A stretch of DNA of 32,831 nt from NCBI GenBank assembly GCA_003157875.1, contig PMKV01000085.1, positions 1-32,831 of the forward strand, written 5' to 3'. The DNA comes from Chloroflexota bacterium (GTDB taxonomy: Bacteria; Chloroflexota; Limnocylindria; Limnocylindrales; CSP1-4). Each line of letters opens with the position of its first letter. Positions within the stretch are counted from its first letter, which is position 1. The notes beneath the pieces were generated by a model that searched no databases, was not told the DNA's origin, and saw only the letters and a list, made by a program, of their open reading frames with translations. A program made the translations under genes and the position numbers. Shown piece after piece: positions 1 through 32,831 of the stretch.

Positions 1-1
1 C

Positions 2-328
<327 letters not shown>

Positions 329-346
329 TCGTTCCTCGCGCAACTC

Positions 347-380
347 GAACGCCCGGCGGTTTCCGCCGGGCGTTCTTTAT
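347..380 (+). terminator. Rho-independent terminator after ppdK
   Basis: A perfect 13-bp stem (GAACGCCCGGCGG, positions 347-359) pairs with 363-375 around a TTT loop and is followed by TTTAT. It ends ppdK transcription before the convergent gene that stops at 630. Confidence 0.9.
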
Positions 381-629
381 CGGGCGCCACGTGGCCTGGG
401 CCGAGCTCGGACCGTTCTTCTCGGGTGCGTTGACGGAGATCAGCAAGCTCCTCGCCGAGCAGGCCGTCCGGTATGCCGGGTCGTGGGTCCGGATCGGCTG
501 GATCCTGGACACGTTGACGTGCCCACGCTCCACCTTCAGGCAACCCGAGAGTCACGCGTCGAGGGTCAGAACGGCGATGTTGGCGGCCGGCGAGGGAGAA
601 AGCGGGTCGTCCGGGCGGGACCGATCGCC

Positions 630-1676
630 TCAGAAGGTCGGCTCCAGGTCAAGGACGATGTTCTGGTTTCCTTGCGCGGAGACCACGGTGACCTGGTACG
701 CGCCATAGGGCCAGGGCCACGGGTTGGCCTGCCACGCGGCGGTGATCGATTCCGAAGGGGGGTTCGACGTGGGGTCCAGGGGTGGGATCCAGAAGCCGCC
801 CGACTGGATGGCGCCGCTCGTCGGTGGAGGCGATATCTGGATGAACGGCGGCCGCGTCGGGGCTTCCGAAGCCACGCTTCCCGCCGGAAGCGGGGTCACC
901 GCGGCGCCGGGCATGTAGCCGTCAGGCGGAACGTACGCCGGAGATTCCGGTGGACCGAGGTAGACGAACCTGACGGCGCTGACCGGCACGGAGCCGGGCC
1001 AGGTGATAGCGATGGCATACACGTTCCGGCCTTTCGGCAGGAAGACGGCGGCGTATTTCGGCGGCGTCCCGGCATCTATCCAGCTCGTGTACGCGACTGA
1101 ACCGCCCGGGCCCGAAACACCGTTGGGCATGGCGGCCGTCGCGAAACCCCAGGCCGTGTGGGAATCGATGGCCCGCAGCGCGGTCCAGTCGACCGCCGAC
1201 CACGGTGGGGTCGGGCTGGGCGTGATTCCGGGCGGCGTGGCCGAGGGTTGTTGCTCGCCATGAGGGCCGCGGTAGTTGTAGGGCGCGACGTATGGGAAGG
1301 AGGCACCCGACGAGGGTTCGGTGGTCAAGGCGGCTGAGGGCGATTCCGTCAACGTCGCCGCCGGCGATGCCAACGCGATGGGGGATGGACTGCCGGTTCG
1401 AACCGGGTTGGGCCACGGCTTGACCAGGCCGGCGACAACGAAGACCGCCCCCAGCATCAGGAGCGCCAGCTCCGGTCGGAGCCACCGCCGTCCGCCGAGG
1501 CGCTGAATCGCCTCATCGCGCCCGAGTCGGGGTGGCTTTCTCTCACGGCGTCGCCCCGGTCTTCGGGCGCCGACCGCCTCGACGTCAAGTGGCTCGATGT
1601 CGACGATCCGGCTGGCCGGCACCTGGGTCGAAGACCGGAGGGACCGTTCGTCCTGGTTCGTTTCGTCGTCGTGCAT
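630..1676 (-). CDS. Membrane-anchored hypothetical protein with proline/serine-rich extracytoplasmic region
   Basis: The protein has 348 residues and belongs to no family I recognise. A charged N-terminal stretch of about 65 residues is followed by one hydrophobic helix (about residues 67-88, PELALLMLGAVFVVAGL). Next comes a low-complexity Pro/Ser/Thr linker and a probable folded domain from about residue 155, rich in Trp, Tyr and Gly and ending in VLDLEPTF. This suggests an N-in, C-out anchored protein. Frame and codon use are consistent throughout. The ATG at 1676 has only a weak AGGA about 11 nt upstream; a TAGGAT box lies about 30 nt upstream. It converges with ppdK. No function is proposed. 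Confidence 0.7.
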   Translation of the reverse strand: MHDDETNQDERSLRSSTQVPASRIVDIEPLDVEAVGARRPGRRRERKPPRLGRDEAIQRLGGRRWLRPELALLMLGAVFVVAGLVKPWPNPVRTGSPSPIALASPAATLTESPSAALTTEPSSGASFPYVAPYNYRGPHGEQQPSATPPGITPSPTPPWSAVDWTALRAIDSHTAWGFATAAMPNGVSGPGGSVAYTSWIDAGTPPKYAAVFLPKGRNVYAIAITWPGSVPVSAVRFVYLGPPESPAYVPPDGYMPGAAVTPLPAGSVASEAPTRPPFIQISPPPTSGAIQSGGFWIPPLDPTSNPPSESITAAWQANPWPWPYGAYQVTVVSAQGNQNIVLDLEPTF

Positions 1677-1900
1677 GCGCGTCTGGGTCCTGTGGCTGGA
1701 GTGGCATCCTACTGCGCCTCCGACTTGCGAGGGCCGCGCGGGCTTTTCGTTGCGGCGGGCGTGACGCTACCTCGAAGCCACACGGACCGAGTCGGATCGC
1801 GTGGCGGAACGAGGCTCGGGTCGGGCTGTACGGCCCCGGCGTCACGACCTACGATCTCGGCAATTCCCCCACGAGCGCGAGTGACGGCGCGCTCCTTCGC

Positions 1901-1932
1901 AAACGGCTCGGGCCCCCCTCCCCGGGCCGTTT
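1901..1932. terminator. GC-rich stem-loop downstream of the DUF72 gene
   Basis: AAACGGCTCGGG pairs with CCCGG(G)CCGTTT around a C-rich loop, with one G-T pair. It lies just past the stop of the minus-strand DUF72 gene. A run of three T follows the stem on either strand, so it may end transcription from the right. Confidence 0.55.
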
Positions 1933-1938
1933 GTGTGT

Positions 1939-3055
1939 CTACTGGGGGGCGACCTCGGCCGACAGATCGGTCTCGTGCGGCGCGTCGGGCTCGGCGGTCT
2001 TCCCGTCAGGCTCGGCAGCCAGGTCGTCCCCGAGCATCGCCGCCAGCTCCCGGGCGTTGGTGGAGCCGTAGTTGGCGTAGCAGTTGTTCATCAGGATGTG
2101 CATCTCGCGGGCCTCTTCGGCTGCCTCACGGATGCGCCCGGCCCACTCGCTCAACTCGTCCTCGCTGTACAGGTAGCGGAACCGCTCGACCACGGGGATC
2201 CCGGCCGCCTCCCATGTCTCCACCCTGCCGGCCGTGGAACCGGACGACGGCCAGGTCCCGCGACGTGACCGCGGAGAGTGGCGGGACGCTGCTGCGGAGG
2301 CCCTTGGGGACCATCGACCATGACCAGCGGGAATCGAGTTGTCGGCGAGGAACCGCGAGCGTTCGATCGCGGTTCTTCTCGTTGAACCACGTCTCGCTAC
2401 GAAACTCGACCGCGGACCGGACGTCGTCGAGCCGGGCCGGCGCGCATCGAGGATGGCGTCGCGGCTCTCGCTCGTCGGGAAAGAACCACTTTGGGAATTG
2501 CAGCAGCACCGAGCCGAGCTGACCGCTCGCCCGAAGTGGCTCCAGCCCCGCGAGGTAGAGTCGCCAGACTTCGTCCACGATTTCGCCCGGCAAGTCGCGG
2601 GCGTAGAGGCGGGCTTTGGACGCGAGATCCGCGGGCAATGCGGAGCGAAGCTCCTTCGGCAGCCGCTTGACCTCCGTCGGCTGACCGGTCATCAAGGCGT
2701 GGGCCTTGGCATCGAACACGAAGTCGGGCGGGGTCCGGTCGACCCAGGCCGCGGCCACTCGGGCCGACGGGATGGCGTAGTAGGTCGCGTCGACCTCGAC
2801 GATGGGGAAGGTAGTGGCGTAGTAGCTGAGGCGCTCTTCGGCGCTATCCGCGCCGCGAGGATAGAAGACCCCCGGTGCGGTCATCGTCGGATCCGTCCAC
2901 GACGCGGTGCCTATCCGGATGGAGGTGCCGCGCCGAGTGATCAACGGCTCGCGTGCCGCCGCCTCTACCGCCAGCGCGCGCTCACCGGCAGCGTCCGACC
3001 CGGGGTCGTGCGGATTGGGAGGGGCGGCGTGGTGGTCGAGCGGTAGCGACGGCAT
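1939..3055 (-). pseudogene. DUF72 family protein, disrupted by several single-base frameshifts
   Basis: DUF72 proteins (YecE-like, TIM-barrel fold, function unclear) run about 240-300 residues. The N-terminal half reads IRIGTASWTDP, then FPIVEVDATYYAIPS and SVLLQFPKWFFPDE. The C-terminal half, in another frame, reads ETWEAAGIPVVERFRYLYS and ILMNNCYANYGSTNAREL. Between them family motifs jump frame repeatedly: ESRDAILDARR near 2445, FLADNSIP near 2340, PLVMVDGPQG near 2320, LRSSVPP near 2290 and the HGRQG/ETW junction near 2225. Restoring the family pattern needs about six one-base corrections, mostly removal of an extra base. This is a decaying gene or a stretch of poor consensus sequence. 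The start at 3055 is uncertain; 3127 is an alternative. Confidence 0.8.
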
Positions 3056-3107
3056 GGTGCCAGGTTGGCGGATTCGACGCCGGAAGGCCAGGGGGTCGAC
3101 CCGGCCG

Positions 3108-3335
3108 TCACCCGCACGGCTCGGCATTGGTGGGCAGTACCCGGTTTCCGAGACCGATCAGGCGTCGGCCAGCGGCCGAACGGACGACTTGCACGAACGT
3201 GAATTGGGCTGCGGGGGCGCCTGTGACCTCCTTGATCTGCCCCGAGTTGGCTTCCTGCCAGGCGCCGCGCAACTCGGCAGCTCTGGCCTGAGCGATGTCG
3301 TACCTGACTGCAACATCAAGATGGTTGGGATACAT
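3108..3335 (-). CDS. Small hypothetical protein (75 aa)
   Basis: The ATG at 3335 is preceded by a strong ribosome binding site, GGAGGAAC, so this start is preferred to the ATG at 3416. The product begins MYPNHLDVAVRYDIAQARAAELR. Short proteins opening with MYP and an amphipathic helix are common in high-GC Gram-positive and Chloroflexota genomes but have no assigned role that I know. It is divergent from the WYL regulator at 3483 and lies just upstream of the damaged DUF72 gene, so it may share a promoter region with both. The function is unknown. Confidence 0.6.
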   Translation of the reverse strand: MYPNHLDVAVRYDIAQARAAELRGAWQEANSGQIKEVTGAPAAQFTFVQVVRSAAGRRLIGLGNRVLPTNAEPCG

Positions 3336-3423
3336 GTTCCTCCGATCCCGGGCCTTTTCTCCGACCCTATCCGACGGGCCGCCTGAGTGCTTCCGGTGGT
3401 GTGCTTTGATGACCACAGCCTAT

Positions 3424-3449
3424 CTGGCATACCTGACTGTTACTGGCAT
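3424..3449. repeat. Direct repeat CTGGCAT in a divergent promoter region
   Basis: CTGGCAT occurs at 3424-3430 and 3443-3449, 19 bp apart (about two helical turns), in the AT-richer gap between the divergent gene at 3335 and the regulator at 3483. It is a possible operator of the WYL regulator; this is inference from spacing and position only. Confidence 0.3.
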
Positions 3450-3470
3450 GAATATGACAAGGAATTCGGC

Positions 3471-3476
3471 TAAGCT
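3471..3476 (+). promoter_or_regulatory. TAAGCT -10-like box for a leaderless WYL regulator mRNA
   Basis: TAAGCT ends six bases before the ATG at 3483, and there is no ribosome binding site. This spacing would put transcription start at or next to the A of the ATG. No clear -35 is visible. Confidence 0.45.
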
Positions 3477-3482
3477 GCCGGC

Positions 3483-4475
3483 ATGCGAGCGAGTCGGCTG
3501 ATCTCGGTGCTGCTCCTGCTGCAGACGCGCGGCCGAATGACCGCGGGGCAGCTTGCGGAGGAGCTGGAAGTCTCGATACGGACGGTCTATCGAGATGTCG
3601 AGGCACTCAGCGCCTCGGGAGTGCCCATCTTCGCCGACCGCGGCGTACATGGCGGATTCCAGCTGGTCGAGGGCTACAGGACGCGACTCACGGGCCTCAC
3701 TCCCGGGGAAGCGGAAGCGTTGTTCCTCTCCGGGTATCCGGGTCCAGCGGCTCAGCTAGGGCTGGGTACCGTCCTGGCGGCCGCCCAACTCAAGGTTCTT
3801 GCCGCGCTGCCTCCCGAGCTGCGGAGCCGGGCCGGGAGGCTGCGCCAGCGGTTCCACTTGGACGCTCCGGGCTGGTTCCAGGAGCCTGAGGTGTCGCCTC
3901 ATCTGCAGCAGATCGCCGAAGCGGTCTGGGCGGATCGTCGGCTGCACATGAGCTACCGGCGCGGTAGCAGCGACGGCCCCCTCGTCGAGCGAGTCGTCGA
4001 TCCACTCGGCGTGGTCCTCAAGGGTGGAATCTGGTACCTCGTTGCCCAAGCCGACAACTCGAGGCGCACCTACCGAGTCTCGCGCATCCTGGACATCGAA
4101 CTCCTGCCGGAGCATTTCGTGCGCCCCGACGACTTCGATCTGGGCGAGTACTGGGAACGGTCGGTCGCCGAATACGCCGGGAGCCTGCCGTCTTTCCCGG
4201 CGACGGTCAAGGTCCGCGGCGACGGCCTGGACAGGCTCGGCGATGCCATCGGCCGGGCACAAACGGCCGAGGCGATGACGACCGCCACCGGCCCGGATCA
4301 GGATGGTTGGCTGACGCTCTCGCTCCTGGCCGAGGACCTCTGGCATGCTCAAGCCCAGCTGATGCAGCTTGGCGCGGATGCGGTTGTTCTCGAGCCGACC
4401 GACCTGCGGGAGTTGATCGCCGGGGTATCGAGGGCGATGGCGGCCTTGTACGACACGGGACAGTCGAATCCGTGA
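3483..4475 (+). CDS. YafY-type transcriptional regulator (HTH + WYL domain)
   Basis: The protein has 330 residues, usual for this family. An N-terminal winged HTH of the HTH_11/DeoR type (about residues 3-58) contains TAGQLAEELEVSIRTVYRDVEAL, followed by the typical wing GVHGGFQLVEGY. The WYL domain occupies about residues 140-225 and keeps its signature at W184-Y-L in GGIWYLVAQADN, then RTYRVSRI. A C-terminal WCX-like extension follows. WYL domains bind ligands, in some cases nucleic acid or nucleotides, and such regulators often control the neighbouring gene or themselves. The divergent small gene at 3335 is the natural candidate target. It ends before a stem-loop at 4500. Confidence 0.93.
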   Translation: MRASRLISVLLLLQTRGRMTAGQLAEELEVSIRTVYRDVEALSASGVPIFADRGVHGGFQLVEGYRTRLTGLTPGEAEALFLSGYPGPAAQLGLGTVLAAAQLKVLAALPPELRSRAGRLRQRFHLDAPGWFQEPEVSPHLQQIAEAVWADRRLHMSYRRGSSDGPLVERVVDPLGVVLKGGIWYLVAQADNSRRTYRVSRILDIELLPEHFVRPDDFDLGEYWERSVAEYAGSLPSFPATVKVRGDGLDRLGDAIGRAQTAEAMTTATGPDQDGWLTLSLLAEDLWHAQAQLMQLGADAVVLEPTDLRELIAGVSRAMAALYDTGQSNP

Positions 4476-4499
4476 CGGCCGGTGCGGTCCAGATTGGTT

Positions 4500-4542
4500 C
4501 ACCGGGCCGCGGCTTTCCCCCCAAGGAGGCCGCGGCCCGGTG
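4500..4542. terminator. Stem-loop between convergent genes
   Basis: A perfect 14-bp stem (CACCGGGCCGCGGC at 4500-4513 with 4529-4542) flanks a 15-nt loop. It sits between the stops of the convergent genes at 4475 and 4548. There is no T-tract, so termination is probable rather than shown. Confidence 0.6.
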
Positions 4543-4547
4543 ATGGG

Positions 4548-4841
4548 CTAGCGGCTGTTGGCGATCTCCACGAGCACGATCGGCCGACCCGCTTCACCAG
4601 CCTCGAGCCTGGCGACGTACCCAAGTGGCCACAACTCACGGCTGAGGGCTCGATCCATGCCCTCGATCCGGTTGCAGGTCCGCGCTCCTCGGATCAGGGC
4701 GCTTCGGATCATCGGGTCATCGAAGGACGGCACGTCCGATCCAACCCGGACGGCCAGACCCTGGGGACCGGCATGATGCCACGGCACCGCGCCGAGACGG
4801 CGGGTGGCGAGTTCCGGATGGAGTTGAGATAGGAGAGTCAT
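4548..4841 (-). CDS. Small hypothetical protein (97 aa)
   Basis: The product has 97 residues, no membrane segment and no motif I recognise. It ends GRPIVLVEIANSR. Support for coding comes from its position between a stem-loop and an upstream TACAAT box on the minus strand (4872-4877), which would give a leader of about 25 nt. No clear ribosome binding site precedes the ATG. The alternative is that this is a spurious open frame in GC-rich DNA. Confidence 0.45.
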   Translation of the reverse strand: MTLLSQLHPELATRRLGAVPWHHAGPQGLAVRVGSDVPSFDDPMIRSALIRGARTCNRIEGMDRALSRELWPLGYVARLEAGEAGRPIVLVEIANSR

Positions 4842-4871
4842 CCCGAGTCGGCCCCAAGCTAGTCAATGTGT

Positions 4872-4877
4872 ATTGTA
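4872..4877 (-). promoter_or_regulatory. TACAAT -10 box for the gene starting at 4841
   Basis: The minus-strand hexamer TACAAT matches the -10 consensus at five of six positions in otherwise GC-rich sequence. No good -35 is seen. Confidence 0.35.
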
Positions 4878-5005
4878 CTCGGATGGACCCAAAAGCGGGC
4901 CGAGAATCGCAGAACAGGCGACTGCCGAGGGCGTGGAGACAGGTTCACGGCGAAACGTCGGTGCGGGCCGGCACCGTCCGGGGGGCGTCCGGACGTGGTC
5001 CGAGT

Positions 5006-6301
5006 CTACGAAACGCTCAGGGCCTCGCGCATCAGGGCGAAAGCCTGCTCATGCTGGCCGGCCGCGGCAAGCGCATCGGCCCACTCGCGGATCGCTTTTC
5101 GCACGAGGGCGGGGCTGCCGGCCTCTCGAGCCAGTCTGCCGGCACTTTCGTAGGCGGCAAGCGCGCCGGCCGTATCGCCTTGTACCGACCGGACACGGGC
5201 CTGGGTCAGGTAGGCATCGACGCCGGCTTTGGTGTTGTTGGTCCGCTCGGACATCTCGACGGCGCCGGCGGCGGTCGTGGCCGCCTCCTCTACGGCGCCA
5301 CGCGCCAGCGCTATCTGGGCCTGGGTGTCGAGGATGTGGGCGAGAACCCAGTCGTCTCCAAGACGCTCCGCGCCGTTGCGCGCCGAGGCGACCATCTCGT
5401 TTGCGCGAGAGGAGTTCCCAAGGGCCAGGTAAGAAAGCGCCAGGTCGTTCTCGAGAAGCGCGGTCTCGCGTTCGGCCTCGGCACGCCGGAATAGCGCCAG
5501 GCTGGCGATGCCGGTTCGGACGGCTGCTTCGAAGTCGCCTGTCTCGCGATAGCTGAAGGCAAGACCGTACAAGTAGTTCGCCTGGCGCCGATCGTCGAGA
5601 GTGCCGGACAGCGCGCGAACTTCCTCGAGGTAGGCGAGGGCCGCGGCGTGGTTGCCGTCCCGCGATTCGATGGTTGACAACGCCATGACCAGACGGAGGT
5701 GGAAGCTGGGCTCCACCTTCAGGCCGGCGCGAGCTCGGGCGAGGACAGCGTGCAGCAGAGCCTTGGCTTCGGTCGAGTTCTCCATCTGGTACTCGGCGGC
5801 AGCCAGCCAGTACTCAGCCAGAGCCGCATCTCCAGCGCGATCCGCGGCGTGGAAGAGCTCGGCGGCCTCCGCGGCAGCGGCGGCTGCCTCGCGCCCCCTG
5901 CCGCGCCTGACCAGGGCCTCGGCCTTTCCGCTCAGCAAATCGGCCCTGCCGTCGCGCGAGGCCGTCGATTCCAGCAGTTCCTCATACGCCGTGATGGCAT
6001 CGTCCCAACGGCCGCAGGCCAGGGCGAGGTCTGCCTCGAGCCGCGCCCAGGCCGCCGGTTCATCGTTGATCAGCGCGCTGGCCGGGATGCCGAGCCGGTT
6101 CGAGATGAAGTTGAGCGCGGCCATCGACGGTCGACTCAGGCCGTTCTCCAGGGCGCTTATGTAGGCCTTGGTGTAGCGGCCGTCCGCTAGTTGCTGCTGC
6201 GTCAGGCCGGCACCCAAGCGGGCCTTGCGCAGTCGCTGGCCGATCTGATGGGCCAGGGGAGAATCGTCGACTCGGGGACGTGCTTGGCTGACTCTTGGCA
6301 T
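5006..6301 (-). CDS. XRE-family HTH regulator with TPR repeats (RRNPP-like candidate receptor)
   Basis: The protein has 431 residues. Residues 18-74 form an XRE helix-turn-helix (IGQRLRKARLGAGLTQQQLA, then YISALENGLSRPS and NRLGIP). From about residue 80 to the end it is almost wholly TPR-like helical pairs, with recurring patterns such as WDDAITAYEELL, HAAALAYLEEV and EAAVRTGIASLALF. HTH plus TPR is the architecture of RRNPP pheromone receptors (PlcR, NprR, PrgX), which bind a re-imported peptide in the TPR groove, but it also occurs in unrelated regulators. A secreted 40-residue peptide gene is divergent at 6470, which favours the pheromone-receptor reading. There is no usable ribosome binding site before the ATG; a TAGACT box lies 7 nt upstream, suggesting leaderless translation. 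Confidence 0.88.
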   Translation of the reverse strand: MPRVSQARPRVDDSPLAHQIGQRLRKARLGAGLTQQQLADGRYTKAYISALENGLSRPSMAALNFISNRLGIPASALINDEPAAWARLEADLALACGRWDDAITAYEELLESTASRDGRADLLSGKAEALVRRGRGREAAAAAAEAAELFHAADRAGDAALAEYWLAAAEYQMENSTEAKALLHAVLARARAGLKVEPSFHLRLVMALSTIESRDGNHAAALAYLEEVRALSGTLDDRRQANYLYGLAFSYRETGDFEAAVRTGIASLALFRRAEAERETALLENDLALSYLALGNSSRANEMVASARNGAERLGDDWVLAHILDTQAQIALARGAVEEAATTAAGAVEMSERTNNTKAGVDAYLTQARVRSVQGDTAGALAAYESAGRLAREAGSPALVRKAIREWADALAAAGQHEQAFALMREALSVS

Positions 6302-6308
6302 GCTCCGA

Positions 6309-6314
6309 AGTCTA
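6309..6314 (-). promoter_or_regulatory. TAGACT -10-like box for the XRE-TPR gene
   Basis: On the minus strand TAGACT ends seven bases before the ATG at 6301, the position expected for a leaderless transcript. No -35 is recognisable. Confidence 0.4.
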
Positions 6315-6375
6315 CTACCGAGTGCCGCGAGGTAGCGAGGGGTTGGTGCGTCGCGGCGCCAATGTTTACAAATAC

Positions 6376-6404
6376 TTGACCCGCCATAGTGCGGTACCTA
6401 CGAT
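6376..6404 (+). promoter_or_regulatory. Sigma-70-like promoter of the secreted peptide gene
   Basis: TTGACC (6376-6381) and TACGAT (6399-6404) are separated by exactly 17 bp, giving a predicted start near 6411 and a leader of about 60 nt. The spacer contains the palindrome GGTACC and the -10 overlaps CGATCG, either of which could take part in regulator binding. Confidence 0.65.
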
Positions 6405-6469
6405 CGGAGTGCCGAAAGCCGCGCCGGCCCGGACTCTGGGAGGACGCCTCTATGTGAAGGAGTCGTCCA

Positions 6470-6592
6470 ATGTTGTCTCGCCGTATCAGCTTCCGTGCAA
6501 TCGTCCTTTCCTGGATCCTTGGAGTGGTTCTGGCCCTGATCCCGCTGGCGACCGCGCTGGCGGGCGGGGGAGGCAATACCTTTCCCCATTAG
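6470..6592 (+). CDS. Secreted 40-residue peptide, candidate pheromone precursor
   Basis: This short frame begins with ATG seven nt after AAGGAG (6457-6462) and lies behind a 17-bp-spaced promoter. The product opens with a basic stretch (MLSRRISFR). A hydrophobic core of about 19 residues follows (AIVLSWILGVVLALIPLAT), then ALA, a good signal peptidase I site, leaving the predicted tail GGGGNTFPH. Small size, a Sec signal and a short C-terminal tail next to an HTH-TPR gene are the hallmarks of RRNPP pheromone precursors (Phr, SHP and PapR types). The mature form could be the nonapeptide or a shorter end such as NTFPH. That it encodes a secreted peptide is well supported; signalling is inference. 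Confidence 0.8.
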   Translation: MLSRRISFRAIVLSWILGVVLALIPLATALAGGGGNTFPH

Positions 6593-6616
6593 GTGACATC
6601 CGTTTACCGCTAATGG
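6586..6616 (+). repeat. Inverted repeat overlapping the peptide gene stop codon
   Basis: CCATTAG (6586-6592, containing the stop) is repeated inverted as CTAATGG at 6610-6616. It could form a 7-bp stem with a 17-nt loop in the mRNA, or be an operator. There is no T-tract. A second small stem follows at 6624-6640 (CGGCCGA, loop AGG, TCGGCCG). Confidence 0.4.
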
Positions 6617-6803
6617 ATGCGGCCGGCCGAAGGTCGGCCGAGATCTTCAGGACTCATCGTCCGCTCGGATTCCGGGGCGGGGCGGCTTTCGGCAGAGTTC
6701 GCGTGAGGGCCGGAGGGGAGCCGAGCCCGACCATCTCGAGCGCTGGACGCTCACCGCTGCTCCTTCCCAGACCACCTACCCGTGCCGGCAGGTGGGCCGG
6801 CCG

Positions 6804-6840
6804 TTGCCCTCACCTAGATAGTGTAGGATAGTAGTACTAG
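6804..6840 (+). promoter_or_regulatory. AT-rich promoter/operator-like segment upstream of the 6860 gene
   Basis: TTGCCC (6804-6809) is 17 bp from GATAGT (6827-6832). The segment 6814-6840 begins and ends with CTAG and contains repeated TAG triplets and the palindrome TAGTACTA (6832-6839). It stands out sharply from the GC-rich surroundings. Confidence 0.45.
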
Positions 6841-6859
6841 TTTACGAAGACCTACTGGA

Positions 6860-7306
6860 TTGGGTGAGAACGTGTTCTGGACGCGGGCAAGCCGCGCTGC
6901 GCGGCGGCAGAAGGTGCTGGATGAGTTGCTCGGACTCGATCCGGCCGAACGACGCGGCCACCTGGAGGTCGCCGTCGCAGCCGGTGACGTCCGCGCGGAC
7001 GAGGTCGACTCGGCTCTGTTGCTCGTCGGGCGGCTGGATGCGTTGCGGGTCATGACGATCCCGCCCAGCGGCCTTCTACCCGGAGGCGTACTGCCGGTCA
7101 CCGAACACCCATTGCGCGCCCCCGAAGACCTCACGGCGACGGTCCCGGCCGGTCCATCCGTCGACCGTGGGTCGATCGAGAACGATGCGGCCGAGATCTC
7201 GGGACGGCCCGGTGTGATCAACCCCGCTCGCAAGCCGAGGGTCGGCGCTCGGTCATCGCGTCAACGTCGCCTGAAGAATGCGATCGCCGCCCAGCCGAGG
7301 GGCTAG
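6860..7306 (+). CDS. Hypothetical protein (about 148 aa)
   Basis: I do not recognise this protein. Its first 70 residues look helical and charged (RAARRQKVLDELLGLDPAER and EVDSALLLVGRLDAL). The remainder is Pro/Gly-rich and ends in a very basic tail (RKPRVGARSSRQRRLK). No membrane segment or signal peptide is visible. The start is unclear: TTG at 6860 lacks a ribosome binding site and GTG at 6872 has only a poor one. It follows an AT-rich promoter-like segment and lies on the same strand as the secreted peptide gene, 267 bp further on, so it could be a target of that system. This is speculation from position. Confidence 0.5.
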   Translation: MGENVFWTRASRAARRQKVLDELLGLDPAERRGHLEVAVAAGDVRADEVDSALLLVGRLDALRVMTIPPSGLLPGGVLPVTEHPLRAPEDLTATVPAGPSVDRGSIENDAAEISGRPGVINPARKPRVGARSSRQRRLKNAIAAQPRG

Positions 7307-7357
7307 ATCGAGTCAAAGCGCGTACCGCGCCCCTCCGCGCGGCTCGGTGTCCAGGGG

Positions 7358-7627
7358 TCAGGCTGTCAGGTCGACCTGCCGCATGGCGCCCGGCTTGCCG
7401 TCCTCGCTGAGGTAGAGACTCGATGAGCGGATCTGGCCGAGGGTCTCGTTGGCCGCATTTCGCAGGTCGAACTGCGTAGCCGCGCTCTGGCCCACGTACA
7501 GCGCCCCGACGCCGGCTTCGGCGAGGGATTTCTGCCCGGAACCGCCGCCGGACCACAGCTTCAGGCTGGCATAGGCAGCATCGGCCGCATCGATCCAGCC
7601 GTTCGCGTCCGTGTCGAGGGACTTCAA
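7358..7627 (-). pseudogene. C-terminal fragment of an EF-hand/VCBS-type secreted protein
   Basis: The frame encodes LKSLDTDANGWIDAADAAY, an EF-hand or dockerin-like calcium loop. GVGALYVGQSA and IRSSSLYLSEDGKPG follow. This order is familiar as the last 90-100 residues of larger bacterial VCBS/haemolysin-type calcium-binding proteins. Here nothing precedes it except a TTG at 7627 and 13 further codons back to the stop of the ABC ATPase gene (7667-7669), which is in the same frame. There is no ATG, GTG or good ribosome binding site. The likeliest reading is a truncated remnant; a very short TTG-started gene is the alternative. Confidence 0.5.
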
Positions 7628-7666
7628 CTCCGGTACCTCAGGGCAACGCTCTTCGCCCGGTGCCGC

Positions 7667-8485
7667 TCAAGGTATCGTGGCTACCCCGGGTCCCGACGCC
7701 TGGGCCACGAACCGACCGCCGATTCGCTCGACCCGGAGCGGCAGCCCGAAGGCTTCGGTCAGGACGTCGCCGGTCACGATCTCCGCCACCGGACCGGCCG
7801 CCAGGACTCGGCCGGCGCGCAAGACCAGGGCGTGGGTCGTGCCGGGCGCGATCTCCTCGACGTGATGAGTCACGACCACGGTCGCCGCCAGATCGCTTCC
7901 GGCGTTGAGTCGAGCGAGCAGGACGGCCAGCTGCTCTCGGGCTCCGAGGTCGAGACCCGCGGCCGGCTCGTCGAGCAGCAGGAGCGCCGGGTCGAGCATG
8001 AGGGCGCGGGCAATCTGGACCCGTTGCCTCTCGCCCGACGAGAGCAGGTCGAAGAGGCGGTCACTCAAGGCGGAACAGCCGACGACATCCAGCCTGTCAG
8101 CGGCCCGATCTACTGTGACCTGCGAAGGGCGGTCCCACCAAGGTGCTATCGCGCCGGTGGCGCCGGCTACGACCACGTCGAGCGCCGTGAGACCGGCCGG
8201 GATCCTCATCTCCAGCGATGCGCTGACGATGCCGATACGCCGGCGCAGCTCGCGAACGTCTACGGCGCCGACCGCCCGACCCAGGACCGAGACAGTCCCA
8301 TGCGACGGCCACAAATAGGTGGCCGCGACCGAGACGAGCGTGGTCTTGCCGCTGCCGTTCGGCCCGAGGAGAACCCATCGCTCGCCCTCGCCCACACGCC
8401 AGTCGATCTCGTCGAGCAGCCGGTTACCAGACCGCACCACGGACACACCGTGGAGGCCGACGACCTCTCCGTCCGGGCCGGTCAT
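7667..8485 (-). CDS. ABC transporter ATP-binding protein (ModF/YlmA-like)
   Basis: The protein has 272 residues with a complete ATPase core. Walker A is GPNGSGKTT (41-49), the signature is LSSGERQR (148-155), Walker B with the catalytic Glu is LLLLDEP (167-173), and the switch His is in THHVEE (H207). The opening VVGLHGVSVVRSGNRLLDEI and overall pattern resemble the single-domain ATPases of COG1119. No permease or binding-protein gene is adjacent. Its ATG overlaps the NUDIX stop as ATGA, so translation is probably coupled. A longer open frame continues upstream to 9058, but that part is a shadow of the NUDIX gene. The transported substrate is unknown. Confidence 0.9.
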   Translation of the reverse strand: MTGPDGEVVGLHGVSVVRSGNRLLDEIDWRVGEGERWVLLGPNGSGKTTLVSVAATYLWPSHGTVSVLGRAVGAVDVRELRRRIGIVSASLEMRIPAGLTALDVVVAGATGAIAPWWDRPSQVTVDRAADRLDVVGCSALSDRLFDLLSSGERQRVQIARALMLDPALLLLDEPAAGLDLGAREQLAVLLARLNAGSDLAATVVVTHHVEEIAPGTTHALVLRAGRVLAAGPVAEIVTGDVLTEAFGLPLRVERIGGRFVAQASGPGVATIP

Positions 8486-8994
8486 CCGGGCGGACGCTCC
8501 GAAGCACCCGCTCCGAAGTCGGCTCCGGCGGCCCCGAGCATGGATTCCAGGCGGTCCAGCAGCGGGATCTGCGTTTCCTTGATGTGGGAGCGCGCCTCCT
8601 CCGGTCCAAAGTAGACCCATTTGTCGACCTCGGGGAAGCGCTTGTGGCGACCCGAAAAAGGCGGCCATTCCAACTCGATGAAGTTGCTGCTCATGGTCGC
8701 CGGGTCGATGTCGCCCTCGATGGCCCAGGCGTAGACCGTCTTGCCGCCCTTCTGGCGAATCGACCCGAGGTCGATCAACCGCCCGGCCGGGACCGGATGG
8801 CCTACCTCTTCGAGGAACTCGCGCCTGGCGGTGGCCTCGTAGTGGGGGTCGTCCGGGTTGACTTCGCCCTTTGGCACCGACCAGTTGCCATGGTCCTTCC
8901 GACCGAAGAACGGGCCGCCCGGGTGGACGAGCAGCACCTCGAGGACGCCCGCGCGGCGTCGATAGAGCAGGATTCCGGCGCTCGTACGAGTCAT
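8482..8994 (-). CDS. NUDIX hydrolase (COG4119-like)
   Basis: The protein has 170 residues, opening SAGILLYRRRAGVLEVLLVHPG. The NUDIX box reads GEVNPDDPHY, then EATARREFLEEVGHPV, with the REFLEEVG core intact and one extra residue between the leading Gly and the RE pair. The downstream GSIRQKGGKTVYAWAIEGD, FIELEWPP and FPEVDKWVYF are characteristic of the predicted NTP pyrophosphohydrolases of COG4119. Such enzymes hydrolyse nucleoside diphosphates linked to another moiety; the substrate here is not known. The ATG at 8994 has no ribosome binding site, but TACGCT lies 7 nt upstream, suggesting a leaderless mRNA. It is first in a two-gene unit with the ABC ATPase. Confidence 0.93.
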   Translation of the reverse strand: MTRTSAGILLYRRRAGVLEVLLVHPGGPFFGRKDHGNWSVPKGEVNPDDPHYEATARREFLEEVGHPVPAGRLIDLGSIRQKGGKTVYAWAIEGDIDPATMSSNFIELEWPPFSGRHKRFPEVDKWVYFGPEEARSHIKETQIPLLDRLESMLGAAGADFGAGASERPPG

Positions 8995-9001
8995 GGCGGC
9001 A

Positions 9002-9007
9002 AGCGTA
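9002..9007 (-). promoter_or_regulatory. TACGCT -10-like box for the NUDIX-ABC unit
   Basis: On the minus strand TACGCT ends seven bases before the ATG at 8994, which has no Shine-Dalgarno sequence. This is the same arrangement as at 3483, 6301, 16430 and 19479. Confidence 0.4.
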
Positions 9008-9127
9008 AGGTTTCGCGGCCCACGGCGCCGGCCGCGCGATTCCCCCCGGCTGCCACAATACCGCTGGTGGACCAGGTTCGAGGTTGAGGACCGCCCCGAC
9101 GGGGCGGCCGTATCGGAGGAATCGACC

Positions 9128-10135
9128 GTGACGCTGAACAGGCGCTCGCTCGGAACCAGCGGGCTCGAGATCACGACCGTCGGCTTCGGCTCATGGGCGG
9201 TCGGCGGTGGGGGATGGGCTTTCGGTTGGGGTCCCCAGGACGACGACGATTCGATTCGGGCCATCGGGCACGCCGTTTCGGCCGGCGTGAGCTGGATCGA
9301 CACGGCCGCCATCTACGGCCTCGGTCATTCGGAGGAAGTCGTCGGCCGTGCCATAGCCTCGATACCGGCCGCGGACCGGCCGCTGGTCTTCACCAAGTGC
9401 GGCCTGGAGTTCGACCCGACCGACCACTACAAGCCGGCGGTCCGCAACGCCCAGCCGGCATTCATCCGGACTGAAGTGGAGCTGTCTCTGCGGAGGCTCG
9501 GCGTCGAGCGGATAGACCTCTACCAGATCCACTGGCCCGACGAGACGGGCACTCCCGTCGAGGACTCCTGGGGCGAGATGAGCCGGCTGGTGGATGAGGG
9601 CAAGGTTCGAGCTATCGGCGTCAGCAACTACACCGTCGACTTGCTGGAACGGTGCGAGGCGATTCGCCACGTCGACTCGCTCCAACCGCCGTTCTCGCTG
9701 ATCCATCGCGAATCGGGCAGCGGCGTGATCCCGTGGGCCGCCGCCCACGGCACCGGGGTCATCGTCTACAGCCCCATGGCCTCGGGCATTCTCACCGACT
9801 CGTTCAGCCGAGAACGCGTCGAGGCCATGTCCAGCGAGGACTGGCGACGGCAGTCGGAGAGCCACCAGGAGCCGGCTCTGTCGCGGAACCTCGCTCTGCG
9901 CGACGCCTTGCGGCCGATCGCCGCCCGGCACGGAACGAATGTAGCCGCTGTGGCCGTGGCCTGGGCCCTGGCCTGGCCCGGCGTCAGCGGTGCGATCGTC
10001 GGCGCGCGCACTCCGGCACAGGTCGATGGCTGGCTGGCCGCCGGTTCGCTCGAGCTGACCGGGACGGACCTCGACGAGATCGCCGCGGCCGCGGAGCGGC
10101 TGGGCGTGGGGTCCGCGCCGATCAGGCCGGCATAG
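9128..10135 (+). CDS. Aldo/keto reductase
   Basis: The GTG start at 9128 is chosen because GGAGGA (9115-9120) lies 7 nt upstream. The 335-residue product has the family's usual length and opens with the typical RRSLGTSGLEITTVGFGSW. The catalytic tetrad is visible: Asp and Tyr in SWIDTAAIYGLGHSE, Lys in LVFTKCGLEF, and His in YQIHWPD. The cofactor-binding end has AVAVAWALAWPGVSGAIVGA, then RTPAQV. It reduces carbonyls with NADPH in the cytoplasm; the substrate cannot be told from sequence. It is divergent from the NUDIX gene and convergent with the LLM oxidoreductase, the two stops being only 15 bp apart. Confidence 0.95.
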   Translation: MTLNRRSLGTSGLEITTVGFGSWAVGGGGWAFGWGPQDDDDSIRAIGHAVSAGVSWIDTAAIYGLGHSEEVVGRAIASIPAADRPLVFTKCGLEFDPTDHYKPAVRNAQPAFIRTEVELSLRRLGVERIDLYQIHWPDETGTPVEDSWGEMSRLVDEGKVRAIGVSNYTVDLLERCEAIRHVDSLQPPFSLIHRESGSGVIPWAAAHGTGVIVYSPMASGILTDSFSRERVEAMSSEDWRRQSESHQEPALSRNLALRDALRPIAARHGTNVAAVAVAWALAWPGVSGAIVGARTPAQVDGWLAAGSLELTGTDLDEIAAAAERLGVGSAPIRPA

Positions 10136-10150
10136 CCGAATCGCCGGCGC

Positions 10151-11038
10151 TCAAACCGCCAGCTCGATCCCGGCAGCGCGGCAGTCCTCGGCGAAGCGGG
10201 CTTGCGCCTCGACGGTTGGTTCCGAGCGCGTTGGAAAGGCAACCAGCCGGCTCAGGCCGATCTCGGCGCAGCGTCCGATGAAGTCGACGCGGCCCTGGCC
10301 GGGTTCGGACACGTCCTCGTCGCGGCTGTAGAGAGAGACCTTGAGGGTTGCCGGGTCGCGGCCGATCTCCTCGCAACGCGAGGCGATCGTGGGTAGAGCG
10401 TCGGCCACTTCCTCCGGGGAGAGGTAGACGACGTTCAGCTCGTCGGCGTGGCAGGCCGCCAGGCGCCACGTCACTTCTCTGCCGTTGCCACCGACGATGA
10501 TCGGCGGATGCGGCTTCTGGATACCCTTGGGGACGTTGACCGCGTCGACGACCCGGGCGAAGCGCCCGTGGTATGTCGCGTGGCCGGGACCCAGCATGGC
10601 CGTGATCACTTCGAGACTGTCTTGCAAGGCCTTCAGCCGGTCGCATGTGGGTGGGAAGGCGTAGCCGTACGCCAGCCACTCGTCTTCCTTCCAGCCCGCA
10701 CCAATGCCCAGCTCGAACCGACCGCCACTGGCGACGTCGAGAGTCGAGGTGAGCTTGGCGACCAGGGCCGGGTTTCGGAAGCCGTTGCAGACGACCATAT
10801 GGCCCAGCCGCACTCGGCTGGTGGCGCACGCGATGGCGGTCAGCGTGGTGAAAGACTCGAACGTGATCTCGTCGGTCACCTCGGGGACGGTGTGGAAGTG
10901 GTCGAAGACCCACTCCGATTCGAATCCCAGAGCCTCGGCGTCCCGCGCCAGCTCCATGGTTCGGGCCCAGGCGGCGGCCGGATCCCAGCCGTTGTACTCG
11001 TACTTCCAGCCCTGCGGGATCATCACGCCCACTCGCAT
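10151..11038 (-). CDS. LLM-class (luciferase-like) oxidoreductase, probably F420-dependent
   Basis: The protein has 295 residues with a bacterial luciferase-like TIM barrel. It opens MRVGVMIPQGWKYEYNGWDP. ARDAEALGFESEWVFDHFHT follows, then ATSRVRLGHMVVCNGFRNPA and FELGIGAGWKEDEWLAYGY, the latter being the conserved cofactor-side region of F420/FMN enzymes. Residues after PKGIQKPHPPIIVGGNG match the family's second half. F420 rather than FMN use is inferred from similarity to the F420-dependent subgroup. The ATG has AGGGAG about 8 nt upstream. It lies 34 bp downstream of the mannose-6-phosphate isomerase on the same strand and probably shares its transcript. Confidence 0.92.
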   Translation of the reverse strand: MRVGVMIPQGWKYEYNGWDPAAAWARTMELARDAEALGFESEWVFDHFHTVPEVTDEITFESFTTLTAIACATSRVRLGHMVVCNGFRNPALVAKLTSTLDVASGGRFELGIGAGWKEDEWLAYGYAFPPTCDRLKALQDSLEVITAMLGPGHATYHGRFARVVDAVNVPKGIQKPHPPIIVGGNGREVTWRLAACHADELNVVYLSPEEVADALPTIASRCEEIGRDPATLKVSLYSRDEDVSEPGQGRVDFIGRCAEIGLSRLVAFPTRSEPTVEAQARFAEDCRAAGIELAV

Positions 11039-11072
11039 TTCTAGTCTCCCTCTCGCAACTGCGCTCGCTTGT

Positions 11073-12038
11073 CTAGCCCGGCACCGCCGCCCGCAGAAGA
11101 GCCACCGGACCGTCCGGTGAGAGAACCTGGTAGGCGCCTGCCGACCCCACGACCAGGGCCGTCTCGAATCGGCCCAGACTCAGCCGCTCAGATCCGCAGT
11201 GGATCTCGGCCGCGCCCTCGGTCACCGTCACCACGTGGAAGCTCCGGCCACCGGTATCCGACTCCAGCGGTCCGCCGCTCGGTGACACTCGCAGGAGATC
11301 CAGCGCGAAGTACTGGCAGTCGACGGCTCGCGCTTCACCCGTCTCACCGGAGACCCTCGCGTGTCTCAGCTCGGTCGGTCCGACCGGCTGCGTGACTTCG
11401 ATCGACTGGGCGATGTGCAGCTCCCGTCCGGCCGAAGCCGGCCGATCCCAGTCGTAGACGCGATAGGTCGTGTCGCTGGCCTGCTGGACCTCGTACAGGA
11501 AGATTCCCGGCCCGAGCGCGTGAGGCGTCCCGGCGGGTATCAGGAGCGCCTCGCCCTCGTGGACCGGGAGCGGGTTCGCGACCTCCAGGATCCGGCCATC
11601 GCGGATCGCGGTAGCCAGTTCTTCCCGACCTACACCAGGCTTCACGCCGACCAGGTTCCGCGCGTCCGGCTCCGTGGCGAGGAAGTACCACGCTTCGGTC
11701 TTGCCGAATTCGCCGGGCCCCACCATCCGCCGGGCTTGCTCATCGTTGGGATGGACCTGGACGGACAGCCAGTCGGCGCAGTCGAGGAGCTTGATCAGGA
11801 GGGGGAAGTGCGGCCCGAACCGCTCCCACACGACGGTCCCCACAAGCTCCGGGCCGTGATCGATCGATAGCTGCTGGAGCGTGAGCCCGTCCAGCCGCCC
11901 GCCGCTGACTCGGCTACGGTCGAAGGCGATCCAGGCCTCGCCCACGGGCGGATCGGCCGGCCTGAGCCGCTGGCCGCCCCAGACTCGCTCGCGGTACTGT
12001 GGCTCGAGCGCCAGAAGATGTGAATCGATCGTGGCCAA
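11073..12038 (-). CDS. manA: Mannose-6-phosphate isomerase, class I
   Basis: The product interconverts fructose-6-phosphate and mannose-6-phosphate and needs zinc. At 321 residues it fits the short bacterial type. Visible family motifs are the opening LEPQYRERVWGG, the metal site region WLSVQVHPND, the zinc ligand Glu in GKTEAWYFL, and the third ligand His in LIPAGTPHALG, then YEVQQASDTTYRVYDW. The start is TTG at 12038 with GAGGAG only 3 nt before it, so a slightly different start is possible. The next gene on the strand is the LLM oxidoreductase. It may supply mannose-6-phosphate for glycans or route mannose into glycolysis. Confidence 0.93.
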   Translation of the reverse strand: MATIDSHLLALEPQYRERVWGGQRLRPADPPVGEAWIAFDRSRVSGGRLDGLTLQQLSIDHGPELVGTVVWERFGPHFPLLIKLLDCADWLSVQVHPNDEQARRMVGPGEFGKTEAWYFLATEPDARNLVGVKPGVGREELATAIRDGRILEVANPLPVHEGEALLIPAGTPHALGPGIFLYEVQQASDTTYRVYDWDRPASAGRELHIAQSIEVTQPVGPTELRHARVSGETGEARAVDCQYFALDLLRVSPSGGPLESDTGGRSFHVVTVTEGAAEIHCGSERLSLGRFETALVVGSAGAYQVLSPDGPVALLRAAVPG

Positions 12039-12136
12039 CTGCTCCTCGCTAGCTTGGTCACGAAGGGTACAACGGCCCGACCCCGCGCGATTCGAGATCG
12101 ACCCGATGCCCCTCTGCCGCTACCGCCGCCCGAGGA

Positions 12137-14344
12137 TCAGTCGGTCAGGATCGGTCCCGGCTTACCGAACAGGTAGCCCTGCCCGAGATGAACCCCCAGC
12201 CGGACCAGCTCCGTGAGTTCCTCCTCGCTCTCGATCCCTTCGGCTATCAGTTCGCAGCCGGCGTTTCGGGCGAAATGGGCCATGCCGGCAACCATGGCCT
12301 GTCGGGCCGGGTCGGTATCGACGTGGCGTACGAGCGAGATGTCGAGCTTCACGAACTGGGGCCGCAGCTCCAGGATATGGCGCAGGCCGGCATAGCCGGC
12401 GCCGGCGTCGTCGACTGCGAGCCTTGCCCTGGTGCGGACGAGGTCGAGCGCATCCACGAGCTGGCGGTAGTCGCCGATCTCGACGTGTTCGGTGATCTCG
12501 ATGACGACGTCGCGATCGGCTCTCTCAAGCGCGGATACCAGAGGCACGACCGCCGAGGCCAGGGCGGGTGACACGTTGAGGCTGACCCAGGTGCCGGGCG
12601 GAAGCCAGGTCGCGGCCTCGAGCTGGTCGGCGAGGCACGCAGTCTCGAGACGCACGCTCATGCCGGCGTCGTTGGCTTCGATGAACCTCTGGTCCGGACG
12701 GGTTCCGTCGCGGAAGCGTGTCAGCGCCTCGAAGCCGACTACCTCGCGCGACTCGAGTTCCACGACTGCCTGGAAGACCGGTGTGAAGGCGTGGTCGGAG
12801 ATGATGGCATCGAGTTGAGAGCGGATGTCGGCGAGGCGCCAGTGATCGGCCAGCATCGGGCCGAGCAGCGCGGCGGACACGACCCCGAACTCGGTCACGG
12901 TGGGCAGTCGGCCGGCAAGACGCTGAGCGTCATCCTGACTGGAGGTGCCCATCGCGACGACGCCGACGACGCGGTCTTCCCAGTGCATCGGTGCGAAGGC
13001 CTCGCCCATCAAGGGTCCGGCGGCCGTCCTGGCGGGGCCGGGGGAATCGATCCACGCACCGGCGCTTGCGCAGGCCCGGATGTGGAACGATCGACTCGGG
13101 TCCAGTGGCTCGCCGACGACGTCATCCCGCCGGTAATCGCCGGCGACGGCGAGCGGGACGGCGCCGTCGTTCGGGCCGAAGGCGTAGACGCTCGCCGCGT
13201 CGATCCCGTCGAGCCGCAGCGCTTCCGCGCAGATGCTGCCGGCCGTCTGCTCGAGAGTGGTCGCTCGCTCCAGACGGGCCAGTGAGAGCATGGTCTGGGC
13301 TCTCTCCTCGACCTCCCCGGCGAGCAGGTGGGAGGCCCAGCGCTCACGGACGATCAGAAGGCGCTGGCGCGAGATGGAGAGGAACACGACGGCTGCCGTC
13401 CCGATCGGAGCGAGGTCGAGGCCCTGGACGCTGGCATGCGGCACAGCCGCCACGCCGACGCACAGGAGGATCGCTCCGATGGGGAGCCAGTCGACCAGCG
13501 AGTGCGCGATTCGCTCGTACGTCTTGCCGCCCCCCACGTCCTCGCTCCACGTTATCCAGGCGTATCCGACGAGCAGGATGCCGCACGAGAAGGCGAGGCT
13601 CGTGACCGGGTCACGGTACTGGCCGCGGAGAACGGTATCGACCCAACTGATCCACGCCAGTCCGACTACCGCCACGCCGACGATGCCGCACCAGACCCCC
13701 TTGAAGCTGGGGGCGGTCCGCAAGTTCAGGGCGACAATGGCCGCAACGCCGGCGCTCGCGAAGAGGCCGGCGGCCATAACCGGGACGATCACTTGAGCCA
13801 TGCCCGTGTCGGCCTGACCCATCCGCCAGAGCGTCAGCAGCACGGACATCCCGGCGAAGGCCATGATCCCGCCATCCAGCCCTGCCATGACCAGCGCGCG
13901 TTTGTCGAGACGGCGGTACAGGGAGGGCACGATGATCGAGCAGGACAACACAGCCCCGGACAAGAACAGCAGATTGGCGGCGATCACCGCCGGGGGCAAG
14001 CCTACGGCCGGCACCCCCAGATTCAGCACGAGCATGCCGATGCCCGCGAGTGCGGCGGCCGTGGCCAGCGGGCGATAGTAGAGGACGGTATCGGGACGCC
14101 GGACCATCATCGCCAGCGCGATAGTGCAGGCCGCGGCCGAGAGGACGACGTGGATGCCCTTGATGGGGCTATTCTCCCCGCCCCAGTTGGCGAGTTCCAT
14201 CGAGCCGAGGACGGCAGTTGCGATCGCCCCAGCGAGGAGCACCAGGCCCGGTCGATCCAGCCAGCCGTGCCGGCCGGCCTGGAGCGCCACCCCGGGCGCG
14301 CCCGGGAACATGTCGTGGTGACGGAGTGTCAGTTCCCGGCTCAC
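12137..14344 (-). CDS. Membrane-bound GAF-EAL cyclic-di-GMP phosphodiesterase
   Basis: The GTG at 14344 is preceded by GAGGGG about 9 nt upstream, giving 735 residues. An upstream ATG at 14413 is possible. Residues about 25-325 carry some eight to ten hydrophobic helices forming an integral sensor region. A GAF-like domain follows (about 350-490), then an EAL domain. E539-A-L is in VVGFEALTRF, and the domain also has SLNVSPALAS, VIEITEHVEI, AVDDAGAGYAGLRH, FVKLDISLV, IAEGIES and GQGYLFGKP. The metal-binding and catalytic residues of active EAL enzymes seem to be kept, so it probably degrades c-di-GMP to pGpG. There is no GGDEF domain. The signal sensed is unknown. Confidence 0.9.
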   Translation of the reverse strand: MSRELTLRHHDMFPGAPGVALQAGRHGWLDRPGLVLLAGAIATAVLGSMELANWGGENSPIKGIHVVLSAAACTIALAMMVRRPDTVLYYRPLATAAALAGIGMLVLNLGVPAVGLPPAVIAANLLFLSGAVLSCSIIVPSLYRRLDKRALVMAGLDGGIMAFAGMSVLLTLWRMGQADTGMAQVIVPVMAAGLFASAGVAAIVALNLRTAPSFKGVWCGIVGVAVVGLAWISWVDTVLRGQYRDPVTSLAFSCGILLVGYAWITWSEDVGGGKTYERIAHSLVDWLPIGAILLCVGVAAVPHASVQGLDLAPIGTAAVVFLSISRQRLLIVRERWASHLLAGEVEERAQTMLSLARLERATTLEQTAGSICAEALRLDGIDAASVYAFGPNDGAVPLAVAGDYRRDDVVGEPLDPSRSFHIRACASAGAWIDSPGPARTAAGPLMGEAFAPMHWEDRVVGVVAMGTSSQDDAQRLAGRLPTVTEFGVVSAALLGPMLADHWRLADIRSQLDAIISDHAFTPVFQAVVELESREVVGFEALTRFRDGTRPDQRFIEANDAGMSVRLETACLADQLEAATWLPPGTWVSLNVSPALASAVVPLVSALERADRDVVIEITEHVEIGDYRQLVDALDLVRTRARLAVDDAGAGYAGLRHILELRPQFVKLDISLVRHVDTDPARQAMVAGMAHFARNAGCELIAEGIESEEELTELVRLGVHLGQGYLFGKPGPILTD

Positions 14345-14886
14345 GGGTCGACCGCCCCTCGGTGCCGGCGGGCGCGCGGCCACCACACCTGCAATGGCGC
14401 CGCAGGCGCGCATGCCCCGCCCTGGGTTCTCGGTCCGGATCGACTTCTCGGGGTCGCGGCCGAGAACGAGTCTGTCTCCAGGACCATCCCTGTGATGGCG
14501 CCCTCTGATCTGCCCGCGTACGTCGTGAGCGACGAGCGGACCTCCGCGGCCGTGGAGCACACGCTCCCCAGAAGCCCCGCCGTTGGTGGTATCGGCTGGT
14601 GCTCAAGCAAGCTTGTGGCCCCGATTGGGGGATGGGGGGCCATCCGGAAGTTCACCGCCACGGCCTGGGTCCAGTGCGAGGCTCACCAGGAAACGCCGAT
14701 CGGCGGTCCCTGTCCAGCAGGTCAGATGACCGAGACGCCGGGCCGGAACCTACGGTGGACAAGGCAATACCACCCCGAACGGGGGATCGGTGGCCGGTGA
14801 CACTGCTCGAATGAGCGCCCGCACTGGTCGACGCCTTGGGGTCTGCCCCTAGGAAACAGTCCCTATTCCGGCTGTCGGTAGGAGCT
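14345..14886. other. Intergenic stretch without a convincing gene
   Basis: This 542-bp gap lies upstream of the EAL gene and downstream of the SLC45-like transporter, both on the minus strand. I see no open frame with coding character. It holds two similar G/C-run motifs and, at its right edge, a short stem GGAGC/GCTCC (14881-14895) overlapping the transporter stop, which may act in termination. Confidence 0.5.
14619..14790. repeat. Two copies of CCCCGAnnGGGGGATnGG
   Basis: The motif occurs at 14619-14636 and 14773-14790 in the same orientation, 154 bp apart, differing only at the three n positions. Each copy can form a short CCCC/GGGG stem. They lie in the 5' region of the EAL gene, so an operator or leader-structure role is possible but unproven. 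Confidence 0.4.
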
Positions 14887-16269
14887 TCAGGCTCCCAAAT
14901 CGAGTTGGGTGGGATCGAGCTCACGCCTGCGCTCGATGACCGGCTTGAGCAGGAGCGCGCCCAACATGTAGCAGACGACCCCGAAGCCAAGTGCGGCCCT
15001 GGGCCCGACCCCGTAGCCGAAGGCGCGATTCACCGTATCCATCACGGCGGCCCCGCCCAGGGCCAGAGCCACCGTCCCTGCCGAGGCGGTGGCCACGTTG
15101 GAGATGCCCATGTACCGGCCGGTCGAGGCCTTGGGCACGATATCGCTCATGAGTGCCCAGTCGACCGCCAGGAAGGCTCCGGCGGCGACGGCGAACAAAC
15201 CCGCGCCGGCAAGGGCGACGGGCAGGACCGGCGCCACGGCGCCCATCGCAAGCCCCGCGCCGCCGGCCAGGCAGGAGAAGTAGATGACCTTCTTTCGGCC
15301 GATCCTGTCCGACAACTTGCTCGCGGGCACGACCGAAAGCGTGACGCACAGCCCGACGATCCCCAGCAGGATCAGCTTGGTGTCGCCGGCGGCCTTCTGA
15401 TCCAGGCCGAAGACCTGGGCCAGGTAGAAGGTGGCCATGATCGGGTAGAGAGAAGCCCCGGTGAGGATGCAGAAACGCGAGCCCACCAGCCACAGGAAGC
15501 TGCGCTCGCGCAGGATGTCCGTGCCCCATGCCTCGCGCGCAATGGCGAACCACGACCGACCCCGCCGGCGCTTCGCGACCTTGCCCTCGTCGACGTGGAG
15601 GACGACGCTGAGCATCGTCACGAACTCGATCATGCCGATGGCCATGGTGCCGTAGAAGAAGGCACTGGGGTTGTCTTTGCTCATGGTCAGGGCCACCGCC
15701 GATACCGCGTACCCAACCACGTTGCCGAGGGCGGCCATTAGGCCGATGAGCCCGGAGGCGAGTCCGACCTGCTTGCCCGGAACGAGGTCCGGGACGTAGC
15801 CCTGGAATGGTCCCTGGGCGAAGTTGGAGCTGAACTGGAGCATCGTCACGAAGGCGGCGACGGCCGGCAGCGTGTTGGAAGTAGCCATGCCCCACAGGAA
15901 CAGGACGTCCAGTGAAGCGCCGATGAAGATGTACGGCTTGCGGCGCCCCCAACGGGTCATCGTGTAGTCGCTGATCGTCCCCACAGTCGGCTGGACGAGG
16001 ATGGCAATGAACGTACCGGCCAGCGCGATCTGGAGCCCACCGAGACCTTCACTGCCCTTTGGCACGAGGCCTGTGTACTGGAGGCGGTTGTTCAGGATGT
16101 CGAGGACGCCGCTCCAGACCGTGGAGATTCCGAGCCAGTAGAGCGATATCCGGATCAGGTGGCCCAGAGGCAAGGGTCTTGTTGGACGGCCGTCGGCGTC
16201 CTGACCGGCTGAGAGGGCTATCGGCACCTCGTCGACTATCGATTCGACTCCGGTCGCCGCGTCGAGCAC
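14887..16269 (-). CDS. MFS transporter, SLC45/GPH-like sugar symporter
   Basis: The GTG at 16269 is selected because GGAGG lies 5 nt upstream (16275-16279). The longer frame to 16425 would reach within 4 bp of the divergent gene's ATG. The 460-residue product has about 12 membrane helices. The loop VGTISDYTMTRWGRRKPYIF matches the SDYTxxRxGRRRP signature of sucrose/SLC45-type and GPH transporters, and the second half repeats it as ASKLSDRIGRKKVIYF. A likely role is proton-coupled uptake of a di- or oligosaccharide, but the substrate is not shown and no glycosidase is adjacent. Confidence 0.88.
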   Translation of the reverse strand: MLDAATGVESIVDEVPIALSAGQDADGRPTRPLPLGHLIRISLYWLGISTVWSGVLDILNNRLQYTGLVPKGSEGLGGLQIALAGTFIAILVQPTVGTISDYTMTRWGRRKPYIFIGASLDVLFLWGMATSNTLPAVAAFVTMLQFSSNFAQGPFQGYVPDLVPGKQVGLASGLIGLMAALGNVVGYAVSAVALTMSKDNPSAFFYGTMAIGMIEFVTMLSVVLHVDEGKVAKRRRGRSWFAIAREAWGTDILRERSFLWLVGSRFCILTGASLYPIMATFYLAQVFGLDQKAAGDTKLILLGIVGLCVTLSVVPASKLSDRIGRKKVIYFSCLAGGAGLAMGAVAPVLPVALAGAGLFAVAAGAFLAVDWALMSDIVPKASTGRYMGISNVATASAGTVALALGGAAVMDTVNRAFGYGVGPRAALGFGVVCYMLGALLLKPVIERRRELDPTQLDLGA

Positions 16270-16416
16270 CCGTGCCTCCGATCGGCCCGAGCCGTTCAGC
16301 CCCGCCCCGCTCGCACGTCGTTCGGGTCCCGCTCGGCCGGATTGCCACCTTGACGATGCCCAGTATCGCCGGTCCGGACGTTGTCCGGGAGACGACGCCG
16401 CCTTTGCCGCGGCTGC

Positions 16417-16422
16417 TAGGCT
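16417..16422 (+). promoter_or_regulatory. TAGGCT -10-like box for the SGNH hydrolase gene
   Basis: TAGGCT ends seven bases before the ATG at 16430, which has no Shine-Dalgarno sequence. A leaderless transcript is likely. Confidence 0.45.
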
Positions 16423-16429
16423 CATCGCG

Positions 16430-17245
16430 ATGGAAACGCGACCGCAGGGCGCCGCCGTCGACTTGGATGATGACGGGGCGGAGCCCGTCTACTACCTGTC
16501 GTTGGGCGATTCTCTGGCCACCGGCGTCCAGCCGATCGGCCCGGAAGAGCGGCAGTTCCGTACCGATGAGGGATATGCGGATCAGTTGGGCACGATCGCC
16601 CGGCGGCGCCTACCGAACCTGCAGACCGTCAAGCTCGGCTACCCGGGCGAGTCCACCACCACGATGATCGAAGGCGGGCTGACCACCTACCCGCACGGTA
16701 GTCAGCTCGATGAAGCCGTCGCCTTCCTCGGCCGCCATCGTGGCAGCGTCGCCTTCGTCACGATCGACGTGGGCTTCAACGACATGCCCAGCTACGACCT
16801 GGGTGCCCTCCCGGCCGGAATGGCCTGCATCAGCCGGAATCTCCCCGCTATCCTGGCCAGGCTGCAGGAGGCGGCGGGACCCGCGATCCCGATCGTCGGC
16901 ATGACGGTCTACGACGCCTTTCTGCCCCTGTGGCTCGAGGGGGCGCTTGGTCGGGAGATGGCCCGCATCTCCGTCTGGGACGCGATCGTGCCGGTCAATG
17001 CCCATCTGCGTGCCACATACCTGGCCGCGGGTATACCGACCGCCGACGTGGAGGGTGCGTTCCATACGACCGACTTCGAAACGCAGGTGGAGCTGGCCGG
17101 CCGCGGGATGGTCCCGATCAACGTCGCCCTGGCCCACGAATGGACCTGGGGAGGCGCTCAACCGCCGCTCGGGCCGGACCTCCACGCCAACGCACGCGGC
17201 TACAAGGCCATCGCCGAAGCATTCGCTCGCGTCCTTTTTCCGTAG
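16430..17245 (+). CDS. SGNH/GDSL-type hydrolase
   Basis: The protein has 271 residues and no signal peptide, so it is probably cytoplasmic. Block I is YYLSLGDSLATG with the nucleophile Ser28. The block II Gly is in KLGYPGESTTTMI, block III is VGFNDMP with the oxyanion-hole Asn, and block V is PDLHANARGYKAIA with His252. In block V the usual DxxH reads P-D-L-H: the Asp is two rather than three residues before the His, with Pro249 where Asp is expected, so activity needs testing. It probably hydrolyses an ester, but the substrate is unknown. It is divergent from the SLC45-like transporter and ends before a strong terminator. Confidence 0.88.
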   Translation: METRPQGAAVDLDDDGAEPVYYLSLGDSLATGVQPIGPEERQFRTDEGYADQLGTIARRRLPNLQTVKLGYPGESTTTMIEGGLTTYPHGSQLDEAVAFLGRHRGSVAFVTIDVGFNDMPSYDLGALPAGMACISRNLPAILARLQEAAGPAIPIVGMTVYDAFLPLWLEGALGREMARISVWDAIVPVNAHLRATYLAAGIPTADVEGAFHTTDFETQVELAGRGMVPINVALAHEWTWGGAQPPLGPDLHANARGYKAIAEAFARVLFP

Positions 17246-17292
17246 CCGTCCGGTAGCTGGGCCGGAACCAGCCGGCACGTTGCCGCCGCATA

Positions 17293-17330
17293 CGATGAAC
17301 CCGCCGGCTGCGTCGCCGGCGGGTTCATCG
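17293..17330. terminator. Bidirectional terminator-type hairpin
   Basis: A perfect 16-bp stem (17293-17308 with 17315-17330) has the 6-nt loop TGCGTC and is followed by AGCTTCTT. It sits between the stops of the convergent SGNH hydrolase and COG4315 lipoprotein genes. Confidence 0.85.
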
Positions 17331-17366
17331 AGCTTCTTGGAGGGGCGGCTCTAGACCGCCCCACTC

Positions 17367-17936
17367 TCAGTAGCCGCTGGCAGATGTCTGCGTAGCGGCC
17401 GGCGGGGTCGCGGCCGCGCTTGCGGCCGGTAGCGATCCGCTGAGCGGAGCGACGAACCAGACCCCGCTCTTGCCCTGTCCGTTGGTGTCTCCGGCGGCGG
17501 AGTCACCCGCGAAGTAGTACAGGGGCATGCCGTTGTAGGTGACCTGCATCGTCCCGTCCGCGCGGGCGAACGTGGCAAAGGTTCCGGTCGCCCCCGCCGG
17601 CGGAGCGACGTTGGTGCCAGCTGCCAGGACGAGAGGCGGCCAGCTGGTGGCGCAAGTGCCCGTGCAGGTGCTGACGCCCGGAGTGTCCTTGGTCAGGACA
17701 TAGAGGGTCATCCCGTTCAGACCTGTGAGGTACTGACCCAGCGTCGAGCTGTTGGTCGTTGCGATGGTCAGGCTCGCCGCTCCGGCAACGGAGGCCGTCG
17801 AGGCCGCCGGCGCCACCGAGGCCGCTGTGGCGACAGTCGGGGCCGAGGTTGCGGCAGCGGATGAGCAGGCACTCACAATGAGTGCGGCGCCGACCGCGAG
17901 GCCGGCAAGCGATGTCCAACGTGGGCTGGGACGCAT
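17367..17936 (-). CDS. COG4315-type lipoprotein (secreted repeat, YxFxxD motifs)
   Basis: The ATG at 17936 has AGGAG about 7 nt upstream; the longer frame to 18071 lacks support. The 189-residue product starts with a lipoprotein signal whose lipobox is IVSAC, followed by an Ala/Ser/Thr linker. The folded part holds two copies of the repeat, TLYVLTKDTPG and PLYYFAGDSAAGD. CTGTCATSWPPLVL lies between them and SGVWFVAPL at the end. This is the conserved 'lipoprotein with Yx(FWY)xxD motif' family, exported and membrane-tethered, with no established function. The two Cys of CTGTC are typical. The MFS exporter upstream on the same strand is 181 bp away, so cotranscription is uncertain. Confidence 0.92.
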   Translation of the reverse strand: MRPSPRWTSLAGLAVGAALIVSACSSAAATSAPTVATAASVAPAASTASVAGAASLTIATTNSSTLGQYLTGLNGMTLYVLTKDTPGVSTCTGTCATSWPPLVLAAGTNVAPPAGATGTFATFARADGTMQVTYNGMPLYYFAGDSAAGDTNGQGKSGVWFVAPLSGSLPAASAAATPPAATQTSASGY

Positions 17937-18117
17937 CGTGGATCTCCTGGTGCTTCGAGGATCATGGATCGAGCGACCCTCTTCTTCGGAAGGGTTCACC
18001 GCGTATACGGACGCCGATGGGTCGCAGGTTCTCGGAAACGCGAAAGGTCCCGCCGTGCGCACCCGCACCATCGACGCGGGCCGACGGGCGGCACCAATGG
18101 TGGAATTCAGGACAACT

Positions 18118-19479
18118 TCAGCGGGTCACCTGGTCGCCGGCAGCCTCGACGCGAGCCGCCTTGGGGATCTCGCGTAGCGACCGGACCGGCGATGCCAGCA
18201 CCCAGAGGAACGCGGACGAAGCAATCGCCGCGCCGATCAGGATCGTGGTGCGAAGCGGCAGGAAGCTCCCGATGACTCCGCCCGCGACCAACCCGATCGG
18301 CATCGTTCCCCAGACGATGAATCGCATCGTGGCATTCATCCTGCCCTGTATGTCCAGCGGCGTGATGGCCTGCCGGAAGCTGACCTGGTTGACGTTGTAG
18401 ACGACGGCGGAGAAGCCCGCGACAAACCCCGAGGCCGCCAGCATTCCTCCGGCGACGATGGCTGCGGACGGCAGGAGCACCATCAGAAGCAAGGCCGGGC
18501 CGCCTATGAACATCGACAGGATGATTACCGGCCCAACCCCAAATCGTCTGGCCAGTGGGGCAGCAGCGAACGCCCCAGCCAGAACGCCGAAGCTCCCAAG
18601 GCTCAAGGCCGTTCCCACGAGTGCGGGCGTCAAGGCGAGCTCTCTGTAGACGAAGACCGGGAATACCGCGAAAGCCATGCTGGAGCCCAGATTGGACGTT
18701 CCGGTCGCGCCGGCGATCATGCGCAGGTATCGGTTCCCGGTGACATAGCGCAGGCCCTCTGCGATCTCCTGTCGCAGGCTCGTCTGCGAGCCGTCGCTGC
18801 GTAACTTCCGCTCGGGCTTCGATTCGTGCTTGCGGATGAGCGATATGAGACTCCCCGAGGCGATGAAGCTGGCGGCGTCGACGGCGACCGCGAACGGAGC
18901 GGCGATCAGGCCGATGAGTCCGCCGCTGAATCCCGGGCCCAGGATCTGCGCCGCCGAGGCGGAGATCTGAAGCTTGGCGTTGCCCTCGACCAGGTCGTCG
19001 GGCTCGAGCAGGACGGGAAGGTACGACTGGTCGGCCACGTCGAACAGGACGGTCAGGAAGCCGGTCGTGAAGCCGACGACATACAGCTGCCATATGGTGA
19101 GCACGCCCAGTGCGTAGGCGATCGGGATCGAACTGAGGGCGGCGGCGCGACCGACATCGCCCGCGATGAGCACCGGTCGGCGCCGAACTCGATCCAGCCA
19201 CGCGCCGGCGGGGAGAGCGAACAGGATGAAGGGCAGCATCTCGAACGCGCCCAGGAGCGCCACCTGGAACACGGTGGAGTTGAGCACCAGGGCGGCGATG
19301 ACGGGTATGGCGAACTGGCTGACCTGGGACCCCAGCAGGCTGATCGTCGACGCCGACCAGACCTTGACGTAGTCGGCGTGGTGCCACAGCGATGGCCGCC
19401 CGTCGATGGCGGCAGACGCGCTCGGTGCCGGCGGGGTTGCCTCCCATTCGGGCGCGAATGGATCGAAAGGATCGGCCAT
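18118..19479 (-). CDS. MFS transporter, EntS/MFS_3-like exporter
   Basis: The protein has 453 residues with about 12 membrane helices. Family features are DYVKVWSASTISLLGSQVSQ at helix 1, the loop LPAGAWLDRVRRRPVLIAGD after helix 3, and VLFDVADQSYLPVLLEPDDL, then EGNAKLQ. These match the MFS_3/enterobactin-exporter group (EntS-like and macrolide-efflux-like), which export small molecules. No siderophore biosynthesis gene is near, so the substrate is unknown. The ATG has no Shine-Dalgarno sequence but TACGAT lies 6 nt before it, suggesting a leaderless mRNA. It is divergent from the glutamate decarboxylase gene. Confidence 0.92.
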   Translation of the reverse strand: MADPFDPFAPEWEATPPAPSASAAIDGRPSLWHHADYVKVWSASTISLLGSQVSQFAIPVIAALVLNSTVFQVALLGAFEMLPFILFALPAGAWLDRVRRRPVLIAGDVGRAAALSSIPIAYALGVLTIWQLYVVGFTTGFLTVLFDVADQSYLPVLLEPDDLVEGNAKLQISASAAQILGPGFSGGLIGLIAAPFAVAVDAASFIASGSLISLIRKHESKPERKLRSDGSQTSLRQEIAEGLRYVTGNRYLRMIAGATGTSNLGSSMAFAVFPVFVYRELALTPALVGTALSLGSFGVLAGAFAAAPLARRFGVGPVIILSMFIGGPALLLMVLLPSAAIVAGGMLAASGFVAGFSAVVYNVNQVSFRQAITPLDIQGRMNATMRFIVWGTMPIGLVAGGVIGSFLPLRTTILIGAAIASSAFLWVLASPVRSLREIPKAARVEAAGDQVTR

Positions 19480-19485
19480 TGCGCC

Positions 19486-19491
19486 ATCGTA
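19486..19491 (-). promoter_or_regulatory. TACGAT -10-like box for the MFS exporter
   Basis: On the minus strand TACGAT ends six bases before the ATG at 19479, where no ribosome binding site is present. Confidence 0.45.
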
Positions 19492-19649
19492 TCCGAGGCG
19501 CCCCGGATCGCACGGGGGGCGGCCGGCGGCGGTTCAATCTAGTGCCATGCCGCCGGCGCGTCGGCGGGACGTGTTGACGCTAGAGTTCGTCACAGACGGC
19601 TGTGCCGCTGTCGCGGCTCGCCCAGAGCGCAATTGGGGAGGTCATCGCG

Positions 19650-21041
19650 ATGTTGGGTTCGAGCCATCGCCGCCGGCATTCGGCCGAGCATCTTTCGGTC
19701 AATCCGCTCTTCGCCCAGGGGTCCGTGATGGCGCCGATCCCGTCCAAGCGCCTCCCTGCCTCCGAGATGTCCTCCGCCGCGGCCTACCAGATCATCCACG
19801 ACGAGTTGATGCTGGACGGCAACGCCCGCCAGAACCTGGCCACATTCGTCACGACTTGGATGGAGCCGGAAGTCGGCAGCCTCATGACCGAATGCCTGCC
19901 CAAGAACATGATCAACAAGGACGAGTACCCGCAGACAGCCGAGATCGAGCACCGCTGCGTCTCGATGATCGCGGATCTGTGGAACGCGCCGGATCCGACG
20001 CTGGCGCCCGGCTGCTCGACGGTCGGCTCGTCGGAGGCCTGCATGCTCGGCGGCCTGGCCCTCAAGCGGCGCTGGCAGAGCGCCAGGCGCGCGGCCGGCA
20101 AGCCTGCCGATAAGCCGAACATCGTCATGGGCATCAACGTCCAGGTCTGCTGGGAGAAGTTCGCGAACTACTTCGAGGTCGAGCCGCGACTGGTGCCGAT
20201 GGAGGGCGACCGGTTCCATCTGACGGGCGACGAGGCGGCCAAGCTCGTGGACGAGAACACGATCGGCGTCGTTGCCGTGCTCGGGTCGACCTTCGACGGC
20301 AGCTACGAGCCCGTCGCCGAGATAGCGGCAGCCCTGGACCGCCTCCAGGAGGAGACCGGCCTGGACGTCCCGATGCACGTCGATGGTGCTTCGGGCGGGA
20401 TGATCGCCCCGTTCCTGGATCCGGATCTGGAGTGGGACTTCCGCATCCGCAGAGTTGCCAGCATCAACACTTCGGGCCACAAGTACGGGTTGGTATTCCC
20501 GGGTGTCGGCTGGGTGCTGTGGCGCGACATGGCGGCGCTGCCTGAGGAGCTGATCTACCACGTCAACTACCTCGGCGGCGACATGCCGACGTTCGCCCTC
20601 AACTTCTCCCGGCCCGGGGCGCAGATCGTGGCTCAGTACTACATGTTCCTGCGGCTCGGACGGGAGGGATATCGGGCCGTCCACGGAGTGTGCCGCGACG
20701 TGGCGGGCGACGTGGCCGCGAAGCTGGCCGCTATGGGCCCTTTTGAGCTGATCACGGACGGCAGCCAGCTACCCGTCGTCGCACTGAGGGTCAAGAAAGG
20801 CATCGACAACTTCACGGTCTTCGACGTCTCGCGCCGGCTTCGGGAACGCGGCTGGCAGGTTCCCGCCTACACCTTCCCGGCCAATCGCGAAGACCTCGCC
20901 GTCCTGCGAATCGTCGTCCGTAACGGCTTCAGCCACGACCTTGCCGGTCTCTTCCTGTCCGACCTCGAGCGGCTGCTGCCCGAGCTGGAGCGCCAGACGG
21001 AACCGACTGAGCGGGCGCTGGCCATCTCGTTCCGCCACTGA
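19650..21041 (+). CDS. gadB: Glutamate decarboxylase
   Basis: The ATG at 19650 has GGGAGG 8 nt upstream and is preferred to the start at 19602. The 463-residue product has the usual length of bacterial GadA/GadB and converts glutamate to GABA and CO2 using PLP. INTSGHKYGLVFPGVGW contains the PLP lysine (K278), and the substrate-side HVDGASGGMIAPFLDPDL and the CSTVGSSEACMLGGLA phosphate-binding region are intact. The chain ends SFRH, matching the C-terminal His segment that closes the E. coli enzyme's active site at neutral pH. No GadC antiporter gene is nearby. A role in acid stress or GABA metabolism is plausible. Confidence 0.96.
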   Translation: MLGSSHRRRHSAEHLSVNPLFAQGSVMAPIPSKRLPASEMSSAAAYQIIHDELMLDGNARQNLATFVTTWMEPEVGSLMTECLPKNMINKDEYPQTAEIEHRCVSMIADLWNAPDPTLAPGCSTVGSSEACMLGGLALKRRWQSARRAAGKPADKPNIVMGINVQVCWEKFANYFEVEPRLVPMEGDRFHLTGDEAAKLVDENTIGVVAVLGSTFDGSYEPVAEIAAALDRLQEETGLDVPMHVDGASGGMIAPFLDPDLEWDFRIRRVASINTSGHKYGLVFPGVGWVLWRDMAALPEELIYHVNYLGGDMPTFALNFSRPGAQIVAQYYMFLRLGREGYRAVHGVCRDVAGDVAAKLAAMGPFELITDGSQLPVVALRVKKGIDNFTVFDVSRRLRERGWQVPAYTFPANREDLAVLRIVVRNGFSHDLAGLFLSDLERLLPELERQTEPTERALAISFRH

Positions 21042-21267
21042 GCGCCAGGCGCGTCTCACGGCGCGAGTCTGGCGGTGTCGCTACACCTTACGTGACGCGA
21101 CAACCCCGACCGTTCGGGTAGCTACCTCCGGCGGGGGCCTATGCTCCAGAACGAGGCTTGACGAGTTCGTCGCCCAGTCCCGGGCCACCGAACTGTTCGA
21201 TTGATGGGTGGCCCCCGCAGATTGCGGCGCGCGCGACGCGATCGTCCGTCCTCAGGGAGCATTCGAG

Positions 21268-21828
21268 ATGCGCAGAACTCTGGTATTGCTGGCGATCGTG
21301 ACGGGACTCGTCGCGGCGTGCAGTAGCTCCGCCGCCACCGGTGGTCTTCCAGCCGGCGGAACGCAGGCCGCGTCGACCCAGGCCGGCGCCACTCAGGCCG
21401 GCGGAACAGTCGCAACCGGCACGCCGGCCGGTGCCCCCAAGGAACTCGACCCGTGCACGCTCATCACCGCCGATGAGGCCGCGGCCGCGATCGGCGAGCC
21501 AGTCGATCCGGGAGCCCCGCCCGAACCGGGCTCGTCCAGCTGCCTCTTCCCGGCGCAGAGAATCACAACCAACAGCGTCGAGATCACCATAACCAGCGGT
21601 GGCGACTTCAACCCCGACAAGCCATCCATCCCCGGCCTGACCATCACCAAAGTCTCCGGCGTAGGCGACGCCGCCTACACCGTGAGCATCGGCGCCGGCC
21701 ACATCGTCCTCGACGTCCGCAAAGGACAGACCACCTTCTCGACCTCCGTGTTGATAAGTGGCGCATCGAACGACCAGCTGCTGGACAAGGAAAAGACCCT
21801 GGCGGGCCTGATCCTGGGCCGCATCTAG
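21268..21828 (+). CDS. DUF3558-like lipoprotein
   Basis: The ATG at 21268 has AGGGAG about 9 nt upstream. The 186-residue product has a lipoprotein signal with lipobox LVAAC, a Gly/Ala/Thr/Gln linker with repeated TQAGG units, and a domain opening ELDPCTLITADEAAAAIGEP. This DPCxLLT...EAxxxLG start and the second Cys in SSSCLF are typical of DUF3558-type secreted lipoproteins of high-GC bacteria, whose function is unknown. It faces the minus-strand membrane-protein pair across a 62-bp gap. Regulation cannot be judged. Confidence 0.85.
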   Translation: MRRTLVLLAIVTGLVAACSSSAATGGLPAGGTQAASTQAGATQAGGTVATGTPAGAPKELDPCTLITADEAAAAIGEPVDPGAPPEPGSSSCLFPAQRITTNSVEITITSGGDFNPDKPSIPGLTITKVSGVGDAAYTVSIGAGHIVLDVRKGQTTFSTSVLISGASNDQLLDKEKTLAGLILGRI

Positions 21829-21890
21829 CCTGTCTCCGTCATTCCGGGGTGGCCGATGCCTTCGTCGGCCCGGCCGCCCTCGAATGCCGC

Positions 21891-22553
21891 CTAGACGAAT
21901 GCCAGGACGGCGAGCAAGGCCGTCGTGGCCGCCATAGCGCACGCGGCGGAGAGTGAGAGTCGCCCGCCGCGTCCCTCTCGTAAGACGGCGGCAAGACCGG
22001 TCAGGACGCCGGCCAGGGCCAGAACGGAGAGTCCCAGCACGCCCCGTTCCTCCCTCGCGCCGGCGGCGCTGGCAAGGTCGACCTGGCGGTTCTGCTCCGC
22101 CAGTTCGGTCAGCAGTTGTTGCGTCGTGGCGTTCAGCAGGCCGGCCGTATACGAATCCACCGGCTGGCCGCCGGTCGTGGCCGACGTCGCGGTCAGAGCC
22201 GCCCTGAGCTTATCGAAGGCCGCTGCCTGCGCCTTTCCGACGGCCGACGTCGAGGCGTCGTCGTTCTGCAGTCCGGCGATCTCGCGGGCGGCCGACTCGA
22301 TGCCCAGCATCAGCGCGGTCTGTTGGGTACCGAGCCCCGAGTCGATCGCCTGCTCGCTGACGGCGATTCGGGCCGACAGGTCCGCCGCCAGACGAGCGGC
22401 CTGGAGGTTGTCGCGCGTAGACGCCTGGCTGGCATCGAGCTGGATCGCCGACAGGATCGCCGCCAGGACGGCAATTACGCCGATCAGCACGGCCACGACG
22501 AGGTCGAAGCGCCGCTCCGCGCGAAGCTCGGCGGCGGAGTCGGGGCTGATCAC
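21891..22553 (-). CDS. Membrane protein with periplasmic helical domain (second of a pair)
   Basis: The protein has 220 residues. A membrane helix (about 18-40) is followed by an extracytoplasmic region of about 130 residues that looks wholly alpha-helical (RDNLQAARLAADLSARIAVS, LLTELAEQNRQVDLASAAGA), and then two more helices (about 170-190 and 199-219). The layout resembles four-helix-bundle sensor modules of chemoreceptors and kinases, but there is no output domain. The GTG start overlaps the stop of the upstream gene by 4 bp (GTGA), so the two are translationally coupled. I do not recognise a named family; the pair may form a hetero-oligomer. Confidence 0.75.
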   Translation of the reverse strand: MISPDSAAELRAERRFDLVVAVLIGVIAVLAAILSAIQLDASQASTRDNLQAARLAADLSARIAVSEQAIDSGLGTQQTALMLGIESAAREIAGLQNDDASTSAVGKAQAAAFDKLRAALTATSATTGGQPVDSYTAGLLNATTQQLLTELAEQNRQVDLASAAGAREERGVLGLSVLALAGVLTGLAAVLREGRGGRLSLSAACAMAATTALLAVLAFV

Positions 22554-23269
22554 GAGACCACCTGGACGACGACGAACATCGCCATCCCGCCCGCCAGGGC
22601 CAGCGCCCCGAGCCGCAACAGCATCATCCGTCGGCGCCTGAATGGCTGGGCCAGCACGCCGAGGAATGCGGCAACGCTCGTGGGTACGAGGGCCAGAATC
22701 GTGAGTTCGGCCTCGTGAGCGAGCCTATCGCCGGTCGTCTCGAGGCCGTCGGGGTTGAGCGCCAGCAGGTCCGGATATGTAGCCCGCAGGTCGGCCAGAC
22801 GCTTTGCCAGATCCAACCCGCCGGACGGGAGGCTGTACTGGGGCGCCGTGGCAAGCTCCGAGCTCGACGACAGCGCGGTGATGATCTGTCCCTGGACGTC
22901 GGCCTCCTGCAGGAGAGCCTGTCGTGCCGGCCCGCTCTGGCCCTGAGCCTCGGCCAGCATCTCTGCCTGGACGATGCGAGCCTGGAGGATACGGACGGCG
23001 ATGGGAAGCTCGGATTGGTACAGGGAGCGCACGTCTTCCATCGCGGCCGCGGAGCGTTTGACTTCGCTCCGAAGTGCCGACTGCCACGAGTCCGAGGCGG
23101 AGCTGGAGATGATGGCCGCGCGAAAGCTGATGACCGCGGCCACGATGGCGGCGACCGTCAGCAACAGCGCGACTCCGCCGTGGCCCCGTTCGTGGACGGG
23201 GACGACGATCTCAGCGACGGCCGCGGCCGACCTTTCTGATGCGGTGGTTACCAGGATTTCCCCGGGCAT
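22550..23269 (-). CDS. Membrane protein with periplasmic helical domain (first of a pair)
   Basis: The protein has 239 residues with the same layout as the gene it overlaps. The first membrane helix lies at about 32-52 (GVALLLTVAAIVAAVISFRA), a helical extracytoplasmic domain at about 55-185, and two C-terminal helices at about 190-208 and 216-237. The N-terminal 30 residues are cytoplasmic. The helical part contains ILQARIVQAEMLAEAQGQSG and TYPDLLALNPDG. GAGGGG lies 5 nt before the ATG. The shared architecture and coupling suggest an old tandem duplication with strong divergence. The function is unknown; a sensory or scaffold role is only a guess. Confidence 0.75.
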   Translation of the reverse strand: MPGEILVTTASERSAAAVAEIVVPVHERGHGGVALLLTVAAIVAAVISFRAAIISSSASDSWQSALRSEVKRSAAAMEDVRSLYQSELPIAVRILQARIVQAEMLAEAQGQSGPARQALLQEADVQGQIITALSSSSELATAPQYSLPSGGLDLAKRLADLRATYPDLLALNPDGLETTGDRLAHEAELTILALVPTSVAAFLGVLAQPFRRRRMMLLRLGALALAGGMAMFVVVQVVS

Positions 23270-23391
23270 GGCACCCCTCGCGGCGGCAATGGGCTGGCGA
23301 CAGCGTCAATGTAGCGCCGCCGGCTCGAGATGGGAACCCGAACCGCACCACGCGCCACAAGCCACGGTCCGCGGGCCGACTGCGGCTTCGC

Positions 23392-25728
23392 CTAGATCAT
23401 CGGCTCCACGAAGACGTAGAGGCCCTGACGGTCCGGGCTGGCTCCGCCCTGGCTCCAGGGGACGTAGTCGGGCGAGAGCTTGTTCACGGGAACATCCGCG
23501 TCGGGTGGACGCGACTTCGGCCACAGCGTCGAAACACGTGGATACCAGACATCCTCGATGCGCACAGTCAGAACCGTGAAGTTGTCGGTGGTGGCGGGAT
23601 CGGCCGTGGCCGTGAACCCCGACATGACCCAGGAGTGCCAGCCTCTCCAGACGAGCAGCCCGCCGGGTCGCTGGGTCAGGCGGATTTGCTTGGCCATGAT
23701 TTGGATCGCGTCGACCAGCTTCGGCTGGGAACTCACCTGGAAGTGACCGTAGCCCAACACCGACAGGCCTTCGGCCCAGCCATCGGGATCCGCTCCCCCC
23801 GCGCTCGCACCGGCGATCGATACGGCCAGATCGTAGAGCCGGGCCTGAGTGTCGCGGGTCACATCGGGCGTGGCGCTCATGATGTTCATCGACGTCTGCA
23901 TGGCCGCGGGAACGCACCAGGTGTCCTTGGATTCGCTCACGAAATCGCCGTCCTGATAGAGGTCCATCGTGAATACTCCAGCGGTGGAAGACGGACCGAG
24001 CGAGGGCGACGCGGCGGCGGATCCGGACGGGCGCGCCGAGGCTGTGCCGGCGGATGCGGAGGGGTCGGCCGAGATCGTGGGAGCGCGGGTGCCGCCGACT
24101 CGCGCCCACGGGGTCGTCACGGGGTCGGCTGCCAGCGATGCGTGGCTCAGGGCCTGAGCGGCGGCAAACGCCGTGCCGCCGGTGAGCGACACCAGGAGGA
24201 TCGCCATCAGCGCGAGCTGGCCCAAAGGCAGCGGCTGGCGGTTGCCCTGCACATCGCCCCAGCGGTCGTGAACGATGGCTCGAGACCATCGGGACGCGCC
24301 GCCGATGCGGGCCATGCGGGGTTTGAGGAAGACCGCCAGGGTCAGTACCCGAACAGCCTGGAAGACGACGTAACCCAGCGGAAGGGCGGCCAATCCGATG
24401 CCGTTCGAGAGGGTCATCGTCGTCAGGATGCCGGCGACGAATCCGGCTGCAACCGACAGCATCGGCTCAGAGGTGTTGTGGGTGGCGTAGATGGCGCGGG
24501 CCAGGATCTCGACGAGGCACTCGAACGGAACGGACAGAGCGTAGATGACGAGCACGAGAGTCATCCGCGAAGCGTCGGTGTCGTCGAAGGCGCCGCCCTT
24601 GAAGAGACCGGAGATGAAGCCGGCCATCACGGCCAGGCCTACCGCCGCGATCGTCGAGAAGAACCCAATGGTCAGCACGTTCGTATAGACGACCTTCTTG
24701 AAGGCCCTCTTGTCGCCCGCGGCGGCCGTCGAAGACAGAATGGGGAAGGCGGCGAGGGCGAAGGAGAGGCCGACGACACTCTCGGCGGTGCTCTGGAAAT
24801 CCTTCGCATAGGCGATCGCGGAGGTCGATCCGGGGGCGAGCGTCGACGCGATCTGATTGAAGTAGAGCAGCAACAACGACAACAGCCCGAAGCTGACCAT
24901 CTTGGGCACCATCAGGACGGCGAACTCGCCCACGCCCTTGGTGCGGAGCGCAAGCGACAGCTTGGGGCGGAAACTGGTCCGGTAGATGCCGACGAGGCGG
25001 ACGGATAGATGACCCACCGCGCCCACCAGGAAGCCGATGGCGGCGCCGTATATGCCGAATATCCCGCCCAGCAGCAGCGCTCCGGCGGCCGTCCCGCAGT
25101 TGAGGGCAAACTCGGCCAACCCATACGACAGGAATCGCCGCTCGGCGATGAGCACCTCGCCGAGCACCAGAGAGGCGGTGATCGCGAGCTGACCAAGGCA
25201 GACGACGCGGATCAGTCCGATGTAGAGGTCGCGCTGGCTGCCCTCGAAGCCCGGCGCGGCGATCGAGGCGATCTGAGGCGCCAGAATGAAGACGAAGGTG
25301 ATCGCCACGGCCATGACGATCAAGGCCGAGGTGAGGATCGTCCGAGCGAACTCCCGGGCCGTCTGCTCGGCCTCTCCCTTGAGGCCCAGGAACAGCGGCA
25401 GGAACGGCCCGATGACCCCGCCTGTGATGAGCACGTCGACGGGGAACTGGGTCAGCTGTGCGGCATTCCAGAAGGCGTCAGTCTCGGGGCCGGCGCCGAA
25501 GACGTGTCCGAGCACCTTCTTCGCCAGAAAGCCCGCCCCGGCGTTCACGATCGAGAGCACGCCCAGGATCACCGCGCCCCTGGGGATGGCTCGCCGGAGG
25601 AGATCCCTGGCTCGTTCTGCCGAACCGCGCCCGTCGCCTGAAGGTGGCTCGTCCTTGTACAGCGCCGCCTCGGCTGCCCCTACCCGGCTCAGCATTCGGC
25701 CGCGCTTCGTGTCATCTACCCAGGGCAA
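23392..25728 (-). CDS. MurJ/MviN-like flippase fused to a C39-like cysteine peptidase domain
   Basis: The protein has 778 residues; MurJ alone is about 500-550. Residues about 50-500 form the MVF/MurJ transporter: AIPRGAVILGVLSIVNAGAG, then VFGAGPETDAFWNAAQL, FLPLFL and PFECLVEILARAIYATHNT. After a final helix (about 520-540) comes an extracytoplasmic Ser/Ala/Pro linker. A domain follows with DTWCVPAAMQTSMNIM (Cys605) and GGLLVWRGWHSWVMSGF (His698), then IEDVWYP. The Cys-Pro-Ala and Gly-Trp-His blocks match peptidase C39-like proteins. TTG at 25728 has GAGGA 8 nt upstream. The first part should flip lipid-linked precursors such as lipid II; the second may cut or bind peptides outside the membrane. 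No break separates them. Confidence 0.88.
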   Translation of the reverse strand: MPWVDDTKRGRMLSRVGAAEAALYKDEPPSGDGRGSAERARDLLRRAIPRGAVILGVLSIVNAGAGFLAKKVLGHVFGAGPETDAFWNAAQLTQFPVDVLITGGVIGPFLPLFLGLKGEAEQTAREFARTILTSALIVMAVAITFVFILAPQIASIAAPGFEGSQRDLYIGLIRVVCLGQLAITASLVLGEVLIAERRFLSYGLAEFALNCGTAAGALLLGGIFGIYGAAIGFLVGAVGHLSVRLVGIYRTSFRPKLSLALRTKGVGEFAVLMVPKMVSFGLLSLLLLYFNQIASTLAPGSTSAIAYAKDFQSTAESVVGLSFALAAFPILSSTAAAGDKRAFKKVVYTNVLTIGFFSTIAAVGLAVMAGFISGLFKGGAFDDTDASRMTLVLVIYALSVPFECLVEILARAIYATHNTSEPMLSVAAGFVAGILTTMTLSNGIGLAALPLGYVVFQAVRVLTLAVFLKPRMARIGGASRWSRAIVHDRWGDVQGNRQPLPLGQLALMAILLVSLTGGTAFAAAQALSHASLAADPVTTPWARVGGTRAPTISADPSASAGTASARPSGSAAASPSLGPSSTAGVFTMDLYQDGDFVSESKDTWCVPAAMQTSMNIMSATPDVTRDTQARLYDLAVSIAGASAGGADPDGWAEGLSVLGYGHFQVSSQPKLVDAIQIMAKQIRLTQRPGGLLVWRGWHSWVMSGFTATADPATTDNFTVLTVRIEDVWYPRVSTLWPKSRPPDADVPVNKLSPDYVPWSQGGASPDRQGLYVFVEPMI

Positions 25729-25978
25729 CCCGAGAATCCTCCGTCGTTTGCTGGCCGCTCAGTAATGGCCCTCGCGCGGAGCCATCTTAGACTTCCCGCG
25801 ACGGACGGGGGTCCTGCGTTGTGGTGGGGCGCGCCCGGGGAGCACCGGCATTCCGCCCTTCGGGACGCGCGACCCCCGAGGCGAAGCGCAGTGATCGGGC
25901 AGGTTTGGCAAGAGGGCAATTCAGGCTCGGTTCAGCCGGCCGACCGAGAGTACGGGCAAAGAGAGAAAGGCCCGATTG

Positions 25979-26368
25979 ATGAAGAAGAACCTGGTCCGGC
26001 TCGTTGCCGTTGTGGCAATCGCCCTGGTGGTCGTCGGCGTCGTCGGCGTCGCCGCGTATCACTTCGGTGTCACCAGCACGTCCGGCGCGCCGATGATGCG
26101 TGGGATGCCCGTTCGCGGCTTCGTGGGCGTCCGCGGCTACGACTGGCCCGGAGTGGGCCTGCTGGGTTTGCTGGGCTTAGTGCTTGTCGGAGTGCTCGTC
26201 TTCTGGTTGCTGGCAGCCCTCCTGTCCCCGAATCGCGGCGGGTCGAGTTCGACTGGGCCCGCCGCGGGGGACGTGGAGCGGCTCCGCGAGCTCTCCGACA
26301 TGCATGCCCAGGGCCACCTGACCGACGACGAGTTTGCGGCGGCCAAGCGGAAGATCCTCGGGCTCTAG
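25979..26368 (+). CDS. Small membrane protein with C-terminal SHOCT domain
   Basis: The ATG at 25979 has AAAGG about 8 nt upstream. The 129-residue product has two membrane helices (about 6-27 and 57-81) joined by a Gly/Met/Arg-rich loop (GAPMMRGMPVRGFVGVRGYD). It ends in a SHOCT domain, DVERLRELSDMHAQGHLTDD, then EFAAAKRKILGL. SHOCT is a short oligomerisation module found at the ends of many membrane proteins. The function is unknown; similar proteins often lie near stress or metal genes. It is divergent from the MurJ fusion. Confidence 0.85.
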   Translation: MKKNLVRLVAVVAIALVVVGVVGVAAYHFGVTSTSGAPMMRGMPVRGFVGVRGYDWPGVGLLGLLGLVLVGVLVFWLLAALLSPNRGGSSSTGPAAGDVERLRELSDMHAQGHLTDDEFAAAKRKILGL

Positions 26369-26563
26369 CCGGCCGGACGCGAGCGGACGGCGTCGGCCCG
26401 CTCACGGGATCGCGAGGGGTCGATGACCTTGGTGCCACGGACCGTGGCGCGCGACCGGGTGTAGATTCTGCGCCTAGCGCCGATGCCTCGGGAGCCATGT
26501 CGAACGGCCGGGGGGCCGTGTGTTGGCGCCAACGCTGACTCGCATGAGCGGCCGGAGTCACTA

Positions 26564-29449
26564 ATGAGCTCCCACAACCTGATACCCGGGTCCGGGGCGG
26601 AGCCGGATCGCGGTAGAGGGGCCGTAGGCGCCCCGGACAACGAGGTCGAGCGGCTGCGCCGAGAGCTGGCGGAGACCTCGCGCCGGTTGGTGGAGTCGGA
26701 GCGCCGGCGTCGCGAATCCGAGGCGCTTCTCGCGACCGCCGATGGGCGTCTGGCGGCCGTCCTGGACGGACTCGTGGACGGCATGGTCATCGACAGGGCG
26801 ATCCGCGACGAGGCCGGGGTCATAGTGGACTTCCAGGTCGAGTACGCGAACGAAGCCGCGTGCCGCATCAGCGGCGTGACCCACGAGGAGCTTGTCGGGC
26901 ACCGCATCCTCGATCTCTTCCCGGGCCGGCGTGAGAACGGGCAGTTCGACGCCTACGTCCACGTCGTCGAGACCGGGGAGCCGTTGGTTCGAAGCTCCGT
27001 CCGCGATCACGACGTCTCGACCCGCAGCGACCCGGAGGCGTTCGGTCGCAGCTATGAGATCAGCGTCACCAAGCTCGGCGACGGCTACGTTGCCACCCTC
27101 CACGACATCGTCGCTCGCAGGCGCGTGGAGGAGGAGCTCTCCCGTTCGCGGCAGATGCTCCGGCTGATGCTCGACACCATCCCCCAGCGCGTCTTCTGGA
27201 AGGACAGGAATGCCGTCTTCGTCGGCTGCAATACGGCATTCGCCCTCGATGCCGGCTTCTCCGATCCGGCCGAGATCGTAGGCAAGACCGACTTCGATCT
27301 CGTCTGGAGTGGATTCGCGGATGGATACGTGGCCGAGGACCAGGCGCTGATCAAGAGCGGTCTCCCCCAGCTTGGTTCGGAGCAGAGAGAGCTTCGGGAG
27401 GACGGTCGCCAGACCTGGGTCCGGATCAACAAGGTGCCCCTCTTCGACGGCGACGGGAACGTGGTCGGTTTGCTCGGCACATGTGAGGACATCACCGATC
27501 GGATTCGAGCCGAGCAGGCGCTCAAGGAGAGCGAGGCATTCCTCGCCAGCATCCTCGAGAACATCCCGACGATGGTCTTCGTGAAAGACGCCCGTAGCCT
27601 GCAGTTCGTCCAGGTCAACCCCGCGACCGAGCGGGCCTTGGGCTACTCCAGGAGCGAGTTGTTGGGTCCGGATAGCCAGAGTCTGGCGCCGGCCGATGAG
27701 TCGGCCTACTTCGCTTCGGTCGAGAGACAGGTCGTGGAAACAGGCCAGCTCGTGGAGGTGCTTGAAGAGGCTCTTACCACTCCCCACCTCGGGCGCCGGT
27801 TCTTCCACACGAAGAAGCTCCCGATTCTCGACGAGCTCGGCAAACCACGATTCGTGCTGGGGATCTCGGAGGACATCACCGACCTCAAGGCGGCTGAGGA
27901 TGCTCGCCGCGAGACCGAACAGCGCTACCGCCGCATCATCGACACCATCACGGACTACGTGGTGAGTGTAAAGATCGAGGGTGGGCGGGCCACGGAGGTG
28001 AGCCACGGTGCCGGCTGTGTCGCGGTCACCGGCTACACCGCGGAGGAGCTAACCCGCGAACCGGGTCTGTGGGCCAGCCTGGTGGTCGCCGAAGACCGCA
28101 GGGCCACGAACGATCAAATCCGGCGAATCCTTGCCGGCGAGCCGACCGAACCGCTCGAGCACCGAATCGTCCGGAAAGACGGCGCCGTCCGCTGGGTCCG
28201 CAATACCCCGGTCGTCCGGATCGATGCCGATGGGACGCCGATCGCCTATGACGGTGTCATCCAGGACATCACCGAGCGACGCGTCCTCCAGGAGCAGCTC
28301 CTGCAATCGCAGAAGATGGAGGGAATCGGGCGTCTGGCAGGTGGCGTGGCCCACGACTTCAACAACCTGCTGACGGCGATTCTCGGCTACGTCGAGATGT
28401 GCAAGCTCGACCTCCCGACCGAGCTGCCGGCCGACCACCCGGCGAGGGTCGATCTGCAGGAGGTCGCCACTGCCGGCGAACGGGCGGCCACCCTGACCCG
28501 CCAGCTGCTTGCGTTTGCCAGCAGGCAGATCGTGGCCCCGGTGCGGCTTGACCTCAGCGCCCTTGTCGCCGACTCGCTCAAGATGGTCCAGCGGCTTCTG
28601 GGCGACGATATCGAGATCGAGACGGCCCTGGAGGCCGGCGTTGGAACAGTCGAAGCGGACGCGGGCCAGATACAGCAGCTGCTCGTGAATCTGACCGTCA
28701 ACGCCCGCGACGCGATGCCCAACGGCGGTCGCCTGCTTATCGAAACCGCCGACGAGACCATCGGCGCGGAGTCTGCCCGCACCCATCCGGGCGCTCTGCC
28801 CGGGCCCTACGTCCTCCTGGCGGTGGCGGACACCGGGGTCGGGATGACCGAGGAAGTGCGGTCGCACATGTTTGAGCCGTTCTTCACGACCAAGGAGTTG
28901 GGCAAGGGCACGGGCCTCGGCCTGGCAACCTGCCACGGCATCGTCAGGCAGATGGGCGGTCACATCCTCGTCTACTCGGAGCCCGGTCAGGGCACGACCT
29001 TCCGCATCTACCTACCTCGAAAGGACGGCGCCGCGGACCCCAGGCCGGCCGCTGTACCGCCCAGACCGACACCCAGCGGCGTCGAGACGGTGCTCGTCGT
29101 TGAAGACGAGCCGCATGTCCGCCGCCTGGCAACACTCGGCTTGCGAGCCCACGGCTACGTCGTGCTCGAGGCTGCCGACGGGGCCCAGGCGATAGAGACC
29201 GCGGGCCGCGTCGGGGCCTCCATCGATATCATCGTCAGCGACGTCATGATGCCCGGCATGAGCGGCCCTGAGCTTCTCGACCGGCTCGCCGTGATCGCCC
29301 CGCAAGCGCGCCGGGTGCTGATGTCGGGTCACGCGGAGTCGGCGGTGCTTTCGGCCGAGACCGCCGCGCGGTGCGCATTCCTGCCCAAGCCATTTACTCC
29401 GGAGCGCCTCGCCCGTAAGGTCCGGGAGGTCATGGACGAGGCGCGTTGA
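26564..29449 (+). CDS. Hybrid histidine kinase with four PAS domains and a C-terminal receiver
   Basis: The ATG at 26564 has CGGAG 6 nt upstream, giving 961 residues. A coiled-coil stretch (about 27-60) leads to four PAS domains, starting near residues 62, 197, 325 and 455, with PAC-like ends such as [12 protein letters not shown] and [11 protein letters not shown]. The kinase core has the phospho-acceptor H597 in [17 protein letters not shown], the N box [13 protein letters not shown], and ADTGVGM with [18 protein letters not shown]. The receiver has [12 protein letters not shown]893 in [11 protein letters not shown], and a Lys in [11 protein letters not shown]. No membrane helix is seen, so it is a cytoplasmic sensor of the NtrB-like type. 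No DNA-binding partner regulator is adjacent. Confidence 0.95.
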
Positions 29450-29460
29450 AAGGAGACTCG

Positions 29461-30171
29461 ATGGCCGCTCCGGCCACCTTCAGCGGGTTCTCACGCGATT
29501 CCGTCCAATTCCTGGTCGAGCTGGCGCTGAACAACGAGCGCTCGTGGTTCCAACCTCGCAAGGCCGAATACGAGCGGCTGCTGAAGGAGCCCCTGGAGGC
29601 CTTGTGCCTGGCGCTGGCCGAGCGGTTCGAGGCAGACGGCCTCCCGCTTCGGGCCGATCCCGAACATTCGCCGTTCCGGATCTACCGCGACGTCCGCTTC
29701 TCGGCCGACAAATCTCCCTACAAGACGCACGTCTCGGCGAGCTTCCCGTGGGCAGGGGCGGGCGGCGGCGTCGGTGCCTACTTCCACTTCCAGCCCGGCG
29801 AGATGTTCGCCGGCGGAGGAATGTGGCACCCGGAACCGGCTCGCCTGGCGGCCTGGCGGAAGATGGTGGCGGCCGACCTCCCAAGCGTCGGGGCGGCTGT
29901 GGACGACCCACGCTTCGTGGCGACGTTCGGCGCCGTGAGCGGAGACAGGCTCAAGCGAGTTCCGACCGGCTTCGCGGCCGACCATTCCCGCGCGGATCTG
30001 CTCAAGCTCAAGGACGTCACGTTCGGTCATCAACTCTCCGACGACGACGTCTTCTCGCCGGACCTGCCGCGGACGCTGGCGCGAATCTTCGCCGACTCGA
30101 TACCGCTTCTCGAACTCCTCGCCGGACTGGCACCCGTGGAAACGCGGGCCGGCTGGCTCCGGGGAGGGTAG
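29461..30171 (+). CDS. DUF2461 family protein
   Basis: The ATG at 29461 has AAAGGAG (29449-29455) 5 nt upstream, overlapping the stop of the kinase gene, so the two are probably cotranscribed. The 236-residue product matches the DUF2461/TIGR02453 family: LNNERSWFQPRKAEYERLL near the start, SPFRIYRDVRFSADKSPYKT in the middle, then GGGMWHPEPARLAAWRKMV and LKRVPTGFAADHSRADLLK. The function of the family is unknown. The pairing with a hybrid kinase is not a known conserved arrangement to my knowledge. Confidence 0.95.
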   Translation: MAAPATFSGFSRDSVQFLVELALNNERSWFQPRKAEYERLLKEPLEALCLALAERFEADGLPLRADPEHSPFRIYRDVRFSADKSPYKTHVSASFPWAGAGGGVGAYFHFQPGEMFAGGGMWHPEPARLAAWRKMVAADLPSVGAAVDDPRFVATFGAVSGDRLKRVPTGFAADHSRADLLKLKDVTFGHQLSDDDVFSPDLPRTLARIFADSIPLLELLAGLAPVETRAGWLRGG

Positions 30172-30211
30172 GGGAGGAGAGGTTGCCGACGGTTCTAGCC
30201 CGGTTGACCCC

Positions 30212-30242
30212 TTGACATGTCAATACCCCCCAGGGGTATACA
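30212..30242 (+). promoter_or_regulatory. Promoter with embedded CsoR-family-like palindrome, upstream of dnaG
   Basis: TTGACA (30212-30217) and TATACA (30237-30242) are separated by 19 bp. The spacer holds the perfect inverted repeat ATACCCC-CCA-GGGGTAT (30223-30239), much like operators of the CsoR/CstR metal and persulfide sensors. The -35 itself lies in the perfect palindrome TTGACATGTCAA (30212-30223). Long spacers with a dyad are also a mark of MerR-family promoters. No regulator gene is adjacent. Confidence 0.6.
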
Positions 30243-30278
30243 AATCGCTCGAAAAGGTGTATGAATCTGCCAGCAGAA

Positions 30279-30339
30279 GGCCTGTCAAGACTTGACAGGC
30301 CCTTACTCATGTCCAGGCCATCGCGACTGCGATGGCCTG
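30279..30339 (+). repeat. Two tandem perfect hairpins in the dnaG leader
   Basis: Hairpin 1 pairs GGCCTGTCAAG (30279-30289) with 30291-30301 around a single A. Hairpin 2 pairs CAGGCCATCGC (30314-30324) with 30329-30339 around GACT. Both are 11-bp perfect stems between the promoter and the dnaG start, without a T-tract. Hairpin 1 as DNA is an inverted repeat of TGTCAA/TTGACA, echoing the palindrome at 30212. Confidence 0.65.
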
Positions 30340-30443
30340 TGGTAGGCGGACCGTGGGGCGGCCGGTTCGAGCGACACGAAAACGGGCCAGGAACGAATGA
30401 ACGCCGAAGGCGCGCCAAGCGTCTGATTGGCAGGAGAATCGAT

Positions 30444-32408
30444 TTGGCGTCAGGGGTAGCCGCGGAAGTCAAGAGCAAGCTGGCGATCGTCGATGTCGTC
30501 GGCGAGTCCGTGCAGCTGCGAAAGGCGGGCACGACCCTCAAGGGGCTCTGCCCGTTCCACGGGGAGAAGACCCCCAGCTTCGTCGTGACTCCCGCCCGCG
30601 AGAGCTGGCATTGCTTCGGCTGCGGCGAGGGCGGAGACATCTTCAGCTTCGTCATGCGCCGCGAAGGGCTGACTTTCCCCGAGGCGCTCAAGAGGCTGGC
30701 GGCGAAGGCCGGTATCGAGATCGACGAGAGGACGAGCCGCGAGGACGCCCGGAAGGCTCGATTGCGCGAAGTCCTCGAGCAGGCGATCGCCTTCTACCAC
30801 GTCGTCCTGATGCAATCGAAGACCGGGGCGCCGGCGCTCGAGTACCTGCACGGCCGCGGCTTCACCGACGAGACGATCGAGAAGTTCCAGCTCGGCTGGG
30901 CGCCCGACGGCTGGGATCAGATGATCAAGATGCTGCAGAGTCGGCGGGGTGTCGAGCTGGCCGAGCTGGCCGATGTCGGACTCACGAGCGCACGACCGAA
31001 CAGCCGCGGAGCGTACGACAAGTTCCGCGCGAGGGTCATCTTCGCGATCCGCGACGCGTCCGGCGCTGCCGTCGGCATCGGCGGTCGAGTTCTGCCGGGA
31101 ACGGCCGCGGCGACCGATTCGAACGCGCCCAAGTACCTCAACTCGCCGGCCACGGTGCTTTTCGACAAGAGCCGCACGCTGTACCTGATCGAGCGGGCCC
31201 GAAGCGAGATGCGTCGGGGAGACGAGGCGGTTCTCGTCGAGGGGTACACAGACGCGCTGATGGCCCATCAGGCCGGCTTCGAGAACGTTGTCGCGAGCCT
31301 GGGGACGGCGCTGACGCCTGCCCAGGTGGCGGTGATTGCCCGCTATGCCCGCGAGATCGTCCTCGCCTACGACGTCGACCCGGCCGGCCAGCACGCCGGC
31401 TCGATCGGTGGCGCGGAACTCTTCCGGCTCATCGGGGCGCTCGCGGCCGAGGAGACCGGCGTCGAGATCACGCGCGTCCGCGTGGCACGACTGCCGGAGG
31501 GCAAGGACCCGGACGAGGTCATCCGCGAGACGCCGGACCTGTGGCGGGAGTCGATCCGGACGGCCCAGCCGATCGTCGAGTTCCTGATCGACTACTACGC
31601 AAAGGCCTTCGACGTGCGCCGTCCGGAGGGCAAGCGCCAGGCGGTAGCGGCCCTGGTGCCACTGCTGCGCGAGATCCGCGACCCCGTCGTTCGAAACGGC
31701 TACCTGCAGGCACTGGCGCGCCGGACGGGCGTCGAAGAGCGCGTTCTGCTCGAAGCCCTGCACGCGCCGGAGCCGGCCGCCGGGACCGGTCGGGGCGGTC
31801 GGGGCGATGGGGCCACCGGCTCGTCCGGTCGCTTCAGCGCCGATGCCGTCATCTCGGCGCCCGACTCGATCGACACCAAGGCCGAGCTGAAGGCCGTGTC
31901 GCTCGACGAGCGCAAGCTGCTCCGGCTGCTCCTCCTGGTGCCCGACCAGCAGGAACGAGTCGCCGAGACCCTGCGGGCGCAGAACCTGGCGCTGCCCAGC
32001 ACCCCCGCCCGAGAGCTTCTGGCGGCCATGCTGGCTGACCGTGACCGAGACCGCGAGGCGGGTGGCGCCGGCCGGTTCGAGCGCATCCGCTTCCTGGACT
32101 CCCTCGATCCGGAATTGCGCGGCCTGGCCGTGGCCCTCTTTGCCGAACGTGGCCCCGATCCGAACGATCTGGCCGGCGACCGCGTGCGTATCGGAGTCGA
32201 TCAGTGTCTGCTCGCCCTCGAGGCGGACAGGCTTGAAGAAGAGATCGCGTTCAACACCGCCGAACAGAAAGAGGCGGAGGCCGCAGGCGACTCTGCGGAA
32301 GTCCTGCGTTTGGCCGCTACACAACGAAACCTCAACGAGGCTCGGCGATCGCTCGACCGGCGTCGGGAAGACACGAGCCTTCTCTCATCCGCTGGAGGAC
32401 ACCGATGA
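30444..32408 (+). CDS. dnaG: DNA primase DnaG
   Basis: DnaG makes RNA primers at the replication fork. TTG at 30444 is chosen because AGGAG (30432-30436) lies 7 nt upstream and the family's conserved start VAAEVKSKLAIVDVVGESV follows at once. The open frame back to 30261 is Arg/Pro-rich and crosses two hairpins. The 654 residues include a CHC2 zinc finger (C36, H39, C57, C60: LCPFHGEKTPSF and WHCFGCGEGG), the RNA polymerase domain, and the TOPRIM motifs VEGYTDALMAHQAGFENVVA and DVDPAGQHAG. A C-terminal helicase-interacting region follows, interrupted by a Gly-rich linker (GTGRGGRGDGATG). The stop overlaps the rpoD start as ATGA. Confidence 0.97.
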   Translation: MASGVAAEVKSKLAIVDVVGESVQLRKAGTTLKGLCPFHGEKTPSFVVTPARESWHCFGCGEGGDIFSFVMRREGLTFPEALKRLAAKAGIEIDERTSREDARKARLREVLEQAIAFYHVVLMQSKTGAPALEYLHGRGFTDETIEKFQLGWAPDGWDQMIKMLQSRRGVELAELADVGLTSARPNSRGAYDKFRARVIFAIRDASGAAVGIGGRVLPGTAAATDSNAPKYLNSPATVLFDKSRTLYLIERARSEMRRGDEAVLVEGYTDALMAHQAGFENVVASLGTALTPAQVAVIARYAREIVLAYDVDPAGQHAGSIGGAELFRLIGALAAEETGVEITRVRVARLPEGKDPDEVIRETPDLWRESIRTAQPIVEFLIDYYAKAFDVRRPEGKRQAVAALVPLLREIRDPVVRNGYLQALARRTGVEERVLLEALHAPEPAAGTGRGGRGDGATGSSGRFSADAVISAPDSIDTKAELKAVSLDERKLLRLLLLVPDQQERVAETLRAQNLALPSTPARELLAAMLADRDRDREAGGAGRFERIRFLDSLDPELRGLAVALFAERGPDPNDLAGDRVRIGVDQCLLALEADRLEEEIAFNTAEQKEAEAAGDSAEVLRLAATQRNLNEARRSLDRRREDTSLLSSAGGHR

Positions 32409-32831
32409 CAGACCCGCTCGACAAGCAACTCGTTGAAGTCGCTCTCTCCGGCGGCGGCCGTCGCAAGGCCGATCTCGAAGAGGCCAAGCTGGCCGGTGTG
32501 CGCACCCGCCGCTCGCTCGATGAGGACGCGCTCGACGACGAAGACCTGCTCGTCGAGGAAGAAGAGGCCATGCCGGTCGTCGCCGACGACGACGATTCGG
32601 CCGAGGGAGTCGAAGTCGTCGAGGAAGACAATCTGGCCGAGCCGCGCGTGCCAGGTGACGCCCCCGTCAAGCTCGACGCCGAAGCTCTCGAGGAGCCAAC
32701 CCAGGAGGAGCTGGAGGCCCTCTCGGCCGACATGATCGGCATCGACGACCCGGTCCGCATGTACCTGAAGGAGATCGGCAAGGTCGCGTTGCTGACCGCC
32801 GAAGAAGAGGTCGTCCTGGCCAAGGCCATCG
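32405..32831 (+). CDS. rpoD: RNA polymerase primary sigma factor RpoD, N-terminal part (partial)
   Basis: The ATG at 32405 has GGAGG (32394-32398) 6 nt upstream and overlaps the dnaG stop. About 142 codons are present before the window ends. The first 110 residues are acidic and low in complexity (runs of Asp and Glu), as usual before region 1.2 in primary sigma factors. Then comes DDPVRMYLKEIGKVALL, followed by TAEEEVVLAKAI, which is the conserved region 1.2 start. The dnaG-rpoD order is the classical macromolecular-synthesis arrangement. Primary rather than alternative sigma status is inferred from this neighbourhood and the N-terminal extension. Confidence 0.94.
   Translation, partial: MTDPLDKQLVEVALSGGGRRKADLEEAKLAGVRTRRSLDEDALDDEDLLVEEEEAMPVVADDDDSAEGVEVVEEDNLAEPRVPGDAPVKLDAEALEEPTQEELEALSADMIGIDDPVRMYLKEIGKVALLTAEEEVVLAKAI

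Follow-up and report, generated by a model that had tools for sequence, protein, structure and literature searches.

The window, that is the whole stretch of DNA analysed here, comprises 32,831 nucleotides of contig PMKV01000085.1 from a Chloroflexota bacterium, whose genome is a MAG of 3.06 Mb that is 75% complete. Between positions 5006 and 6592 a gene for an HTH-TPR regulator and a gene for a small peptide precursor are divergently arranged, and the following features were assigned to them and to their surroundings.

4548..4841, minus strand: unannotated gene of 97 aa downstream of the regulator and on the same strand, kept in 12 same-genus loci
5006..6301, minus strand: HTH-TPR regulator of 431 aa, candidate intracellular peptide receptor (Pfam HTH_3 and TPR_12; AF2 model with pLDDT 91)
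5009..6049, minus strand: nine-repeat TPR superhelix, residues 85-431, candidate peptide-binding groove (AF2 helices, VIA-align)
6068..6250, minus strand: XRE-type HTH DNA-binding domain, residues 18-78 (Pfam)
6302-6469: intergenic gap of 168 bp between the divergent regulator and peptide genes
6309..6314, minus strand: TAGACT, putative -10 of the regulator promoter, 7 nt from the ATG and leaderless-like
6364..6380, plus strand: operator-like 17-mer GTTTACAAATACTTGAC, overlapping the -35 of the peptide gene, conserved in 32 loci
6376..6404, plus strand: sigma-70-type promoter TTGACC-17-TACGAT of the peptide gene, conserved
6457..6462, plus strand: Shine-Dalgarno sequence AAGGAG of the peptide gene, 7 nt 5' of the ATG, conserved
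6470..6592, plus strand: secreted peptide precursor gene of 40 codons (profile matches, dN/dS, conserved position)
6470..6562, plus strand: predicted signal peptide with hydrophobic core and AxA site, putatively cleaved between ATALA and GG
6563..6589, plus strand: candidate mature pheromone GGGGNTFPH, 9 aa, conserved as [GD]Gxxxx[FYIL]P[HRKQ] after the A of the cleavage site

The first-pass annotation of this DNA had described a 431-aa XRE-HTH/TPR regulator separated by 168 bp from a divergent 40-codon gene, together with the TTGACC-17-TACGAT promoter and the AAGGAG 7 nt before the ATG, and these were all recovered where it had placed them; the signal peptide with its ALA site (a prediction) and the tail GGGGNTFPH are likewise present in the translation of 6470-6592. 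The 97-aa gene, for which a Pfam search gave no match, is a possible operon partner of the regulator. Comparison of gene neighbourhoods for an output operon revealed synteny within the genus only and no functional partner kept across the family. Elsewhere in the window, a 778-aa ORF (23392-25728, minus strand) looks by eye like a membrane protein of the MurJ/MviN type, extended at the C-terminus by a region in which a WCVPAA motif is reminiscent, again by eye, of C39 peptidases.

Most regulators of the first related loci were accompanied by a divergent upstream ORF of 39-41 codons encoding a signal peptide and a short tail. A profile HMM built from these first small ORFs was used to search every reading frame, irrespective of its position in the locus, and gave exactly one match in 48 of 68 regulator loci, with the next-best background at E ~0.3. 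The small ORF is thus kept beside homologous regulators, adjoining them in all 48 loci (in some of these, one small HTH gene intervenes), and its product varies from 35 to 61 aa; a class-wide profile search yielded 52 matches in 48 of 177 genomes. When 61 whole genomes of relatives were searched, the full-length precursor matches (E<1e-4) all adjoined a regulator, except in genome G022, where the precursor adjoins only a stand-alone HTH gene at a contig end; the few other matches covered only short parts of long, unrelated ORFs. None of the five same-genus genomes that lack the regulator contained a full-length precursor match at the same threshold. Moreover, within 600 bp upstream of regulators, signal-peptide-like small ORFs preceded by an RBS reach a density of 1.14 per kb, compared with 0.027 per kb elsewhere in the same loci, an enrichment of ~42-fold. 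Over 15 same-genus genomes the peptide gene has a dN/dS of 0.36 (leader 0.34, tail 0.39), and the regulator one of 0.22. The view that the ORF is due to chance, or is a leader without peptide function, found no supporting point and is refuted by this dN/dS of 0.36, by the co-occurrence with the regulator and by the conserved RBS, promoter and C-terminus, so that we give it practically no credence; judged from these sequence comparisons, the small ORF is a real gene.

No adjacent peptide could be recognised in 20 of the 68 regulator loci, about six of which have a contig end less than 400 bp from the regulator start; the other receptors may be eavesdroppers or users of other peptides. A weak class-level peptide match (G090/L169) turned out to belong to a larger ORF and was set aside. 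Some loci of the wider family contain a further gene, for a stand-alone HTH protein (SSI.KH...; e.g., L090:5941-6374 and L100:5905-6213), which separates the peptide gene from that of the HTH-TPR regulator; most of the window genus lacks it.

Homologues of the regulator were found in 35 of the 61 relatives, with 68 loci among genome contigs, and full-length relatives measure ~428-459 aa. All profile matches in named genomes belong to Chloroflexota MAGs, CSP1-4 included, except the bin with locus L055; its contig, with the label Steroidobacteraceae, encodes a regulator and a peptide of Chloroflexota type, and the bin is probably mislabelled. Pfam HTH_3 and HTH_19 matches cover residues 21-79, and TPR_12 (E 2.6e-14) and other TPR matches span the rest of the protein. 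Conservation is higher in the HTH than in the TPR part (entropy 0.98 and 1.67 bits, respectively). The phmmer matches to PlcR and ComR extend over the HTH only (E ~0.004), and an NCBIfam scan gave no match to any Rgg, PlcR, NprR or ComR family model. The best full-length NCBIfam match is the NsdA family of actinobacterial TPR regulators, a weak one well below the cut-off (29.7 bits against 75); to our knowledge, no peptide partner of this family has been described. Likeness to RRNPP receptors by sequence is confined to the HTH, and common descent with them is no more than possible.

The AlphaFold model (pLDDT 91) places nine TPRs behind the HTH. The closest solved structures to the TPR part are APPBP2, Rap-Phr complexes and NprR, followed by APC8, MalT and LGN, and the VIA-align Z values are 29 for Rap-Phr, 28 for NprR, 24.8 for NprR-NprX and 21.6 for AimR; the PlcR-PapR7-DNA structure was matched by Foldseek with E 4e-7. 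The TPR superhelix is accordingly close in fold to the receptors of the Rap-Phr and AimR-AimP systems (Bacillus, phages), of which Rap is without an HTH, although TPR superhelices are generic and APPBP2, APC8 and MalT score about level with Rap against our model. Eight groove-facing residues assigned by TPR numbering (R87, D91, E128, Y164, R203, R252, N285, and R369) are strongly conserved. Along the TPR A-helices, residues that face the groove show somewhat higher conservation than the rest of the surface (Mann-Whitney p 0.03), a difference too weak to count alone. The modelled fold appears compatible with peptide binding without proving it.

In the region 6200-6900, TTGACC-17-TACGAT is the sole promoter-like site, where 0.1 would be expected in shuffled sequences. 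An intergenic alignment of 15 genomes revealed that this promoter, the RBS and an upstream block are all kept, and an AGTnTAC block at the putative -10 of the regulator is conserved in the same number of genomes. Over the -35 of the peptide genes, 32 loci share the 17-bp consensus GTTTAGNAATACTTGAC, an imperfect inverted repeat that is perfect in one locus (L039, GTCAAGT-AGC-ACTTGAC). A strict motif scan of 21 same-genus genomes found almost only the peptide promoter, and the few other matches resemble coding sequence. The simplest reading is that the regulator would bind the 17-bp motif and control its own signal gene. In ComR-ComS and Rgg-SHP of Streptococcus the regulator motif likewise directly adjoins the -35 of the pheromone gene, which points to autoregulation, and the putative operator described here takes the same place. 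Since the motif on the peptide promoter is nearly its sole genomic copy, the regulator may act chiefly on the peptide gene. This same fact speaks for a different role of the pair, in which the peptide is a secreted effector, such as an antimicrobial or structural micro-peptide, and hence the output, while the HTH-TPR protein senses another ligand.

The precursors themselves bear on this question, beginning with the predicted mature part, which at only 7-11 aa is what a recognised signal would predict. As read from sequence, a basic start, a hydrophobic core and an AxA site are kept, and the distance from AxA to the C-terminus is conserved at a near-fixed value. Tails in the 15 same-genus genomes have 8 or 9 residues and end in [FYI]P[HRQ]. 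Across the family their variation is not random: the Pro is invariant and the last residue nearly always H, R or K, while other positions drift, and the end [FYWIL]P[HRK] is kept while leaders diverge. Toxin-antitoxin pairs, too, commonly show a small hydrophobic ORF that diverges from the gene of an XRE regulator, and the layout would fit a toxic peptide repressed by the HTH protein. That the predicted signal peptide is cleavable and followed by a conserved soluble tail, that the partner has a long TPR sensor domain, and that the locus has a conserved promoter and a strong RBS, is stable within the lineage and has no viral-contig relative, all make such a pair highly improbable. We give a little more weight, though still very little, to a precursor that acts inside the cell or in the membrane, before or without export, for instance as a membrane-anchored anti-regulator or a Sec-capacity sensor binding the TPR protein; export and cleavage are predictions, and a short hydrophobic ORF does adjoin an HTH gene, but the conserved AxA motif with its near-fixed distance to the C-terminus, and an orphan precursor that keeps the tail while its leader changes completely, argue against it.

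A signal that is recognised through its tail is further suggested by precursors with repeated or duplicated tails. One precursor (L083) carries tandem tail copies, DLAGAPWPK...DLAGAPWPR, in different codons with synonymous changes, and its relatives L057 and L092 have long pro-regions, yet end in MPWP[RK]. Tandem pheromone copies in one precursor are a known RRNPPA trait (PMC9765709, PMC11343458). Seven genomes of genus g41 (family f4, of the same class) encode a second precursor with no regulator nearby, and its leader is only ~30% identical to that of the regulator-linked precursor. Linked and unlinked precursors nevertheless share the same 8-residue tail core in five of the seven: VTGGGDFP in G163 and G165, ASGGADFP in G166, VTGGADWP in G167 and STGGGDFP in G171; the tails differ at one position in G169 and at two in G170. 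The match within pairs is significant by permutation (p=0.0008), with 0.08% of all 5040 partner reassignments fitting as well, and the distances of the two genes across g41 correlate for tails (0.79) and not for leaders (-0.06). Recent gene conversion is an unlikely cause, since the codons of linked and unlinked precursors differ. Of all the results, the matching tails of unlinked precursors argue most strongly that something reads the tail itself and, taken with the tandem copy, they are the best evidence for the tail as a signal. In the promoters of the unlinked precursor genes (L161, L191-L196), ~60-120 bp upstream, we noticed two or three direct repeats resembling GGTAAGCnGC with an ~11-bp period, in a layout similar to Pho-box-type response-regulator sites.

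The g41 genomes also encode two receptors whose peptides differ in their tails, GG[GA]D[FW]P for one and DGQPP[FI]PR for the other. The second receptor-peptide system of family f4 (L162, L163, and L164) has a convergent gene order and the DGQPP[FI]PR tails, and one cell thus has two channels. Paralogue-specific tails in two-system genomes, the tandem duplication, the same-genome unlinked precursors with matching tail variants and the difference in tail classes between receptor clades are all as predicted for a recognised signal, and they render the effector role of the peptide unlikely, even if it is the most serious of the alternatives considered. Statistical coupling of tail and receptor is uninformative: the partial correlation of tail with TPR similarity (r 0.15, partial Mantel) equals the HTH value, shared ancestry not being separable, and mutual information with the last tail residue (H versus R/K) is no larger for the TPR part than for the HTH.

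Distant homologues of the regulator were found across Chloroflexota. About half of 40 distant loci have an adjoining short secreted peptide and about half no recognisable small ORF. The tail class is consistent within each receptor clade or family, three further families being represented, and each distant class rests on two to six loci. Peptides of family f19 are divergent, 26-27 aa long and end, e.g., in ADTLPGPR or ADSFPCGK; those of f22 lie upstream on the same strand as the regulator and end, e.g., in ADNGPGCC or ADGWPPHI; those of f3 lie upstream, ending, e.g., in ACDPTDTGGLC, or downstream, ending in GGPPICC. One genome (G394) has two regulator-peptide pairs with different tails (L223, L231). 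In six loci (L243, L244, L246, L247, L249, and L250) two cysteines bracket the predicted mature part, e.g., CDPTDTGGLC, and such peptides could be disulfide-cyclised; in L245 and L248, secreted peptides ending in GGPPICC or GSPPLCC are encoded just downstream of the regulator stop. These distant pairs, at two to six loci per class, extend the finding beyond a single family to the level of the phylum and give four candidate peptide classes: x-P-basic 9-mers, D-x-x-P-G-x-basic 7-mers, CC- or HI-ended 6-8-mers and Cys-bracketed 9-10-mers. On balance, and with considerable reserve, we lean towards a phylum-wide, diversified pheromone language in Chloroflexota, in which one HTH-TPR superfamily would read at least four peptide classes, with second emitters and two-channel genomes, as a deep relative of RRNPP or an independently evolved system.

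RRNPP_detector looks for a propeptide of 10-100 aa secreted by Sec/SPI and a receptor of 250-500 aa with a TPR match, encoded as direct neighbours (PMC10075063). The present pair has a propeptide of 40 aa, a receptor of 431 aa with a TPR_12 match, and adjacency; secretion was judged by the basic start, hydrophobic core and AxA site, and the model shows a Rap/NprR/PlcR-like TPR fold, though other TPR proteins score alike. As in PlcR-PapR and NprR-NprX of the Bacillus cereus group, an HTH is followed by a TPR array, whose model matches NprR (Z 28) and PlcR, and an adjoining short precursor is Sec-exported and has its signal at the C-terminus, which is predicted here. Unlike these systems, ours has a Chloroflexota host, no sequence family match outside the HTH, a 9-mer tail ending in x-P-[HRK], a usually divergent peptide gene and, in many loci of the wider family, an intervening stand-alone HTH gene. 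SHP precursors are exported by PptAB and are not recognised as Sec substrates (PMC10075063), whereas the precursor described here has a standard signal peptide with an AxA site. Multi-copy precursors are shared with Rap-Phr and AimR-AimP (PMC9765709, PMC11343458); unlike in those systems, a search of viral contigs found no relative of the Chloroflexota receptor. Reception of peptide pheromones inside the cell is described for Firmicutes with their phages and plasmids. RRNPP surveys treat Firmicutes and their mobile elements (PMC10075063, PMC9765709, PMC12700828), and our literature search found no report of such peptide-pheromone systems in Chloroflexota, for which an RRNPP-like intracellular peptide-pheromone system would be new.

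We consider it likely that the regulator and the peptide form a peptide-pheromone system working like RRNPP. The 40-aa precursor would leave the cell by the Sec route and be cleaved behind ALA by signal peptidase I, and the resulting 9-mer GGGGNTFPH would accumulate outside the cell and re-enter through an oligopeptide permease. Such a circuit needs oligopeptide-binding proteins and signal peptidases, and the genome encodes both: six peptide-binding proteins of the SBP_bac_5 type, and signal peptidases I. Inside the cell, as fold and precedent suggest, GGGGNTFPH would bind the TPR superhelix and thereby alter how the HTH engages the 17-bp motif that overlaps the peptide gene's -35, a motif that the regulator presumably recognises; the outcome may be autoregulation as in ComR/ComS or PlcR/PapR, in either sign. 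All evidence was computed from MAGs, and the computation establishes the pairing, the coding constraint, the tail-specific conservation, the unlinked tail matches, the promoter and motif, and the Rap/NprR-like fold. The first-pass proposal that the pair is a module for peptide signalling outside Firmicutes gains support from the conserved pairing, the non-random tail, the unlinked-tail matches and the modelled Rap/NprR-like TPR part.

If this holds true, an abundant and mostly uncultured phylum of soil and freshwater would talk with defined short peptides, and its signal sequences could be read from genomes and synthesised, so that density-dependent behaviour would become directly testable. 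It also raises the question whether RRNPP-type reception is older than Firmicutes or has arisen twice.
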